Below, in pieces: positions 1 to 64,000 of a stretch of DNA of 64,000 bases. Numbering within the stretch: position 1 is the first letter of the stretch; each line of letters begins with the position of its first letter. The notes beneath the pieces were generated by a model, which ran no database searches, was not told the origin of the DNA, and saw only the letters and a list, made by a program, of their open reading frames with translations. Location of the stretch: the NCBI RefSeq assembly GCF_013299185.1, contig NZ_JAAFKG010000022.1:1-64000 (forward strand), written 5' to 3'. Both the position numbers and the translations under genes were made by a program. This stretch comes from Microcoleus sp. bin48.metabat.b7b8b9.023 (GTDB taxonomy: Bacteria > Cyanobacteriota > Cyanobacteriia > Cyanobacteriales > Microcoleaceae).

Positions 1-64
1 CCCAAAGCCTCATTCTACCGTTAATATTTCACAGAGGCTGGAACCCAGAACCCCCATTCTACCG

Positions 65-379
65 TTGGTCATTGAAAACTGTCCGGACTATTGTTATTCC
101 GATATTTACATAACCGGGATGCTCCCCTTAGACAGTGCTTCACCAGAACAACTTGCTGATCTTTGGCTACCTCCTTCCGGTAGCAGCGTACACTGGGAAA
201 GCCTAGATGTTGATTTGGGAATTCCCGAACTTATCGCAGGTATTTTTGGGACAAAATCTTGGATGGCTGAATTAGGTAGGAAGGGAGGAAAGACAACTTC
301 AACCTCTAAATCAGCAGCAGCAAGGCAAAATGGCAAAAAAGGCGGGCGACCTAAAAAGAATATTTCCGTTAATTCTTGA
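65..379 (+). CDS. DUF2442-type protein, possibly 5'-truncated
   Basis: The C-terminal half matches the cyanobacterial/proteobacterial DUF2442 pattern: a segment around SPEQLADLWLPPSGSSVHW, then DVDLGIPELIAGIFG, then a basic Gly/Lys/Ala-rich tail ending in GGRPKK. DUF2442 proteins are small and often sit beside DUF4160 partners in toxin-antitoxin-like pairs; that partner is not visible here. The annotated start is TTG at 65, but the frame is open to the window edge and the first 20 residues do not look like the usual DUF2442 N-terminus, so the gene may begin outside the window or be degenerate upstream. The motif attctaccgtt occurs twice just upstream (about 12-22 and 55-65). Function unknown; family call moderate. 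Confidence 0.6.
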   Translation: MVIENCPDYCYSDIYITGMLPLDSASPEQLADLWLPPSGSSVHWESLDVDLGIPELIAGIFGTKSWMAELGRKGGKTTSTSKSAAARQNGKKGGRPKKNISVNS

Positions 380-457
380 AATCAATTTATTAGCTGTCAG
401 ATGTCAGCGACTAAAATCCCCGGCTTCTCAAAAAGTTCGGGGATTTCGCCTTAAATT

Positions 458-1156
458 TTATGCTAGATCGAACAGCAAAAACTCCGCATCTTCTGCCGCT
501 TCAATAACCAACTCAGCCTCATCACTAACCGCCGCACCGTCACCCTTTTCTAAACTCAAGCCGTTGAGCAAAACAGCACCGCGAGCAACTTGTATCCAAG
601 CATGGCGATTTGGCTGCAAAACATGAGAAACCCGCGAGTTTTTATCCAAAACTGCTGCATACAAATCGACATCTTGATGCACTTTCACTGCACCATCTCT
701 CGCATCTCGCGCCGCAACTAAGCGCAGTTTCCCGCGCCTTTCTGTTAGGGGAAAATCCCGCTGTTCGTAACTCGGCTCTAAGCCATTGGTATCGGGCAAC
801 AGCCAGATTTGCAGCAAATGAACTCGGTCAGTTTGCGAGGGATTGAACTCGCTGTGTTGGATGCCCGTACCTGCACTCATTCGCTGCACTTCACCGGGTT
901 TGATTACTGCGCCGGTACCTAAACTGTCTTTGTGTTCTAACGCTCCTTCCAGTACATAGGTAATGATTTCCATGTCGCTGTGCCCGTGAGTGCCGAAACC
1001 TTTGCCGGGGTTAACGACATCCTCGTTGATTACCCGCAACGAGCGAAAATTCATATAATTGCGATCGTAATAGTTGGCAAAGGAAAATGTGTGATAACTG
1101 TCGAGCCAACCATGATTAGCGTGTCCTCTTGCTTCACTTTTTCTGACTGCAATCAT
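458..1156 (-). CDS. Pirin family protein (YhhW-like cupin)
   Basis: A 232-residue bicupin of the pirin family, cytoplasmic, metal-binding; relatives such as E. coli YhhW have quercetin 2,3-dioxygenase activity. All four expected metal ligands are present: H57 and H59 in [11 protein letters not shown]101 and E103 in GIQHSEF. The length is normal for the family and the N-terminal [10 protein letters not shown] signature is intact. It is divergent from a HxlR regulator at 1295-1627, a classic arrangement in which the regulator senses quinones or electrophiles and controls the dioxygenase-like gene. The substrate cannot be read from sequence. Confidence 0.93.
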
Positions 1157-1258
1157 TTTCTCAATACTCCTTCGATTTTAGATTTTAGATTTGGGAATGA
1201 ATTGGGGTATTTCTCAGATGTTTCTACTTTAAACCAAGTCAAGCTATTATGGGAAGTA

Positions 1259-1274
1259 CGCACTTCAAAGTGCG
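1259..1274. promoter_or_regulatory. Palindrome between pirin and HxlR genes, candidate operator
   Basis: CGCACTT-CA-AAGTGCG is a perfect 7-bp inverted repeat 20 bp upstream of the HxlR start and just downstream of a TATTAT hexamer (1245-1250). HxlR-family regulators bind such palindromes and usually autoregulate while controlling the divergent gene. Binding is inferred. Confidence 0.5.
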
Positions 1275-1294
1275 GTAGTTACCAAAAAGATACT

Positions 1295-1627
1295 ATGCAA
1301 GCTAAAGAAGGAACTATTGAGCGCGCAAATTGCCCGGTAGAAAGAACTTTAGAGGTGATTGGCGGGCGCTGGAAAGTCTTAATCCTCCGGGAGCTCTTTC
1401 AAGGAGTGAAGCGTTTTAACGAGCTGCAACGAGCTGTCAACGGCATTACTCAAAAGATGCTGACGCAGCAGTTGCGGGAGATGGAGTCAGATGGGATTGT
1501 TCACCGAGAAATTTACCTGCAAGTTCCGCCGAAAGTTGAATATTCGCTCACGCCTTTGGGCGAAAGTCTTAAACCAATTATTGATTCGATGCACGAATGG
1601 GGAATTCAGCATATTAACTATAGTTAA
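1295..1627 (+). CDS. HxlR family winged-helix transcriptional regulator
   Basis: A 110-residue HxlR/DUF24 regulator. The ATG at 1295 is chosen because the family core starts immediately after it (Cys13 in ANCPVERTL, then [13 protein letters not shown], the recognition region [15 protein letters not shown] and the wing [12 protein letters not shown]); a longer in-frame extension to 980 would run into the divergent pirin gene. The single Cys close to the N-terminus matches the redox/electrophile-sensing cysteine of YodB/CatR-type members. Expected role: cytosolic repressor of the adjacent pirin gene and of itself, through the palindrome at 1259-1274. Confidence 0.9.
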
Positions 1628-1690
1628 GTTTATTGAAGTGTAGCTAATTCCCAATTTGCGATCGTCGCCGATTATATCATAAAATAACCC

Positions 1691-2187
1691 TTATAAAGTT
1701 TGTAGTGAGGACTTCAGTCCTCTCTGATTTGAAGAGGACTGAAGTCCTCACTACGAACCTGTTATAAAGTTTGTAGTGAGGACTTCAGTCCTCTCTGATT
1801 TGAAGAGGACTGAAGTCCTCACTACGAACCGGTTATAAAGTTTGTAGTCAGGACTTCAGTCCTCTCTGATTTGAAGAGGACTGAAGTCCTCACTACGAAC
1901 CGGTTATAAAGTTTGTAGTCAGGACTTCAGTCCTCTCTGATTTGAAGAGGACTGAAGTCCTCACTACGAACCTGTTATAAAGTTTGTAGTCAGGACTTCA
2001 GTCCTCTCTGATTTGAAGAGGACTGAAGTCCTCACTACGAACCGGTTATAAAGTTTGTAGTCAGGACTTCAGTCCTCTCTGATTTGAAGAGGACTGAAGT
2101 CCTCACTACGAACCTGTTATAAAGTTTGTAGTGAGGAATGCGAGTCCTTTCTGATTTGAAGAGGACTGAAGTCCTCACTACGAACCT
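1691..2187. repeat. Seven tandem 71-bp units, each a 22-bp-stem hairpin
   Basis: Units start at 1691, 1762, 1833, 1904, 1975, 2046 and 2117. Each contains an inverted repeat whose left arm begins GTAGTGAGGACTTCAGTCCT and whose right arm ends CTCACTAC, around the spacer CTGATTTG. Units 1 and 2 have perfect arms; units 3-6 carry GTAGTCAGG (one mismatch) and alternate the linkers CCGG/CCTG, implying duplication of a two-unit block; unit 7 has a degraded left arm. The array fills the gap between the HxlR gene and the DUF4112 gene. Not a CRISPR: there are no unique spacers. Confidence 0.95.
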
Positions 2188-2255
2188 GTCAGGGCGATAC
2201 TTTTTTCTGTCTTCGGACTGATGTCGTTTTTTCCAGCTAGTCCAACAATAATAAT

Positions 2256-2654
2256 ATGAACAAAATAGAGCGTCTTGCCACCCTTAACCGCATCCGCAAA
2301 CTCAGTCGCCTGATGGATACCGCCATTGGCATCCCCGGTACTAAATTTCGCATTGGCTTAGATCCAATTATTGGTTTAGTTCCCGGTGCTGGCGATATAG
2401 TAGATACTGCGTTTTCTGCCTACTTAATTTATTTGGCAACTCAATTCAACATTCCGCCCAAAACTCTAGGCAAAATGATTTACAATATTGGTTTAGAAGC
2501 TGTTATTGGCTCAGTGCCTTTAGTCGGGGATATCTTCGATGCTTTTTATAAGTCAAACATGAGAAATCTGGCACTTTTGGAAGCGCACCTCGAAGCAGAG
2601 GAACCCGAATTAGCAGCAGTTGCAGAACCTATTCATGAATCAATTAAACTCTAG
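2256..2654 (+). CDS. DUF4112 domain-containing membrane protein
   Basis: 132 residues. The DUF4112 signature is clear: LMDTAIGIPGTKFRIGLDP followed by GLVPGAGDIVD and, in the second half, GSVPLVGDIFDAFYKSN. The repeated (L/V)VPGxGDxxD motif and two hydrophobic stretches (about 35-65 and 75-98) suggest a small membrane protein. The family is widespread and uncharacterised. The gene lies between two blocks of hairpin repeats; its last 11 bases are part of the 70-bp unit duplicated downstream (2644-2783). Confidence 0.88.
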   Translation: MNKIERLATLNRIRKLSRLMDTAIGIPGTKFRIGLDPIIGLVPGAGDIVDTAFSAYLIYLATQFNIPPKTLGKMIYNIGLEAVIGSVPLVGDIFDAFYKSNMRNLALLEAHLEAEEPELAAVAEPIHESIKL

Positions 2655-2783
2655 GTTCGTAGTGAGGACTTTAGTCCGCATCCAAGAAGGACTAAAGTCC
2701 TCACTACGAACCTTTAAACTCTAGGTTTGTAGTGAGGACTTTAGTCCGCATCCAAGAAGGACTAAAGCCCTCACTACAAACCT
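2644..2783. repeat. Two tandem 70-bp hairpin units between convergent genes
   Basis: Units 2644-2713 and 2714-2783. Each contains GTAGTGAGGACTTTAGTCC, a spacer, then GGACTAAAG(T/C)CCTCACTAC. Relative to the 1691-2187 array the stem has a compensatory change (CTTCAG/CTGAAG to CTTTAG/CTAAAG). Unit 1 includes the last codons and stop of the DUF4112 gene. It lies between convergent genes and could act as a bidirectional terminator. Confidence 0.9.
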
Positions 2784-3815
2784 TTAAATATGGAAAAGCT
2801 CGCCTTTACACAAATCAACAAAAGCATTAACATCTTCTTCTTTAGTATTAAAAGCTGTTACCAGTCTGACAGTAGAGTTATCCCACCGATAAAACTGAAA
2901 ACCATGACTCAAAACTGCTGCAATCACCGATTCGGGAAGCTGCATAAAAATCTCATTAGCTTCGACGGGATGGCAAAACTTGACTTTCTCAACTCCGGCC
3001 AAACCTTGGGCTAATTTAGCGGCCATCTTGTTTGCATGAGTCGCATTTTTTAGCCACAAATCATCCGTTATATATGCTTCCAACTGGGCCGACAAAAACC
3101 GCATCTTTGAGAACAGATGCCCGCTGCGCTTGCGGTAAAATGGGAAAGTTTTTGCTAATTCTTGATTAAAAAATACCACAGCTTCCGCAGCCATCGCGCC
3201 GTTTTTAGTCGCTCCAAACGAGAGGATATCCACACCTGCGCGCCAAGTTATATCCGCAGGAGAACAGCCCAAACTCACAACAGCATTAGCAAAGCGAGCT
3301 CCATCCATATGCAGGTGCAAATTGTGGCGGCGCACAACCTCCGAAATCTCGGCAATTTCCGCTGGATTGTAGACTGTGCCGGCTTCTGTGGCTTGGGTGA
3401 TGCTGACGGCGGCGGGCTGTACGTGGTGGACTACTCCTGCACCAGCGCGATCGACTATTTCACCTAAAGTCTCTGCCTCTATCTTACCATCACTTCCTGT
3501 TACTGTCACTAACTTTGCACCGCCCGTAAAAAACTCCGGCGCGCCGCATTCATCCAGATTAATATGAGATTGGGCGTGACAGTAAACAGCCCCGTAAGCA
3601 GGAGTCATCACCGCCAGGGCTAAAGCATTAGCAGCAGAACCGGTGGCTACGGGAAAAACCGTCACAGATGTCTCGAACAAATCCGAAAATTTAACTTGCA
3701 AACGCTGCGTATATTCATCATCTCCATAGGACATAACTGCACCGCAATTAGCCGCTGCAATCGCTGCCATAATTTCCGGCGAAACCCCGGTTGCATTGTC
3801 GCTACAAAAATTCAT
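2784..3815 (-). CDS. Low-specificity L-threonine aldolase (PLP, beta-eliminating lyase fold)
   Basis: 343 residues; cleaves L-threonine or L-allo-threonine to glycine and acetaldehyde in the cytosol. Start chosen at the ATG at 3815 because the family begins MNFCSDNATGVSPEI there; the frame extends 15 unlikely residues upstream. Visible: substrate/PLP-loop region VATGSAANALAL, HMDGARFANA (D171, R174) and the Schiff-base lysine K204 in SFGATKNG. It is convergent with DUF4112 across the hairpins at 2644-2783 and divergent from DUF2997. Could equally be called LtaE/GLY1 type. Confidence 0.92.
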   Translation of the reverse strand: MNFCSDNATGVSPEIMAAIAAANCGAVMSYGDDEYTQRLQVKFSDLFETSVTVFPVATGSAANALALAVMTPAYGAVYCHAQSHINLDECGAPEFFTGGAKLVTVTGSDGKIEAETLGEIVDRAGAGVVHHVQPAAVSITQATEAGTVYNPAEIAEISEVVRRHNLHLHMDGARFANAVVSLGCSPADITWRAGVDILSFGATKNGAMAAEAVVFFNQELAKTFPFYRKRSGHLFSKMRFLSAQLEAYITDDLWLKNATHANKMAAKLAQGLAGVEKVKFCHPVEANEIFMQLPESVIAAVLSHGFQFYRWDNSTVRLVTAFNTKEEDVNAFVDLCKGELFHI

Positions 3816-3894
3816 TTGAATAATTGGTAAACAGAATCTATAATATAACTCAACAGTCAAAAGTCAACCGTCAAAAATTAAACCAAGAGGAACT

Positions 3895-4107
3895 ATGGCA
3901 GAGTACCGCCAAATAGAATACCGCATCGGCAAAGACGGCAAAATTACCGAAACCGTCCTCAACGCCACCGGTTCGAGTTGCACCGAAACCACCGCCGGAA
4001 TTGAAACCGCCCTCGGCAAAGTAGAATCTCAAGACTTGCTGCCAGCATACTATGAAGGCGAAGAAAATTTGACCGCCGAACAAACTCAGACTTTAAAACA
4101 AGTTTAG
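3895..4107 (+). CDS. DUF2997 family protein
   Basis: 70 residues, cytosolic, matching the cyanobacterial DUF2997 pattern EYRQIEYRIGKDGKITE...LNATGSSCTETT...ALGKVES. In many cyanobacteria the family is encoded near ycf35 (DUF1257) and a ferredoxin; here ycf35 lies about 17 kb away (20831-21208), so the usual neighbourhood is split. Function unknown. Twelve bases separate it from the downstream GrpE-like gene, so co-transcription is likely. A GAGG ribosome-binding site precedes the ATG. Confidence 0.85.
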   Translation: MAEYRQIEYRIGKDGKITETVLNATGSSCTETTAGIETALGKVESQDLLPAYYEGEENLTAEQTQTLKQV

Positions 4108-4118
4108 AAAAATTAACA

Positions 4119-4898
4119 ATGTTCTATTTCCTCGGTGCAACAGTTGATATAACAACAGGGCCTGCCTTCGGTATCGCGCTAGCTGTCGGGGGCATTTTTC
4201 TAATTTTAGTGTACCTTTATGCTGCATCCGAGGCCGGAGATGCGATCGACTTTAAGTACGATACAATCCTCCGGGAACGCATGAATCAGCTAGATATCGT
4301 CGATTGGCAAGATTTAGGCGAAAAAGCCGGATTAAGTCGGTTCGGGGTGCGCCTAGTACGGCAGGGAGACGTGGGAAAACTCACCCTAGACCAATTGCGG
4401 CGGCTGGCAACTGTGCTAAATTTAAATTTCCAGGAATTCGATCGCACTTTAAGCGCACTGCCATCGACTGGAACCACCGCGAATCCCAGCGAAATCGAAG
4501 AATTGAAACAGCAGTGTTTCCGGCTGCGCGAAGAATTGCAGCAACAAAAAACTCAACTCACAGCCGATTTTCGCCGCGCCACCTTTGAACAGTTACAAAC
4601 TTTGCTAACAAACTATCCCAGCGCCCGCAAAATGGCCGAGGCTAAGCCGAATATGCCCGCAAAAAATCTCTCAGCTTTGTTTACGCCCCTAGAAAATCTC
4701 TTGTCAAGTTGGGATTTTGAAACAATTGGTTCAGCTTGGGAACAAGTTGCTTACAATCCGCAGTTGCACCAGCCGGATGTTGAAGATATAACAGAAGGAG
4801 AGTTAGTTTATATTCGGTTTGTAGGCTATCGGGATAAAGAGCAAATTCTTGCTCCAGCTAAAGTTAGTCGCAGCCTTCCACCGGGAATAACAAATTAA
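4119..4898 (+). CDS. Membrane-anchored HTH protein with GrpE-like C-terminal domain
   Basis: 259 residues. Order: a membrane segment (about 13-37); an Xre-like helix-turn-helix (about 55-103, including WQDLGEKAGLSRFGVRLVRQ); a coiled coil (about 124-165); and a C-terminal region (about 195-255) whose pattern resembles the GrpE beta domain: YNPQLHQ, then a short acidic loop, then EGELVYIRFVGYRDKEQILAPAKV, compare FDP..HEAV...V....GY...RVLRPA.V in GrpE (listed as separated motifs). Genuine GrpE is a nucleotide-exchange factor for DnaK; the next gene is an Hsp70, 20 bp downstream, which supports the reading. Inferred role: a dedicated exchange factor for that Hsp70, tethered to a membrane. The HTH may bind protein rather than DNA. 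Confidence 0.65.
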   Translation: MFYFLGATVDITTGPAFGIALAVGGIFLILVYLYAASEAGDAIDFKYDTILRERMNQLDIVDWQDLGEKAGLSRFGVRLVRQGDVGKLTLDQLRRLATVLNLNFQEFDRTLSALPSTGTTANPSEIEELKQQCFRLREELQQQKTQLTADFRRATFEQLQTLLTNYPSARKMAEAKPNMPAKNLSALFTPLENLLSSWDFETIGSAWEQVAYNPQLHQPDVEDITEGELVYIRFVGYRDKEQILAPAKVSRSLPPGITN

Positions 4899-4918
4899 AT
4901 TGAAAATCTAAAATAGAC

Positions 4919-6616
4919 ATGACTACAGTTGCAATAGACTTCGGTACCAGCAACACGGTTGTTTGCATTCTCAACCCGGATACGCAAACACCAGAAACTT
5001 TGAGATTGGGCGAAATGTCCCGCATTTTCAAGACCAATAAATCGAACCCAGATGTGCGAGAAATACCTGTAGTGCCGACTTTAGTGTTTGTGAAAAATGC
5101 GGGAGAGTTGCTATTGGGAGAAAAAGTGCGATCTCAGCGTTTAGGACAATCCCAGCCCGACCGCTTTTTCAAAGCTTTCAAACGCGACTTAGCAGCCGAT
5201 TATCAGCCCCCAGCTCGCAATATAGACGGTGAAAGCTACACGCCGGAATCAGTAGCGGAACAATTTATTAGAACAATATGGAAACAATTATATCAGCAAA
5301 ACATACAACCAGACAAATTAATTTTTACAGTACCAGTCGGAGCATTTGAGCGATATCTTGATTGGTTTCACGACTTAGCAGAATCTCTGGGAGTTGAAGA
5401 AGTTCAGCTAATAGATGAATCCACCGCCGCCGCCCTGGGATATGCCGTACAACGCCCAGGTTCTCTAGTTTTAGTAGTCGATTTAGGCGGCGGAACTTTA
5501 GATTTAAGTTTAGTTCGTACTGCTGTTACCCCCCCCTTACCCCCCCTTATAAAGGGGGGGAGAAATTTCGATCCTTCCCTTAACAAAGGGGAGACAAATC
5601 TTACTTCCCCCCTTAGCAAAGGGGAGACAAATCTTGCTCCCCCCCTTAGCAAGGGGGGGCTGGGGGGGGTGCGTGCCGAAGTATTGGCAAAATCGGATGC
5701 TTATGTCGGCGGCGAAGATATTGACATCTGGATTGTTGAAGATTATTTGCGGCAAATTGGTTCGTCGCGGGCAGAAGTCGGCGGCGTGGGCTGGCAAAAT
5801 TTATTAGAAATAGCGGAAAAGTTAAAGATTCAAGTGTCTCAAGTTAATGAGGCGAAGGAAAGTTGGTTTGACGACGAGAATTTTATGTCCCATGACTTGG
5901 TGCTAAACCGAGATCAGCTTGAAGAAATCCTGGAATCTCGGCAGTTGTTGGAACAGTTGCGGGAAGCTTTAGATGAAGTGTTGAGCATTGCGCTGGGAAA
6001 AGGTATCGGTAAAGCAGATATCGAACAGGTTTTGCTAGTAGGAGGAACTTCTATGATTCCGGCTGTATCTAATTTAGTGGTTTCCTATTTTGGGCGGCAA
6101 AAAGTCAAAACAGATAAGCCTTTTGAAGCTGTAGCCCACGGCGCTTTAGCCTTGACACAATTGGCGAGTGTTGACGATTATTTGCGCCACACCTATGCAA
6201 TTCGCCTCTGGGAACCTTATGCTAAAGCTTATACTTATTCGCCGATTTTTAGCAAAGAAATGAAGTATCCTTGTGAAAGTTCCGAAGAGTTGACGCTGCA
6301 AGTTGCCATTGAAGGTCAAAGGGAAATTAGGTTAGATATTGGAGAAGTTGCGGAGGTGTCGCAAGCAGAGGTTACTTTTAACGAAAAAGGGCAAATGACG
6401 AGCAGTTTGCTCAACAAACACAGCGATTTTCGTTCTTTGGAAAGCCACCACCAGCAGGTTTGTGTGGCGCATTTGAACCCGCCCGGAGTCTTGGGTATTG
6501 ACAGGGTTTCGGTGAGTTTTGAGGTGGATGAAAGGCGCGTGTTGTTAGCTACGGTGCGGGATTTGCTGACTGGTAAGGTGTTGGTGGATAGAAGTGCGAT
6601 CGCCAAACTGCAATAA
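4919..6616 (+). CDS. Hsp70 family protein (non-canonical DnaK-like) with repeat-encoded insertion
   Basis: 565 residues. The N-terminal Hsp70 ATPase domain is evident: phosphate-1 motif VAIDFGTSNTVV (4-15), DESTAAALGYA, phosphate-2 VVDLGGGTLDLSLV (about 184-197), adenosine motif VLLVGGTSMIPAV and the AHGALAL segment. The substrate domain is short and lacks the DnaK C-terminal tail, so this is an accessory Hsp70. Residues about 204-252 are a low-complexity insert (PPLPPLIKGG, PLSKGE, PPLSKGG) encoded by a copy of the C/G-rich dispersed repeat also found between genes; it falls in the loop after the DLGGGT strand and keeps the frame. Likely an operon with the GrpE-like gene upstream. Confidence 0.9.
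   Translation: MTTVAIDFGTSNTVVCILNPDTQTPETLRLGEMSRIFKTNKSNPDVREIPVVPTLVFVKNAGELLLGEKVRSQRLGQSQPDRFFKAFKRDLAADYQPPARNIDGESYTPESVAEQFIRTIWKQLYQQNIQPDKLIFTVPVGAFERYLDWFHDLAESLGVEEVQLIDESTAAALGYAVQRPGSLVLVVDLGGGTLDLSLVRTAVTPPLPPLIKGGRNFDPSLNKGETNLTSPLSKGETNLAPPLSKGGLGGVRAEVLAKSDAYVGGEDIDIWIVEDYLRQIGSSRAEVGGVGWQNLLEIAEKLKIQVSQVNEAKESWFDDENFMSHDLVLNRDQLEEILESRQLLEQLREALDEVLSIALGKGIGKADIEQVLLVGGTSMIPAVSNLVVSYFGRQKVKTDKPFEAVAHGALALTQLASVDDYLRHTYAIRLWEPYAKAYTYSPIFSKEMKYPCESSEELTLQVAIEGQREIRLDIGEVAEVSQAEVTFNEKGQMTSSLLNKHSDFRSLESHHQQVCVAHLNPPGVLGIDRVSVSFEVDERRVLLATVRDLLTGKVLVDRSAIAKLQ
5528..5674. repeat. C/G-rich dispersed repeat inserted in frame in the Hsp70 gene
   Basis: About 147 bp, a multiple of three: runs of C and G around CCCTTATAAAGGGG, then two near-identical modules of CTTAGCAAAGGGGAGACAAATC type, ending in a GGGGGG run. 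The same core (CCCCCCTTA...AAGGGGGG) recurs at 27884-27922, 33905-33985, 34160-34190 and 63820-63900, all intergenic. It encodes residues about 204-252 of the Hsp70. Confidence 0.85.
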
Positions 6617-6643
6617 TGATACAATTGTTATTAAGATAAAATT

Positions 6644-6690
6644 CGGCGATTGAAATCGCTTCTACACAAACAAAGTCCGCCTCCGCGGAC
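6644..6690. repeat. Double-hairpin dispersed repeat, copy 1
   Basis: GGCGATTGAAATCGC hairpin, ACAAAC linker, then a GTCCGC-CTCC-GCGGAC hairpin. Related copies at 12387-12434 and, inverted, 19783-19841. Here it lies 30 bp after the Hsp70 stop; a terminator role is possible. Confidence 0.75.
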
Positions 6691-6725
6691 TGAAGAATAT
6701 CGATTTAAATCAAGTTTATGCTGCC

Positions 6726-7589
6726 ATGAAAAAGCAACAAAATAAATTCAGCCACCTCACAGCAATCGAAAGAATTTACCTATCATTTCCGGCAAGATTT
6801 TTATTAGAGCAAAACTTGCTTCAAGGCAAAATTTTAGATTTTGGGTGCGGCTTCGGGAGCGATGTTAAATTGTTGCAGCAAAAAGGCTTGGATATTGCAG
6901 GTTACGACTCTTATTATTTTCCTGAATTTCCCGAACATAAATTTGATACTATCATTTGCTTTTATGTTTTGAATGTTTTGTTTCCCGAAGAACAAGCGAA
7001 TGTGCTGATGGAAGTGTCGCATCTCTTGAAACCAGGAGGTAAAGCATATTTTGCCGTGAGAAGGGATATCAAAAAAGAAGGTTTTCGAGAACACTACGTC
7101 CACAAAAAACCTACCTATCAGTGCATTGTCAAACTTCCTTTTAAGTCGTCTCTCTTAAATGAGTCTTGCGAAATCTACGAATACGTGCATTACAACTATC
7201 AAAGAAATTCAACTAATAACTGCATATTCTGCAATCCGTACAAAAACCTAACTTTACTGACAGAATCAGCGACAGCCTATGCAATTTTTGACGGTTATCC
7301 CGCCAGCCAAGGTCATGTTTTAATTGTTCCCAAACGTCACACTGCAAATTATTTTGAATTGCCGTTTCGAGAGCAATCGGCTTGCTGGTTTATGGCTAAT
7401 AAGGTGCAAGAAATTTTAACTAAAGAGTTTCAGCCTGATGGTTTTAATGTCGGAATCAATATTAATAAAGATGCGGGTCAAAGTCGCAGTCACGCTGCGA
7501 TTCATGTTATCCCCCGCTACAGGGGCGATGCGGCTGGGAATAAAGGCGGTATTAGATATGTGATTCCTCAAGTTAAAAATAAAAATTAG
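6726..7589 (+). CDS. SAM-methyltransferase / HIT-domain fusion protein
   Basis: 287 residues. N-terminal class I methyltransferase-like part (about 1-140) with the SAM motif ILDFGCGFGSDVKLL and the later segment LLKPGGKAYF. From about 155 a complete HIT domain follows: CIFCNPYKN, FDGYPASQGHVLIVPKRH, NVGININKDAGQSRSHAAIH, VIPRYRGD and GGIRYVIP, the pattern of Ap4A hydrolase-like HIT proteins. The histidine triad should be HxHxHxx; here it reads H-A-A-I-H-V-I, so the middle, nucleophilic histidine is alanine. The HIT part may therefore bind nucleotides without hydrolysing them. Substrate of either half unknown. Confidence 0.85.
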   Translation: MKKQQNKFSHLTAIERIYLSFPARFLLEQNLLQGKILDFGCGFGSDVKLLQQKGLDIAGYDSYYFPEFPEHKFDTIICFYVLNVLFPEEQANVLMEVSHLLKPGGKAYFAVRRDIKKEGFREHYVHKKPTYQCIVKLPFKSSLLNESCEIYEYVHYNYQRNSTNNCIFCNPYKNLTLLTESATAYAIFDGYPASQGHVLIVPKRHTANYFELPFREQSACWFMANKVQEILTKEFQPDGFNVGININKDAGQSRSHAAIHVIPRYRGDAAGNKGGIRYVIPQVKNKN

Positions 7590-7770
7590 GAATTTGTGAA
7601 AGGATTTTTTTTTAACCGCAGAGGCGCAGAGAAGGCGGAGAAATAGAGAAGAAAGAAATTTATAATTTTTGTAATGATTATTATATTTGAGCAAAGGGCG
7701 AGCAAAATAGAGTTAAAATGTGTTAACCAAGTCTCAAACTACACATTAGCAGTAATTTGGTGTTTTGTTT

Positions 7771-8340
7771 ATGTCTAAGCGCAAAAAGCAAGAATGGCTC
7801 AAGGAAACTCTAGAGCTCAAAGAAGACCACAATTGGAAGTCAAAGCCTGGAACTCGCATCTTTGTCGCCGGAAGAGGTGCAGTCCGCTTTGATGTCCCCC
7901 AAGATTGGCATTTTGAACCGGATACAAAGTCGTTCCGGTTTACGGATAAGAAACCGCCGGATGATGATTGTTGTTTGGAGGTTTCGTTTAATTTGTTACC
8001 TCCTGGTAATTGGGGAGAATTTCCGCTGGTACCGCTATTACAGAAGATAGTTGAAGATGATACCAGAAATCCGATCGATCCTGGGGAAATCATTCAATTG
8101 AAGCGGCAAACTGCTCGGGTTGTTTGGACTGAATTTAAGTTTATCGACCCTCCAGAACAGCGGGAAGCTTATTCGCGAATCTGTATCGGATTGGGTTCTA
8201 ATGTTCAGTGTTTGATTACTTTTGATTACTGGGTTGATGATGCTGAACGTTTGACTCCTGTCTGGGATACGGTGATGGACTCGCTGGTTTTGGGTTTGTT
8301 TATTAGTGACCCTCGAACGGGTTTTGCGCGTCCTGATTAG
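7771..8340 (+). CDS. Conserved cyanobacterial hypothetical protein
   Basis: 189 residues from the ATG at 7771 (an upstream in-frame TTG at 7765 adds two residues). A soluble, acidic protein, no signal peptide or membrane segment. It starts with a basic stretch (SKRKKQEWLKETL) and contains AGRGAVRFDVPQDWHFEPD and VWDTVMDSLVLG, which look like the middle and end of a globular alpha/beta domain. I do not recognise a named family. About 180 bp separate it from the methyltransferase-HIT gene upstream. Confidence 0.6.
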   Translation: MSKRKKQEWLKETLELKEDHNWKSKPGTRIFVAGRGAVRFDVPQDWHFEPDTKSFRFTDKKPPDDDCCLEVSFNLLPPGNWGEFPLVPLLQKIVEDDTRNPIDPGEIIQLKRQTARVVWTEFKFIDPPEQREAYSRICIGLGSNVQCLITFDYWVDDAERLTPVWDTVMDSLVLGLFISDPRTGFARPD

Positions 8341-8510
8341 AGATATGCAGGGTTGGAAGCTTCGGGTTTTGTGGCTGTGTATCCCTGAGTTCTTGAAGAA
8401 GTCGGGGATTTCAAATAATTGACGATCGCAATTTTGATAGATTTGAGTCGATCGGCTAATCATGAAAATGCTATAATTATTAACAAGTTGTGCTTAGGGA
8501 GACTACGGAA

Positions 8511-9683
8511 ATGCAGCTCGCATCATTTGAACAAAAAATGTGGGAGAGTTCGCCAGCAAAAACTCGCACTAAAATATCCGATAGTGAAATTAACCATAAA
8601 TACGAGTTAAGAGAGAATAGAATTCTTACTGAAATCAACCGTGAAAAGCTTCCGAGTTTTGTCCAGGCTTTAAAGCAGCCTGGTTATATGGAAGTGCGAC
8701 CATTTTACCAAAGAAGGGCACGTTGGACTACCAAAATGCAATCCAAACTAATCGAATCATTTCTAGTCAATATTCCAGTTCCATCAATAATTTTATACGA
8801 AAAAGAATACTATTCATATGAGGTTATGGATGGTCAACAAAGAATTACTGCGATTCAGGATTTTTATGAAAACAAGCTTTCATTAACAGGGCTGGAACTT
8901 TGGCCTGAATTAAATGGACGTACCTACAATCAACTTCCTCAAAAAATTAGAGCAGGTATCGACCGTCGTTCTATATCATCTACAGTAATTATTGCAGAAT
9001 CAACCTCCGATCCTGAAGAGGCTCTATTCTTAAAACAAAAAACCTTCGAGCGCCTTAACACTGGAGGCGTAGATTTAAGTCAACAGGAAGTGCGAAACTG
9101 TTTGTATTATGGAAAGTTCAATGAACTGTTGCTAAAATTATCGCGCCATCCCATGTTTGCAGAAGCTTGGGGAATTCCGACACAGGATAACAGCCCCGAA
9201 TTGGAGAAAAATACCCTTTATAAAAAAATGGAAGATGCTGAGTTAGTTCTGCGTTTTTTTGCTCTCAGAAATGTTGATAATTACCAACGGGGAATGGAAG
9301 GCTTTTTAGATTTGTACATGATGAGAAGTTTAAATTTTGATGAGGAAGATATCAATTATTTGGAATCTATTTTTCTCAAAACTATCACAATAGCTCACCT
9401 AATTTACGGAGAGCATTTATTCAAACCATTTGACCAGAAAACTCAAACTTGGTCAAACAAGACTTATAAAGCATATTATGATGCAATTATGGTGGGTTTA
9501 AGTAGGTACTTGCAACATGAAAAAAGATTAATTGCTCTAAAAGACCGAATTATTGAAGAGACAAAGAATATCTTTAAAAAACCTGAATCTCGTCTTCTCA
9601 CAGGAGGCGGAAAAACCAAGGCAGAGATTCAGGAGCGAATCGGGATATTTGACGAAATGCTTTCGCAAGTGATCGGAGAGTAA
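8511..9683 (+). CDS. DUF262 (ParB/Srx-like, GmrSD N-terminal type) protein
   Basis: 390 residues from the ATG at 8511 (preceded by AGGGAG; an in-frame GTG lies at 8490). The DUF262 core is clear: PFYQRRARWTTKMQSKLIES, VMDGQQRITAI (the conserved DGQQR nucleotide-handling motif), then FERLNTGGVDLSQQEVRNC. DUF262 is the N-terminal domain of the type IV restriction enzyme GmrSD and occurs in many defence loci; no C-terminal DUF1524 HNH nuclease is present here. Only 6 bp separate it from the HEPN gene downstream, indicating one operon. A TATAAT hexamer lies at 8472-8477. Confidence 0.9.
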   Translation: MQLASFEQKMWESSPAKTRTKISDSEINHKYELRENRILTEINREKLPSFVQALKQPGYMEVRPFYQRRARWTTKMQSKLIESFLVNIPVPSIILYEKEYYSYEVMDGQQRITAIQDFYENKLSLTGLELWPELNGRTYNQLPQKIRAGIDRRSISSTVIIAESTSDPEEALFLKQKTFERLNTGGVDLSQQEVRNCLYYGKFNELLLKLSRHPMFAEAWGIPTQDNSPELEKNTLYKKMEDAELVLRFFALRNVDNYQRGMEGFLDLYMMRSLNFDEEDINYLESIFLKTITIAHLIYGEHLFKPFDQKTQTWSNKTYKAYYDAIMVGLSRYLQHEKRLIALKDRIIEETKNIFKKPESRLLTGGGKTKAEIQERIGIFDEMLSQVIGE

Positions 9684-9689
9684 CTTGCG

Positions 9690-10751
9690 ATGTTTGACGA
9701 GCTTCTCAAGACAGTCAGCCTCAAAATTTCTACTGTCCGTTCGATGATAAAGACTAACGATAGACTTAGAAAAATCGTATTTCAAGACAGTTCAGATATA
9801 AAACAGTTGAAAGAAAATCCGGAATTTGCCGCATTAATAGAAGTAATCCCTGGCAAACGAGAATGGCAAATTTACGAACGCTGTGCCGTAGTAACCCGAT
9901 TGTATGCTATTTACGAGCGCTTTGTTGAGGATTTAATTTCGGATTGGTTGCGACTGATGCCCGATTTGGTTCCGCGTTATTCAGATTTAGGAGAACAAAT
10001 CCAAAATACCCATCGAGAGGGTATAGGGCGTTTATTGATTGACATCAAAAAGAATAGGTTTCAACACCTTTCAGTTGAGCAGGTAGTACAAGGATTATCC
10101 TGTGGAATTACTGACACTGGAAAATACCAGCTACTTCCTGATGCTTTCCTAATGCGAGAGCAAAATTTACGGAAGGAAGTGTTAGAAACACTTTTGAGAA
10201 ATGCGGGAATTGATGAGGCATGGAAATGGGTAATCAACCACAAAGAAATTAAATATTTTGTAGAGGAAGTTCGCAGCCGTCAAAACTCGGCAGAAGGAGA
10301 ACTAAAACAACTGGTTGACTATCGTAATAAAGCAGCACACGGCTCTGTAAACGAGATATTGGGAATTCAAGAACTGTTGGACTTAGCTGATTTTGTTGAG
10401 GCTTTATGCAAATCCCTTGCCGATTTAGTGACCTATAATATAATTTTACTCCAGATAGATAGAGGATTGGTAAGGGAGATTGGAAACATTACTGAGTGGT
10501 TCAAAAAGCCACAAGCAGGTGTAGCGAAAGTTAAGGAAGTTACATTAACTGTAGGAGAAAGTGTTTTTCTTGTTTTAGTTAATAAGGAATTGTCGTACTG
10601 CTACTCTGCTAAAATTGAGAGCATTCAGCTTAACGATCTGTCTCAAAATCGTGTGGAGATAGCCTCGGAAACAGAATTAGGCTTAAAGTTCGATCGCGAT
10701 GCCAGAGTTGGTTTGACTATTTATGTAACGACATCCGAGCGAGTTGACTGA
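9690..10751 (+). CDS. Large HEPN-domain protein paired with DUF262
   Basis: 353 residues. The middle region, VTRLYAIYERFVEDLISDWL (about 68-87) followed by helices and DYRNKAAHGS, is typical of MAE_28990/MAE_18760-like and RiboL-PSP HEPN proteins. The catalytic-type R-x4-H motif is R212...H217 (RNKAAH). HEPN domains are RNases in many toxin-antitoxin and abortive-infection systems. Residues about 260-353 form a separate, beta-rich C-terminal domain. Tight coupling to DUF262 suggests the pair acts together: DUF262 as sensor or antitoxin, HEPN as effector (inference). Compare the second, unrelated-looking pair at 45089-46458. Confidence 0.82.
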   Translation: MFDELLKTVSLKISTVRSMIKTNDRLRKIVFQDSSDIKQLKENPEFAALIEVIPGKREWQIYERCAVVTRLYAIYERFVEDLISDWLRLMPDLVPRYSDLGEQIQNTHREGIGRLLIDIKKNRFQHLSVEQVVQGLSCGITDTGKYQLLPDAFLMREQNLRKEVLETLLRNAGIDEAWKWVINHKEIKYFVEEVRSRQNSAEGELKQLVDYRNKAAHGSVNEILGIQELLDLADFVEALCKSLADLVTYNIILLQIDRGLVREIGNITEWFKKPQAGVAKVKEVTLTVGESVFLVLVNKELSYCYSAKIESIQLNDLSQNRVEIASETELGLKFDRDARVGLTIYVTTSERVD

Positions 10752-10853
10752 ATCTTTTGTTAACTGCGAAGCCCGATCGCCATTCCCCGCAACACACTAA
10801 CACAAATATCGTACAATTATCCCACCATCCCGCATCTACTCACCCCCCAGCCC

Positions 10854-12365
10854 ATGCTCTGCGATTACCTCGTACAAATCCTCACCGCCCGCGTCTACGA
10901 TGTTGCTCAAGAATCCCCCCTAGAAGTAGCCCCCAATCTCTCAGCGCGGCTCAACAATAAACTGCTGCTGAAACGCGAAGATATGCAGTCTGTGTTTTCC
11001 TTCAAACTGCGGGGCGCGTACAATAAAATGGCGCAACTTTCCCCGGATTTGCTAGCACAAGGTGCGATCGCAGCTTCCGCCGGCAATCACGCCCAAGGAG
11101 TCGCCCTCGCTGCGCGCCACCTGGGAACTCGCGCGATTATCGTCATGCCCGTAACGACGCCGCAGGTGAAGGTTAATGCGGTGATAGCGCGCGGTGGAGA
11201 GGTGATTTTGCATGGGGATACCTATGATGATGCCTACGCTTTTGCGCGCCAATTAGAGGTCGAAAAAGGTATGACTTTTATTCACCCTTTTGACGATCCG
11301 CACGTGATTGCGGGACAGGGTACGATCGGCATGGAAATTCTCCGGCAACATCAAAAACCAATTCACGCAATTTTTGTAGCAATTGGTGGCGGTGGATTGA
11401 TTTCGGGAATTGCGGCTTATATCAAGCGGTTGCGCCCGGAAATTAAGATTATTGGTGTGGAACCGGTGGACTCTGATGCGATGAATCAATCGCTGAAAGC
11501 GGGTAAACGGGTGCGGTTGTCGCAGGTGGGTTTATTTGCTGACGGCGTTGCGGTGCGGGAAGTTGGGGAGGAAACTTTTCGGCTTTGTCAGGAGTATGTG
11601 GATGAGATTATTTTGGTGGATACGGATGATATTTGTGCGGCGATTAAGGATGTTTTTGAGGATACGCGATCGATCTTAGAACCGGCTGGCGCATTGGCGA
11701 TCGCAGGTGCAAAAGCTTATGTGGAACGGGAACAAATCGCAGGGGAAACATTAATTGCGGTTGCTTGCGGTGCGAACATGAATTTCGATCGCCTGCGGTT
11801 TGTAGCAGAAAGAGCCGAGTTTGGCGAACGGCGGGAAGCTATTTTTGCAGTCACAATTCCCGAACAGCCGGGAAGTCTCCGCAGGTTTTGCGAATGTTTG
11901 GGAAAGCGCAATCTAACTGAATTTAGCTATCGAATTGCGGATGAGAAAGCAGCACATATTTTTATCGGCGTCCAAATTCAAAACCGTGCGGATGCGGTGA
12001 AAATAGCTGCCAGTTTTGAAGATTGCGGCTTTAAAACTTTGGATTTAACTGATGATGAATTAACGAAATTGCACTTGCGGCATATGGTGGGCGGCCGTTC
12101 GATGCTAGCAGATAATGAGTTGTTTTATCGCTTTGAGTTTCCCGAACGTCCGGGTGCGTTGATGAAGTTTGTGGGTTCGATGAGTCCTAATTGGAATATC
12201 AGCGTTTTTCACTATCGGAATAATGGGGCTGATTACGGGCGAATTGTGGTGGGAATTCAGGTGCCGCCGGATGAGATGCAAGAGTGGCAGGCTTTTTTGG
12301 ATACGCTGGGCTATCAGTATGGGGATGAGAGTCAGAATCCGGCTTATAAGTTGTTTTTGAGATAG
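10854..12365 (+). CDS. ilvA: Threonine ammonia-lyase, biosynthetic
   Basis: 503 residues, PLP-dependent; converts L-threonine to 2-oxobutanoate and ammonia, the first committed step to isoleucine. PLP lysine K51 in FSFKLRGAYN; SAGNHAQG asparagine loop; phosphate-binding GGGGLISG; EPAGALAIAG. The C-terminal third has two ACT-type regulatory domains (about 325-405 and 420-500), as in isoleucine-inhibited IlvA. Length and domain order are normal. The ATG at 10854 is used; family alignment begins within a few residues. Confidence 0.97.
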   Translation: MLCDYLVQILTARVYDVAQESPLEVAPNLSARLNNKLLLKREDMQSVFSFKLRGAYNKMAQLSPDLLAQGAIAASAGNHAQGVALAARHLGTRAIIVMPVTTPQVKVNAVIARGGEVILHGDTYDDAYAFARQLEVEKGMTFIHPFDDPHVIAGQGTIGMEILRQHQKPIHAIFVAIGGGGLISGIAAYIKRLRPEIKIIGVEPVDSDAMNQSLKAGKRVRLSQVGLFADGVAVREVGEETFRLCQEYVDEIILVDTDDICAAIKDVFEDTRSILEPAGALAIAGAKAYVEREQIAGETLIAVACGANMNFDRLRFVAERAEFGERREAIFAVTIPEQPGSLRRFCECLGKRNLTEFSYRIADEKAAHIFIGVQIQNRADAVKIAASFEDCGFKTLDLTDDELTKLHLRHMVGGRSMLADNELFYRFEFPERPGALMKFVGSMSPNWNISVFHYRNNGADYGRIVVGIQVPPDEMQEWQAFLDTLGYQYGDESQNPAYKLFLR

Positions 12366-12386
12366 GGGTTTTTGAGTGTATGAAGG

Positions 12387-12434
12387 AGGCGGTTGAAACC
12401 GCGACTATACAAACGAAGTCCGCCTGCGCGGACT
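12387..12434. repeat. Double-hairpin dispersed repeat, copy 2
   Basis: GCGGTTGAAACCGC hairpin, ACAAAC linker, GTCCGC-CTGC-GCGGAC hairpin, 20 bp after the ilvA stop. Same family as 6644-6690, with base pairs changed on both arms of the first stem (GATT/AATC versus GGTT/AACC). Confidence 0.75.
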
Positions 12435-12477
12435 AAGAGATTGGACGCGAATAATGTCATGTGTGGTTTTTGACGCA

Positions 12478-13374
12478 TCAAACTTCCGATCGCAAATTCT
12501 GCACATCCTGAACGCTAAGTCCGGTTATTTGGGCGATGGTTGCGTCATCTAGGCGATCGAGTAACTGCCGTGCGATCGCCTGTTTTTCTTCTTGTCTGCC
12601 TTCTTGTCTGCCTTCTTGTATACCTTCTTGTCTGCCTTCTTGTCTGCCTTCTTGTCTAGCGTCTCGCTCAGCTTTAATTATCGTGCCTTGTTGGTCATAA
12701 ATAAACATTTCTTGCCGTTCGATATTTGCTATTTCCTCCAGGCTTAAATTCACTCGATCGGCGATGTCAAATGCTTGATGGATTTCGGGGACGCTATCCA
12801 TTACTGGCGGGATTTCCGCGATCGTTACCGCGTATTTCATGAAATAGAGCCATTTATCTGCTAGAGTTTCTAGTTGGTCTACTGTTTTGGTGAACTTTGG
12901 TAATTCTACAAATACTAACTTGAGATCGTTATCGGGATAGGGTAAGTTAGAAACCTCTTCTTTGTAGACAAATCGCGAAATTAAGTTGTTGCTATTTTTA
13001 AACATCTCAAAATCAGTAATCGTTAAAGCAATTACTGGTCTGAGCATTCGATATCCTTGTCCTTTCTGCAATTGAGAGGCGTAGGTTTTCGCTGCGTTGT
13101 ACAAGATTCTTTGTCCGAAAGACTCGACGTTTAATACCTGCATTTCAATGATGACTAGAGTGTCGTCGGCAAGCTTGGCTTTGACATCTAAAGAAGAGTC
13201 TTTTAAGCCTTCTACTTGTGGCGGCAGGTTGGGGTTGATAATTTCTAAGTCTGCAATAGTCGGATTGCCTTCGTAAATTATGGCGTTGAGGAAACTGATG
13301 AGAATGTCTTTGCTTTCTGAGGAACCAAATATTTTTTTGAAGGCGTAATCGGTTTTGGGGTTGATGAATGTCAT
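12478..13374 (-). CDS. Rpn/PD-(D/E)XK family nuclease-transposase-like protein
   Basis: 298 residues. N-terminal signature FINPKTDYAFKKIFG and nuclease core LDVKAKLADDTLVIIEMQV, giving D63, E77 and Q79 (D...ExQ of Rpn proteins, which promote RecA-independent recombination in E. coli). Near the C-terminus is a tetrapeptide repeat of QEGR type (about 240-262), encoded by 12-bp tandem repeats prone to slippage. Such genes are multicopy in filamentous cyanobacteria. The start at 13374 matches the family N-terminus. Confidence 0.9.
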   Translation of the reverse strand: MTFINPKTDYAFKKIFGSSESKDILISFLNAIIYEGNPTIADLEIINPNLPPQVEGLKDSSLDVKAKLADDTLVIIEMQVLNVESFGQRILYNAAKTYASQLQKGQGYRMLRPVIALTITDFEMFKNSNNLISRFVYKEEVSNLPYPDNDLKLVFVELPKFTKTVDQLETLADKWLYFMKYAVTIAEIPPVMDSVPEIHQAFDIADRVNLSLEEIANIERQEMFIYDQQGTIIKAERDARQEGRQEGRQEGIQEGRQEGRQEEKQAIARQLLDRLDDATIAQITGLSVQDVQNLRSEV

Positions 13375-13455
13375 GGTGGGAATCGGAAATGGATCTCGCT
13401 ATTTCGATTCTATCATCGGGCGAGCTTAATTTTGGGGTTAGGGCACACTCCGAAA

Positions 13456-13520
13456 AGAAACCGGGTTTTTTACGAAAATACGGGTTGAAACCAGCAGATT
13501 TGGCAAAAAACCCGGTTTCT
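13456..13520. repeat. AAACCGGGTTT-type hairpin
   Basis: AGAAACCGGGTTTTTT and its exact complement enclose about 33 nt between the Rpn gene and the 64-residue ORF. The same AAACC(C/G)GGTTT core recurs at 21350, 34285, 46468-46629 and 60672-60704. Confidence 0.8.
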
Positions 13521-13537
13521 GAACCCCATGCGAAGTC

Positions 13538-13732
13538 CTAATTCATTGCCTGCATCAACGCTGCACCAGCACCAAAATTCTCGTAGGGCGTTGGTAGGTA
13601 GTAAATCTTGTAAGGTTCCAAAGGAAAAATATCTTCACTGATATCCTCTTCCGCCAGGAGAATGCGGATTAACTCTCGTTTTTCGATCGCAGAAAGTTGT
13701 CTAATGGTAGGGAGTAATTCTGTTAGTGTCAT
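13538..13732 (-). CDS. Small hypothetical protein, antitoxin-like N-terminus
   Basis: 64 residues, MTLTELLPTIRQLSAIEKRELIRIL then an acidic patch and a Tyr/Pro-rich tail (EPYKIYYLPTPYENFGAGAAL). Small proteins with this N-terminal helix pair are common in cyanobacterial genomes and resemble RelB/MazE-like antitoxin leaders, but no toxin follows it. A clean ATG with GTT-rich leader precedes it. Function unknown; may be a solitary antitoxin relic. Confidence 0.55.
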   Translation of the reverse strand: MTLTELLPTIRQLSAIEKRELIRILLAEEDISEDIFPLEPYKIYYLPTPYENFGAGAALMQAMN

Positions 13733-13837
13733 TGTTGTCAGAAGTTAGTAAACAACTAATGGGCGCGATCGCCTAGCATAAAGCTGCTATTGGAAATTAT
13801 AATGGGTACAGAAGTCTAGCAAGGAGAATGTGCGATT

Positions 13838-14086
13838 GTGACACTCCGGGAAGAGCTAATCAATGAGATTGAGCAAGCATCAGATGATGTACTTCAGGTG
13901 CTATTGAGTTTTTTGCGTCAAACGCGGTTGTCGCAGTCTGAGCCTTTTTTGTCGATCGACTCTGCTGAGATTTCGAGTGCTGGATTGACAGCGCAAAAGC
14001 ACTATCCTCTGCGCGGGATGCCCTTGGTAATTGCCGAGGATTTTGATGAGCCGATGCCAGATTTATGGGATGCGTTGGGTACATGA
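13838..14086 (+). CDS. Antitoxin of PIN-toxin module 1 (DUF2281-like)
   Basis: 82 residues starting with GTG at 13838, with AAGGAG at 13821. The N-terminal TLREELINEIEQASDDVLQVLLSFL is the helical part typical of DUF2281-type antitoxins; the C-terminal tail (EDFDEPMPDLWDAL) is acidic and probably wraps the toxin. Its stop overlaps the toxin start by 4 bp (ATGA), indicating translational coupling. Expected to bind its own promoter and neutralise the PIN RNase. Confidence 0.75.
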   Translation: MTLREELINEIEQASDDVLQVLLSFLRQTRLSQSEPFLSIDSAEISSAGLTAQKHYPLRGMPLVIAEDFDEPMPDLWDALGT

Positions 14087-14478
14087 TTTTACTGGATACA
14101 CATATTTGGCTGTGGTTGCTGCACGATCCGAGTAATTTGTCTGTGGCGGCAAATCGTGCGATCGAGGCTGAGGAAAACCAAAGCGGTTTATTGGTTTCTG
14201 CAATTTCAGTTTGGGAAATTGCCGTGAAATCCAGTCTGGGTAAGCTGACTTTGCCGTTGCCGATCGCAGAGTGGTACGCACAAGCTAGAACTCATTCAGG
14301 TATAGTTATTGAGCCATTAAATCCGCTGGATGCAATTAACAGTACGCAGCTTCCAGGGGATTTTCACAAAGATCCTGCCGATCGCATTTTAATAGCGATC
14401 GCGCGGCGGTATGATATTCCGTTAGTTACTTGCGATGAGAAGATTCTGAGCTATCCTCACGTTGAAACGATTTGGTAG
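14083..14478 (+). CDS. PIN-domain RNase toxin, module 1 (VapC/PilT type)
   Basis: 131 residues. PIN-domain acidic residues are visible: D5 in ILLDTHIW, E in SVWEIAVKSSLGKL, and the aspartates of DFHKDPADRIL and VTCDEKIL. The start at 14083 (ATGA overlap with the antitoxin) is preferred to the upstream in-frame codon at 14065 because D5 then sits at the usual position. VapC toxins cleave tRNA or rRNA when freed from their antitoxin. Complete, no disrupted catalytic residue. Confidence 0.92.
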   Translation: MILLDTHIWLWLLHDPSNLSVAANRAIEAEENQSGLLVSAISVWEIAVKSSLGKLTLPLPIAEWYAQARTHSGIVIEPLNPLDAINSTQLPGDFHKDPADRILIAIARRYDIPLVTCDEKILSYPHVETIW

Positions 14479-14595
14479 TTACGGGCGATCGCGCTTAGTT
14501 TTGTTCGTAAGGGCGATCGGTCGAAATATATCGTCCTTAAAAATTGCTATAATCAGGAATCTGAGAACTTAACACTAAAGGCTGAGGTTAACGTC

Positions 14596-14895
14596 GTGAC
14601 AATAACTTCACAAGAAACGGATGTAGAGATTCAACAATTCCCCATTTTTCTGGGACAGGGAGGGGAAATTACCATTCCCCAGTTATTACAAGATGCTCTC
14701 AAGGTCGATCGGGGAGATATGCTAGTGCTACTCCAAATAGGTGATCTGATTGTACTTGCTCCCAAACAACCTCAAGTTCCCCAATTAATCGATCGGATTG
14801 CAACGATTATGGAAAGTGAAAATGTGGGTTTGACTGATTTATTGTCGGGTTTAGAAGCCGAGAGAGAGGCAATTTGGGAGGAGAAACAGTCTTGA
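14596..14895 (+). CDS. AbrB/MazE-like antitoxin of PIN module 2
   Basis: 99 residues from the GTG at 14596. The region IFLGQGGEITIPQLLQDAL followed by VDRGDMLVLLQIGDLIVLAP is a swapped-hairpin AbrB-type DNA-binding domain (about 18-62); the rest (LIDRIATIMESENVGLTDLL) is the toxin-binding tail. The stop overlaps the toxin ATG by one base (TGATG). It lies 120 bp after module 1 and is a different antitoxin class, so the two modules were acquired separately. Confidence 0.8.
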   Translation: MTITSQETDVEIQQFPIFLGQGGEITIPQLLQDALKVDRGDMLVLLQIGDLIVLAPKQPQVPQLIDRIATIMESENVGLTDLLSGLEAEREAIWEEKQS

Positions 14896-15341
14896 TGCGT
14901 AGGATATTTGCCGACTCCAGCGTGTTAATTGCTGGATGCGGATCGCGAACGGGAGCTAGTCGTGCCGTACTGACAATGGCTGAAATAGGTCTTTTCAAGT
15001 TGGTTGTATCTGAGCAAGTTTTGGAGGAGTGCGATCGCAATTTACGCAAAAAAATACCTGCCGCTCTGCCAATCTTTACAGAGTTGCTAGGTACTATTAA
15101 CCCCGAAATTCAACCCGATCCATCTTTAGAAGAATCAGCGCGGTGGGCGGCGATTATTGAAGCTAAAGATACCCCGATTTTAGCTGCGGCTGTTCTGGCA
15201 AATGTCGATCGCCTTTTGAGCTTAAATACCAAAGATTTTACTGCCGAAGTTGCTTCACAAAGCGGGTTGAGCATTCAAACTCCAGCAGAATTTGTTAGAG
15301 AAATTCGAGAGATTGTAGGAAAAGGTTTGTTGTCAACGTGA
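14895..15341 (+). CDS. PIN-domain toxin, module 2
   Basis: 148 residues from ATG 14895 (an in-frame TTG at 14874 lies inside the antitoxin gene). Catalytic-type residues: D7 in IFADSSVLIAG, E in VSEQVLEECDRNL, and D/D in EAKDTPILAAAV and LNTKDF. This is the PIN subfamily with LITKD/LNTKDF endings often encoded with AbrB-like antitoxins. Predicted ribonuclease, cytosolic, complete. Confidence 0.88.
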   Translation: MRRIFADSSVLIAGCGSRTGASRAVLTMAEIGLFKLVVSEQVLEECDRNLRKKIPAALPIFTELLGTINPEIQPDPSLEESARWAAIIEAKDTPILAAAVLANVDRLLSLNTKDFTAEVASQSGLSIQTPAEFVREIREIVGKGLLST

Positions 15342-15456
15342 TTTTATCGTGATGAGCGACGAATCAGAAGGGCGATCGCGCTTTGATTTGTTTGTAAGGG
15401 CGATCGCATTTGCAGTTACAAGTTTTTTACTTTTGGCTTCTGATTAGATCCATATT

Positions 15457-16359
15457 CTACTTTTCAAGAGCATAAATATAGTCACTTTTGTCTGACTTAT
15501 CAGGCAGACTAAACTCCAGTTTGTATGTTGAAGCACCGTTAATGTCTATTTTTTCTCTCAATGCTTCACCACGATTCAAATCAATATTCTTTCGTAACTT
15601 TCCGTCAATGTAGACTTTAGCTACTATACTATCCAATTGCGAATTTTCAGGTAAGGCATATGCTAAAGGAAGCTCACCAAAACTTTTCTGAATTTGACAC
15701 ACAACCAACCGAGGATTGTTTCCAGTAACATATAATCTTGATACAGGTTTTTCGGCTTTATTTGCAACAGGAATTATCTCTGTGTATTCGCCCTCACTGG
15801 CTAAGGTACCACCAAAAGTTTTACACTCGACTTTTGGTGGCTTCGGCTCCTTTGCAGAGATTTGAGTGGGTGAAGGTCTCGTAGGAGTAGGTGAAGGTTC
15901 CGTAGAAGTAGCGCCAACAGGGACAGGAGTTGGTTTATCAGGAGATATGGGCGGTGTTGAGAATGAGGTACTCTTTGAGGTACTCTTTAATGTATATGTC
16001 TTTGCTACGACTGAACCTCCTTTTAGATCTACTATCTCACTAATTGTTTCAAATCCCTCTTTTCTCAGCGTGATTTGTAAATCTCTTGTGCTAGGTATTT
16101 TCACCATGACGTAGCCATTTGACTCAGTAACTGCTGTCGCGGCTATTCCTCTGTGAGATGTGAATTCAACCTTAACACCTGCAAGAGGTTCTGAAGATTC
16201 AGTTCTAACGATGACAGGAACCTCTTTGATTTCAGCATCTTTAGAAGACTGATTAGTTTCAAATCCGAAAAATTGACGAACTTCGGGAGTGGTGACAGCT
16301 ACTATAATAGCTAAAATTGAGAGCAAAATACCGATGTAAACAGTCCACTTAGATTTCAC
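15457..16359 (-). CDS. Membrane-anchored protein with carboxypeptidase-regulatory-like domain, paralogue A
   Basis: 300 residues, GTG start. One N-terminal membrane anchor (WTVYIGILLSILAIIVAVTT, about 5-24), then an extracytoplasmic beta-sandwich like the carboxypeptidase regulatory domain (about 48-125: VIVRTESSEPLAGVKVEF, ESNGYVMVKIPS, ITLRKEGFETISEIVDL), a Ser/Thr/Pro-rich linker (128-172) and an unrecognised beta-rich C-terminal domain with two cysteines. It shares its first ~125 residues and ~160 bp of upstream DNA with the next gene, but the C-terminal domain differs. It may be a surface or sensor protein; function unknown. Confidence 0.75.
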   Translation of the reverse strand: MKSKWTVYIGILLSILAIIVAVTTPEVRQFFGFETNQSSKDAEIKEVPVIVRTESSEPLAGVKVEFTSHRGIAATAVTESNGYVMVKIPSTRDLQITLRKEGFETISEIVDLKGGSVVAKTYTLKSTSKSTSFSTPPISPDKPTPVPVGATSTEPSPTPTRPSPTQISAKEPKPPKVECKTFGGTLASEGEYTEIIPVANKAEKPVSRLYVTGNNPRLVVCQIQKSFGELPLAYALPENSQLDSIVAKVYIDGKLRKNIDLNRGEALREKIDINGASTYKLEFSLPDKSDKSDYIYALEK

Positions 16360-16584
16360 AGAGTTACTTCCTTATAACTGATTTTTAATCATGTCTTAAA
16401 TATCCATACATTACTGCAAACTGCATTTCCGAACCTTTCGATAATTAATTTGTAACACGGGAAATTTATGGTTTCTGAACGGGTAACAAGCAGCTAAGCA
16501 AGAAAATGGTTAAGCTAATGGGCTTCAAAACAATAGAGGCAGGTGATCGCACTTTGTTTTTTTTGTAAGGGCGATCAATCATCT

Positions 16585-17370
16585 TTATTCAGGACCTGTG
16601 CATTGAGGGTCTTTTCCTGGACGACTTACGCAAGCTCGAGTATATGGTATATCTCCAGACAACATACTGGTAACTTGAGGTTCCGGATAATCATCTTGCA
16701 TACGCAGAGACGGATATGGTTTTTTATCTGTGCCATCAAAGTAAGTCTTTGCACCATCTTTGCCCTCAAAATAAATCGTTGCACCAGGCACTGTTGGCAT
16801 CTTGACCCAACGAGCATGACATTTATCGGAGTATTTTATCTCAAGATTTAGATTCTTGAACTTTTCTCCTAACTCTGGAAAACTTACGAGTTCGGTAGTG
16901 TAAATACTCATGTCTTGATCACAAAGATTTTTGGGAGCGCGTCCTGTACAAGTGTTTGCACGGCAACTTCTTAAATCAGCCTTTATTTGGTTTTTTTTTA
17001 ATATGTATTTCTTTGTTAAGACAGAATCTTCTTTTAGATCTACTGTCTCACTAATTGTTTCAAATCCCTCTTTCCTCAGCGTGATTTGTAAATCTCTTGT
17101 GCTAGGTATTTTTACTATGACGTAGCCATTTGAATCAGTTAATCCTGTCGCTGGTCCTCTCTGCGATGTAAATTCAACATTAACACTTGCAAGAGGTTCT
17201 AAAGATTCAGTTCTAACGATGACAGGAACCTCTTTGATTTCAGAATCTTTAGGAGGAGACGGATTAGTCTCAAGTCCCAAACGATAACGAACTTCGGGAG
17301 TGGTCACAGCTACTATAATAGCTAAAACTGAGAGCAAAATACCGATATAAACAGTCCACTTAGATTTCAC
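16585..17370 (-). CDS. Membrane-anchored protein with carboxypeptidase-regulatory-like domain, paralogue B
   Basis: 261 residues, GTG start. Same membrane anchor and beta-sandwich as paralogue A (about 1-125), followed by a different C-terminal domain that contains six or more cysteines (CRANTCTGRAPKNLCDQD near 134-151, ACVSRPGKDPQCTG at the end), suggesting disulfides and an extracytoplasmic location. The gene is divergent from the HTH gene at 17726. The tandem pair with constant N-terminus and variable C-terminus looks like domain shuffling by duplication. Confidence 0.75.
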   Translation of the reverse strand: MKSKWTVYIGILLSVLAIIVAVTTPEVRYRLGLETNPSPPKDSEIKEVPVIVRTESLEPLASVNVEFTSQRGPATGLTDSNGYVIVKIPSTRDLQITLRKEGFETISETVDLKEDSVLTKKYILKKNQIKADLRSCRANTCTGRAPKNLCDQDMSIYTTELVSFPELGEKFKNLNLEIKYSDKCHARWVKMPTVPGATIYFEGKDGAKTYFDGTDKKPYPSLRMQDDYPEPQVTSMLSGDIPYTRACVSRPGKDPQCTGPE

Positions 17371-17725
17371 CTAGTTACTTCCTTCTAACGAATTTTTATC
17401 ATGCCTTAAATATCCATACATTGACGCAAACTGCTTTTCCGAACTTTTCGATAGTTAATTTGTGGTACAGGAAAATTATGGTTGCTGACGGAGTAACAAG
17501 CAGCGTGAAGGCTTAGCTAGAAAATAGTTTAAGCTGATTTGCAAAAACTCTAGTAAGATGCTTATGTCAGACTCATCCATGCTAGACCGATCGCCCAAAA
17601 ACTGTCAACGAAAAAAAAGTTGGAAAAAGTGGGAACTTCCTCAAAATCCGACGCGTGGCAAAAAAAGTGGGGAAAAGTGGGAAAAAGTTTGGTATAGTAA
17701 CTAAAATTATCCCACCATCCCACCT
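17371..17725. other. Divergent regulatory region, partly duplicated
   Basis: The first ~167 bp (17371-17537) are a diverged copy of 16360-16519 upstream of paralogue A, sharing blocks such as TTAAATATCCATACATT and GTAACAAGCAGC; this is presumably the promoter/leader of each anchor gene. The remainder carries the repeat array and -10 box of the HTH gene (next entry). Confidence 0.8.
17611..17700 (+). promoter_or_regulatory. Phased AAAAAGT(T/G)GG repeats and -10 box of HTH gene 1
   Basis: Two clusters of direct repeats of about 9-10 bp: AAAAAGTTGG-AAAAAGTGGG (17615-17634) and AAAAAGTGGGG-AAAAGTGGG-AAAAAGTTTGG (17662-17692), immediately followed by TATAGT (17693-17698), 28 bp before the ATG. 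The same arrangement and spacing precede the paralogue at 39939. Helical phasing suggests cooperative binding of one protein, probably the HTH product itself (inference). Confidence 0.7.
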
Positions 17726-18241
17726 ATGGACAGTCCTCAGATATTACAATTTGTCGATGAAGCTGTCTGTGCCAAGACAGGCAAACATCTAAACAACTTG
17801 CAGCGCAAAATTATCGCGGGAATACTGAATCGTAAAAAGTATTCTGACGTTGCAGAAACTTATGGTTATAGCTCCCAGCACGTTAAAAAAGCCAGTCATG
17901 AGCTTTTGCAAATGTTATCTGAGGTTTTTGGTGAACAAGTTAAAAAAAGTAATCTTGAATCTGTCCTAGAAAGGCAGATAAATCATAATATAAATCTTGG
18001 CAATAAGAATACTTTTAAAAATACTAACAAAATTAGCTACATTAACAATTGTTCTAATCCCTCCACTCCTACCCCAGATGAAAGTCAGCCTGAAAATCCC
18101 GACTTGCAGGAGGAAAGCCAAAATCAAACTAAGATTGAAACAATTGATAAATTACGGCAGTTTGGCTTGAGCGACGAGCAAATTGCAGAAGCGCTAGATC
18201 TACCTTTAGAGCAGGTTAAACAGGTGGACTTGGAGGAGTAA
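17726..18241 (+). CDS. HTH protein 1 (conflict-system-type N-terminal HTH)
   Basis: 171 residues. The first ~85 residues (DEAVCAKTGKHLNNLQRKII, AGILNRKKYSDVAETYGYS, KKASHELLQMLSEVFGEQV, KKSNLESVLER) match the helix-turn-helix domain seen at the N-terminus of many cyanobacterial STAND/WD40/vWA conflict proteins (VMAP-type HTH, from memory). Then an Asn-rich segment (INLGNKNTFKNTNKISYINN, about 91-110), an acidic linker and a C-terminal helix-turn-helix-like end (KLRQFGLSDEQIAEALDLPL). About 65% similar to the protein at 39939-40466. Stand-alone; probably a regulator of the divergent membrane-anchored gene. Confidence 0.75.
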   Translation: MDSPQILQFVDEAVCAKTGKHLNNLQRKIIAGILNRKKYSDVAETYGYSSQHVKKASHELLQMLSEVFGEQVKKSNLESVLERQINHNINLGNKNTFKNTNKISYINNCSNPSTPTPDESQPENPDLQEESQNQTKIETIDKLRQFGLSDEQIAEALDLPLEQVKQVDLEE

Positions 18242-18294
18242 AATCTGCTACAGTAATGAAGAGATAAGTTTTGAGAATAAATTAGGAGAATCAA

Positions 18295-18453
18295 TTGAAA
18301 ATCAAAATTATCATTCACGAAGCAGAAGAAGGCGGATACTGGGCAGAAGTTCCTGCTATTCCTGGCTGTGCAACTGAGGGCGAAACCTTTGAGGAATTGC
18401 TGCAAAACCTCTATCAAGCAATCGAAGGTTGTCTGAATGTAGACTTACAATGA
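18295..18453 (+). CDS. HicB-like antitoxin, small
   Basis: 52 residues, TTG start at 18295 with AGGAG at 18284-18288. Translation begins KIKIIIHEAEEGGYWAEVPA, IPGCATEGETFEELLQNLYQ, AIEGCL: the partial RNase H fold typical of HicB (WAEVPxxPGCxTxGxTxEE). It lacks a DNA-binding C-terminus and no HicA gene is adjacent, so it is an orphan or short HicB. Its stop overlaps the ATG of the next gene (ATGA), so the two are translationally coupled. Confidence 0.8.
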   Translation: MKIKIIIHEAEEGGYWAEVPAIPGCATEGETFEELLQNLYQAIEGCLNVDLQ

Positions 18454-18689
18454 AATCAACAACCCAAAATACAAGCTATTTTATGAACACAAAACTCATT
18501 GAATCCTTGGTACAAATCATCCAGACACTCTCTGAAGAAGAGCAATTGCTAATCAAAGCAAAACTATTTAGTAACATCCCCTATCCTTCTACTGCGGAAA
18601 TAGCCCAGTTAGCCCAGATCGGGGGAGCATTTCAATTCCTGCATGATGAACCTGATATTTACACCCTTGAAGATGGAGAGCCAATTTAG
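18450..18689 (+). CDS. Small antitoxin-like protein upstream of decayed MazF
   Basis: 79 residues from ATG 18450 (an internal ATG at 18483 gives 68 residues beginning MNTKLIESLVQIIQTLSEEE). The helical N-terminus and acidic tail (FLHDEPDIYTLEDGEPI) fit cyanobacterial antitoxins that precede PemK/MazF toxins, and the next frame indeed starts like MazF with a one-base stop/start overlap. Function inferred from context only. Confidence 0.6.
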   Translation: MKSTTQNTSYFMNTKLIESLVQIIQTLSEEEQLLIKAKLFSNIPYPSTAEIAQLAQIGGAFQFLHDEPDIYTLEDGEPI

Positions 18690-18754
18690 TGAAGCTAAAA
18701 AAAGGAGATATTGTTTTAGCTGAATTTCCCTTTACAGAGCAGCATCTATCTTAA
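18689..18754 (+). pseudogene. MazF/PemK toxin remnant
   Basis: GTG at 18689 overlaps the antitoxin stop. The product MKLKKGDIVLAEFPF plus EQHLS is the first beta strands of a MazF/PemK RNase (KxGDIVLxxFPFT), then a stop. Reading the next frame over 18750-18780 gives S-T-R-T-A, resembling the expected STKxRPA, so a one-base deletion followed by loss of the remaining ~90 residues explains the decay. Confidence 0.7.
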
Positions 18755-18800
18755 CTCGTACAGCATCGATCCACTAGCAAAATTAGCATACCAAATTATT

Positions 18801-19127
18801 TCAAACCAGCACCGGACGACTTCTCAGCGGCACAAGAATTTCATGCAAAACACTAGGCTTCGCACTAAGATATACTTCACCACAATTAGCCTCGTTATAT
18901 CCGACAATAATTGCACCGATCGCACTACCGATCTCAGGATACATCTCTTCACTCATCTCTCCGTTATCCAAAAAGTCTGGAATTTTAATCAAACCTTTGA
19001 CAGCATCTTCACCAATATTAACAAACACTCCAAAGGGAGCATGATATTCAACTTTACCCAGCAAAAACTGCCCCAATCTGTACTTTAACTTAATTTGTTC
19101 CCAGCTTTGACTATTCATAATATTCAC
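18801..19127 (-). CDS. S1-domain RNA-binding protein
   Basis: 108 residues. An S1 OB fold is visible: GQFLLGKVEYHAPFGVFVNIG, VKGLIKIPDF, GSAIGAIIVGYNE, GEVYLSAKPS. Start GTG at 19127 overlaps the upstream stop by 4 bp (ATG at 19118 is the alternative). Single-domain S1 proteins bind single-stranded RNA; here it is the last gene of a three-gene cluster (65-residue antitoxin-like, ART-like candidate, S1). Confidence 0.8.
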   Translation of the reverse strand: MNIMNSQSWEQIKLKYRLGQFLLGKVEYHAPFGVFVNIGEDAVKGLIKIPDFLDNGEMSEEMYPEIGSAIGAIIVGYNEANCGEVYLSAKPSVLHEILVPLRSRPVLV

Positions 19128-19489
19128 TGTGGTTTGAGGACTCGTGGAAATTGATTGAGTATGGGAAACAAGCGTTGAGGTACAATTACCTCAATTCGAT
19201 CGTAACCCTCTTTCTCATCATAGCGATATTCCAGCGACTTGAAATACTGCTCATAACTTGACCGATCAATTGAAACCTCCAGTATTCCTTCTTTGTAACT
19301 TTGATTATACTCTTCTGCAATACTTCGATCGTGGGGGCCTGCAAAATAGCAATTTCCATCAACATAAGGAGGATTATACGGAAAATCGACTGGTTGAAAT
19401 CCTTCTTTCAGTAATTTCTGACCTTTGCGTTTTTGAGGTGCTTTGTAAAGTGTAATGATTGGGGGGGATTCTGACTGACTAGATTTCAT
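19124..19489 (-). CDS. Unrecognised protein, ART-like pattern (candidate toxin)
   Basis: 121 residues from ATG 19489 (GTG at 19525 would overlap the upstream gene by 26 bp). Not recognised with certainty. The spacing of TLYKAPQKRKGQKLLKEGF, GNCYFAGPHDRSIAEEYNQS and EGILEVSIDRSSYEQYF recalls small ADP-ribosyltransferase-like folds (R-x..., Y-F-A...A..Y, then an LxVxI strand). It follows a 65-residue antitoxin-like gene and precedes an S1 protein, which would suit a toxin. No catalytic Glu motif can be assigned with confidence. Confidence 0.45.
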   Translation of the reverse strand: MKSSQSESPPIITLYKAPQKRKGQKLLKEGFQPVDFPYNPPYVDGNCYFAGPHDRSIAEEYNQSYKEGILEVSIDRSSYEQYFKSLEYRYDEKEGYDRIEVIVPQRLFPILNQFPRVLKPQ

Positions 19490-19499
19490 GTAAAATGCT

Positions 19500-19697
19500 T
19501 CAAATTTCCCTACACTTTCCTTCACTAAATACTTGTTCTGCTTGTCGCTTCAAAGGGTCGAATTTGCCTGCTTTCAAATCTTCTTCAATGTGTTTATCCC
19601 AAAGAGGTTCTTGAAATTCGTCAAGCCATTCGATAAACTCTGCGAGTTGATTTTGTGGAAGTTTGCTTACTACTGTCTTGAGTTCTGTAATGTTCAT
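19500..19697 (-). CDS. Antitoxin-like small protein
   Basis: 65 residues: ELKTVVSKLPQNQLAEFIEW, then LWDKHIEEDLKAGKFDPL and RQAEQVFSEGK. This pattern is common in cyanobacterial toxin-antitoxin operons, usually followed by a RelE/ParE or PIN toxin. Here the partner position is taken by the 121-residue protein at 19124-19489. Predicted alpha-helical, cytosolic. Confidence 0.65.
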   Translation of the reverse strand: MNITELKTVVSKLPQNQLAEFIEWLDEFQEPLWDKHIEEDLKAGKFDPLKRQAEQVFSEGKCREI

Positions 19698-19782
19698 GGG
19701 TAAGTATTTTTTTTCCTAATATTCGTTTACCTGTTTGCTCTAATTATATCGCATCGATCGCACTATACGAAATTTCCTCTCT

Positions 19783-19841
19783 TCTCTTCAGTCCTCCTCT
19801 GCTCGGACTTGGTTTGACAAGAAGCGATTTCAATCGCTTGG
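19783..19841. repeat. Double-hairpin dispersed repeat, copy 3 (inverted)
   Basis: Reverse complement contains AGCGATTGAAATCGCT, a TCAAAC linker and GTCCG...GGACTGAAG, matching copies at 6644 and 12387. The TGA inside GATTGA of the repeat is the stop codon of the methyltransferase gene ending at 19830. Confidence 0.7.
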
Positions 19842-20519
19842 TGACTGACAAATTAGCAGCAGGGAAAGAGGAATTTTCGTCTGTGGATGTATCGGTTCCT
19901 CTAATTCGCACACTCTCCAGCCGGATTCCGATACTTGTTGAAACCACGAACTAACTGTGCGAAAATACCACGGCATCGGCTCTCGAAAATCTCCACCGAA
20001 ATTGTCGAAAGTCTCGATTTTCCATCCGTCAACATAGGGCTGTTGCTGACACGCTGTGAATGGATGAACTGTCTGGATTAATAAATGTCCGTTTGAGACT
20101 GTGGCTTGGCGCAACGATCGCAATAAACCTCCAATTTCCTCACCGAGTAGCGAAAAATTGCAGACGATCGCATCATAGGGTTGACCGAGTATCCCTGGAT
20201 CGGCAATCATCTCATCGTAGCCGATCGCCCGAAAACAACCGCTGCTTTTCTCGATCGCGCGATCGATCAAACCACGGGAAGCATCAACTCCAACCACCTC
20301 TACACCGTGCTTTGCTAAGGCGCGCCCCAACCAACCTTCACCGCATCCGACATCCAGCACTCGCCGAGGCCCGCAGCGCAGCACAGCTTGTAGAATAGCC
20401 TCATCCGTTGCTGCGCGGCGGCTTGCAATCAGATTTTGGTCGATCGCCCGTGTCCATGCGTCAGCATTAGCTTCCCAACTTTGTTGAATTTGTTGCTCTC
20501 GATCGGATTTTATCGTCAT
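19830..20519 (-). CDS. Class I SAM-dependent methyltransferase
   Basis: 229 residues, cytosolic. SAM-binding motif I VLDVGCGEGWLGRAL (about 54-68), acidic loop VVGVDAS, motif DAIVCNFSLLGEE, then LRQATVSNGHLLIQTVHPF. The N-terminal WEANADAWTRAID is typical of Methyltransf_11/UbiE-like enzymes acting on small molecules. Substrate unknown. The final codons and stop lie inside a dispersed repeat, so the C-terminus may have been trimmed or extended by it. Confidence 0.88.
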   Translation of the reverse strand: MTIKSDREQQIQQSWEANADAWTRAIDQNLIASRRAATDEAILQAVLRCGPRRVLDVGCGEGWLGRALAKHGVEVVGVDASRGLIDRAIEKSSGCFRAIGYDEMIADPGILGQPYDAIVCNFSLLGEEIGGLLRSLRQATVSNGHLLIQTVHPFTACQQQPYVDGWKIETFDNFGGDFREPMPWYFRTVSSWFQQVSESGWRVCELEEPIHPQTKIPLSLLLICQSPSD

Positions 20520-20830
20520 TCTTTTAGTTGATTGATATCATGTCCGATCGATTGCTCGGGTTCGATCGTTCGGAATGCAAGTCCTTGAAAGATGCGGACT
20601 GAAGTCCGCACTACGAACCGTTTTTGTTATGGTAATTGAGCGGATATGATATGATGTCTTAACTGTCAAATTGGCGATCGCACTTTAGCATCAAATTTTC
20701 AATCAGAGCGATCGCCTTTGCCCACATTGTGATTCTCCTATTGGTACTAGGACTTAGGCAGAAATCTGATTGCCACTCCGATCCTGCGTAAGTCCTGGGC
20801 ACATGAAAACGAGTTCCGAAAGGGCGATCG
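20520..20830. other. Non-coding region with hairpin repeats
   Basis: Holds GCGGACT-GA-AGTCCGC (20594-20609) followed by CACTACGAACC, a relative of the 71-bp array unit; another hairpin, AGGACTTAGGCAG...CTGCGTAAGTCCT (20749-20796); and three HIP1-type sites. No gene seen. Confidence 0.7.
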
Positions 20831-21208
20831 CTAAACCCATTTACCCACAACAACCCTCACCGTTCCATCCGCCAAAGTTTCCTCTTCTTCCACATTAAAA
20901 CCCTCAGACTGCACCGCCGCCATCAAACTTTTGCGCGCGTATTTCTGACTGATTGAATTGACAAATTCCTGCTGGTTAATGCGAGCCCCCCAAAAATCCG
21001 CCACCAATTCATAATCCTCTTCGCCGCTGCGCCGAAAACCCAAATCGTAACCGTTGGACTGCCGAATCACGTACTCGGCATTAGTTTTCTCGCCATGATA
21101 ACCCCGCACCTGCACATTGCACTCTACTTGATAACCCAACTCTTCCAACACTTGATGCAGCAGTTCGCCGTTTTTGATCTGAACCTTGATCGTTGTGAAG
21201 TGTGACAT
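20831..21208 (-). CDS. ycf35: Ycf35 / DUF1257 family protein
   Basis: 125 residues; the whole length matches Ycf35: SHFTTIKVQIKNGELLHQVL, LEELGYQ, GYHGEKTNAEYVIRQ, YDLGFRR, YELVADFWG, then QKYARKSLM and an acidic end. Conserved in cyanobacteria and red-algal plastids; function unknown. In other cyanobacteria it neighbours a DUF2997 gene and a ferredoxin; here DUF2997 is at 3895-4107. No operon partner on either side. Confidence 0.92.
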   Translation of the reverse strand: MSHFTTIKVQIKNGELLHQVLEELGYQVECNVQVRGYHGEKTNAEYVIRQSNGYDLGFRRSGEEDYELVADFWGARINQQEFVNSISQKYARKSLMAAVQSEGFNVEEEETLADGTVRVVVGKWV

Positions 21209-21615
21209 ATCACTTTCGGATTTTTGTGTGAAACGCTGATTTGATTATAATAACATAAATAGCAACAGTCAATAAATTAGAACTTACGCTATTTAACCCG
21301 ATATTTACGAACTGTTGCGGGTTTTGCTTTTTTTGCGCCTGCACTCAAACCCGGTTTCTGGCAGCTTGGCAGCCAGCGTCATGCCCTTGCCAAAATTTAA
21401 GTTTGAAATCGATCTACCAGTTATTAACTTTCGTGTCTGGGTAGTTAATTACTAATTCCCCAATTCTTCAAGATAAAATCTACAATCTACAATATATAGC
21501 TTTTCTCAAAAAGATGATGTATAACAGAGAGCTTGTAAAACCACTAAATTCAGAGGGCTAAAGCCCAACAACGTCCGCGAATCTTTCTGATCGTCACTAT
21601 AAAATATAAAATAGT
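21209..21615. other. Non-coding region upstream of the WD40 gene
   Basis: Contains a half copy of the AAACCCGGTTTCT repeat (about 21346-21360) and MITE-like copy A (21495-21601), which ends 14 bp before the WD40 ATG. No ORF or RNA recognised in the rest. Confidence 0.6.
21495..21601 (+). mobile_element. MITE-like element family 1, copy A
   Basis: About 107 bp, ends TATAGC...CACTATA, interior GAGGGCTAAAGCCCAACAACGT. Copies: 22956-23064 (inverted), 57645-57750, 63552-63659. Ends share TATAGC(C/G)(T/G)TTCTCA and AAGATGAGGTAT in inverted orientation. No coding capacity. Confidence 0.8.
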
Positions 21616-22806
21616 ATGATTGCCGATAATTCTAACCAACCCAGAGAATATGATGCCGTCCTCGGCGGTCAAAGTCAAATCCCGATCGCCGCCGCCGTTT
21701 TGGGAGGCATCGCCGGAGTCAAGCAGCGCTTGCACAGTCCTAGTATCGAGCCGCGCACGGCCGCCGTTAAAGATGCTCCTAAATACGGAGATGCAGGTTT
21801 GAATTTAGCAATTGAAGCGCTGCTTGATCCCGCACCAGAAGTGCAGCGAGTTGCTTATTCAGTTTTGCGACAAAGGACAGAACCTTTTGTCCGCCAAGCT
21901 TTAACAGAATTCGTACCTTACCAGTTGTTTGACTGCATCCGCACTGTGAAAACTGGGACAAATGTAGCGATTAGTCCCGGAGGATCTCGCACGGCGAGTT
22001 TGCACGGCAAAATAATTAGAATTTGCGATTTAGAGACAGGAGAAATACTCTATACTGTTGACAAGTATCCCCGCGCTCAAGAAACTTTTGTTCTTTGCCA
22101 AGAAACCGAAGTTTTTGTCAGGAGCAGAAATCTTCCGAAACACCGCGCGATCGAAATTTGGCAGGAAGGAGAATTGCGACATACTTCCCTCGGACACGAA
22201 GGGGAAATTACTGCAATTGTCATCAGTCCCGACAGTCGAGTTATCGCCACCGGTTCGGCAGATACTACAATCAAAATTTGGAATTTAGAGACGGGAAAGT
22301 TAATTTGTACTTTTGGCAGTCATTTAACTTGGAAAGCGCACAAAGGAGGAATTGCAAGTCTGGCTTTTAGCCCGATCGCACCAACTCTCGCTAGCAGCAG
22401 TTCTGACGGTACAATTAAACTCTGGAACCTCCGCAGCCGAGAATGCTCCCAAACAATTAAAGGTTATGCGAATTGTCTAGCTTTCAGCCGAGACGGGCAG
22501 ACTTTGGCTGCTGGCGGCTGGGACAGAAACATTCAACTGCGCCAGCTATCGCATCCGGATAATCCAATAACTTTGGCAGGGCATTTTAACTCCATAAATG
22601 CGATCGTCTTTAGTCCCGACGGGCGCACTGTTGTCAGTGCTAGCGCCGATGGTAATCTCAAATTATGGAATGCCCCCACTGGCGAACACATTCACACTCT
22701 CAGCGGACATCAAGCTTCTGTTACAAATCTTACTTTTAGCAGCGATGGCGAAACTATTATCAGCGGCAGTTTAGACAAAACTATCAAATCTTGGGGAATT
22801 AATTGA
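21616..22806 (+). CDS. WD40-repeat protein with N-terminal helical domain
   Basis: 396 residues. N-terminal ~100 residues begin with YDAVLGGQSQIPIAAAVLGG and include a short HEAT-like segment (GLNLAIEALLDPAPEVQRVA). From about 195 on there are five or more WD40 blades, e.g. GHEGEITAIVISPDSRVIAT, SADTTIKIWNLETG, SSDGTIKLWNLRS, GHFNSINAIVFSPDGRTVVS, GSLDKTIKSWGIN; the first region (110-190) may be degenerate blades. A cytosolic scaffold; this N-terminus (GGQ...HEAT-like) is typical of cyanobacterial WD40 proteins of unknown partner. Confidence 0.88.
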   Translation: MIADNSNQPREYDAVLGGQSQIPIAAAVLGGIAGVKQRLHSPSIEPRTAAVKDAPKYGDAGLNLAIEALLDPAPEVQRVAYSVLRQRTEPFVRQALTEFVPYQLFDCIRTVKTGTNVAISPGGSRTASLHGKIIRICDLETGEILYTVDKYPRAQETFVLCQETEVFVRSRNLPKHRAIEIWQEGELRHTSLGHEGEITAIVISPDSRVIATGSADTTIKIWNLETGKLICTFGSHLTWKAHKGGIASLAFSPIAPTLASSSSDGTIKLWNLRSRECSQTIKGYANCLAFSRDGQTLAAGGWDRNIQLRQLSHPDNPITLAGHFNSINAIVFSPDGRTVVSASADGNLKLWNAPTGEHIHTLSGHQASVTNLTFSSDGETIISGSLDKTIKSWGIN

Positions 22807-22851
22807 AGGCAGAAGGAATAAGAAATAAGGCAGAAGTCAGAAGGAAGGGTA

Positions 22852-22956
22852 ATATCAAATTCGCCCTTCATCGTCCTGTATTCATCTCTCTTATCTCCCT
22901 CTGTGTTCTCTGTGTTCTCTGCGGTTAAATAATTCCGATGCAACCGGAAACGATAT
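22852..22956 (+). repeat. 105-bp dispersed repeat, copy 1
   Basis: Starts ATATCAAATTCGCCCTTCAT, ends CAACCGGAAACGATAT, and includes CTCTGTGTTCTCTGTGTTCT. Near-identical copy at 34394-34498 (about three differences). Confidence 0.9.
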
Positions 22957-23064
22957 ATAGCGGATCTAGCTCCCATATTCGCGGACGTTGTTGGGAAGAG
23001 AGCCCTATACGTTCAAGCGGTTATAAGCTGTCAGTCATACCTCATCTTTTTGAGAAAGGCCATA
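22956..23064 (-). mobile_element. MITE-like element family 1, copy B
   Basis: Inverted relative to copies A, C and D: begins TATAGCGGATCTAG, includes TTCGCGGACGTTGTTGGG, ends CATACCTCATCTTTTTGAGA then AAGGCCATA. It abuts the end of the 105-bp repeat. Confidence 0.75.
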
Positions 23065-23109
23065 ACATCTCTGGGAACAGTAAAAACCTTTTTTTACTCT
23101 CCCCAGAGC

Positions 23110-23175
23110 GTCCCGGCACAGCAAAGCTGATATACATATAGTGTCCCGGCACAGCAAAGCTGATATACATATAGC
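23110..23175. repeat. 33-bp direct repeat, two copies
   Basis: GTCCCGGCACAGCAAAGCTG plus ATATACATATAGT, twice, at 23110 and 23143; a third, degenerate start (GTCCCGCACACCAAAGC) follows at 23180. Confidence 0.85.
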
Positions 23176-23678
23176 AACTGTCCCGCACACCAAAGCAGCG
23201 TGTAAAAGCAAAACACAGATGCGGCTCTTGGAAAAAGCAAGAGGAAATAACGAAGAGGGAAGGGGCAATCGACGGCATGGGGCAAGTGCAATGCGAGAAC
23301 TTCCTAACCGTCGGGCCCGGTGGTTATATTTCAAAATTCGCGATTTCCGATTCCTAGGTGCGTAAATATACGCAAGCAAATATAATAACTTTATAATTCT
23401 AGGTCTTGTGCAAGCCGAGGATTGCGAAACTTCTTTTTGCCATACTACACATACTTAGGCTAAAAGTATCGATTCGCAACCATTATTCAGCTTGTTGTCA
23501 ATTTCTGAATAGTCGCCACACAACCGGGCAAGCCACTATTTATGAATCCTTTACACTAGCTTGAAATTATCGAATCTTCCTCAGATGAGTATCGCAACGA
23601 ACTTTAATATTTGATTGAAAAAGTTTATGCTTAAAAGATAGGCAGGGATTAAATATAACAGTGCTTCCCTGAGTAACC

Positions 23679-26057
23679 ATGTCACACTCCAACCAATCCA
23701 TCTATGCTTCCAGCAATGCCACAGAAATCTGCGGCACTGCTGCCAGTTGGCAGGAAAAAGCCGATCGACTAACGGTAGAATTAAGCAACACGCGCGATCG
23801 GCTTCAGGCAGAAATCGATCGCCTGAAACAAGACAACCAAACCCTGCACGCCGCTGTCAGTTGTGCTCCAGTTTTCCTGTGGGCAACCGACAAAGACGGC
23901 AGGTTAACCCTTGCAGCAGGCAAAGGATTGGAAAATTTGGGGCTCGAACCGGGTGAGGCTGTCGGAGAGTCGATTTTTGCAGTTTACAGCCAGCCAGAGA
24001 TCTTAGAAAATATTGCCCAGGTAATCGCAGGAAACGATCGCACTTGGAATACCCGACAGGGGACTTTTATTCACGAAATTCGATCGGCACCGCTGCTCCA
24101 TGCCAACGGCGAAGTTGTCGGGGCTGTCGGTGTTTCTACTGATATTACCGAGCGCGAGCGAGCCATGACAACTCTCTCTCTTTCAAATCAAGAATTAGAA
24201 GACAAACTTACTCTGCAAACGGCAGTCTCGAATGCAGCACTGGCCGAAAGCGAAAAAAAGTACCGCAACCTCGTAGAAACCTCCCAAGAGTTGATTTGGT
24301 CGATCGACATTCAAGGCATCTTGACTTTTGTCAATTCCGCCGCCAAAAGGATCTACGGTTACGAACCCCTAGAAATGATCGGTCGTCGCTTTGCAGATTT
24401 TTTGATTAAAGAAGAAAAAGCCAGACAAATAGAAATATTTGCCCAACTCTTAGCAAGAACCAGCCTTCAGCCACAAACCCCTAATTTGCCTTACGAAATA
24501 GTACACATCCGCAAAGACGGTACCCCCGTCCACCTGCGCGTCAACAGCATCGTCAACCAAGCTGAAAACGGCGCTATTTTAGGCTTGTGCGGAACGGCGA
24601 CAGATATTAGCGATCGCAAGCGCTCCGAAGAAGCACTCCAAGAAGCTACAGACCAACTTCGCGCCGTCTTGGATGCCGTGCCCGGACTGATTTCTTGGGT
24701 CAGTTCAGATTTGCGGTATATTGGAGTCAACCAGCACTTAGCAACCTCGTTCAAACGGTCTCCTGAAAGTTTTGTCGGGGAAGAAATCAACTTTCTCGAC
24801 AAAGGCTCAACTTTTGGACAACTGATCCGAAACTTTTTTCACAGTTCATGTCAGCAAACCTCCCAAGAAATAGATATAGAAATTAACGGCTTAGCCTGCA
24901 ATTATTTAATAGTAGCTCAAAAATATCATCAAGGAACCGCAGCAGTTTCCGTAGGAATAGACATTACCGAACGCAAGCGCGCCGAAGCTCAAAAAAGCCA
25001 ATTAATCGTTTCTTTGCAAGAGTCTGAATGCAAATTTCGGAGCCTTTACGAAGCCACCAGCGACGCAGTAATGCTGATCGAAGAAGACAATTTTTTTGAC
25101 TGCAACCTCGCCACCCTAGCAATTTTTGGTTGCAGCAATCAAGAACAGTTTTACGGCAAGAAACCTAGCGAATTCTCCCCGGAATTTCAGCCTAACGGAC
25201 AAGACTCGTGCAGTCTAGCAACACAAAAAATATCCGCAGCAATGCAAACAGGTAGCTGTCGCTTTGACTGGGTGCACAAACGGCTAGACGATTCAGAATT
25301 TCCCGCAGAAGTGCTGTTAAATGCAATGGAAATTAACGGTAGAAAAATAATTCAAGCAGTAGTGCGGGACATTACAGATCGCAAGCGCGACGAAGATCGC
25401 ATCAAAGCATCCCTCGCAGAAAAAGAAGTCCTCCTCAAGGAAATTCACCATCGCGTCAAAAACAACCTTCAAGTTATTTCGAGTTTGCTCAAACTTCAGT
25501 CCCGCTACATCCAAGACAGTCGCGTTAGTGAAATGTTAAAAGAAAGTCAAAACCGAGTCAGATCGATGGCCATGGTGCACGAACAATTGTATCAATCCAA
25601 AGACTTGTCAAACATTGACTTTGCTGAATACATCCAAAATCTTGCCCACAATTTATTCCAAGCTTATGAAATTCATACAGAAGGCGTCAAGTTGCAAACA
25701 AATATTGCGCCGTGTTCTATGAATATTGATACGGCAGTTCCTTGCGGGTTAATTATCAACGAGCTTGTGACAAACTCGCTCAAGTATGCTTTTACAGGAC
25801 AAACTCAAGGTAAAATAAAAATAGATTTTACTTTAGATAATAACCGGGTTTGCGTGCTAGCTGTGAGCGACAGTGGAATTGGTTTTCCTCCAGACTTAGA
25901 TTATCGAAATGCCCGAACATTGGGTTTGCGACTGGTCGGGTCTTTGGTCAAGCAAATTCGGGGTAAAATAGAACTGTTAGAAACGGCTGGCACGAATTTT
26001 AAAATAACATTTTCCAAGCAAAATAGCACTTCAAGGAGACAACTTAATGTCAAATAA
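23679..26057 (+). CDS. Multi-PAS sensor histidine kinase (HisKA_2 type)
   Basis: 792 residues, no membrane segment, so a cytosolic sensor. N-terminal coiled coil (about 25-50), then four PAS-like modules (about 52-150, 190-310, 325-440, 448-575), each ended by a PAC-type DITERxR/DITDRKR motif. Histidine kinase domain: LLKEIHHRVKNNLQVISSLL with H590 as likely phospho-acceptor, then an ATPase with IINELVTNSLKYAF and VSDSGIGFP, LGLRLVGSLV. The HisKA_2 family often signals in light or stress responses. The stop overlaps the next gene by 11 bp, so the response regulator is its partner. Confidence 0.93.
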   Translation: MSHSNQSIYASSNATEICGTAASWQEKADRLTVELSNTRDRLQAEIDRLKQDNQTLHAAVSCAPVFLWATDKDGRLTLAAGKGLENLGLEPGEAVGESIFAVYSQPEILENIAQVIAGNDRTWNTRQGTFIHEIRSAPLLHANGEVVGAVGVSTDITERERAMTTLSLSNQELEDKLTLQTAVSNAALAESEKKYRNLVETSQELIWSIDIQGILTFVNSAAKRIYGYEPLEMIGRRFADFLIKEEKARQIEIFAQLLARTSLQPQTPNLPYEIVHIRKDGTPVHLRVNSIVNQAENGAILGLCGTATDISDRKRSEEALQEATDQLRAVLDAVPGLISWVSSDLRYIGVNQHLATSFKRSPESFVGEEINFLDKGSTFGQLIRNFFHSSCQQTSQEIDIEINGLACNYLIVAQKYHQGTAAVSVGIDITERKRAEAQKSQLIVSLQESECKFRSLYEATSDAVMLIEEDNFFDCNLATLAIFGCSNQEQFYGKKPSEFSPEFQPNGQDSCSLATQKISAAMQTGSCRFDWVHKRLDDSEFPAEVLLNAMEINGRKIIQAVVRDITDRKRDEDRIKASLAEKEVLLKEIHHRVKNNLQVISSLLKLQSRYIQDSRVSEMLKESQNRVRSMAMVHEQLYQSKDLSNIDFAEYIQNLAHNLFQAYEIHTEGVKLQTNIAPCSMNIDTAVPCGLIINELVTNSLKYAFTGQTQGKIKIDFTLDNNRVCVLAVSDSGIGFPPDLDYRNARTLGLRLVGSLVKQIRGKIELLETAGTNFKITFSKQNSTSRRQLNVK

Positions 26058-27708
26058 AAAAATTCTGATAGTTGAGGACGAAAGCATCATTGCGGAAGAC
26101 ATTTCCGACAGTTTAATATCTAGAGGGTATAGCATAACAGGTATTGTGTATTCCGGAGAAGAAGCGATTGAATCCGCAGCCGAATTCAGACCAGATTTAG
26201 TTTTGATGGATGTTAACCTCCAAGGAGAAATCGACGGAATTACAGCAGCAGAAGAAATTCGATCGCGCTTTCAGATTCCGGTAGTTTATTTGACAGCTTA
26301 TGCGGACGAAAACACTTTGCGGCGCGTCAATGCAACGAAACCTTTCGGCTATATTGTGAAACCATTTGAAGAAAAAAACTTGCACACAACTATTCAAATA
26401 GCTCTCCACCGACACCAGCATGACTGCTTGACAAACTTGCCAAATCGTTCGCTGTTACGAGAGCAGCTAAGTCTGCTATTAGACAAGCAAAAAGAATTGC
26501 CAGAAATGATTCCCGTTGTCATTCTTAGTTTAGATAGAATTAACCGGATTAACAGTACCTTGGGGCACGATATCGGCGACTACGTACTTTGCAAAGTTGC
26601 TGAGCGGTTGAGCAACTGCACGGAGAAGATTAATATTGTGGCTCGTTTGGAATCTGCCGAATTTGCAATTGTTCTCGAACCAGTTGCCGAAAAACAGGAT
26701 GCTGCCAAGATTGCTCGAAACATTTTAGATATTGTAGCCCAAGCTATGATTGTCAAAGGCTCGGAACTCTATGTCACGGCAAGTATGGGTATTTCTTTGT
26801 CTCCTGGCGACGGCAACGATGGAGAAGAACTGCTAAAAAATGCTTATACAGCTATGTACAATTCTCAGGAAAAAGGTGGCAACAAGTATCAGTTTTATAC
26901 GGCAAAAGTTGCGAATAATTATATCAATAAATTTACTCAAGAGACTTGCCTGCGTAATGCTTTAAAACGCTCGGAATTTGAAGTTTACTATGAGCCACAA
27001 ATAGAAATTAAAACCGGAAAAATTATTGGTGCTGAAGCTTTGGTGCGCTGGAACCATCCAAAAAGGGGCAGAGTTTCCCCTGCGGAATTTATTCCCATGG
27101 CTGAAGAGATGGGCTTGATTGCACCGCTGGGCGAATGGGTGTTAGAGACGGCTTGCAGGCAAACTAAAGCTTGGCAAACAGAGGGTTTGCCTCCGCTGCG
27201 GGTAGCAGTCAACGTATCAGCCCGCCAGTTCGATCGCAAAAATTTGACGGAGAGAGTCAGCCAGATATTGAGAGAAACTCATCTCGATCCTAAATTCCTG
27301 GAATTAGAATTGACGGAAGGTCTAATTTTGCAAGATGAAGCGGCAGCATCTCAAGCTTTTACTGTGTGGAGAGATATGGGGATTAGGATAGCAATTGATG
27401 ATTTTGGCACGGGATATTCTTCTTTGAGTTATCCGAAACGCTTGCCGTTTGATGCGCTAAAAATTGATAAGAGTTTTATTCGCGATATTGCTGACGATCG
27501 CCAAAATGCTGCGATTACAATAGCGATTATTCAAATGGCGCACTCCATGAATATGACTGTGATTGCTGAGGGGGTAGAAAATCAGCGGGAACTTTCTTTT
27601 TTGTGCGTACACGATTGCGACGAAATTCAAGGTCATTTTTTCAGTCAGGCTTTGCCAAAGGCTGAGTTTGAAGTGCTGCTCAAAAGCGATAAGTGCTGGA
27701 ATTTTTAG
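26047..27708 (+). CDS. Response regulator REC-GGDEF-EAL (cyclic di-GMP)
   Basis: 553 residues. REC domain 1-125 with D55 (LVLMDVNL) as phospho-acceptor and the switch lysine in YIVKPF. GGDEF-like domain about 130-290; the active-site loop reads ARLESAEFAIV instead of RxGGDEF, so it should not synthesise cyclic di-GMP. EAL domain about 300-550 is intact: EALVRW, ELTEGLI, IDDFGTGYSS, KIDKSFI, EGVE. Prediction: a phosphodiesterase controlled by the PAS kinase upstream, which it overlaps by 11 bp. GGAG precedes the ATG. Confidence 0.94.
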   Translation: MSNKKILIVEDESIIAEDISDSLISRGYSITGIVYSGEEAIESAAEFRPDLVLMDVNLQGEIDGITAAEEIRSRFQIPVVYLTAYADENTLRRVNATKPFGYIVKPFEEKNLHTTIQIALHRHQHDCLTNLPNRSLLREQLSLLLDKQKELPEMIPVVILSLDRINRINSTLGHDIGDYVLCKVAERLSNCTEKINIVARLESAEFAIVLEPVAEKQDAAKIARNILDIVAQAMIVKGSELYVTASMGISLSPGDGNDGEELLKNAYTAMYNSQEKGGNKYQFYTAKVANNYINKFTQETCLRNALKRSEFEVYYEPQIEIKTGKIIGAEALVRWNHPKRGRVSPAEFIPMAEEMGLIAPLGEWVLETACRQTKAWQTEGLPPLRVAVNVSARQFDRKNLTERVSQILRETHLDPKFLELELTEGLILQDEAAASQAFTVWRDMGIRIAIDDFGTGYSSLSYPKRLPFDALKIDKSFIRDIADDRQNAAITIAIIQMAHSMNMTVIAEGVENQRELSFLCVHDCDEIQGHFFSQALPKAEFEVLLKSDKCWNF

Positions 27709-27749
27709 GCATTGGGAATGGGGCATGGGGCATGGGGCATTGTTCAACA

Positions 27750-27801
27750 GTTGACTGTTGACTGTTGACTGTTGACTGTTGACTGTTGACTGTTGACTGT
27801 T
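27750..27801. repeat. Heptamer tandem repeat (GTTGACT)n
   Basis: About seven copies of GTTGACT; a cyanobacterial STRR. Complementary-type arrays at 33604-33660. Confidence 0.95.
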
Positions 27802-27850
27802 TGATAGCGATCTTTACCTTTAAGTCCGAGGATTGGAGTAATGAATAGTC

Positions 27851-27952
27851 TAATATCATTTTTATAAAATTGTGCAATACGCTTGACCCCCCTAGCCCCC
27901 CCTTGTAAAGGGGGGGGACAAGAATACTGTTGCTTTTTTTTAATTGGTATAA
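27851..27952. mobile_element. C/G-rich MITE-like element, copy in a repeat (TA insertion)
   Basis: Starts TAATATCATTTTTATAA, contains CCCCCCCTTGTAAAGGGGGG, ends TTAATTGGTATA. The related repeat copies at about 29520 and 34655 read straight through (AATAGTCtgATTTTAATTTC), i.e. an empty site. Fits insertion at a TA with TA duplication. Confidence 0.7.
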
Positions 27953-28084
27953 TTTTAATTTCTCCCGATCGGGGTTGGGGCTTTCAACCAATTCTTTCTG
28001 GTAATTTTCCGCAATGACTAATGACTAATAACTAAGAGGGCGGGCACTCAAGGCAGGGCCCCTACCAACTGACAACTTACTAAT

Positions 28085-29398
28085 TTAAAAGATTCGCCCA
28101 ACCAGCCAATTTCCCAACCACAGCCCGAAACCAGAAGTAGCCACTAACAGGATAAACGTGTAGATCCCGCCATTGCCGATCGACCTTTCCCCAGCTACCA
28201 TCCGCGCCACAACTCCCGCAACAATCCCGATCGCAGCCCAAGCCCCATAAACCGCCTTAGATCCCGCCACAGCCAAGGCTTGGGGTAGAGCCTCCGCACC
28301 CGCCCCAGCCAAAACGCCCGCCCACGCACCAATCAAGAGCCCGATCGCACCTCCCAGCCCCACGGGCCCACCAGAATGCAGCCCTAGTTCCGCCGCCAGC
28401 CCGCACATCAAGCCCACAATCCCCCAACAAACTGCCTCCACTAACACCTTCAGCCAATTACCGGAACCCGTTCCAGCCATCAATCCCACCACTGTCAGCA
28501 CTCCCGCTGCTGCCAAAACTACAGCCACGGCCCGGGACTGGGCCTCTGAACTGGCGATCGCCCCCAGACCAGCCCCAACTAGCGCCCAAGCAGCCCCTGT
28601 TGCGATTCCTCCCGCCTGAAAACCGGCGATCGACCCCCCCACCGTCCCAGCCAAAACTAACGCCGCCAGCCACACTCTAGGCGTTGCCGAACCCTCCGCC
28701 AGCAAAATCGCGGCCCACAGCCAATCCGCACCCCAGATTAAAGTGAACATCCACATTGGGGCGTCAACTTTTGTCAAAATGTAGCTTGTCACAGCGTAAC
28801 TCCCAACTGCGATCGCCAACGGCCCCCAAGGGAAGATGGAATATTTTTGAGATAGCTGCGGTTTTGAGTATTGAGTCGGAAATTCTTTTTTCCGGTTCGG
28901 GGTAAGGTAGGGATATTTTTGAGATGGCCGCGCTTCCCTCGCTACGGTGGGCCCATATGGCTTTTTTCCCCACGTTTGGCGATTTTGAGTTGTAAATCGT
29001 TTCTTGTTTTTCGGGTTGTTTTGAGCTGAAATTTTGTTGGAGGCGGCTTTTTTTTGCCGGGTTTGAGTGCGCTGGGAACCGGGCTTACCGCCTGATTTTG
29101 CCGATCGCCTTCTCAGTGGCTTTTCGATCGGCTTTTCTGGTGGTGGCGGCGGTGGAGGCTGTTGAGATGGTTTGTCGATCGACTGTGGTGGAGACTGAGT
29201 CAGAAATAACACCAACTCGTCATAAGCTTGATTGATTTCTATTAATCTTTGTTCAGCTTTTTGTTGCAGGCGATCGTTGTGAGCAAACCGATCGGGATGC
29301 CACACAAAGGCTAAATCCCTGTAAGCGCGCTTAATTTCTTCTAGGGAAGTTCCAGGCTCTATTTCGAGGATTTCGTAGCATCGATTAATGTCACCCAT
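28085..29398 (-). CDS. J-domain protein with C-terminal multi-pass membrane region
   Basis: 437 residues from ATG 29398, where the J domain starts (GDINRCYEILEIEPGTSLEE, with H34-P35-D36 in VWHPDRF); an upstream in-frame extension is translated repeat DNA. After the J domain (1-70) come a Pro-rich stretch, a basic low-complexity linker (about 100-190) and a very hydrophobic Ala/Gly/Leu-rich region (about 195-437) with roughly seven membrane segments. J proteins recruit Hsp70; this one would do so at a membrane. Client unknown. Type III (no G/F or zinc region). Confidence 0.87.
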   Translation of the reverse strand: MGDINRCYEILEIEPGTSLEEIKRAYRDLAFVWHPDRFAHNDRLQQKAEQRLIEINQAYDELVLFLTQSPPQSIDKPSQQPPPPPPPEKPIEKPLRRRSAKSGGKPGSQRTQTRQKKAASNKISAQNNPKNKKRFTTQNRQTWGKKPYGPTVAREARPSQKYPYLTPNRKKEFPTQYSKPQLSQKYSIFPWGPLAIAVGSYAVTSYILTKVDAPMWMFTLIWGADWLWAAILLAEGSATPRVWLAALVLAGTVGGSIAGFQAGGIATGAAWALVGAGLGAIASSEAQSRAVAVVLAAAGVLTVVGLMAGTGSGNWLKVLVEAVCWGIVGLMCGLAAELGLHSGGPVGLGGAIGLLIGAWAGVLAGAGAEALPQALAVAGSKAVYGAWAAIGIVAGVVARMVAGERSIGNGGIYTFILLVATSGFGLWLGNWLVGRIF

Positions 29399-29803
29399 AA
29401 ACTTCGTCGGCTGGTGTTGTTCAACAGTTGACAGTTGTAGGGGCAGTGCCCCCGTGCCTGCCCTCTTAGTTGACAGTTTGAGAGCTACCTCAACCCTTAA
29501 GTCCGAGGATTGGAGTAATGAATAGTCTGATTTTAATTTCTCCCTCAAAGCGAGAGACTTTCAATTAATTCTTTCTGGTAAATTTGCGATCGTACTTCTT
29601 ATCTTCTACTATTCTCAGGCAAGCTGCACAATAGGCCGGTGCCGATCGAGCGAGCGAGCGATTTTAGATTTGGGATTTTAGATTTGAGAATTGGGAATGA
29701 GTTATTATATAAGGGTTTCGAGCTTTTTTAATGTTGCGTTCGGTTTTGAAACAGGGATGACAACTGGGTAGAATGGAAAAATAGTTTCGGGCGATCGCCA
29801 TCT
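29399..29803. other. Divergent intergenic region with dispersed repeats
   Basis: 29415-29575 is an inverted copy of the repeat at about 34640-34730, including TAAGTCCGAGGATT and TTGACAGTTG heptamers and a TGTAGGGGCAGTGCCCCCGT block also at 37750. 29663-29700 repeats ATTTTAGATTTG. Promoters of the J-protein and polA must lie here; no clear boxes identified. Confidence 0.65.
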
Positions 29804-32800
29804 GTGTCAGTGTCGGAAAATCAACCTCCCACCTTCATCTTAGTTGACGGCCACTCCCTGGCCTTTCGCTCCTACTTCGCCTTTGCCAAAAGTCGAGACG
29901 GAGGCTTGCGAACTACCACAGGCATTCCCACCAGCGTCTGTTTTGGCTTTCTCAAGTCGCTGCTGGAAGTCATGGCCGCCCACGATCCCCAGTACATGGC
30001 GATCGCCTTTGACCTCGCCACGCCCACTTTTCGCCACGAAGCAGACGAAACCTACAAAGCCGGTCGTGCCGAAACCCCCGAAGACTTTATCCCCGATCTC
30101 AAAAACCTGCAAGAACTTTTGGGCTATCTAAATTTACCAGCAGTCACCGCTCCGGGCTACGAAGCCGACGATGTTTTGGGAACTTTGGCGAACAAAGCCA
30201 GCGCCGCGGGTTATGCGGTTAAAATCCTGACGGGCGATCGAGATTTGTTTCAATTAGTAGAAACCGAGAAACACATCAGTGTATTGTACTTGAGCACGGA
30301 TGAACTCAGGCGATCGGGAAAAGGCAAATCCCAAGAATACGGCCCGGAAGCAGTCAAAGAAAAACTCGGAATTATACCAGCACAAGTAATAGATTACAAA
30401 GCTTTGTGCGGCGACAAATCCGACAACATTCCCGGAGTCAAAGGCATCGGCGACAAAACCGCCCTGCAATTATTGGAAGCTTACCATTCCCTCGATGGCA
30501 TCTATGCTGCGATCGACGAAATTAAAGGCGCAACCAAGAAAAAGCTCGAAGAAGGCAAAGAAGCAGCCTATCATTCTCAAAAAATGGCGACAATTATTCA
30601 AGACGTTCCCCTAGAAGTTGAATTAGAAAATTGTCAGCTTAAAGGTTTTGACGAAGCAGCATTGATTCAGATGCTGGAAAAGTTGGAATTTAAAACATTT
30701 TTAACCAAAGTTAAACAAATTCAAAAGCGTTTTGGCGGTGTAGAAGAAGAGCAGAAAGAAGTAATAAGTAAGCACGAAGAAGCAGAATCAACTGGAGAAG
30801 TTACAATCTCTGAAGAGCCAAGTAATACTGATAATTCAATAAAGGCATCGCCTGCAACTTCTGACGATGGAGAAGCCGACGACTTATGGTTTTGGAGTCC
30901 TGATGATACCAAAGCCGCCCAGCAGGAAAACCAACTGCCAATTAAACCCCGCATAATTCAAACAACCGAACAGTTAAACGAATTAGTCCAACTCCTGCAA
31001 ACCCACACCGACAAAGCATCACCCGTGGCGTGGGATACCGAAACCACCGCCTTAGAACCGCGAGATGCCGAATTAGTCGGAATCGGCTGTTGTTGGGGAA
31101 CCGGAGAACAAGATTTAGCTTATATTCCCACGGGACACAAAACGGGCACAAACTTGGACAAAGCCACGGTTTTAAATGCTTTGCGCCCGATTTTGGAAGG
31201 CGAGAATTATCCCAAGGCGCTGCAAAATGCTAAATTCGATCGATCGATCCTGCGCTGTCAAGGAATTAAACTAGCAGGAGTCATCTTCGACACCATGCTA
31301 GCCAGTTACGTACTCAACCCAGAAACCAGCCACAGTCTCAGTGAACTCTCAAGAAAATACTTAGGTATTGTCGCCAAAAGTTACAAAGAATTAGTTACAA
31401 CAAAAAACAAAACAATTGCTGACATCAGCATCCCCGAAGTAGCTAAATACTGCGGCATGGATGTTTACACCACATTTCAATTAGTAGGTAAACTGAGAGC
31501 AGAATTAGATAAAGCTGATGAAGCTAGCTTTCCTGGAAAATCTTTGCAGGAGTTGCTGCTGGAAGTAGAACAGCCCTTAGAACCGATTTTAGCAGAAATG
31601 GAATATCAGGGGGTTCGCATAGACACAGGATATCTTAAAGAACTCTCCAATCAAATGGAACCGCAATTAGCAGCAATTGAGCAGGAAATTTATAGCGCCA
31701 TACCTCTTGATGATTTCAAAGCTTATCTAGCGGAAAAAATCGAACATATCGAACCAACTTTAGGGACTGTTCCTCAGAAAGTTTACGAAGCCGTACCTAG
31801 TGCAATTTTAAAGCCTTATCTCAAGAAAATATTGCCAAAAAATAACCTTGATTTGGCTGAAATCAAGCAGAAAGTTGACAACGCAGCACCCAGTGAACTT
31901 TTAAAGTTGAACTCACCATCCCAGTTGAGCGAACTGCTGTTTGACATACTCAAGCTAAACCCCAAAAAGTCTCGTAAAACTGCGACAGGCTTCTACTCCA
32001 CCGATGCTTCCTTCCTAGAGAATTTGCAAGGAGACCATCTAGTTGTCGATGCTATCTTAAAGTACCGCACGTTGCAAAAGCTTTACTCTACCTATGTAGA
32101 TGCTATACCGAAGCGGGTGCGTCCTGATACTCAGCGATTGCATACTGATTTCAATCAAACTGTTACAGATACAGGTCGTCTGTCTTCTTCTAATCCTAAC
32201 TTGCAGAATATTCCCATCGGTACGGAGTTTTCGCGGCAAATTCGCAAGGCATTTTTACCGGAGGAAGGTTGGCTGATGGTGTCGGCTGACTATTCTCAAA
32301 TCGAACTGCGAATTTTGGCTCATTTGAGTCAAGAACCTGTGTTAATCGAAGCTTACAACAATAACCGAGATGTGCATACTCTGACGGCTCAACTGCTGTT
32401 TGAAAAAGAGGAAGTCACAGCGGATGAAAGACGCTTTGGTAAAACGATTAATTTTGGGGTAATTTATGGTATGGGGGCGATTAAGTTTGGTCGTTCGATG
32501 GGCAAATCTTCCGCAGACGGTAAAAAGTTTATTGAACGATTCAACCAGCGTTACAGTAAAGTCTTTGAATTCTTGGAAAAAGTAAAAAAAGAGGCGATCG
32601 CCCTAGGCTACGTTACCACAATTCTCGGCCGCCGCCGCTATCTAACATTCGACAAAAATGGCAGCCTCCAGCGCTTAAAAGGCAGCAATCCCGAAGACAT
32701 TCACTCCGAACAACTCGCGCGCTTAAGCAGAGATGACGCCCAATCTTTGCGCGCCGCAGCTAACGCTCCCATTCAAGGCTCCAGTGCTGATATCATTAAA

Positions 32801-33010
32801 CTTGCCATGATTGAGGTAGACAAAATTTTGCAAAACTATCAGGCGCGGCTGCTGCTGCAAGTTCACGATGAATTAATATTTGAAGTACCTCCCGATGAAT
32901 GGGAAGAATTGCAGCCAAAAATTAGAACGGCGATGGAAAGTGCTCTGCCGCTTAGCGTACCCCTGATAGTTGATATCCACGCGGGGCAAAATTGGATGGA
33001 AACTAAATAA
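29804..33010 (+). CDS. polA: DNA polymerase I
   Basis: 1068 residues, longer than the usual ~930-980. 5'-3' exonuclease domain (1-300: FILVDGHSLAFRSYFAF, GYEADDVLGTLA, TGDRDLFQLV, GDKSDNIPGVKGIG); 3'-5' exonuclease domain with intact DxE (WDTETTALEPRDAELVGIGC, about 410) ; polymerase domain with motif A DYSQIELR (D829), motif B RRFGKTINFGVIYG, motif C LLQVHDELIFEVP. An extra segment of ~75 residues (about 628-706) sits in the thumb region and looks like three imperfect repeats (EIYSAIPLDDFKAYL / KVYEAVPSAILKPYL / KVDNAAPSELLKL). Start GTG at 29804. Replication primer removal and repair. Confidence 0.97.
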   Translation: MSVSENQPPTFILVDGHSLAFRSYFAFAKSRDGGLRTTTGIPTSVCFGFLKSLLEVMAAHDPQYMAIAFDLATPTFRHEADETYKAGRAETPEDFIPDLKNLQELLGYLNLPAVTAPGYEADDVLGTLANKASAAGYAVKILTGDRDLFQLVETEKHISVLYLSTDELRRSGKGKSQEYGPEAVKEKLGIIPAQVIDYKALCGDKSDNIPGVKGIGDKTALQLLEAYHSLDGIYAAIDEIKGATKKKLEEGKEAAYHSQKMATIIQDVPLEVELENCQLKGFDEAALIQMLEKLEFKTFLTKVKQIQKRFGGVEEEQKEVISKHEEAESTGEVTISEEPSNTDNSIKASPATSDDGEADDLWFWSPDDTKAAQQENQLPIKPRIIQTTEQLNELVQLLQTHTDKASPVAWDTETTALEPRDAELVGIGCCWGTGEQDLAYIPTGHKTGTNLDKATVLNALRPILEGENYPKALQNAKFDRSILRCQGIKLAGVIFDTMLASYVLNPETSHSLSELSRKYLGIVAKSYKELVTTKNKTIADISIPEVAKYCGMDVYTTFQLVGKLRAELDKADEASFPGKSLQELLLEVEQPLEPILAEMEYQGVRIDTGYLKELSNQMEPQLAAIEQEIYSAIPLDDFKAYLAEKIEHIEPTLGTVPQKVYEAVPSAILKPYLKKILPKNNLDLAEIKQKVDNAAPSELLKLNSPSQLSELLFDILKLNPKKSRKTATGFYSTDASFLENLQGDHLVVDAILKYRTLQKLYSTYVDAIPKRVRPDTQRLHTDFNQTVTDTGRLSSSNPNLQNIPIGTEFSRQIRKAFLPEEGWLMVSADYSQIELRILAHLSQEPVLIEAYNNNRDVHTLTAQLLFEKEEVTADERRFGKTINFGVIYGMGAIKFGRSMGKSSADGKKFIERFNQRYSKVFEFLEKVKKEAIALGYVTTILGRRRYLTFDKNGSLQRLKGSNPEDIHSEQLARLSRDDAQSLRAAANAPIQGSSADIIKLAMIEVDKILQNYQARLLLQVHDELIFEVPPDEWEELQPKIRTAMESALPLSVPLIVDIHAGQNWMETK

Positions 33011-33023
33011 AAAAAAGAAAACC

Positions 33024-33596
33024 ATGACACAAAATAAAATCTCCCTTTCGCCTACAATCACCAGCTTGAGCGCAGTTGCTCTGCTTTTCCTACTCTCCGG
33101 CTGTCCGCAAAAGCTACCGCCCAACAATTATGCTGTCAAACGAGTCAGCGACGGCGATACTCTTGTCGCCAGCGATGCCGCCGGCAAAGATATTAAAGTG
33201 CGTTTTGCCTGCGTAGATGCACCAGAAATTGCTCACACTAACGCCGAAAAAAATAGCAAAAAAGCAGCATATAAAAATCAGTTTAAGTGGGGCAATCTAG
33301 CCGAGCAAAGAATGCAGCAACTCGTCAAAGAAGGGGGCGGTCGCGTCGTTTTGACAGTCACTGATACTGACCGCTACGGCCGCAAAGTTAGCGAAGTTCG
33401 CTTACCAAATGGCACATTTGCTCAAGAAGTTTTGGTGCGCGAAGGATTAGCAATGGTTTACACTCCATATTTAAAAAATTGTCCTAGTGCAAGTATTTTG
33501 AAACAAGCAGAAGCCGAAGCCAAGAAAAATCGCCGCGGTATTTGGGGAGATTCTAAGTTTGTGCCAGCTTGGGATTTTCGGCACAGCGATAAATAA
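33024..33596 (+). CDS. Thermonuclease (SNase-like) lipoprotein
   Basis: 190 residues from ATG 33024, 13 bp after the polA stop. Lipoprotein signal: hydrophobic LSAVALLFLLSGC with Cys at the lipobox (LSGC). Staphylococcal-nuclease fold: VKRVSDGDTLVA, VRFACVDAPEI, DTDRYGRKVSEV, NRRGIWG. The catalytic arginine/aspartate set (D in SDGDT, R in VRF, D in DRYGR) appears intact. Secreted or membrane-tethered sugar-nonspecific nuclease. Confidence 0.92.
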   Translation: MTQNKISLSPTITSLSAVALLFLLSGCPQKLPPNNYAVKRVSDGDTLVASDAAGKDIKVRFACVDAPEIAHTNAEKNSKKAAYKNQFKWGNLAEQRMQQLVKEGGGRVVLTVTDTDRYGRKVSEVRLPNGTFAQEVLVREGLAMVYTPYLKNCPSASILKQAEAEAKKNRRGIWGDSKFVPAWDFRHSDK

Positions 33597-33603
33597 AGGA
33601 AGA

Positions 33604-33660
33604 GTTGACAGTTGACAGTTGACAGTTGACAGTTGACAGTTGACAGTTGACAGTTGACAG
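33604..33660. repeat. Heptamer tandem repeat (GTTGACA)n
   Basis: Eight perfect copies of GTTGACA directly after the thermonuclease stop; STRR. Confidence 0.95.
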
Positions 33661-33872
33661 TAAATGTAGGGTGCGTCGCCACGAACAACTCTTGTTGCTA
33701 TTGAGAGATATCGTAGCGACGCACCTTACCACTTATAACGGGATGAATAACAAAGGAGGTGATATTACAGGGTAAACGATCTACTCAATCAAAGTTCAAA
33801 AGCTTAGCAACACAGGTTTCTGTGTACCCGATTTTTTTGAAAAAGGCGATCGCCAAAAAATCAACCTATATG

Positions 33873-34212
33873 TCAATACGGTTTACTTAACACTTTTTAT
33901 GCCCCGGAGATCCCCCTCGCATCCCCCTGGTTGTAGGGGGACTTAAGAGCTTTCTTGTCCCCCCCCTTTTTAAGGGGGGTTAGGCAGGGCGGTTTTATTG
34001 TCGTCAGACAAATTAGGTACGTAGTTGCGATCTTTGCGCTCTTTCTTAATCTTATAAAGAGCGCAAAGATCGCAACTACGTACCTTGGCCGATCGCGCGA
34101 GCCGACCTTTGAGCGATACTTTTGGTAGTTTTATATCTCCTATCCTGACAATTAATCCACCCTGCTTTTTAAGGGGGGTTAGGGGGGATCTGCCTTAAGT
34201 AAACCGTATTGA
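33873..34212. mobile_element. 340-bp non-coding transposable element with 18-bp TIRs and 8-bp TSD
   Basis: Ends are perfect inverted repeats TCAATACGGTTTACTTAA (33873-33890) and TTAAGTAAACCGTATTGA (34195-34212), flanked on both sides by the direct repeat CCTATATG (33865-33872, 34213-34220). Inside are two C/G-rich blocks and a long perfect hairpin (34016-34084). No transposase; moved in trans. Confidence 0.85.
34016..34084. repeat. 29-bp perfect hairpin inside the 340-bp element
   Basis: Left arm starts GGTACGTAGTTGCGATCTTT (34016-34044), right arm its exact complement (34056-34084), 11-nt loop. Same architecture as the hairpin at 60721-60775. Confidence 0.9.
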
Positions 34213-34393
34213 CCTATATGTATATTGACATCAGCAAAATTATGTTGTTGAGGTGGTATCTGCGAAGCTTTATCAGACATTTGAGAAACCAGGTTTCTAG
34301 ACACCGATGCGGAGCATCCTAATTTAGTACAATACAACGAGGACGAGGTTCTGCTCGTAGTGTCCGCAATCTGTGGAATTTGGGCAATAGCTG

Positions 34394-34498
34394 ATATCAA
34401 ATCCGCCCTTCATCGTCCTGTATTCATCTCTCTTATCTCCCTCTGTGTTCTCTGTGTTCTCTGCGGTTAAATCATTCCGATGCAACCGGAAACGATAT
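34394..34498 (+). repeat. 105-bp dispersed repeat, copy 2
   Basis: ATATCAAATCCGCCCTTCAT to GCAACCGGAAACGATAT; partner of 22852-22956. Confidence 0.9.
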
Positions 34499-34924
34499 GA
34501 CGGCAGATTCATCCAAGGTCAGACATGAGTTCGATGGGAGCATCTCAATGAACGCAAAAAGCATTTTTTTGAAAGTGCCGTCCTCGAAGAGCGTGCTTTA
34601 CCAGAAAGAATTGCTTGAAAGCCCGCCTGCCTGCTCGGGAGAAATTAAAATCTGACTATTGATTACTCAAATCCTCGGACTTAAGGGTAGAGGTAGCTCT
34701 CGAACTGTCCCAGGTCAACTGTCAACTGTCAACTGTTGAAAAAGCTTTGCTGTGTTCCCGACAGCACTACAAATGCAAAACCCAGATGTACCCAGTGCGA
34801 TCGCACTTTTCTCTTAGCTGTTTTTAGAACAGTCAATAAATGTGATAGGCTCCAGATAAATCAATAGACTGCCACGAAAAGCGGTCTATTGCAATCACCC
34901 AGAAATTAGTTTGAGGGGACATCA

Positions 34925-35449
34925 ATGAATATCAAACATCTCACTATCTCCGGGATTGCACTCCTGCTTGGTACTGCAATCGTAGGAAATGCTATTGCTC
35001 AAGAACTGACCAACGAGCAAAAAACTGTTACTTGTCGGTTGAAAACAGAAGTTGACCAGCGTTCGAGCAACGGTCAAAAATTGGTGTTTTGGCCATTGAT
35101 AGGCACTGTTCGCAAGCAAGTTTCATCTCCTTTTAGAGCAACGCTGCATCCAGATATTGAGTATGTTTTTGTAGCCACTTGCGACGGAAATTGCCAGGAT
35201 TTAAACCTAACCCTCAAGGATGCCAACACTGGCCAAGAAATCGGTACGAGTCAAAAGACGGGCGAACTGGTATCAATCTCTTTTACTCCGCCATCCCAAG
35301 GGGAATATCAAATCACTGCCAAGCCTGGCGAATGTACGAAGGAAGAGGGTTGCAGTTTTGGTATGGGAATCTTCGTTCCTGCCTCTGCTACCGTACCTAA
35401 TGCTTCAAAACTTCCTGCTGACTTAGCACAATTTCGACTTTGCCAGTAG
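34925..35449 (+). CDS. Secreted hypothetical protein
   Basis: 174 residues. Signal peptide MNIKHLTISGIALLLGTAIV then NAIAQE with probable cleavage after AIA (about residue 25). The mature part has about seven cysteines and a beta-rich pattern (YVFVATCDGNCQDLNLTL, VSISFTPPSQGEYQITAKPG) reminiscent of small periplasmic pre-peptidase-like beta-sandwiches. GAGGGGA precedes the ATG. It is isolated between repeat regions. Function unknown. Confidence 0.75.
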   Translation: MNIKHLTISGIALLLGTAIVGNAIAQELTNEQKTVTCRLKTEVDQRSSNGQKLVFWPLIGTVRKQVSSPFRATLHPDIEYVFVATCDGNCQDLNLTLKDANTGQEIGTSQKTGELVSISFTPPSQGEYQITAKPGECTKEEGCSFGMGIFVPASATVPNASKLPADLAQFRLCQ

Positions 35450-35951
35450 AAGAATAGCGATAAGTTGTGAGTTGCGAGTAGAGTTGAGGCTTGAATCACC
35501 AATCAAATTCATAACTCGCAACTTATAGCGGTTCTCATAAATATGAGTTATGTCAAATTCTGATACGATCGCCTTGAGAGCACACACAAGCGAGCGTCTT
35601 TACCGGAGAGAAGCCTCAGAGATCGTATAGGAACTATCGCTTACCTTTTTGCCCATTACCAATTACCTTTTTCTCAATTACCCTTTACCACAAGCGTGCC
35701 AGATCTATCTGAGAAAGGCTATATATAGCAACCGCCCGACGGTGAGGACGTTCGTAATGTCTTAAACCCTGGCTTTTATTGCTTCTTGCTTCTGCCTTCT
35801 TGCTTGTGCCATAATTTTTTAACCATAACTCCCCCAAACTTTAAAGCAGGTCGAGGTGTGGAACCCTGCAAAGACCCCATAACTGCCGAAAATTGGCCCT
35901 TTGCCAGAACTTTATTTACCCTCAGGCAGGCATCAATTAGAATAATAGATA
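35450..35951. other. Non-coding region with repeat fragments
   Basis: An inverted repeat around GATAAGTTG...CAACTTATAG (about 35460-35530), partial ends of MITE family 1 (TATAGCGGTTCTCA at 35526, GAGAAAGGCTATA near 35712) and no recognisable gene. An ORF running through it overlaps the histidine kinase start and looks spurious. Confidence 0.55.
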
Positions 35952-37703
35952 ATGCCCCTCAGGGTGACGAGTATATTGCCCATGTCTTCAACCTTAGCCT
36001 CGAACAATCAATCCCAGAACAATTCTCAAATAGGTTTTAAAAGTCTGTTGGGCCGCTTGGGTATCAGGCAAAAAATCGGCTGCGGATACGCCTTGGTCAT
36101 TGGTATTGCCATTTTGGGCGCCGCCGGAGGACGGGGAGTAGAGTCATATCACAAACAGCAAGTGAGAGAAAAACTCGCGATCGACCGAGATAAAGCCGAA
36201 ATCCTCACCAATCTGAATAATAGCGCCCAGGAAGTCAGAATTCACCAGCAATCACTGCTGAATCTGACGGCACAACCGCAAATTTTCGATCGCGAACGAT
36301 CGGACTTTTTGACTCGCGTTGCTCAGATGAGCGGACAGCTAGAACAACTGCAAAGCCAATCGCCGTCGGCTTCTGCCGGTGTTACAAAAGATTACCAAGA
36401 GATTCAAGAGTTCGCCAAAGCCCACAGCAAAACCGTAGAAGCTTACTTCCAACAAGTCCAGAAACTGCTGGGGAATGCCAAGTTATCTGGTTTGAATCCG
36501 CAGCAGCGGCAGGTATTCCAGCGGAGCTTGAATAATTTTGCCACGGGGAACAACGCTTTTAAACTCGAACAGTTTTCGCAAGATTCAGCCAAACTGGCTG
36601 GCACTTTTCGAGACAAAGCAGACGAGGCATTTAGAACCTACGAGAAAGCTGAACAACTCGGAACTCTGATTCTGCTTGGTTCTCTGTTGGCATCAGCGAT
36701 TATCGCCACCTTACTGGCAATATACACCAGCAGGGCGATCGCCCGACCACTACAAGCCGCCACCTTCATCGCTCAGCGAGTGTCAGAAGAATCGAACTTT
36801 GACCTGCAAGTACCCGTTACCACCTCCGACGAAGTAGGAATGCTGGCAATTTCGATCAACGAACTGATCCAAAGAGTCGCGGAATACACGGAAGACTTGC
36901 AAGAAGCAAAAATAGCAGCCGAAGCTGCCAACCGCTCGAAAAGTGCATTTCTCGCCAACATGAGCCACGAACTCCGCACCCCCCTAAACGCCATCATCAA
37001 CTACAGCGAAATGCTGCAAGAAGATGCTCAAGATTCCGGCTCCGAAGACTTTCTCCCCGACTTAGAAAAAATTCAAACCGCAGGCAAACATTTGCTCGAC
37101 ATGATCAGCGATATCCTCGATATTTCTAAAATAGAAGCAGGTCATGTGACGCTTTATTTGGAACACTTCGATGTGGCGACGATGATTGAAGAAGTGATGA
37201 CTACGGCTCAACCGCTAGTAGAGAAAAAAGGCAATGCTTTAAGGCTGCAAGCAAAAGGCGAACTCGGCATGATGTACGCCGACCAACCGAAAGTCCGGCA
37301 AATTCTCCTCAATTTGCTCAGCAATGCTGCCAAATTTACCGAAAAAGGCGTCATTACTATCGAGATCGAAAAAGTTAAAAATGAAAAGCCAAAACCTAAG
37401 AAAAGGAATAAAAATAAAAATAATGCTGTTAATTCGGGTTCAAACTACAGTTCTCAATTTTTAATTTTTCGAGTCAGCGATACTGGGATTGGGATGACAA
37501 ACGAACAATTAGAGCAGATATTTAAACCTTTTACTCAAGCCGATCCTTCGACTACTAAGAAGTACGGCGGGACGGGTTTGGGATTGACAATTAGCCAGCG
37601 TTTGTGTCAAATTTTGGGTGGCGAAATTAGCGTTGAAAGTGAGAACGGGAAAGGTTCAGTTTTTATTGTCAGTCTCCCGGAACGGGTGGTGATGCAGGCA
37701 TGA
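35952..37703 (+). CDS. Membrane sensor histidine kinase (HAMP-HisKA-HATPase)
   Basis: 583 residues. Two membrane segments (about 38-58 and 236-258) flank a helical periplasmic sensor of ~175 residues; then HAMP (about 258-315), HisKA with [16 protein letters not shown] (phospho-acceptor His), and HATPase_c with N box [12 protein letters not shown]1 VSDTGIGM, F box, G2 [10 protein letters not shown] Lys/Asn-rich insertion ([11 protein letters not shown], about 475-490) lies inside the ATPase domain. Start ATG 35952; ATG at 35982 is a reasonable alternative. No regulator gene adjacent, so an orphan kinase. Confidence 0.92.
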
Positions 37704-38324
37704 AAACAGTTGACAGTTGATAGTTGACAGTTGGCAGTTGATAATTTGTAGGGGCGGTGCCCCCGTGCCCGCCCTCTTCGTTGATAGTTGACAGTTGACA
37801 GTTGACAGTTTGCCGTAGGGTGCGCCGCCACCAACAAGCCCTAAAAAAATCAACAATCTCCGAGCGACGCACCTGACAAAATTAATCAGCAGTCATTAGT
37901 TGTTATATACTGGAACAATGGACAAGTACATCGTTTTCAGAGCTGACTGGAATGAGGAACAAGGTGCAGAAAACAGACTCCTAGCGGATAAGGGAATGCT
38001 CACTGACATTCTTGCCGAACACTTCGACTCTTCTAAACCGCCCAATGCCTCAACCGGGGTACAGATTCCGAGAATTTCACCGGATAGAAAAGTTGGCGGA
38101 TTCCAAATTTCCCGCTGCGAGCACGCACAGCCAAGCAGTTGCAGGAAACACAGGTTTAGGAGGCATCAGTCATCAGTCGTTAGTCATCAGTCATCAGTCA
38201 TCAGTCATTAGTCATTAGACCTCTCCAAAAAATCATCTGAAAGCCTTATTTTGTAAGAACAAAAATCTAGTTTTTGAAGAGGTCTATTAGTTATTGTAAC
38301 GAATCACTGCAAAAAATTTTATTT
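37704..38324. other. Repeat-rich non-coding region
   Basis: STRR heptamers of TTGACAG type (37708-37810) around a GTAGGGGCGGTGCCCCCGT block, a GGTGCGCCGC...GCGACGCACC hairpin (37815-37873), an unassigned stretch with an ORF fragment (37918-38150), (AGTCATC)n-type repeats (38166-38216) and a 69-bp inverted-repeat element. No convincing gene. Confidence 0.65.
38217..38285. mobile_element. 69-bp inverted-repeat element (MITE-like)
   Basis: AGACCTCTCCAAAAA and TTTTTGAAGAGGTCT form 15-bp inverted ends with one mismatch; the interior is AT-rich and non-coding. AGACCTCTxxxAAAA ends are familiar from cyanobacterial insertion sequences; no transposase is present. Confidence 0.6.
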
Positions 38325-38912
38325 ATGCCACAAATTTTAGAAGAAATAGATACCCTTGCAGAACAGCAATTGGTTCTTCCCGGTTATTATAGTTGGGAGC
38401 AATTTGAGGCGATCGAATCTTTGGTAGCAGATGCTCCCGGTTTGCGGATAACTTATTTTGATGGTTGGATTGAATTTATGACATTGGGAGAAGAGCATGA
38501 GACGATCGGTCGTCTTCTGAATTTTTTGCTACAACTCTACTTTTGTGAAATGGCAATTGAATACATTCCTGTAGGCAGTGCAACTCGCAGAGAACAAGCA
38601 AAAAATGTATCATTTGAACCTGATGAGTCTTATTATATAGGTGAAAAGAAAGAGCATCCCGATTTAGCAGTGGAAGTAACGATTACTAGCGGCAGTACAA
38701 AAAAATTAGCTAAGTATTTGCGACTTCGCATCCCGGAAGTATGGTTTTGGAAAAATAATCGGCTTTCTGTTTATCGGCTGCGCGATGATGATTACGAGCA
38801 AGTTTCAAGAAGCGAGTTTTTGCCGGAATTAGATTTAGAATTGTTGTCACGATGCGTTTTAATGCCTTCGAGGATTGAGGCAAGGACTGAGTTTATGAAG
38901 GGTATTAGGTAG
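38325..38912 (+). CDS. Uma2/DUF820 family restriction-endonuclease-like protein 1
   Basis: 195 residues from ATG 38325, where the family begins (the in-frame extension to 38274 is repeat-derived). DUF820 hallmarks: SWEQFEAIESLV, ITYFDGWIEFMTLGEEHE, then the PD-(D/E)XK core HPDLAVEVTITSG with D and ExV, followed by YLRLRIPEVWFWKNNRLSVY. Uma2 proteins are multicopy in cyanobacteria, probably nucleases derived from a mobile or defence context; role unknown. A second member is at 56877-57512. Confidence 0.9.
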   Translation: MPQILEEIDTLAEQQLVLPGYYSWEQFEAIESLVADAPGLRITYFDGWIEFMTLGEEHETIGRLLNFLLQLYFCEMAIEYIPVGSATRREQAKNVSFEPDESYYIGEKKEHPDLAVEVTITSGSTKKLAKYLRLRIPEVWFWKNNRLSVYRLRDDDYEQVSRSEFLPELDLELLSRCVLMPSRIEARTEFMKGIR

Positions 38913-39041
38913 CAGTGATGGAGGCAGAAGAAGAGGGAAGCAATTAATTATTGTATGCTGCGCTCGTTCTTTCACTGCTAATATAAAGGTGTTTTTTATT
39001 CAACAACTTTTTCATTAATATTTTATTTTGATATGCACAAC

Positions 39042-39728
39042 CTACTTTCTTTGACGCAATGCTTTTTCAAATTTCTGTTCTAGAATAATCGCTGCAAATG
39101 GCGCTACGAATCCCCCAAACGGAAGTGAGCCGATCATTGCTAAGGATACAAGTGTTGGATCTATCTGTTTATTAAGAACTCCTAAAATAGCACTTTCTGC
39201 GGCTTTACGAGTATAAGAGCGACACAGAACGTTTGCATTTTTCATGTATACGTCAATCAGATCCGATGCGTTATTTACAGAAATTAACTCAAGGTAGACA
39301 CGATCTCCTGGATTCAATAGCTCAATAGTTAGATCTAGTTCACCATTCTGACGTTGTAACTCACTAATTTTTCCAAAACCAACTTTAGGTTCTGTCTTTA
39401 GGCTGTAACCAACAATCTTTGCTTTATTGTCTATTCGGATTAAAACAGGTTGATTAGCAACTGCTTGGTTGCCAGAATTGAAAATCTCAAGATTGAATAA
39501 AAATACAGATGTTGTCTGTTCTCCTGAATATTTAACCTCTAATTCACTGCGAATGGTATCTGAAAATGTTAACAATGAAGAAGCATCGTTGATAACACAA
39601 TCGACTCGTTTAACTCTGCTGGTTTTTTTCCAGATGAAAATGGATACTGCTGCTGTTAGAACCGAGCCAACAACTGCACCAATAATTGCTGCAATAGTTG
39701 GGTTTTCATACCAATTCATCTGTTGCAT
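39042..39728 (-). CDS. Single-pass membrane-anchored hypothetical protein divergent from HTH gene 2
   Basis: 228 residues. Short N-terminus, one membrane segment (TIAAIIGAVVGSVLTAAVSI, about 11-30, then FIWKK), a beta-sandwich-like domain (about 40-160) and a hydrophobic C-terminal part (LVSLAMIGSLPFGGFVAPFA, about 192-212). No named family recognised. The important feature is context: it is divergently transcribed from an HTH gene with the phased-repeat promoter, exactly as the membrane-anchored protein at 16585-17370 is from HTH gene 1. Confidence 0.7.
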   Translation of the reverse strand: MQQMNWYENPTIAAIIGAVVGSVLTAAVSIFIWKKTSRVKRVDCVINDASSLLTFSDTIRSELEVKYSGEQTTSVFLFNLEIFNSGNQAVANQPVLIRIDNKAKIVGYSLKTEPKVGFGKISELQRQNGELDLTIELLNPGDRVYLELISVNNASDLIDVYMKNANVLCRSYTRKAAESAILGVLNKQIDPTLVSLAMIGSLPFGGFVAPFAAIILEQKFEKALRQRK

Positions 39729-39810
39729 AACTACTCATTCGATTGCATAAACATGAATGCCGAACATTTTAATATTCTCATAGTAGACTTTTAACGCAAA
39801 AACTCAAAGG

Positions 39811-39911
39811 CTGAAAAAGTTGGAAAAAGTTGGATCTTTTTCAAGTTGTCACACACAATTAGCAAAAACGACCCAAAAAGTTGGGGAAAGTTGGAAAAAG
39901 TAGGGTATACT
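39811..39911 (+). promoter_or_regulatory. Phased AAAAAGTTGG repeats and -10 box of HTH gene 2
   Basis: AAAAAGTTGG-AAAAAGTTGG (39814-39833) and AAAAAGTTGGGG-AAAGTTGG-AAAAAGTAGGG (39875-39905), then TATACT (39906-39911) 28 bp before the ATG. Same order, -10 position and start spacing as 17611-17700, while the sequence between clusters differs. Confidence 0.7.
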
Positions 39912-39938
39912 AACTGTAGTCATCTCATCTGCCCACCT

Positions 39939-40466
39939 ATGGAAATTCCTCAGATATTGCGATCGGTCGATGAAACTGTCTCGGCTAAGACAGGCAAACA
40001 TTTAAACGACTTGCAGCGGAGAATTATCGCGGGAATACTGAATCGTCAAAAGTATGCTGGGGTTGCAGAAACATACGGTTACAGCGATAAGCACGTTAAA
40101 AAAGTCAGTCACGAGCTTTTGCAAATGTTATCAGATATTTTTGGCGAACAGGTTAAAAAAAGTAATCTTGAATCTGTTTTAGAACGTCACATCAATGTAA
40201 CTATAAGCTTAGGCAATAAAAACACTGGAAACAAGAATAATGTCAATATAGGTTACATCAAAAATTGCCCCGATTCTTCCACTTTTACCCAAAATGAAAG
40301 TCAGACTGAAAATCCAGAAATCCAGGAGCAAAGCAATAATTATACTGCGCTCGCACTAAATGAAATAATTGATAAATTGCGTAAGTTTGGTTTGACGGAC
40401 GAACAAATTGCTGAAGCACTAAATCTACCAATGAATGAGGTCGATCGAGTACATTTAGAAGAGTGA
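39939..40466 (+). CDS. HTH protein 2 (paralogue of 17726-18241)
   Basis: 175 residues from ATG 39939; the in-frame extension to 39846 would translate the promoter array. Same layout as paralogue 1: N-terminal HTH (ETVSAKTGKHLNDLQRRIIA, GILNRQKYAGVAETYGYSD, KHVKKVSHELLQML, KKSNLESVLERH), an Asn/Gly segment (ISLGNKNTGNKNNVNIGYIK), acidic linker, and C-terminal IIDKLRKFGLTDEQIAEALN. Likely a DNA-binding autoregulator linked to the membrane protein divergent from it. Confidence 0.75.
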   Translation: MEIPQILRSVDETVSAKTGKHLNDLQRRIIAGILNRQKYAGVAETYGYSDKHVKKVSHELLQMLSDIFGEQVKKSNLESVLERHINVTISLGNKNTGNKNNVNIGYIKNCPDSSTFTQNESQTENPEIQEQSNNYTALALNEIIDKLRKFGLTDEQIAEALNLPMNEVDRVHLEE

Positions 40467-40750
40467 ATATAAAGTCCATCTAGGATATCCCTCGCTCTAT
40501 GTTCGGAAGTTTATAAAGTTGGCGGTGGGGTAGTTTACCATTGTAAAAATATAAATTCGATAAAACCATCGGTATCAGTCAAAACTCGGCTTTGTGCCCG
40601 TGCAGGCAAAGATTACGGAAATACCTATATCAATATACGGGAACACCGATCGCCCTTCCCGCCCTTAACTCCCTACAATGACAACTATACGGGCAATCGA
40701 GCCATTGCCTTCACAGCAGTCATGTTTTTGAATTCAGGGAATTAAAATTT

Positions 40751-43366
40751 ATGCAACCAAATAATCCGAACCAATTTACAGAAAAAGCCTGGGAAGCCCT
40801 AGCCCGCACTCCAGAAGTTGTCAAAACAGCTCAGCAGCAGCAGCTAGAAAGCGAACATTTGATGAAGGCGTTGCTGGAACAAGAATCGGGACTCGCTAGC
40901 AGCTTATTTAACAAGGCGAAAGTGTCTGTAGCAAAATTGCGCGATCGCACTGACGAGTTTATCAGCCGCCAGCCCAAAATCTCTGGAAGCGGTGGCAACG
41001 TTTATCTCGGCCGTTCCCTGGATACCCTGCTAGACAGGGCTGAAGCTTATCGTAAAGAGTACGGTGATGAATTTATCTCGATCGAGCATTTGATCCTGGC
41101 TTACGTTAAGGACGATCGCTTTGGCAAAAATTTACTGCAAGAATTTAAACTAGATGAAGCCAAGCTTAAAGACATCATCGCCCAAGTCCGGGGGAACAAC
41201 AAAGTGACAGACCAAAATCCAGAAGGCAAATATGAAGCGCTGGAAAAATACGGCCGAGATTTGACAGAAGCGGCGCGTCAAGGCAAACTCGATCCGGTAA
41301 TCGGACGAGATGACGAAATCCGCCGCACAATTCAAATTTTGAGCCGCCGCACCAAGAACAACCCCGTACTGATTGGGGAACCGGGAGTTGGCAAAACTGC
41401 GATCGCCGAAGGACTCGCCCAGCGAATTATCACCGGAGATGTGCCACAATCTCTCAAAGACAGACAATTAATTAGCTTAGATATGGGCGCGTTAATTGCC
41501 GGTGCAAAATTCCGGGGAGAATTTGAAGAAAGGTTGAAAGCCGTGCTCAAAGAAGTTATGGATAGCAACGGCAAAGTCATCCTATTTATAGATGAAATTC
41601 ACACCGTTGTCGGCGCCGGCGCCAGCCAAGGATCGATGGATGCTGGCAATTTGCTCAAACCGATGTTGGCGAGGGGTGAATTGCGCTGTATCGGCGCTAC
41701 AACTCTCGACGAATACCGCAAGTATCTCGAAAAAGATGCGGCCCTAGAACGCCGTTTTCAACAAGTTTATGTCGATCAGCCGACAGTTGAAGATACTGTC
41801 TCGATTTTGCGGGGTTTGAAAGAACGGTACGAAGTTCACCACGGTGTGAAAATTTCCGACAGCGCCCTAGTGGCCGCTGCTACTTTGTCTACTCGATATA
41901 TTAGCGATCGCTTCCTTCCCGACAAGGCGATCGACTTAGTGGACGAAGCGGCGGCTAAACTCAAAATGGAGATTACCTCGAAACCGGAAGAACTAGACGA
42001 AATCGATCGCAAAATTTTGCAGCTAGAAATGGAGAGACTATCCCTGCAAAAAGAAAGCAATGCGGCTTCGATCGAACGTTTGGAAAGACTGGAAAAAGAC
42101 TTGGGAAACCTCAAGGAACAGCAAAGCGGTTTGAACGCTCAGTGGCAATCCGAAAAAGGTGTCATCGGCAGCATTCAAAAAATCAAAGAACAGATTGACA
42201 AGGTGAATATTGAGATTCAACAAGCTGAATTAAAATATGACCTCAACCGCGCTGCTGAGTTGAAATACGGCACTTTAACTCAATTGCAAAAACAATTGCA
42301 AGAAGCAGAAGCTCAACTTTCAGCAACTCAAACCACAGGTCAAACTTTGCTGCGGGAAGAAGTCACGGAATCTGACATTGCTGAGATTATTTCTAAGTGG
42401 ACGGGAATTCCGATTAGCAAGTTGGTTGAATCGGAAATGCAGAAACTCCTGCACTTGGAAGACGAACTCCACAAGCGCGTAATCGGACAAGATGAAGCGG
42501 TGACGGCGGTTGCAGATGCAATTCAGCGATCGCGCGCGGGATTGTCGGATCCCAACCGCCCGGTGGCGAGTTTTATCTTCCTCGGCCCCACGGGCGTTGG
42601 TAAAACCGAGTTGGCGAAAGCATTAGCATCATACCTGTTTGACACCGAAGAGGCGATCGTCCGCATTGATATGTCGGAATACATGGAGAAACACGCAGTT
42701 TCGCGCTTAATTGGTGCGCCTCCGGGATACGTCGGCTACGACGAAGGCGGGCAATTAACTGAGGCTGTGCGCCGCCGTCCCTATTCGGTAATTCTATTCG
42801 ATGAAATCGAGAAAGCGCACCCGGATGTCTTCAACATCATGCTGCAAATTCTGGATGACGGCCGCGTTACGGATGCTCAAGGTCACACGGTTGACTTTAA
42901 GAATTCTGTGATTATTATGACATCGAATGTCGGCTCTCAATACATTTTAGATGTGGCGGGAGATAACGAACAAATGCGGAGTCGGGTGATGGATGCGATG
43001 CGCGGAACTTTCCGCCCGGAATTCTTGAACCGGATTGATGAGATGATTATCTTCCACGGTTTGAGTAAGCCGGAATTGCGCCAAATCGTGCTGTTGCAAG
43101 TCAAGCGCTTGGAAAAACGTTTAGCCGATCGCAAAATGTCTCTGAAATTGTCGGAATCGGCGATCGACTTTTTAGCAGAAATTGGTTACGATCCGGTGTA
43201 CGGTGCGCGCCCATTGAAGCGGGGAATCCAGCGCGAGTTGGAAACGCAAATGGCTAAGGGTATTTTGCGGGGAGATTTTGTTGACGGGGATACGATTTTT
43301 GTCGATATCGAGAATGAAAGGTTGGCTTTTAAAAGGTTGCCGGCGCAGTTGGTGACTGCTAAATAA
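40751..43366 (+). CDS. clpB: ATP-dependent chaperone ClpB
   Basis: 871 residues, full-length Hsp100. Clp N domain (1-145), AAA-1 with Walker [16 protein letters not shown] and Walker [10 protein letters not shown], coiled-coil M domain (about 410-525), AAA-2 with [15 protein letters not shown] and [15 protein letters not shown], pore loop [10 protein letters not shown]-terminal D2-small domain. No ClpP-binding IGF loop, so a disaggregase working with DnaK. From memory the N-terminus ([17 protein letters not shown]) is closer to cyanobacterial ClpB2 than to heat-induced ClpB1. 284 bp of non-coding sequence upstream; no CIRCE element noticed. Confidence 0.97.
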
Positions 43367-43484
43367 TCTTAGTAGGGTGGGCTGCGGCTCACCTTTTTTT
43401 TTGACGGGCGATCGATCTTTTTTTAACCGCAGATGTGGGCTGATAGACGCGAATGGACGCGGATGGGATTGGGGGCGATCGTGC

Positions 43485-43661
43485 TTAAGTGCGATCGCCT
43501 TCTGATTTATCTTTTTTCTGCTCTTGACGCTCTCGAACAGATTTTGTCAACAGATACGTGGCTAAACTGCTAACGGATCTGCTGTCTTCTTCTGCCCATT
43601 CTTCGAGAGCTTTTTGAATTTCTTCTGGCAGATATGCGGTAACTCTTCCCCGTGAAGCCAT
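43485..43661 (-). CDS. Ribbon-helix-helix protein, tandem copy 1
   Basis: 58 residues from ATG 43661 (a longer in-frame extension upstream is not family-like). RHH domain: ASRGRVTAYLPEEIQKALEE then WAEEDSRSVSSLATYLLTKS and a basic/acidic tail ending in KSEGDR. A CopG/Arc-like DNA-binding protein, dimeric, usually an antitoxin or autoregulator. No toxin gene follows; the sister gene is 55 bp upstream on the same strand. Confidence 0.8.
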   Translation of the reverse strand: MASRGRVTAYLPEEIQKALEEWAEEDSRSVSSLATYLLTKSVRERQEQKKDKSEGDRT

Positions 43662-43716
43662 TCGTTGTACTCCTAAACATCTCAAAACAGTCCACCTTAC
43701 GCTGTGCCAATCCCGC

Positions 43717-43893
43717 TTAAGGGCGATCGCTCTTAGATTCTTCCTTTTTTTGCTCTTGGCGATCTCTGACTGCTTTAGCTGCCACGTGGGATAGAAGGTT
43801 GGCAAGGGTTCTATCTTCTTCTTCAGCCCATTCGGACAAGGCTTGATGAACCTCTTCTGGCAATGTAACGGTGACTCGCATACGTGAAGGCAT
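43717..43893 (-). CDS. Ribbon-helix-helix protein, tandem copy 2
   Basis: 58 residues from ATG 43893 (in-frame ATGs at 43902 and 43935 are alternatives). RMRVTVTLPEEVHQALSEWA, EEEDRTLANLLSHVAAKAV, RDRQEQKKEESKSDR: same layout as copy 1 (43485-43661), down to the QEQKK tail, so a recent tandem duplication. Predicted DNA-binding. Confidence 0.8.
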   Translation of the reverse strand: MPSRMRVTVTLPEEVHQALSEWAEEEDRTLANLLSHVAAKAVRDRQEQKKEESKSDRP

Positions 43894-44038
43894 TGAAGGC
43901 ATTGGCTGACATAGATTTACTGCAACTGTCTTCAATTTTACACTCTCACGTCATTAGATAAATATTTGTGTCATTTGATGTTAAAAACATCGATTTATGC
44001 TATAAGTGAATATAGGGTTAAAACCCTAAAACGTCAGA

Positions 44039-44075
44039 AGCCAGCCCCTAAACTGTCCAAGGTTCCGGGCTGGCT
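44039..44075. repeat. Hairpin in the leader of the 83-residue gene
   Basis: AGCCAGCCC (44039-44047) and GGGCTGGCT (44067-44075), 19-nt loop, ending 18 bp before the ATG at 44094. A second short hairpin AGGGTT-AA-AACCCT lies upstream near 44013. Could be a leader structure; no riboswitch class recognised. Confidence 0.5.
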
Positions 44076-44093
44076 CTGGCTCCAAAAATATCA

Positions 44094-44345
44094 ATGGAGA
44101 TGAGTTCTATGTTGACATACAAAGACCGCTTGTGTTGTTGGGCGATCGCCCGTTTGTTACCCTCTGGGCAATGGATAATTGTTGCCCGCTGCCGCAGTCG
44201 CTCCGATGCAGAGGGGCATTTTCAGTTTTTGCGTCAAACTATACCCCACGTTAAGTTTGAGGTTGTGTTCGATTTAAAGGGGGAAAGCAATCGTTTGGAG
44301 GCATTGTGCGATCGGCTTTCCAATGTCCTCACTAGCGCGTTGTAG
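44094..44345 (+). CDS. Small cyanobacterial hypothetical protein
   Basis: 83 residues; ATG at 44094 (44109 possible). Contains CCWAIARLLPSGQWIIVARC and RSRSDAEGHFQFLRQTIPHV, then KFEVVFDL. The pattern of a short beta hairpin followed by SDAExHxxFLRQ resembles small cyanobacterial proteins of unknown function seen next to leader hairpins. No signal peptide. Function unknown. Confidence 0.6.
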   Translation: MEMSSMLTYKDRLCCWAIARLLPSGQWIIVARCRSRSDAEGHFQFLRQTIPHVKFEVVFDLKGESNRLEALCDRLSNVLTSAL

Positions 44346-44451
44346 ATTTTAATTTTCGCGACGGTTTATGTTTGGCGATCGCTCTTTTGGTGAATAAGGG
44401 CGATCGCTTATAACCTTGACAAATATTATACTTTATGATAAATCGTAAATT

Positions 44452-44802
44452 ATGACGATTCCCTCAGAAATTAACGCTCTCATTGAGCAATTAAATCAGC
44501 AGCTAAACCAGATTGAGCAGGAAGCAACAGAAGGATTAGTTTTGGCTAGAGCCATCATCCAGCGTTTTCCGAATAATGACGCACTAACTCAGATGTTAGC
44601 TTTTTTGAATAGCGCTAGATTTTATGCCGACAGCGAACGCAGCAGGATTCAAACTATTGTTGAAACTCTATCGCAATCAAATCAGACAACAGGCGAAGAA
44701 ATTCAGGAAGCAGGAGAAGACTTGTCAGCAAAGCTAGGTCGAATTTTGGAAACTAAGATGAGAGTTATCGGTGCAAAAAATCGTTTGGAGAATTTACAAT
44801 GA
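44452..44802 (+). CDS. Small helical protein, first gene of a two-gene operon
   Basis: 116 residues, fully helical and coiled-coil-like (IEQLNQQLNQIEQEATEGLV, LSQSNQTTGEEIQEAGEDL, KLGRILETKMRVIGAKNRLE). Not recognised. Its stop overlaps the start of the next gene by 4 bp (ATGA), giving a tightly coupled pair upstream of the second DUF262-HEPN operon; the pair could be a toxin-antitoxin-like module but nothing in the sequence proves it. Confidence 0.6.
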   Translation: MTIPSEINALIEQLNQQLNQIEQEATEGLVLARAIIQRFPNNDALTQMLAFLNSARFYADSERSRIQTIVETLSQSNQTTGEEIQEAGEDLSAKLGRILETKMRVIGAKNRLENLQ

Positions 44803-44969
44803 AACAAGCAGAAATGACCGAACAGCAAAAAGCTATCCTCGATGAAATTCGCGAACTTGCCATCATCGGCGAACAGCAAATTAAACAAGCTCTTGAGGAA
44901 TCAGCAACAATAGACGAAAAGTGGCGGCGGAAAGCAGATGCTAAACGCGCTGCGGCACAAAAGCTATAA
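44799..44969 (+). CDS. Very small helical protein, second gene of the operon
   Basis: 56 residues starting MKQAEMTEQQKAILDEIREL, continuing IGEQQIKQALEES and ending in a basic KWRRKADAKRAAAQKL. Short, charged, helical; overlaps the upstream gene by 4 bp. Not recognised; its size and basic C-terminus would allow a binding partner role for the 116-residue protein. Confidence 0.6.
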   Translation: MKQAEMTEQQKAILDEIRELAIIGEQQIKQALEESATIDEKWRRKADAKRAAAQKL

Positions 44970-45088
44970 GTTTGAGTAGATGTGAAGAGTTGCGATCGCT
45001 AATACAAGCGATCGCCTTTTGGGAGCACATCATCTCCGAATTATCGGAACAGCACTCAATGAACCCTGGGTTGTGGTAAAATGCTCGT

Positions 45089-45652
45089 ATGTACAGTGCT
45101 TCTTCGTTACTTAAAAATATGCGATCGCAACTAGAACAAATTACACTTCAAGACAGAAATGCCGCTGAAATGGAAATCCGCGACAAGCAGCAGCAAATTA
45201 ATTACGATACGAGAGAGTATCCACTCGAAATACTCGTTCAAAAATACATGGAAGGAATTAACGATGATACTAATAAATTGTTTATTCCCGACTACCAACG
45301 TGAACTTGTTTGGGATGACACCAGGCAATCAAAGTTTATCGAATCAGTAATTTGGGGGCTGCCAATACCTTATCTATTCGTTGTTGATATCGGTCATGAT
45401 GAAAATGATGAACCACGTTTAGAGATTGTAGACGGTGCACAACGCATTCTTACCATAACTAGATTTGTCAACAACGAATTAATCTTAAGTGGACTCAAAA
45501 AATTAGAGCAGTTAAATGGATTTAAGTTTGCTGATTTACTCCTACATCGCCAGAGAAACTTCAACCGAAAGACAGTTCGGGTAATCCAATTAACTAAGGC
45601 TGCAAATGAGGAAGTCAGAAGAGATTTATTTGAACGCATACAATCATTTTAA
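45089..45652 (+). CDS. Short DUF262 protein, probably C-terminally truncated
   Basis: 187 residues. DUF262 core: IPDYQRELVWDDTRQSKFIE, SVIWGLPIPYLFV, VDGAQRILTITRF (DGAQR in place of DGQQR), RRNFNRKTVRVIQLTK, RRDLFERI. Family members normally continue from FERINTGS into a C-terminal half; here the frame stops six codons later (FERIQSF), so either the gene was cut or it represents a minimal form. 113 bp upstream of a HEPN gene on the same strand, so the second DUF262-HEPN pair in the window. Confidence 0.8.
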   Translation: MYSASSLLKNMRSQLEQITLQDRNAAEMEIRDKQQQINYDTREYPLEILVQKYMEGINDDTNKLFIPDYQRELVWDDTRQSKFIESVIWGLPIPYLFVVDIGHDENDEPRLEIVDGAQRILTITRFVNNELILSGLKKLEQLNGFKFADLLLHRQRNFNRKTVRVIQLTKAANEEVRRDLFERIQSF

Positions 45653-45765
45653 TGGCGATATAAATACACTTTACAGACTGTATAAAATCTGATGCAACCT
45701 GTTTAACAAATAAATAAAATAGTTGCACGTGTTGAATCTTTGGGAAATTAACTGCTCTGTCATTC

Positions 45766-46458
45766 ATGAATACTGTATTTTTAGATTTTCATACACGCGC
45801 CCAAGAAGTGAATGATTACTTCCTTTTTATCGAGAGCTTGGACAAACAGACAACGAAGTTAGCTTTACTCGATACTACCGGCAAATACCAAATTCAAAGC
45901 ATCGATCTAGAGTTAGCGAAAACGCTCAAAGCAAATGGTTTTTTGTTACTGTATAACTTAATTGAATCCACTATGAGAAATGCGATCGAATCCATATTTG
46001 AGGAATTCAAAAATAAAGCAGTCACTTTTGACCAACTCAAACCCGAGATTAAACTGATTGTCCTCCAAAATCTTAAAAATCGTTCTCCTAAGAAAATTTA
46101 TTTAACAATTAACCAACTCTCTACTGATATCATCACAGCTACATTTGAACGTGAAGAACTGTTTTCAGGAAATGTGGATGCTAGATTAATTAAAGAAATA
46201 GCAGACAAATACGGCTTTTCATATAAAACAGACTTTGCTAAAACAAAAAACGGGCAAAATCTTGTTGTGATTAAAAGTAATAGAAATGACTTAGCGCACG
46301 GCATTAAGTCTTTTGAGGAAGTTGGGCGAGATAAGACAATTAAGCAACTATTAGAAATGAAGGAAGAAGTCGTAGGGTATTTGACGCAAATACTGGAAAA
46401 TATAAGAGATTATCTTGACAATCAAGAGTATTTGGACGTAAATACAAATAATCCTTAA
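45766..46458 (+). CDS. HEPN-domain protein (MAE_28990/MAE_18760-like), pair 2
   Basis: 230 residues. Matches the small MAE_28990-type HEPN family: FHTRAQEVNDYFLFIESL, FLLLYNLIESTMRNAIESIF, then IKSNRNDLAHGIKSFEEVGR with the R-x4-H motif R173...H178, and a long C-terminal helix. HEPN proteins of this kind are predicted RNases in conflict systems. It shares no obvious similarity with the 353-residue HEPN protein at 9690 beyond the motif. Upstream DUF262 is the likely partner. Confidence 0.85.
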   Translation: MNTVFLDFHTRAQEVNDYFLFIESLDKQTTKLALLDTTGKYQIQSIDLELAKTLKANGFLLLYNLIESTMRNAIESIFEEFKNKAVTFDQLKPEIKLIVLQNLKNRSPKKIYLTINQLSTDIITATFEREELFSGNVDARLIKEIADKYGFSYKTDFAKTKNGQNLVVIKSNRNDLAHGIKSFEEVGRDKTIKQLLEMKEEVVGYLTQILENIRDYLDNQEYLDVNTNNP

Positions 46459-46467
46459 TTTTAGGCT

Positions 46468-46629
46468 AAGAAACCGGGTTTCTAGAGTAATTTTGGTTGG
46501 GTGGCGACATATCTCATAAGAAACCAGGTTTCTGGGAATGATGGGAGGGGTAAGAAACCGGGTTTCTAGGGTAATTTTGGTTGGGTGGCGACATATCTCG
46601 GAAGAAACCCGGTTTCTAGGAATGATGCG
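46468..46629. repeat. 84-bp tandem repeat with AAACCGGGTTT palindromes, two units
   Basis: Units at 46468 and 46552; each has AGAAACCGGGTTTCTAG, GTAATTTTGGTTGGGTGGCG, ACATATCTC and a second palindrome AGAAACC(A/C)GGTTTCT. Lies between convergent genes (HEPN and 46634-47296), plausible bidirectional terminator. Confidence 0.9.
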
Positions 46630-46633
46630 AAGG

Positions 46634-47296
46634 CTACTTCCGCACCATCACTGACTTAATTACAGCATTGGTTTGATACTTGTTAGTCTCAAAAAATCCG
46701 CCTTTACCCGCGCCGTAAACCCCTGCAAATTGTTTCCCATCAGCCTTGGGAACAAACAAGAACTTTTTGCTGGGTTGGTTGGCAAAAACTACATTTTCTC
46801 TCGATTCATTATCCACATTATAAGATAAAGTAGTCTTGCCGTAAATTGCCTCTGCTTGTTTTAAGGTCATTCCTGGCCCGACGCCTTGAGCTGTTTTATA
46901 ATTGGGATTGTCTGTCATCAAAAGTTCGATCGCATCCGCATCTTTGAGCTTTGTACCCGCAGCGTAGATAATCCGATACTGCACTTTTCCCGATCGACTA
47001 ACCGTCACTGCATCAAAGTCTACCATAAAAGGAGACTCTACCTTAAACTGGGCGGTGGAACCTAGAGCCTGCTTGAGTTGTCCGAAAGTCATGCCGATTT
47101 TTGCTTCGCCAATTGTGCGATCGCCAATTGCTACACTTCCAGAGGAAGGTTTTACAGCAGCATTGGCTATTTCCCCTCGGGTATTTGCACCCGCGCGCGC
47201 CACAGCGACACCCGGATTTGATATTGCTCCCAGATAAGAGCCGATCGCCAATAAAACAGCTATCATCGATCCAGACAAAACTTTAAGATTCAACAT
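46634..47296 (-). CDS. Exported hypothetical protein
   Basis: 220 residues. N-terminal hydrophobic signal (LSGSMIAVLLAIGSYLGAIS) with likely cleavage near VAVARA. The mature part begins with IGDRTIGEAKIGMTFGQLKQ and later GVGPGMTLKQAEAIYGKTTL, two copies of a G-MT-xQ(L/A) motif seen in SmpA/BamE-like and related envelope domains. Start ATG 47296 has a good AGGAG at 47305-47309. Its start codon overlaps that of the divergent gene by two bases. Function unknown. Confidence 0.75.
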   Translation of the reverse strand: MLNLKVLSGSMIAVLLAIGSYLGAISNPGVAVARAGANTRGEIANAAVKPSSGSVAIGDRTIGEAKIGMTFGQLKQALGSTAQFKVESPFMVDFDAVTVSRSGKVQYRIIYAAGTKLKDADAIELLMTDNPNYKTAQGVGPGMTLKQAEAIYGKTTLSYNVDNESRENVVFANQPSKKFLFVPKADGKQFAGVYGAGKGGFFETNKYQTNAVIKSVMVRK

Positions 47297-47483
47297 GACT
47301 AATTCTCCTAGATTTCAAATGCGACTATCTACCCGCATCTTTTGGAGTATCCTGGGCATCACCTTGCTAGTTTGGATTCTCAGAGGTGTTGGCCTCTTGA
47401 CATTCATTCCCGGTGTTGTTATTTGGATACTGGTTTTACTTTCTTTTGTTGCAGGTATACTAAGCACTTTACTCCGCCGGTAA
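47295..47483 (+). CDS. Small two-helix membrane protein
   Basis: 62 residues: FWSILGITLLVWILRGVGLL and IPGVVIWILVLLSFVAGILS form two membrane segments. The ATG at 47295 overlaps the divergent start at 47294-47296 (shared CATG) and has no ribosome-binding site; the ATG at 47319 (54 residues) is an alternative. No family recognised. Confidence 0.6.
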   Translation: MTNSPRFQMRLSTRIFWSILGITLLVWILRGVGLLTFIPGVVIWILVLLSFVAGILSTLLRR

Positions 47484-47565
47484 TTTGGTATCCGGTAATT
47501 AATAATAGTCAGTTGGCAGTTGACAGTTGTTATTCAATGCCCAATTCTCAATGCCCAATGCCCAA

Positions 47566-48582
47566 TTATTTTAATTTCATTGCTTTTCCGATTGTCACAT
47601 TTAACTGAGCACCGATCAGCATCACCAAAGAACAAAGATAGAGCCACAATAGCAAAACAATAAAAGTGCCGATCGTCCCGTAAGTCCAACTATAATTACC
47701 CAAATTCAAAACGTAGAAGCGGAACAAAGCTGAAATCAGCGCCCACAAAACAGCCGCAAAAACAGCCCCCGAAAAAATCGGAATATCTCTTTGGTGTCGG
47801 CTCGGCCCGTAACGGTAAACAAAGGCAAAGGCAACTGAGATAATGCCTAAAGAACTAGGCCAGCGCCACAGCCGCCAAACAGCTAACAGTTGCGACTCCA
47901 AAGGGCAATTGTCTGTCGGTGCCAAGCAATTTTGAACATCTTTTAAATTGCAATTAGCGACCGACTCCAGCAGACAACTCTGGCGGGCAATAGCTTGTAC
48001 AATTAAGTCGCTGACAAATACTACGCCCGATGCTAGAATTAATAATATAATTGTACCGATACTCAGTGCTAGAGCAATCAGTTTTGCTTTCACAAATGGT
48101 CGAGTGCGATCGCTCGGAATTTCATGAATGCGATCGAGCGCAGCCATCGCCGCACTCATGACTCCAGAAAATGCCCACAGCGATGCGACAAAACTGAGTG
48201 AAAATAGTTGTTGGTTGCGATATAAAAGGATTTCTTTGAGGGAAGTGCGAATCAAATTTCGGACTTCATCGGGTATAACTTTGCCCAAAAGACCGGCAAT
48301 TTGATAAAGTGTTGATTGCAAAGGTTCAAACAGGGCGATCGCCGACAAGACAGCCAACAGCCCCGGAAACAGGGCCAGCATAGAATTGTAGGCCATTTCG
48401 GCAGATAGCCCCGGCAACCGCTGCTCTCCCGCTTTCACGCCGACTTCCTTGAGCGTGCTCCAAGTCAAACAGCGACAGAACAGCCAAAAATCACCAAATT
48501 TCCTTTTAACAGCTCTCAGCAGCCTCACAAGCACCCCAAACAAAGCTAAAATTAGGTAGCGCAGCCAGTAAAAAATGTTCAT
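47566..48582 (-). CDS. YihY/BrkB family inner-membrane protein
   Basis: 338 residues from ATG 48582 (the in-frame extension to 48648 is low-complexity). YihY hallmarks: LSAEMAYNSMLALFPGLLAV, LSFVASLWAFSGVMSAAMAA, YRYGPSR, YGTIGTFIVLLLWLYLCSL, LIGAQLN. About six membrane segments. Family once called ribonuclease BN but without RNase activity; probably a transporter or envelope protein. A cytoplasmic/periplasmic loop between segments 3 and 4 is rich in Cys (about 198-222). Confidence 0.92.
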   Translation of the reverse strand: MNIFYWLRYLILALFGVLVRLLRAVKRKFGDFWLFCRCLTWSTLKEVGVKAGEQRLPGLSAEMAYNSMLALFPGLLAVLSAIALFEPLQSTLYQIAGLLGKVIPDEVRNLIRTSLKEILLYRNQQLFSLSFVASLWAFSGVMSAAMAALDRIHEIPSDRTRPFVKAKLIALALSIGTIILLILASGVVFVSDLIVQAIARQSCLLESVANCNLKDVQNCLAPTDNCPLESQLLAVWRLWRWPSSLGIISVAFAFVYRYGPSRHQRDIPIFSGAVFAAVLWALISALFRFYVLNLGNYSWTYGTIGTFIVLLLWLYLCSLVMLIGAQLNVTIGKAMKLK

Positions 48583-48768
48583 AGCGCACAGGAAACGGGG
48601 AAACGGAAAATGGAAAATAAACTCAGGGGCGACAACTGGAAATGACAAATGTTAATTATATGACTTACAAGTCGATCGGCAATTTTTACACTATTTATCG
48701 AGCCAAGGTGGACAGGATCGCCCACAAATAATATCTCTGCTTCCAGGAATGAATTAATTAAGCTATTT

Positions 48769-48797
48769 CCCATTCCCCATTCCCCATTCCCCATTCC
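48769..48797. repeat. Heptamer repeat (CCCCATT)n
   Basis: Four copies of CCCCATT upstream of the 213-residue gene; an STRR. Confidence 0.9.
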
Positions 48798-48816
48798 CAA
48801 TTCTAAAATAAACAAT

Positions 48817-49458
48817 ATGTCTCAAGATATCAGACAGTGGTTAGATGAAATTAAGCGACTGCAACAGCAGTTAACAGAGGTTTCGCGCGATCGCGATGAC
48901 GCTGGTGAAAGTGCGGCTCAATGGCGCCAACTCTACAATACCGAAGCCGAGCAGCGACGGAATGATGCTAAGTTAACTCAGCAAACTATCGATGCTTTGG
49001 AAGCACAGATACAGGAATTTCAAACTTTCTCCCCGATTGCGCCCGAAGGTGACGAAGCTGGAGTTGCACGCCAGAATGAGGTTGAACAACTGCATACAGT
49101 TGGGGAACTTAAAACTAAGTTAGCAGAAGTTCTCGAAGAGCGCGATCGGGCGATCGAACAAATTAAACAACTCACTCAAGCCCTCAAACAAGAAGAAGCC
49201 CGTCACGCCGAAACTAGCAAAAATTTAACCACCGCCCTCGGAGACGCCATTGACTTGCTGGCTAAAGCACAAACTGTTCCTACTACAAAAATGGAACCAT
49301 CACCAGCCTATTCTCTAGAAATAGTCCCTACTCGTACCGCAAATCCGGGCGAAACTGCGATCGAAATCCGCCAAAATCCCGCGCAAACCGGCCGAAATCC
49401 CGCTCAGCTTCCACCTTCTAAAAACCAGTTACTCGATTTACCGCCGTTTGGGAATTAG
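48817..49458 (+). CDS. Coiled-coil hypothetical protein
   Basis: 213 residues, start ATG 48817. N-terminal ~140 residues are a charged coiled coil (WLDEIKRLQQQLTEVSRDRD, LEAQIQEFQ, ELKTKLAEVLEERDRAIEQI); the C-terminal 60 residues are Pro/Asn-rich and disordered. Conserved-looking cyanobacterial protein without known role. It is divergent from the YihY gene with a 230-bp gap holding the STRR. Confidence 0.65.
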   Translation: MSQDIRQWLDEIKRLQQQLTEVSRDRDDAGESAAQWRQLYNTEAEQRRNDAKLTQQTIDALEAQIQEFQTFSPIAPEGDEAGVARQNEVEQLHTVGELKTKLAEVLEERDRAIEQIKQLTQALKQEEARHAETSKNLTTALGDAIDLLAKAQTVPTTKMEPSPAYSLEIVPTRTANPGETAIEIRQNPAQTGRNPAQLPPSKNQLLDLPPFGN

Positions 49459-49499
49459 TCATTAGTTATTAGTCATTAGTCATACCAAATCCGGTTGTA

Positions 49500-49697
49500 T
49501 CATCCGTCTGTGGTGGTTAAGTCTAAACCATCTAATTGCCATTCTAGCCTGCTGAGAAATAATCCGGCGGTAAAATCTGTATGGCGATCGGCGTCGATGA
49601 TATTGCCGTTATGGGATGCGATAAAATTGGCAAGTAAGGCGACGAGCCCTTTGCGATCGGGACAGGCGATTAACAGGGTTGCGGTAGGGCTAGTCAT
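49500..49697 (-). pseudogene. Remnant of purU (formyltetrahydrofolate deformylase N-terminus)
   Basis: 65 codons. SPTATLLIACPDRKGLVALL, ANFIASHNGNIIDADRHTD, FTAGLFLSRLEWQLDG is the N-terminal ACT domain of PurU; after about residue 57 similarity stops (LDLTTTDG, stop). The catalytic formyltransferase-like domain (~220 residues) is missing and the break abuts ATTAGTCATTAGT-type repeats, so this is a truncated copy. Confidence 0.75.
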
Positions 49698-49755
49698 GGT
49701 AGAATGGCAAAGTGTCTCGGTATGGCTAGTTGGAAATGATGCCCGATCGCACTTG

Positions 49756-51270
49756 TTACTTTTTCAGCCTACGCTGTCCTAACCAAATTAGTGTAGCAGT
49801 GAATAACCCAGCGGCGAGTGCGGCACTCAAGCTAAAGGTAATCTTAATGGCAAAAGGCAACCAAGCGCATGGAATATCTACAGTAGAAAGTGCTGAATTG
49901 AGATAAGGATTTAAGAAGTTGTCTTTTTCATCAGTCGGTATTTCGATTGAGGCGACGATGGAACCCACTGCTAGTCCAGCACCAATAATACCAACAGTGT
50001 TTTGGAAAGTGCGATCGCGCTCAGCTTGTTCTATCTCTGTAATTGCTCGACTTGAGTTGATTAAGTCTTGCAGTAATTGTAAGCCTGGACTGAGATTTGC
50101 ATAGTCTTTTTGCACTTGTAACTGGTATTTTTCCTCTACATCTTCGCTGAATTTTTCCAGGAATTTTAGATCGCAGGGGTGTTGCCAGTTCGCGATTTGA
50201 GATAACAGAGGTGTAGGATTAGTCGAGGTAGGGTTTGAGGTGGCTGTGGCAGATTGGAACCAGGATAGAATGGGGAGGATTTGAGCGATCGGGTTTTGTC
50301 CGTTTTGGGTTTGGATTTGATTTAGGCGATCGCTAATAGTACCGATCCGTCTAGTATAATTGATGGCATTAATTTCAATAGTGCGAATTTGAGCATCTAG
50401 ATAATTTAACTTTATGGTATACTTAGGTAATATATTTTGGGCATCAACAACGGTTGTGCGGAGTTGTTTGAGATTTTGACTGAAAATATTTCCTACGAGT
50501 TGGTTAATGACTGTGAAATCTTTTTTTAGGTGTTGTTTCAGATAGCGACTTTGAGCGTAAGCCCATAAAACTTTATGGCGATAGCAAAATAAGGGCAACA
50601 GTTCAGTGTTAAAATCTTCCCAAACTTTTTTGGCAGCATCACTACTAGGCATTAAGGCAATGATGAGATGGATATTCTCTTGTAGTTGTTGAATAGTGAG
50701 TGGTGTAGAATCCTGCATCAGCAGTTGATACCGCGAAAGTTCAAATATACTCCCTCCCAGAAAAGACCCTTTACCTGGTAAATCTCGTTCCCATTTCAAG
50801 CCAATATTTAAGGATTGACAGCATTTTTTAGCAACTTCTTCTGGACTAATGTTTTGGTTCTCCATCTCAGTCACAATCAGCCAGGTTTGCCCGATATTTG
50901 GGTACTGATTATTTAGCTTTTCCTTGATTTTAGCTTGAAATTTGGCAAGACAAGTGACTGGGTGAGGAGTCCTATCTTCCTTAAAAGAACAACCCAAAAG
51001 TAATCCATAGGTATCGTTCAAACGGACAGGGTAATAACAGCCTTCAAATGGTTTGTCGCTGTCAGTAAAACCCTCAAATCTATTTGTCAGTAGTTCCAGA
51101 TATTCCGATTCAAAAACAGAATCTCCGTTAAACAGGGATGATCGAATATTTGTCGGGAATTTAGCCGCAAAATTTTCCCGATTCGTTGTTAAGGATTGAG
51201 AATCTTCGCCCAATCCTTCCCCCAGGTCATAAAGAAACAGAAATAAGTTAGGATAGACGAGGTTTATCAT
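49756..51270 (-). CDS. Membrane protein of the caspase conflict locus (CATRA-like?)
   Basis: 504 residues. The N-terminal region (NLFLFLYDLGEGLGEDSQSL) and a globular part to about 200 lead into a long helical region (about 210-420) and two C-terminal membrane segments (TVGIIGAGLAVGSIVASIEI, 425-444; IKITFSLSAALAAGLFTATL, about 475-495). It overlaps the upstream small gene by 4 bp and is divergent from the caspase-STAND-WD40 gene. The layout (large protein with N-terminal domain and C-terminal membrane hairpin, small partner, caspase) recalls CATRA conflict systems; a membrane-disrupting effector is plausible but unproven. Confidence 0.6.
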   Translation of the reverse strand: MINLVYPNLFLFLYDLGEGLGEDSQSLTTNRENFAAKFPTNIRSSLFNGDSVFESEYLELLTNRFEGFTDSDKPFEGCYYPVRLNDTYGLLLGCSFKEDRTPHPVTCLAKFQAKIKEKLNNQYPNIGQTWLIVTEMENQNISPEEVAKKCCQSLNIGLKWERDLPGKGSFLGGSIFELSRYQLLMQDSTPLTIQQLQENIHLIIALMPSSDAAKKVWEDFNTELLPLFCYRHKVLWAYAQSRYLKQHLKKDFTVINQLVGNIFSQNLKQLRTTVVDAQNILPKYTIKLNYLDAQIRTIEINAINYTRRIGTISDRLNQIQTQNGQNPIAQILPILSWFQSATATSNPTSTNPTPLLSQIANWQHPCDLKFLEKFSEDVEEKYQLQVQKDYANLSPGLQLLQDLINSSRAITEIEQAERDRTFQNTVGIIGAGLAVGSIVASIEIPTDEKDNFLNPYLNSALSTVDIPCAWLPFAIKITFSLSAALAAGLFTATLIWLGQRRLKK

Positions 51271-51728
51271 TTATTGAAAGTTGTTTTAAAGAAATCTTTG
51301 AGTTTGTCCAAAGGCAATTTTTTGCTGGTTTCTACTGGGTTTAAAGTTTTCAGAACTTCGGTACTCATGTTGAGAATTTCCTGACTTTGAGAGTTTTGAA
51401 CTGGCTTAGGTTTACCAGCACGTTTTTCCAGTTTATTTTCAACTTTTAGTACCTGTTCTAGTTCAGCTTCAGTGGGTAGTAGTCCAGAGGGTATCTTACC
51501 ATCTACGGCTTCTAGCAAAGCTATAGCAACTTGATATTGCTGATTTAAGGAATCATTCGCCACAACCACCTTTATCAATCCTTTTTCGATGAGATCCCAA
51601 GCTTGATTAGCATCTAACTGTTTACCCACCTTATTTAGGGCAGCTTGTTCAGTCTCACTCAGGGGTTCATCTAAGTTGCTCAGAGCTAGCAGCAACGCTA
51701 GTAAAGTGGTGTCAATGGATGGAGTCAT
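51267..51728 (-). CDS. Small partner protein of the conflict locus (CATASP-like?)
   Basis: 153 residues, first gene of a two-gene operon; its stop overlaps the 504-residue gene start by 4 bp. Helical N-terminus (IDTTLLALLLALSNLDEPLS, ETEQAALNKVGKQLDANQAW) and region LLEAVDGKIPSGLLPTEAEL, then a basic/disordered linker with KRAGKPKP and a C-terminal helix. Not recognised with certainty; position and size match the CATRA-associated small protein (CATASP) of caspase conflict systems as I recall them. Confidence 0.5.
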   Translation of the reverse strand: MTPSIDTTLLALLLALSNLDEPLSETEQAALNKVGKQLDANQAWDLIEKGLIKVVVANDSLNQQYQVAIALLEAVDGKIPSGLLPTEAELEQVLKVENKLEKRAGKPKPVQNSQSQEILNMSTEVLKTLNPVETSKKLPLDKLKDFFKTTFNK

Positions 51729-51872
51729 AAAAATATTTTGTGGATATTACCAGTATATACAGCAACTCACAATCACTGTAATGTAGTCTTCAGCAAAAAA
51801 AACATTAAATCCGGCAGAAAGTAATTTGCTTGTGTATAGTCAGAAAAGACACTACTGCATGAGTGGGCGAAC

Positions 51873-54800
51873 ATGACGAAGCGACAAGCCTTGGTAATTG
51901 GCATCAATGAATATCCATTTGGAGACAATCTCGCTACAGCAGCACAAGATGCCGAGAAGATTGCCCAACTTTTAGAGAAATACGGTAGCTTTGAGGTGCA
52001 TCGGTTGCCAATTTATGATAAGAGGGAAGTCTCACAAGATTTACTTGTTACCTCCCCAGAACTAGAGGCGGCTATTACCCAGCTTTTTCAGCCAAAAAGT
52101 GGCATAATTCCAGAGACGGCACTTTTGTTTTTCGCGGGTCATGGTTGGCGAAGCGAGAAAGATGGACAACCTGAAGGCTTTTTAGTCACTAGCGATGCTC
52201 TTTTTGAACATGACAGCGAAGATGGCCTGTTTTCACTGAAAAGCTTACATCAAATATTAAAAGATAGTCCGGTGCGGCAGCAGATTGTGTGGTTGGATTG
52301 CTGTCATAGCGGAGAGTTATTCAATTTTATAGAGCAGAATTTAGCAGAATTTGAGCAACAGCGAGATTTTGATCGTTGTTTTATTGCCGCTTGTCGCGAA
52401 TTTCAGCTAGCTTACGGAGGGGTGCTGACTCCTGCTTTGTTGCAAGCACTTGACCCTACTAACAAAGATGATTGTAGAATTACTAATCACACATTAAAGC
52501 CAAGGCTGGAAGCAATGCCGAATAACGCATCCCAGCATTTCGTTGTCAACAATATAGGTAGTCAAATAATCCTCACATATAAAGGTGGAGTTCGGGGTAA
52601 TATTTGTCCCTACAAGGGGTTGAAATATTTTGATTTCAATCCGACCAAACCAGAGAAAGCTGAAGACCATAGATATTTCTACGGACGTATACAACTAACT
52701 AATCAGCTTCTTGATAAGGTACGCTCTAGTAATTTTATCGCGGTAGTGGGTGCATCTGGAAGTGGTAAATCTTCGGTTGTTAGAGCTGGGTTACTGTATC
52801 AGCTCTATCTGGGCAAGATGATACCTGGAAGCGATAGATGGACAATTTATCAGCCATTTACACCTGGTATTAATCCGATTAAAAGTTTAGAGCAAGTGGT
52901 TGGAAAGCTTACAGCACCGGATGATTTAGTGCATTTCATCGAGCGTCTTCCTACTGAGCGAGTGGTGCTGGTGATAGACCAATTTGAAGAGATTTTTACC
53001 CAATGTATGGATGAAAAAGAGCGACAAAAGTTCTTTATGTACCTAATGGGTGCAGTAGAAAGTTTAGAAAATAAACTCTGCTTGGTGTTGGTAATGCGGG
53101 ATGATTTTCAACAGAAGTGTACCGATCAGGAGTATCCTGGATTACCTCACAAAATTGAAAATAATTTGGTAAGAGTTCTACGGATGAACCGCCCAGAGTT
53201 GCAAGAAGTTATTCTCAAACCTGCTGAGTTAGTGGAGCTAGAAATTGATGGCGCTTTAGTCAATGAGATGATTGCTGATGTGTTGGATTCCGCTGGCGAT
53301 TTAGCTTTGTTACAGTACACACTGACTCAATTGTGGGAAAACCGTAGTTTTAATCTTTTGACAATTTCTGATTATACCAGTCTGGGTGGCGTGCAAAAGG
53401 TGCTGGGAAACCATGCTGATACTGTTTATCAATCCTTATTGTCAGAGGAACAAAAAGCGGATGGGTTAAAGGAATCAGAGGAACAAAAAGCGGCTAGACG
53501 GATTTTTCTAGAATTGACTCGATTGAGTGAAGATGAAAACACTCCTAATACTCGTCAGCAAGTTTGGCTAAAAGATTTAGTTAATTCTCAGCAATCTGAA
53601 GAATTGGTAAATAAAGTGTTGCAGCGTTTAGCTTATGAAAAATTAGTTGTCACCAGTAAGCAAGAGTTAGAGGGACAGCGAGTTGCGGTAGTGAATATCG
53701 TCCATGAAACACTGATTCGTAATTGGGGGCTGTTAGGTGGTTGGCTGGAGGAACATCGAGAAGCACTGATAATTAAACAGCCAATTGAAGATGCAGCTAA
53801 GGAATGGCGAGATAAAGGTAAGCAGCGAGAATCGGCTTATCTGCTGCAAGGAACAAAATTGGCAAAGGCAGAGGAATATATTAAGCGTTATTCTGATTTA
53901 GTACCGCTGTCTGGATCTACTCAGGAATTTGTTCAGAAAAGTATTAAAAATAGAAAAAGGAATAGCCGTAATTTATTTGTTACAGTTTCTGTAGTAATTT
54001 TGGGATTGACTGGATTAGCTGGTTGGGCTTTTACTCAGCAAAGAATAGCAGATAAACGGAAAACCAATGCTGAAATCAATGCTGAAAGCCTTAAGCTAGA
54101 AAGTCTCCTTGCCTCTGGTGTAGATATTGAAGCGCTAATAGAAGGTTTGAAAACAGGTAAAAATCTCAAGAAATTAAGTGGAGTATTGGATGCAGATACC
54201 AAAATACGAGCTACCGCAGCGTTACAACAAGTTGTCTATGGAGTTAATGAATATAATCGATTGCAAAAATATACTGATAAAGTTGAGCGTGTTGAATTTA
54301 GCCCTGATGGCAAAACACTTGTGTATCAAGTGAACCAGTTCAATGATAAGAGAGATAAAAAATTTGATCCTGCTAACCACATAATTTTTAAGCTCTGGAG
54401 CTTAGACGGTAGAGAAATTAATAGTATTAAAGGCTCATACATTGGTTTCAGTCCAGATAGCAAAACTATTGCCTATTCTAATTTTAATCAAAACGATCTA
54501 AAACTGTTGACTTTAGATGAAAAAAAACTAAAAACTATTAAATTACAATCGACAAATTTTTTCTGTGAGAACCTAGAATACAAAACTATGATTTCCATGA
54601 ATAATGATACAGACATTATAAAACTGTGGAGTCTAGATGGACAATTACTAAAAACTATAAAAATACCTCCATACTATGGTATTGGTGACTTTAGTTGTAG
54701 TTTAGATGGTAAATTATTAGCCTTTAAAAATGGCTCAGTAGTAAATTTAGAAACATCAGAAATAAAAACTCTCAAAGAGCCACATAAAAATAATATCTGG

Positions 54801-56132
54801 GGTATCGGAATCAGCCCAAATAACAAAATAGTTGCTTCTGGCGGTAGGGATGGCACTATTAAATTATGGAATTTAGATACAGATGAAGTCAAAACCATTA
54901 AAGCAGATATAGGTCAAGTTTGGGATGTCAAATTTAGCCCAGATGGCAAAACGATTGCTGCAAGTGGAGATAGAATGATTAAGATATGGAACTTAGATGC
55001 AAAATTAGTCAAAACTCTTAGGGGAAATACCGATCTTATCCGTACTGTCAGTTTTAGTCCAGATGGTAAAATCCTCGCCTCTGGCAGTATGGATGGTACT
55101 GTAAAGCTCTGGAATTTACAAGGACAGGGACTCACTGCCCTGAAAGAGCCTAACTACGATAAGAATAATTCTGTTGAAAGTGCCAGCTTTAGTCCTGATG
55201 GTAAGTTGGTTACTTCGATAACAGGAAATGGCATAGTAAAGTTATGGGATTTGCAAGGAAGGAAACTTAAAACATTTAGTCATACCCAACAAAACGACGC
55301 ATATTCTCCTTCGTATAGTGTCAGTTTTAGCCCTGATAGTAAGACAGTATTCTCTTTGAAGACTGTTCCCTCTGCAAATGGAGATAACGGCATAATAGAA
55401 ATACGAAACCTAAATGGACAACTACTTAATACTCTGAAAACGGGTAGAGGTTTTAGCTTGAGTGCCAATGGCAAAATGATGTCTACTTCAGAGGGTGGCA
55501 TAGTGAAGTTATGGAACATAACTGGGCAGCCAATTAATAGTATAAAAGCAGATAAAAATCCGATCAATAGCATCAGTTTCAGTAGCGATGGAAAAATTGT
55601 AGCCACTTCCAATGGCAACATTATCAAGCTGTTTAATATAGATGGAAAAATAATGAAAATACTTCAAGGCGACGGTGCTTTTTTTATTCCTATTAGTCTC
55701 AGCCCAGATGGTAAAATGATTGCTGCTGCTGGTAATGATAATATGGTGAAGTTATGGAATGTGGATAGCCAAGAATTCAAAAATCTCCAAGGGCATAGTC
55801 AGCCCGTTACTAGCGTTACTTTTAGTCTGGATAGTCAGACTATTATTTCTTCTAGTGAGGATGGTACGGTAAAACTTTGGAGTTTGGAAGGACAAGAGTT
55901 AAGCACTCTGAAGGGACATATCCCTGGTGGAGTGAATGAGATTAGTCTTAGCCCGAATGGTAAAATAATTGCCTCTGCTGGTGATGATGGAACTGTTATT
56001 TTATGGAATCTAGATTTGGATGATTTAATGTCACGAGGCTGTAACTGGCTGCATGACTATTTGAAGAACAACCAAAATGTGAGTGATAGTGATAAACATC
56101 TCTGTGATGGGATTAGTAATGAGAAAAATTGA
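51873..56132 (+). CDS. Caspase - nSTAND NTPase - WD40 repeat protein
   Basis: 1419 residues. Caspase (C14) domain 1-240 with catalytic H90 (FFAGHG) and C144 (WLDCCHSG). nSTAND NTPase about 255-560: YKGLKYFDF, FYGRIQLTNQLL, Walker A GASGSGKSS (about 292-300), Walker B VVLVIDQFEEIF. A membrane-like segment (LFVTVSVVILGLTGLAGWAF, about 699-718) is followed by a WD40 propeller region (about 790-1395) with many blades ending in IKLWxL. Such proteins act as conflict sensors in filamentous cyanobacteria: WD40 sensing, STAND switch, caspase effector. Catalytic residues intact. Last codons lie in DNA similar to a Uma2 gene fragment. Confidence 0.93.
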   Translation: MTKRQALVIGINEYPFGDNLATAAQDAEKIAQLLEKYGSFEVHRLPIYDKREVSQDLLVTSPELEAAITQLFQPKSGIIPETALLFFAGHGWRSEKDGQPEGFLVTSDALFEHDSEDGLFSLKSLHQILKDSPVRQQIVWLDCCHSGELFNFIEQNLAEFEQQRDFDRCFIAACREFQLAYGGVLTPALLQALDPTNKDDCRITNHTLKPRLEAMPNNASQHFVVNNIGSQIILTYKGGVRGNICPYKGLKYFDFNPTKPEKAEDHRYFYGRIQLTNQLLDKVRSSNFIAVVGASGSGKSSVVRAGLLYQLYLGKMIPGSDRWTIYQPFTPGINPIKSLEQVVGKLTAPDDLVHFIERLPTERVVLVIDQFEEIFTQCMDEKERQKFFMYLMGAVESLENKLCLVLVMRDDFQQKCTDQEYPGLPHKIENNLVRVLRMNRPELQEVILKPAELVELEIDGALVNEMIADVLDSAGDLALLQYTLTQLWENRSFNLLTISDYTSLGGVQKVLGNHADTVYQSLLSEEQKADGLKESEEQKAARRIFLELTRLSEDENTPNTRQQVWLKDLVNSQQSEELVNKVLQRLAYEKLVVTSKQELEGQRVAVVNIVHETLIRNWGLLGGWLEEHREALIIKQPIEDAAKEWRDKGKQRESAYLLQGTKLAKAEEYIKRYSDLVPLSGSTQEFVQKSIKNRKRNSRNLFVTVSVVILGLTGLAGWAFTQQRIADKRKTNAEINAESLKLESLLASGVDIEALIEGLKTGKNLKKLSGVLDADTKIRATAALQQVVYGVNEYNRLQKYTDKVERVEFSPDGKTLVYQVNQFNDKRDKKFDPANHIIFKLWSLDGREINSIKGSYIGFSPDSKTIAYSNFNQNDLKLLTLDEKKLKTIKLQSTNFFCENLEYKTMISMNNDTDIIKLWSLDGQLLKTIKIPPYYGIGDFSCSLDGKLLAFKNGSVVNLETSEIKTLKEPHKNNIWGIGISPNNKIVASGGRDGTIKLWNLDTDEVKTIKADIGQVWDVKFSPDGKTIAASGDRMIKIWNLDAKLVKTLRGNTDLIRTVSFSPDGKILASGSMDGTVKLWNLQGQGLTALKEPNYDKNNSVESASFSPDGKLVTSITGNGIVKLWDLQGRKLKTFSHTQQNDAYSPSYSVSFSPDSKTVFSLKTVPSANGDNGIIEIRNLNGQLLNTLKTGRGFSLSANGKMMSTSEGGIVKLWNITGQPINSIKADKNPINSISFSSDGKIVATSNGNIIKLFNIDGKIMKILQGDGAFFIPISLSPDGKMIAAAGNDNMVKLWNVDSQEFKNLQGHSQPVTSVTFSLDSQTIISSSEDGTVKLWSLEGQELSTLKGHIPGGVNEISLSPNGKIIASAGDDGTVILWNLDLDDLMSRGCNWLHDYLKNNQNVSDSDKHLCDGISNEKN

Positions 56133-56160
56133 GCTAATTTTCACCTCAATATATTCTTTC
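56118..56160. repeat. Fragment of an antisense Uma2 gene
   Basis: GAAAAATTGAGCTA...ACCTC.ATATATTCTTTCC matches 56993-57034 inside the Uma2 gene at about 35 of 40 positions. It overlaps the stop of the caspase gene, so a Uma2 relic borders or forms the junction. Confidence 0.6.
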
Positions 56161-56250
56161 CTAACGTGGCTTGGCTACGCTACTGCACGATCGCCATATA
56201 CCCATGCTAAAATAAACTCAATAAATTTAAAAAACTTAGGAATAAATAAA

Positions 56251-56847
56251 ATGTCTTACAGTCAGTTCACCTTAGAAATGGTCGAACAAGTCTTTGGGCT
56301 AAGTATTATTGAAAAGCTTGATAGTTTCGCCGAAGTGCCAGAAGCTCCTATTAGTAATTTCTTAAAACAGTGTCTCGAATACAATACTCCTTTGGCATTA
56401 GAAATTTCGACAGAAAAAGCGCGATCGGAAATGATTATTGCACCAATATTGATTGAACTAAAACAGCAACTTGGATCTAAAATAAGTCTGTTTTCAGGTA
56501 GAGAATTCAATGTGGATAGTCAACAAGGGCTGATGGGATATTGTGATTTTATAATTAGTAAGTCTTCGTCTCAATTGATGATTAAATCACCCGTGATTTT
56601 AATCGTGGAAGCTAAAAATGATAATATTCAATCTGGTTTAGGTCAGTGTATTGCCGAGATGGTAGCAGCACAAATAATTAATCAACGTCAAAGTAATAAT
56701 GAAATGATTTATGGTGCTGTAACGACTGGAACAAACTGGAAATTTATGAAATTATTTGATTCTGTAGTTGAAATAGATCCTAATGAATATTTCCTGAATA
56801 ATGTCGCTAAGCTAATGGGTATATTAAGAAGTTTTATCGGCTCGTGA
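56251..56847 (+). CDS. PD-(D/E)XK nuclease-like protein next to the caspase gene
   Basis: 198 residues from ATG 56251 (the upstream in-frame part is relic DNA). Core: MGYCDFIISKSSSQLMIKSP then VILIVEAKNDNIQSGLGQCI, giving D...ExK as in PD-(D/E)XK nucleases, followed by AAQIINQRQS and YGAVTTGTNWKFM (a typical YxxxTxGxxW continuation). N-terminal ~75 residues are helical. Its position downstream of the caspase-WD40 gene suggests a defence role, but it has its own upstream gap of 118 bp. Confidence 0.72.
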   Translation: MSYSQFTLEMVEQVFGLSIIEKLDSFAEVPEAPISNFLKQCLEYNTPLALEISTEKARSEMIIAPILIELKQQLGSKISLFSGREFNVDSQQGLMGYCDFIISKSSSQLMIKSPVILIVEAKNDNIQSGLGQCIAEMVAAQIINQRQSNNEMIYGAVTTGTNWKFMKLFDSVVEIDPNEYFLNNVAKLMGILRSFIGS

Positions 56848-56876
56848 TATTAGTCTAAATTTGATTGAGAAACATC

Positions 56877-57512
56877 TTAGAGTTCTCCCGATTTTTCTTT
56901 CGCCCATGCTCGCACGGCTTTACGCAAAGAAAGCCTCCCAGAATTACGATTTTGCTCGATTAATTGCGGTATTTCTTGTATCGGAAGAGTTGGAAAAATT
57001 GAGCTAGTTTGTACCTCTATATATTCTTTCCCCGACCGTTGGTAAATTTTCAGTTCACCAGAATCATAACACCAAATTTCAGGAGCACCCAACCGAGCAT
57101 AAATTGGAAAACGACTGAGAGATTTACTTGTTACGTCTATTTCTAAAGCCAAATCAGGCGGCGGATCTTGTTCCAAATTAAACTGGAGTTTGCCACGAAT
57201 TTTTGACTCGTTTTGGAAATAGAAACAATTGTCTGGTTCTACCCCAGCTTTTTGGATTTCTCGCTTCCAAGTGGTTGACCCTAAACTTTCGTAGTCTTGC
57301 TCCAACACTTCTGCGATATCTTGAATGGAAATGCCGATCGTTTCTTTGTAGTATTCATGCTCGGGTAAGGGTGTCATAATTTCTAAAGTTCCATTATCAT
57401 AGGCGACTCTAGCAGCACGGCTTTCACCGATATCCACGAGCAAGTTCTCAAATTGTTGCCAACTGATATTATATAGAACAACTCGATCGGCACGAGGCTT
57501 AGTTAGTAACAT
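56877..57512 (-). CDS. Uma2/DUF820 family restriction-endonuclease-like protein 2
   Basis: 211 residues. SWQQFENLLVDIGESRAARV, AYDNGTLEIMTPLPEHEYYK, PPPDLALEIDVTSKSLSRFP (PD...ExD/K core) and YARLGAPEIWCYDSGELKIY are standard DUF820 features. The C-terminus (SLRKAVRAWAKEK) is usual for the family. Convergent with the nuclease-like gene upstream. Different subgroup from 38325-38912. Biological role unknown. Confidence 0.9.
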   Translation of the reverse strand: MLLTKPRADRVVLYNISWQQFENLLVDIGESRAARVAYDNGTLEIMTPLPEHEYYKETIGISIQDIAEVLEQDYESLGSTTWKREIQKAGVEPDNCFYFQNESKIRGKLQFNLEQDPPPDLALEIDVTSKSLSRFPIYARLGAPEIWCYDSGELKIYQRSGKEYIEVQTSSIFPTLPIQEIPQLIEQNRNSGRLSLRKAVRAWAKEKSGEL

Positions 57513-57826
57513 AACTTTTTATCAAAAGTGTTTGACAGGTAATCCTATTATAGCCGAAGGAAGTTCGGTAACGGATTTGCCTCTCCTCAAGGACATCCGC
57601 TTGACTGAAGAAGAAAAGACACAGAAGAGAACAGAGAGTATTCATATAGCCTTTCTCAACAAGATGAGGTATAACTGACAGCTCGATAACTGCTTAAACT
57701 AAGAGGGCTGAAGCCCAACAACATACCTCATCTTTGTGAGAACCGCTATATCTCCTGAAATAAAACTCAGTTAAATTCATCCGTCTCTCCGTGTCCAAAT
57801 CCGTGTCCTTTCCTTCTTCCTTCTGC
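57513..57826. other. Non-coding region with MITE copy C
   Basis: Holds MITE family 1 copy C (57645-57750); the rest is unremarkable, without genes or strong hairpins. Confidence 0.65.
57645..57750 (+). mobile_element. MITE-like element family 1, copy C
   Basis: Ends TATAGCCTTTCTCAACAAG and CTTTGTGAGAACCGCTATA; both ends carry the ATACCTCATCTT / AAGATGAGGTAT inverted core. Internal GAGGGCTGAAGCCCAACAAC. This copy has the best-matched ends (about 24 of 28). Confidence 0.85.
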
Positions 57827-58951
57827 TTAAAATCCCATCGCGCCAGCTACTGCTTCCAGACTCGGAGCAATCCCTTGTTTAAAGTTGTTCTTGCTGTGAT
57901 TGATTGCCGTATCTGGATCTTTTAAACCGTTACCGGTGAGCACGCAAACCACTGTTGCTCCTGTCGGAACTTGGTCTTTTACCTTCAGCAAACCAGCTAC
58001 AGAAGCGGCGCTTGCTGGTTCGCAAAAAATCCCTTCTTCAGATGCTAACAAGCGGTAAGCGTCGAGAATTTCTTCGTCGGTGACAGCAGAAAAACTGCCG
58101 CGGCTGGCTTCGGAGGCAGCAACAGCCTGTTTCCAGCTAGCAGGGTTCCCGATCCGAATTGCTGTCGCCAAAGTTTCTGGGTGCGACACTGGTGCACCCA
58201 TTACCAACGGTGCTGCTCCGGCTGCTTGGAATCCCATCATTCGCGGCAGGCGCGAACATTTATTCACTTGATGGTATTGACAAAAACCCATCCAGTATGC
58301 AGTAATGTTTCCCGCATTTCCCACGGGAATGCACAGCCAGTCGGGGGCATCGCCCAAGGCGTCCACCACTTCAAACGCGCCGGTTTTTTGGCCTTCCAAG
58401 CGGTAAGGGTTGACGGAGTTGACCAAAGTTACGGGATAATTTTCTGCCATAGAGCGGACAATTTCTAAAGCCCGATCGAAATTTCCTTGAATCGAAATCA
58501 CTTCCGCACCGTAAAGCAAAGCTTGGGCCAACTTGCCCAAAGCCACGTAACCTTCGGGAATCAACACGAAAGCCCGCATTCCCCCGCGTCTGGCGTAGGC
58601 TGCTGCCGCTGCCGAAGTATTGCCGGTACTGGCGCAAATTACAGCTTTGGCGCCGGCTTCCTTCGCCTTGGAAATCGCCATGGTCATCCCCCGGTCTTTG
58701 AAACTACCAGTGGGGTTGAGGCCGTCGTATTTCACCAGCACGCGCACGTCTCTACCGATGAGAGAGGCGATCGCCGGTGCTGGAATCAGGGGAGTATTGC
58801 CCTCTTGGAGCGTCACTACCGGCGTGGTTTCCGTCACAGGCAGGTAGGGGCGATAAGCTTCGATCAAGCCCGGCCAGCCGTAGTGTTTCGGCGAGGCTGC
58901 GCGGGCAGCGGAGTTAGCAGCAGAGTCAGTAGCAGGTAGAATCAGGGTCAC
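57827..58951 (-). CDS. thrC: Threonine synthase
   Basis: 374 residues, PLP-dependent; converts O-phospho-L-homoserine to L-threonine. PLP lysine K85 in [11 protein letters not shown], asparagine loop [14 protein letters not shown], phosphate-binding [12 protein letters not shown], and C-terminal [14 protein letters not shown]. Length (~370) and motifs fit the short plant/actinobacterial-type cyanobacterial enzyme. Monocistronic here, with threonine aldolase and threonine deaminase elsewhere in the window. Start ATG 58951; the Ala/Ser-rich first 20 residues may be a spacer. Confidence 0.96.
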
Positions 58952-59071
58952 GATGTCAATGGTTTCTAGGCTTTGCCAAGGAATTTACACTAATTTTAGC
59001 TCGATCGGTTAATTTAATGTTTGATACGATCGGTTCAGGTTAAAGTAACTTAATGGTGTGAATGTGTAGAT

Positions 59072-59359
59072 ATGTCTACTCAATTACTAATGTCAAATAA
59101 TTCATCCACTCTTTCTCGGCCTCAAGTCACGGCTAGCAATCCCGAAATCGCTAGTTCGGCTCCGCTATCGACGGGTTTTGCCCGCAAACTTGATTCGGTG
59201 AAGTGTCCCTACCAAGCCGATCAGCAAGTTAAGTTTCTGCACCTGCAAGCAGAAATCGACTCCTTGCTGCTGCAAGTCCAAACCCTCAAACAGCAGCGCT
59301 CTGTTGCTTGTTCTCAAGTTGCGATCGGCAAAACTTCTGCTGTGGGCAACGGCAATTAA
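59072..59359 (+). CDS. Small hypothetical protein with C-terminal helix
   Basis: 95 residues. N-terminal half Ser/Thr/Pro-rich and probably disordered (STLSRPQVTASNPEIASSAP); then CPYQADQQVKFLHLQAEIDS plus LLLQVQTLKQQR, a short coiled coil of a kind common in cyanobacterial small proteins. Alternative ATG at 59090. Function unknown; upstream of desA by 236 bp, probably not co-transcribed. Confidence 0.6.
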   Translation: MSTQLLMSNNSSTLSRPQVTASNPEIASSAPLSTGFARKLDSVKCPYQADQQVKFLHLQAEIDSLLLQVQTLKQQRSVACSQVAIGKTSAVGNGN

Positions 59360-59595
59360 CGGCAACTCGTGCTAATTGTGCCGCCCCTGTGGTATAAAAA
59401 GTAAAGTTTTGTTAACCGCAGTTTTTTAACCAAAAGCGCTAGCCATTTAATCTGCGGCTAGCGATCGCTAGCATTTGCCAAAACGTGCTTGCCTACTGCT
59501 CAACTCGTCTGCTAATTGTCGGTAGCGAGCTGATATTTTACTGCGATAATTTTGTTAAGCCATCCAGATGGCACACGGAGAGTAGACATCAATTT

Positions 59596-60648
59596 ATGAC
59601 AGCATCGATCGAAAAACCACTAAATTTGACATCCGCAAGCGCCGCGTCCAACCTGCGCCTCAAAGATATTCTCAAAACCCTGCCGCGCGAAGTATTTGTC
59701 AAAAACCGCCGCAAAGCTTGGACAAAAGTCATCGTCAACGTTCTTCTAGTTGCTGTCGGTTATTTTGGCCTAGCAGTATCACCTTGGTATTTACTGCCCC
59801 TAATGTGGATTTTCACAGGTACCGGATTAACCGGTTTTTTTGTGATCGGCCACGACTGCGGACACCGGTCATTTGCCAACCGCCGCTGGGTAAACGATTT
59901 AGTCGGACATCTGGCATTTCTGCCGTTAATTTTTCCGTTTCACGCATGGCGTCACGGACACAATTACCACCACAAGCACACCAACAAAATTGGTGAAGAT
60001 AATGCTTGGCAACCGATGACAGTAGAAAGCTACGCAGCCGCACCCAAAGCATTACAAATAGCTTATAGTTTAATCTTCGGCCCGCTGTGGTGGGTTGGCT
60101 CGATCGCCCACTGGGCAAAAGTACACTTTATGTGGTGGCGCTTCAAAGAAGGTCAACAACGCGAACAAGTGCGGTTTTCGGTTTTTGTGGTTTTGATCGG
60201 TGCTGCGATCGTATTTCCGACTTTAATTGCTACAACAGGCATTTGGGGATTCATCAAATTTTGGTTGATGCCTTGGATGGTTTACCACTTCTGGATGAGC
60301 ACCTTCACCATTGTTCACCACACAGCGCCAGACATTTCATTTAAATCACCAGAAGAATGGAACGAAGCCCAAGCCCAACTATCGGGAACAGTTCACTGCG
60401 ACTATCCCCGCTGGGTTGAGTTTCTGTGCCACGACATTAACGTGCACGTTCCCCACCACCTTTCAACTGCTATACCCTGGTACAACTTGCGCCTAGCCCA
60501 CAGCAGCTTAAAAGAAAACTGGCAACCTCATCTCTATGAAACCAAATTTTCTTGGTCTTTAATGAAGCGGATTGCAGACAACTGTCACCTGTACAACCCC
60601 GCTGGTGGCTATCTAACATTAGAGGAATTCAACGCTCAAACCAAATAA
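59596..60648 (+). CDS. desA: DesA-type acyl-lipid delta-12 fatty acid desaturase
   Basis: 350 residues, integral membrane enzyme that inserts a double bond at carbon 12 of lipid-bound oleate, using ferredoxin. Three histidine boxes: HDCGH (86-90), HGHNYHH (120-126), HVPHH (284-288). Four membrane segments (about 45-62, 68-84, 196-216, 222-242). ATG 59596 is chosen because the family N-terminus starts near there; the frame is open to 59485 but that part is not conserved-looking. DesA helps cold adaptation. The terminator-like hairpin follows. Confidence 0.92.
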
Positions 60649-60671
60649 GTTTGAAACGCGATAAATCTCCG

Positions 60672-60704
60672 AAAAACCCGGTTTTGTTTAACAAACCGGG
60701 TTTT
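60672..60704 (+). terminator. Rho-independent terminator-like hairpin after desA
   Basis: AAAACCCGGTT and AACCGGGTTTT, a short TTG..CAA loop, then TTTTCTC. 24 bp after the desA stop; another copy of the AAACCGGGTTT palindrome family. Confidence 0.75.
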
Positions 60705-60720
60705 CTCAATCATAAAGTAT

Positions 60721-60775
60721 GTTGTTGCGCTTCAGCGCTCTTTAATATCTTAAGAGAGCGCTGAAGCGCAACAAC
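60721..60775. repeat. 21-bp perfect hairpin
   Basis: GTTGTTGCGCTTCAGCGCTC plus T (60721-60741) and its exact complement (60755-60775), 13-nt loop; the stem extends with two mismatches. Lies between desA and the ParA-fusion gene. Comparable in build to 34016-34084. Confidence 0.9.
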
Positions 60776-60857
60776 GTACCTAATAAAATTCTCAATATTT
60801 GTTTGCGATTTTCTGCCGCGACACACCCTACGACTAAAATCTAAAATCTAAAATCCA

Positions 60858-62561
60858 ATGGCTTTCAATCCCAATAACTGTCGCAACGAAAGCGAAGTAG
60901 AAAGCAAACTCATTGTCAGTTATTTGTTGCCAAAACTCGGCTATACTCCCGACACTTGGCACCAAGAAATCGCCTTTGGGAATATTCGTCTAGACTTCCT
61001 CTCATTTGCTACCCAAGTTATCCCCATAGTTCTCGATGCAGACTCGCCCATGAGTTTAGTCATGGAGGCAAAACATCCCAAGGAAAATTTAGACCGCCAT
61101 CTGCGAAAACTGAAGCGTTACTTAACAAGTTTAAGTATTCGCTACGGACTCATAACTAACGGTAAAGAACTTAGAATTTATGCAAGAATTAGCAATGATA
61201 TTCAGCTAGTTTTTCAGTGCGCCGGACAAGACCTTGAAAGTAGAATTGATGAAATAATCGCTTTAATTGGTAGAGATAATTTAAATTTTGGAAAAGATCG
61301 AGACAATCTGGAACTGGAAGATAGTAAACTTAATTTAGTTAGTCCTGACTTGATTAGCGAAAATCCAGATAATCTCGAAGTAGAAGAAGAAGATAGTCAA
61401 ATTAATTTAGTTAGTCCTGACTTGATTAGCGAAAATCCAGATAATCTCGAAGTAGAAGATAGTCAAATTAATTTAGCTAGTCCTGACTCGATTAGCGAAA
61501 TCCCTGATAATCTCGAAGTAGAAGATAGTCAAACTAATTTAGTTAGTCCTGACTCGCTTAGCGAAACTCCTGTAGAATCAAACAATCCTGCCACCCCAGA
61601 ACCCGAGCAGAATCAAATATTAGCCATTGAAAAAATAGCTGAACCTTTATCAGTTAATATTGAATTTAAATCAGATTTAATCCTGTCACAAGCCATACCA
61701 AACAATATGAAAATAATCGCAGTTTACCACAACAAAGGCGGCGTCGGTAAAACTACAACTGTAGTCAATTTAGCCGCTGCACTGAGCAAGGAAGGTAAAA
61801 GAGTCCTAGTCATCGACTTAGACAGTCAGGCAAATACAACCTTTGCAACTGGTTTGGTTAAATTTGAAGATGAAGAACAAGATGATTTGAAAGATTGCAA
61901 TATTCTTCAAGTTTTGCAGTCAGAGGATTTTTACTCCATCGCCGAAGTAGCCCGCGAGTCTAATTTTTGCAATCCTAAAATCGATGTAGTTCCTTCCCAC
62001 ATCGATTTAATGTACTACGAAACGGAACTAAATCAACTAGATTACAGTCGCATGATTTTAATTCAAAAACTAGCGGAAGTAGAAGACAAGTACGATATTG
62101 TACTGATTGATACGCCACCATCTTTGAATTTTTTCGCCAGAGTTGCCCTGATTGCTGCGGATTATTTAATTATTCCTTCTGATTTAAAACCTTTTGCCAA
62201 TCAAGGATTGATTAATGTCAAGGATTTTATCAAAAAAGTCAATGGCTTCAAAAAACAAATTGGCAAAAAACCTTTAGAAATTTTAGGAATCCTCCCTTGC
62301 AAAATCTCACCTAATCTTAAATTTGTACAGTACAGTTTGCCCAAGCGGAGGGAGGCAATTCCCAAACGCTACGGCCTGGAAATTATGGACAGCGTAATTT
62401 ATGAGAGAGAGGATTTAGCAAAGTGTGCAGAAATATTTAAAATCGTGGGCAATATGGAAATCGCCGATCCGATTTCGGTGCTAGATTTTAAACCGGATTG
62501 CACTTCATCCCAGGAATTTGAAATGCTAGCCGAAGAAGTTTTGGTAAAAATAGGTAAGTAA
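60858..62561 (+). CDS. Nuclease-domain / ParA ATPase fusion
   Basis: 567 residues. N-terminal (1-120) type I restriction HsdR-N-like fold: [21 protein letters not shown] at 46-47 (IRLDFLSF), E70-A-K72 ([20 protein letters not shown]), [15 protein letters not shown]-(D/E)XK residues appear intact. Linker (about 150-240) holds four copies of a 22-residue unit, e.g. [21 protein letters not shown]-terminal (about 285-567) ParA/MinD ATPase with deviant Walker [11 protein letters not shown] (K293, K298), [28 protein letters not shown]. The downstream ParB-like gene begins 6 bp later. Looks like a partition-type ATPase with a nuclease domain. Confidence 0.8.
61320..61575 (+). repeat. Tandem 66-bp coding repeat in the ParA-fusion linker
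   Basis: Four units of about 66 bp (first 72 bp), encoding DSxxNLxSPDxISExPDNLEVE with small changes. In-frame VNTR, so the linker length can vary between strains. Confidence 0.9.
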
Positions 62562-62567
62562 AAACTT

Positions 62568-63443
62568 ATGAAAAAATTATCTCCGTCACTGGTTGCAGTC
62601 AAAAGAATTACTTCCGCAGTTCCCCGTTCCAATTTTGCCGATCGCGATTTGGATAAATTAGCTAGACTCATTTTAGATTCAGGAGGCTTGATTAATCCGA
62701 TAATTGTCCGCCGTACCAGCATGGATGCCTACGAAATAGTAGACGGAGACTTTGAATACTACGCTGCGGCGAGAGCCAGGGAAATTGAACCTCTCAAAGG
62801 CGAGACAATCGGAGCATTCATCCTGGAACCAGAAAATGAAGAACTTCTCCTCGAACAACTGGAAATCCTCAGAAAAACCGCAATTAGTGAGAATCTAGGT
62901 GAAATTGAAATTCCCAAAGAGTCATTGATAACTGAGGCTTCAGTTGAAATTGAAACTCTAGAAGCTTCATCTAGTTTAGAGCAGCGGCTGACAAATCTTG
63001 AAGCCCGGTTAGAAATTCAAATTAATGAATTGAAAGCTGAGCACGCCCGCGAAAAAGAGTTGTTAGCGGAGAGGATACAAGAAGTTGAAAATCTAATTTC
63101 ACAACAATTACCTCTGTTAATTGAAGCGCAGTTGGCTAGCAGAATTAATGAGTTGAAATCAGAGCCTGCATCGTCAAAGCCCAGTTTGGTAGATGCGGTA
63201 CCAAAAGTTGAACAGGTAACTTCTCAACCAATGTCGCTGTTGGCCGCACTGAATACTCAAAATCCAGCTCAACTGAAAGCGAATTTAGAAAATACTAAGC
63301 TGCTGAAGGCTCCTGTTATACAACTCATACTCAAGGAGCGAGATGTGCGGCCGTTTGTCTCATTTGCCAATGTGGTGGAACGTATTAAAGGGTTAACCGA
63401 CAAAACAATGATTAAAATTATTGATTGCTGGCAAAAATACTGA
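62568..63443 (+). CDS. ParB-like domain protein, partner of the ParA fusion
   Basis: 291 residues. N-terminal ParB/Srx-like domain: VKRITSAVPRSNFADRDLDK, GGLINPIIVRR, AYEIVDGDFEYYAAARARE. The position of the ParB CTP-binding motif (GERRxRA) reads GDFEYYAAA, so CTPase function is uncertain. A helical/coiled-coil middle (about 125-185) and a C-terminal helical part (LLAALNTQNPAQLKANLENT) follow. Six bases from the ParA-fusion gene, so one operon. No parS site identified. Confidence 0.7.
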   Translation: MKKLSPSLVAVKRITSAVPRSNFADRDLDKLARLILDSGGLINPIIVRRTSMDAYEIVDGDFEYYAAARAREIEPLKGETIGAFILEPENEELLLEQLEILRKTAISENLGEIEIPKESLITEASVEIETLEASSSLEQRLTNLEARLEIQINELKAEHAREKELLAERIQEVENLISQQLPLLIEAQLASRINELKSEPASSKPSLVDAVPKVEQVTSQPMSLLAALNTQNPAQLKANLENTKLLKAPVIQLILKERDVRPFVSFANVVERIKGLTDKTMIKIIDCWQKY

Positions 63444-63551
63444 GCGGCTGTCAGTCGTCTCAATAGCATTTTTGGGGGTGATGCTCGGAGCAACGCCCCA
63501 CAAGAGTTGAAACTGGTTTTATGAAAGGTAATTGACTAGGGTAAAAATACT

Positions 63552-63659
63552 TATAGCCTTTCTCACAAAGATGAGGTATGACTGACAGCTTACATAACCT
63601 CCCAGACTAAGAGGGCTGAAGCCCAACAACGTCCGCGAATCTTTCTGAGAACCGCTATA
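63552..63659 (+). mobile_element. MITE-like element family 1, copy D
   Basis: Ends TATAGCCTTTCTCACAAAG and CTTTCTGAGAACCGCTATA; interior AGAGGGCTGAAGCCCAACAA then CGTCCGCGAAT, as in copy A. Confidence 0.85.
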
Positions 63660-63791
63660 TCATTCACAATTGCGATCGCCCGATCGCCAAAAAAAGTAAA
63701 GATGAGTGAAGCAGTGTATAATTTGTGTCCCCCAGCCAGTTAAACTCATCACAGTCGATTTTTTGTAGGAATTGCAGTCAGTTTTGCCGTT

Positions 63792-63937
63792 ATACCAATT
63801 TTTTATGAGGCCCCGTAGAATCTGATCCCCCCTAACCCCCCTTAATAAGGGGGGGACAAGATTCTTCTTAAAGTCCCCCAACAATCAGGGGGATTTAGGG
63901 GGATCGAGATATATGCAACTTCACATTAAATTGGTAT
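63792..63937. mobile_element. C/G-rich element with ATACCAATTT inverted ends
   Basis: ATACCAATTT (63792-63801) and AAATTGGTAT (63928-63937) flank the core CCCCCCTTAATAAGGGGGGG and a GTCCCCCAACAATCAGGGGG block. Same core as 27851-27952 and as the blocks in 33873-34212; flanked by TA on both sides. Confidence 0.7.
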
Positions 63938-64000
63938 TAGCGAAGCACTCGTTGCACGATCGCCCGGGCTGTCACCCCACAGCCAGCCGTACAGGTACAG

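What the first reader, a model, noticed from the sequence alone, without database searches (positions are those of the whole stretch)
49756..56132. Caspase-STAND-WD40 gene with a divergent two-gene membrane operon
Seen: catalytic His/Cys intact, STAND NTPase, WD40 sensor, and divergently a 153-residue protein overlapping a 504-residue protein with two C-terminal membrane segments. Known (from memory): CATRA conflict systems combine a caspase protein, a CATRA protein and a small CATASP protein. Inference: caspase cleavage could release or activate the membrane protein, a bacterial analogue of caspase-gasdermin logic, with a WD40 sensor in place of TPRs.
Basis: partly seen in the sequence, partly recalled or inferred. 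Interest (0 to 1): 0.75.

Follow-up and report, generated by a model that had tools for sequence, protein, structure and literature searches.

The report
Caspase-linked membrane protein gene module
A filamentous cyanobacterium carries a three-gene set in which a caspase-type protease with a built-in alarm sensor sits beside a small helical protein and a membrane protein; the same trio recurs in many relatives and looks like a bacterial self-destruct or defence switch, although it has not been tested.

Summary
Observation confirmed: the 504-aa (big) and 153-aa (small) genes overlap by 4 nt and diverge from an intact caspase-nSTAND1-WD40 gene. The trio is not chance. Among 102 distinct big loci, small adjoins 87 and a clan-CD protease lies upstream within 2.5 kb in 86 (62 caspase, 24 CHAT); control bins give 2-6%. 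CATRA membership is not supported (Pfam CATRA-N and CATASP do not hit these proteins), but no true CATRA sequence could be fetched for a profile comparison. Big is modelled as an alpha/beta domain, long helices and a C-terminal membrane hairpin; PDB fold ranks 1-26 are CorA/Mrs2, with low TM-scores and no GMN filter: suggestive only. Small carries a Lys/Arg-Gly/Ala/Pro pair (51 of 61 basic) in a predicted disordered loop, as expected of an orthocaspase cleavage site. The protease switched between caspase and TPR-CHAT within one subclade; elsewhere small is fused to a CHAT protease. Copies lie on plasmids and at a variable chromosomal site. Best reading: a STAND-gated caspase (or CHAT) cuts small and so activates a CorA-like membrane effector. 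It works like caspase-gasdermin systems, without a gasdermin. Mechanism untested.

The parts
51873..56132 (+). Caspase (p20, His90/Cys144, Asp142) - nSTAND1 NTPase (res. 246-652) - WD40 beta-propeller protein, 1419 aa: predicted sensor and protease
51267..51728 (-). 'small', 153 aa, all-helical adaptor-like protein; conserved Arg103-Ala104 in a low-confidence loop (res. 97-114), the predicted cleavage site
49756..51270 (-). 'big', 504 aa: alpha/beta N-domain (1-207), long helices (210-420), C-terminal membrane hairpin (421-440, 466-499); CorA-like model, no GMN motif
51729..51872 (.). 144-nt intergenic region shared by the divergent genes (promoters presumed; the sigma-70 scan found no site in it)
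48817..49458 (+). Left flank of the variable insertion site (conserved ORF, coiled-coil-like); not part of the module
57827..58951 (-). Right flank of the variable insertion site (threonine-synthase-like gene, name recalled, not from a call); not part of the module

Best explanation
A three-gene, protease-triggered membrane effector module. (1) The WD40 propeller and STAND NTPase sense a trigger and oligomerise the N-terminal caspase (inferred from the families). (2) The activated caspase, whose S1-type Asp142 predicts a basic P1 residue, cuts 'small' after Arg103 in a disordered loop (inferred from the conserved Lys/Arg-Gly/Ala/Pro pair; not shown). (3) Small, encoded in an overlapping operon with 'big', holds big inactive or nucleates it; its cleavage lets big, a CorA-like helical membrane protein lacking the GMN filter, open or disrupt the membrane, ending in arrest or death of the infected or stressed cell (inferred). 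The protease slot can be filled by a TPR-CHAT protease instead of a caspase (shown by synteny and tree). Shown: genes, linkage, dyads, motif, partner replacement, plasmid and variable-site distribution. Inferred: trigger, cleavage, channel, defence role.
For: Among 102 distinct big loci, small adjoins 87 and a clan-CD protease lies upstream within 2.5 kb in 86. In loci with enough contig it is 78 of 84, against 4 of 69, 3 of 63, 5 of 93, 2 of 85 and 3 of 78 in control bins. These loci were found with big alone, so neighbours were not selected for. Caspase dyad motifs in 56 of 56 partners of at least 200 aa; CHAT His and Cys columns invariant in the 17 aligned; nSTAND1 in 32 of 38 and WD40 in 26 of 38 caspase partners. 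Small: Lys/Arg at position 103 in 51 of 61 and Gly/Ala/Pro at 104 in 57 of 61, inside the AF2 loop of pLDDT <50. Both basic in 68% of 1583 pairs under 40% identity, against at most 10% at the other positions 91-120; 18 of 23 clusters basic. Orthocaspases are described as cutting after positively charged residues (PMC6426788, abstract in the listing; PMC8283722, passages); bacterial gasdermins are cut after Leu or Arg, and in one of them the Leu and the next Gly were the essential residues (PMC9612521, passages). Big: AF2 pLDDT 83.6, pTM 0.74; PDB fold ranks 1-26 all CorA/Mrs2, best E 6.8e-4. A CorA-family membrane effector serves type III CRISPR defence (PMC10600005, passages). Protease swap inside a supported clade. 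Small fused to a CHAT protease in 4 loci, 2 of them beside a caspase gene. Plasmid copies in 12 records, 11 mobilizable or conjugative (9 of the 12 look like three sets of near-copies). Variable site: 0 of 19 same-genus regions with both flanks carry the module.
Against: No experiment. The CorA resemblance is weak: TM-scores 0.14-0.26 by query length, rmsd 16-23 A, one match under E 0.001, and unrelated helical proteins and alpha-pore toxins follow lower in the list; pLDDT of the hairpin region is only about 55-81. HHalign probability is 16-29%, CorA is not among the Pfam families listed for 35 members, GMN is absent in 102 of 102. Ten of 61 caspase-linked smalls lack a basic residue at 103 (Phe 4, Leu 4, Asn 1, Ala 1); the four small-CHAT fusions lack it too, and the co-directional CHAT-linked smalls lack this motif. 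A conserved loop motif could be a docking peptide. The fusions have no big beside them, so small does not act only on big. My CHAT motif count found His and Cys in 17 of 24; the rest are fragments or variant motifs. Nothing here tests phage defence; no relative of big was found in viral contigs or phages. Fifteen of 102 loci show no protease within 2.5 kb up- or downstream (8 have under 1.5 kb of contig upstream; L035 and L043 are fragments).
Confidence: 0.5

Rival explanations
1. Direct gasdermin-like logic: the caspase or CHAT cuts big itself in its poorly modelled linkers (res. about 320-370 or 440-470), and small is only an adaptor that presents big.
For: Big has low-confidence stretches in the AF2 model there; small is a helical domain that also occurs fused to a CHAT protease, as an adaptor would.
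Against: The stretch around 320-365 of big is gappy and poorly conserved in the alignment, while a cleavage-like pair is conserved in small.
Confidence: 0.18
2. Big is a membrane anchor or receptor and small an adaptor (effector-associated-domain logic) that brings the protease to the membrane; the toxic act is proteolysis of other host proteins.
For: Small occurs as an N-terminal domain of a CHAT protease followed by a different membrane protein, which is adaptor behaviour; caspase and CHAT replace each other.
Against: Does not explain why the basic-Gly pair is conserved in small; the WD40/STAND part already offers a sensor.
Confidence: 0.22
3. A divergent branch of the CATRA systems (caspase + CATRA + CATASP): big would be a remote CATRA protein and small a remote CATASP.
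For: Same layout as recalled for CATRA (caspase, mid-size protein, small protein); TPR-containing CHAT partners recall 'Caspase and TPR repeat-associated' (name as expanded in PMC12657218, one figure-legend passage).
Against: CATRA-N: no match in the own genome at E<=10, 0 of 386 cyanobacterial and 0 of 398 Pseudomonadota genomes. CATASP: no match at any copy of small in the own genome. No positive control rang in the CATRA-N searches.
Confidence: 0.08
4. A housekeeping or developmental signalling module of (largely filamentous) cyanobacteria, not a death or defence device.
For: Of the 80 relatives kept, 78 are cyanobacteria, many of genera recalled as filamentous, and 2 are Beggiatoa-like; several paralogues per genome.
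Against: Patchy (small in 22 of 292 sampled cyanobacterial genomes), on mobile plasmids, absent from 19 of 19 readable copies of its site in same-genus genomes, decayed big homologue in a relative.
Confidence: 0.1

Closest known systems
Bacterial gasdermin (bGSDM) operons with caspase-like or CHAT proteases
   Same: A clan-CD protease (Peptidase C14 or CHAT) encoded next to a membrane-acting protein; cleavage after Leu or Arg, with Leu and the next Gly essential in the one tested by mutation; NLR/NACHT-type genes in the neighbourhoods (PMC9612521, passages).
   Different: Big is an alpha-helical protein with a two-helix hairpin and no gasdermin match; the candidate cleavage site is in a separate small protein.
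CATRA ternary conflict systems
   Same: Caspase plus a mid-size protein plus a small protein (layout recalled; [quoted passage not shown]
   Different: No HMM match to CATRA-N or CATASP; the caspase partners mostly carry STAND-WD40. The original paper (10.1128/JB.00365-20, recalled) is not held.
CorA-family effector of type III-B CRISPR (SAM-AMP pathway)
   Same: Large N-terminal cytosolic domain with a C-terminal CorA-like membrane domain, presumed to disrupt the membrane in defence (PMC10600005, passages).
   Different: Gated by a nucleotide messenger there, by an adjacent protease here (inferred). None of the 16 PADLOC families hit by the 35 bigs is named CorA; no direct comparison was made.
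Craspase (TPR-CHAT with Csx30)
   Same: TPR-CHAT protease that on activation cuts one protein encoded nearby (PMC9729208, passages).
   Different: Here a caspase is the more common partner (62 against 24). gRAMP genes were not searched for.
Cyanobacterial orthocaspases with WD40/AAA_16
   Same: The 1419-aa gene alone is an ordinary member: WD40 is the commonest accessory domain (26%) in PMC8283722 (passages).
   Different: The passages seen of that survey treat domains of the caspase protein; the word 'operon' occurs 0 times in it.

Membership tests
CATRA | CATRA-N domain (PF20269) in the mid-size protein | tested here: not met
   own genome 0 matches at E<=10; not among the families listed for 35 bigs (only 25 of 96 families shown)
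CATRA | CATASP domain (PF20271) in the small protein | tested here: not met
   own genome: E 0.34 and 2.11, neither at a small gene; not listed for 34 smalls (25 of 43 families shown)
CATRA | Remote homology to CATRA-N/CATASP by profile-profile or structure | not testable with these tools
   no true CATRA sequence found: CATRA-N 0 of 386, 0 of 398, 0 of 7
CATRA | Linked caspase gene | tested here: met
   62 of 102 distinct big loci, plus 24 with CHAT
Bacterial gasdermin system | Gasdermin-family membrane protein | tested here: not met
   no gasdermin among the Pfam, PADLOC or NCBIfam hits of the window's big, nor among the 50 PDB fold hits listed
Bacterial gasdermin system | Adjacent clan-CD protease with intact dyad | tested here: met
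   56 of 56 partner caspases of at least 200 aa
CorA channel family | Pfam CorA profile match | tested here: not met
   not among the families listed for 35 members (only 25 of 96 families shown); none for the window's big at E<=1
CorA channel family | GMN motif at the end of TM1 | tested here: not met
   0 of 102 in the last 130 residues
CorA channel family | CorA fold: N-terminal domain, stalk, two C-terminal TM helices | tested here: inconclusive
   Foldseek ranks 1-26 CorA/Mrs2 but TM 0.14-0.26; HHalign prob 16-29%
Orthocaspase | p20 fold with His/Cys dyad and Asp in the S1-type position | tested here: met
   H90, D142, C144 invariant in 38 aligned partners; the S1 role of the Asp is by analogy to PMC8283722 (passages)
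STAND NTPase (nSTAND1) | Profile match over the curated cut-off | tested here: met
   356 bits against cut-off 27.1

The most novel reading that the evidence does not exclude
A previously unnamed bacterial death module in which a STAND-sensor caspase or, interchangeably, a TPR-CHAT protease cuts a dedicated adaptor at a conserved Lys/Arg-Gly site and thereby opens a CorA-derived channel that has lost its ion filter; a sister architecture fuses the adaptor to a CHAT protease beside a caspase, an initiator-to-executioner protease cascade in bacteria.
Probability: 0.3. Interest if true: 0.85.

Novelty: new variant of a known kind. Interest (0 to 1): 0.66.

Why it matters
If right, bacteria have a gasdermin-independent way for a caspase to act on a membrane, with a compact predicted substrate and site that can be tested in E. 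coli in one experiment. It would give cyanobacterial orthocaspases, whose natural substrates are (as I recall) largely unknown, a specific one, and would show caspase and CHAT proteases replacing each other in one pathway.

Tried and rejected
CATRA membership: Pfam CATRA-N and CATASP (accessions recalled, names confirmed by the tool) searched in the own genome, CATRA-N in 386 cyanobacterial, 398 Pseudomonadota and 7 plasmid records, 6 actinobacterial and 1 chloroflexal: nothing, so no CATRA profile could be built; no positive control rang, so absence is not proven. CATASP was searched only in the own genome and, as part of Pfam, against 34 smalls.

CorA homology by sequence: HHalign of 92 bigs (81 kept by the program) against 30 cyanobacterial CorA (prob 28.6, P 6e-4) and against 48 mixed CorA (prob 16.1, P 1.6e-3). 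The 48 are what was left of 60 fetched loci after I dropped those without a GMN-like motif (8) and those under 280 or over 480 aa (4). Controls with one side reversed gave P 0.22-0.38; the both-reversed pair, 0.019, is not an independent null. Kept as suggestive only.

Homology of big to solved structures by sequence: none (best E 0.013, a designed coiled coil). Small: no significant fold or sequence match. Big in viral contigs and phages: none found. PADLOC hits of bigs look like coiled-coil noise. The ~550-aa membrane protein that follows the small-CHAT fusions is not clearly a relative of big (HHalign P 0.24; one HMM hit of 6.5 bits, E 5e-4 against only four sequences). The promoter scan found no site in the divergent intergenic region. 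Literature: searches listed no paper that by title or abstract is about this trio; preprints and most subscription papers are not held. Mantel correlations (r 0.67-0.88, 0 of 2000 permutations as high) were not used as proof, since shared species history alone can give them. L143 is labelled caspase in the tree, but a CHAT gene lies 3.4 kb up, so one of the three counted changes is doubtful.
Full report
OBSERVATION. The three genes are present as described: big 49756-51270 (-), small 51267-51728 (-) and the caspase gene 51873-56132 (+). The 1419-aa protein has a caspase domain, nSTAND1 at 246-652 and WD40 repeats. His90 and Cys144 are in place. Neither small nor big matches any Pfam, PADLOC or NCBIfam family convincingly. 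The window comes from contig C41 of a 7.5-Mb, 125-contig genome. A genome of the same genus, G024, holds a contig of the same length as a Microcoleus record with the same big gene, so I infer a Microcoleus-like filamentous cyanobacterium.

LINKAGE. With big alone as query, 72 of 98 related genomes matched. A scan of genome contigs (one genome for each of 84,980 species) gave 190 relatives, of which the best 80 were kept: by record title 78 cyanobacteria and 2 Beggiatoa-like bacteria (Thiotrichaceae). Forty regions that I picked from the places (fetched), the window and those 80 were read (121 loci) and collapsed to 102 with distinct big sequences, fragments included. Small lies beside 87 of 102. 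A clan-CD protease lies upstream within 2.5 kb in 86 of 102 (62 caspase, 24 CHAT) and in one more downstream. Of the 15 without, 8 have under 1.5 kb of contig upstream. In loci with enough contig the figure is 78 of 84. Equal-sized control bins give 4 of 69, 3 of 63, 5 of 93, 2 of 85 and 3 of 78. The loci are mostly the closer relatives, so the figures hold for these, not for every remote paralogue. A profile of small finds matches in 22 of 292 cyanobacterial genomes drawn across the phylum.

PARTNERS. Partner caspases are intact: His and Cys motifs in 56 of 56 of at least 200 aa; His90, Asp142 and Cys144 invariant in the 38 aligned. Of 38 scanned, 37 match Peptidase_C14, 32 nSTAND1 and 26 WD40; single others carry iSTAND or NACHT-HEAT. 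The CHAT partners scanned carry TPR arrays; one His and one Cys column are invariant in the 17 aligned, although my cruder motif count found both in only 17 of 24, the rest being fragments or variants. On a tree of 92 bigs, caspase-linked and CHAT-linked forms mostly form separate groups. Three changes of partner are counted; one (L143) is doubtful. The proteases therefore replace each other in the same slot.

BIG. AlphaFold2 with 35 sequences: pLDDT 83.6, pTM 0.74; an alpha/beta domain to about 207, long helices, and a C-terminal hairpin of lower confidence. Hydropathy gives at least two C-terminal segments in 81 of 92, and the last 12 residues are net positive in 89 of 92. In the PDB fold search, ranks 1-26 are all CorA or Mrs2 magnesium channels (best E 6.8e-4), but TM-scores are low (0.14-0.26 by query length), only one match is under 0.001, and other helical proteins, alpha-pore toxins among them, follow. 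In the viral library, where nothing is under 0.001, ranks 2 and 8 are CorA-like. HHalign to CorA is collinear up to both membrane helices but weak. No GMN motif in 102 of 102. I treat 'CorA-like' as likely but unproven.

SMALL. AlphaFold2 gives an all-helical protein of modest confidence (pLDDT 69.6) with a loop 97-114 below 50. In 61 caspase-linked smalls, position 103 is Arg in 41 and Lys in 10, and position 104 is Gly, Ala or Pro in 57. Among 1583 pairs under 40% identity, both are basic in 68%, against 10% or less at the other positions 91-120; 18 of 23 clusters at 45% identity are basic. The ten exceptions (Phe 4, Leu 4, Asn 1, Ala 1) are not explained. Orthocaspases cut after positively charged residues (PMC6426788 abstract; PMC8283722 passages, where the docked Arg-Arg pocket includes an Asp-Cys-Cys that I match by eye to 142-144 here). 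Bacterial gasdermins are cut after Leu or Arg, and in one the Leu and the next Gly were essential (PMC9612521 passages). So the caspase cutting small at Arg103-Ala104 is a specific prediction. It could equally be a docking motif.

SMALL AS A DOMAIN. In four genomes small is the N-terminal part of a 725-767-aa protein ending in a CHAT domain (Pfam E 2e-12 to 9e-9), followed by a ~550-aa protein, not clearly related to big, with a signal-like N-terminus and membrane segments. In two of the four (L254, L256) a caspase gene is adjacent and divergent; in L253 none is in the stretch read, and in L255 the contig ends there. The fused smalls lack the basic residue at 103, which speaks against one fixed cleavage site. 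Still, this is what an adaptor or cleavable pro-domain would look like, and it suggests a protease-to-protease cascade.

MOBILITY. Big homologues sit on 12 plasmid records, 11 of them mobilizable or conjugative; nine of the 12 look like three sets of near-copies by coordinates and identity. The three records opened have a small hypothetical gene upstream of big and beyond it a gene annotated as pentapeptide-repeat (two) or CHAT (one); the first of these is a caspase-nSTAND gene by my profiles (L088). In the window's genus the interval between 48817-49458 and 57827-58951 is a variable site: I fetched 20 of the 27 other genomes; 19 had both flanks, or one lay off the contig (L201); none of the 19 had the module apart from G001, which was fetched separately (L034) and has it in full. 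The interval ranges from about 0.3 to 11 kb. Two of these genomes hold TPR-CHAT genes there.

MECHANISM AND FILING. Best supported: the STAND/WD40-gated caspase (or CHAT) cuts small, which releases or triggers big, a membrane effector. Genes, linkage, dyads, motif and swaps are shown; trigger, cleavage, pore and defence role are inferred. It works like caspase-gasdermin systems. It is not a gasdermin system, and CATRA membership failed both HMM tests that could be run; remote kinship could not be tested. A CorA-family effector is known in type III CRISPR (PMC10600005 passages), which makes a protease-gated one plausible. I found no paper on the trio in the library (listings); preprints and the original CATRA paper are not held. 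The caspase-STAND-WD40 gene alone is ordinary.

Noticed in passing
56083-56847 (+) and 56877-57512 (-): A PD-(D/E)XK nuclease of a CRISPR-associated PADLOC type (3.9e-53; the true start is probably near 56248) and a Uma2-family gene lie between the module and the right flank. G008 (L194) keeps a 37-aa match to the nuclease and the Uma2 gene, with a TPR-CHAT gene in place of the module.
   Followed up: partly
L194 6662-9730, L198 7385-11689: The same chromosomal site holds TPR-CHAT genes, each preceded by a ~300-aa gene (weakly DUF4384-like in L194; not scanned in L198), in two same-genus genomes: the site may be a hotspot for CHAT systems.
   Followed up: partly
L046 (own genome, contig C77) and L088/L213 (Nostoc carneum plasmid2): The small-big pair is sandwiched between a caspase gene upstream and a CHAT/TPR gene downstream; in both, the basic residue of small is Phe.
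   Followed up: no
L253, L254, L255, L256: Small fused to a CHAT protease and followed by a ~550-aa membrane protein with a signal-like N-terminus: an apparently unnamed sister architecture.
   Followed up: partly
L060-L069, L136-L153 (CHAT-linked smalls): CHAT-linked smalls have their own conserved Arg (20 of 22 at column 78 of that alignment), often in an Arg-Ser-Lys-Gly context; it may be a CHAT cleavage site.
   Followed up: no
51267-51728 compared with L034 9482-9943: Small shows dN/dS 1.05 against 0.35 and 0.36 for its neighbours, over few sites; possible fast evolution.
   Followed up: no
L035 (G023 contig C128): A big homologue 82% identical to the window's over its matched part but broken by several stops, with no small or protease found beside it.
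   Followed up: no
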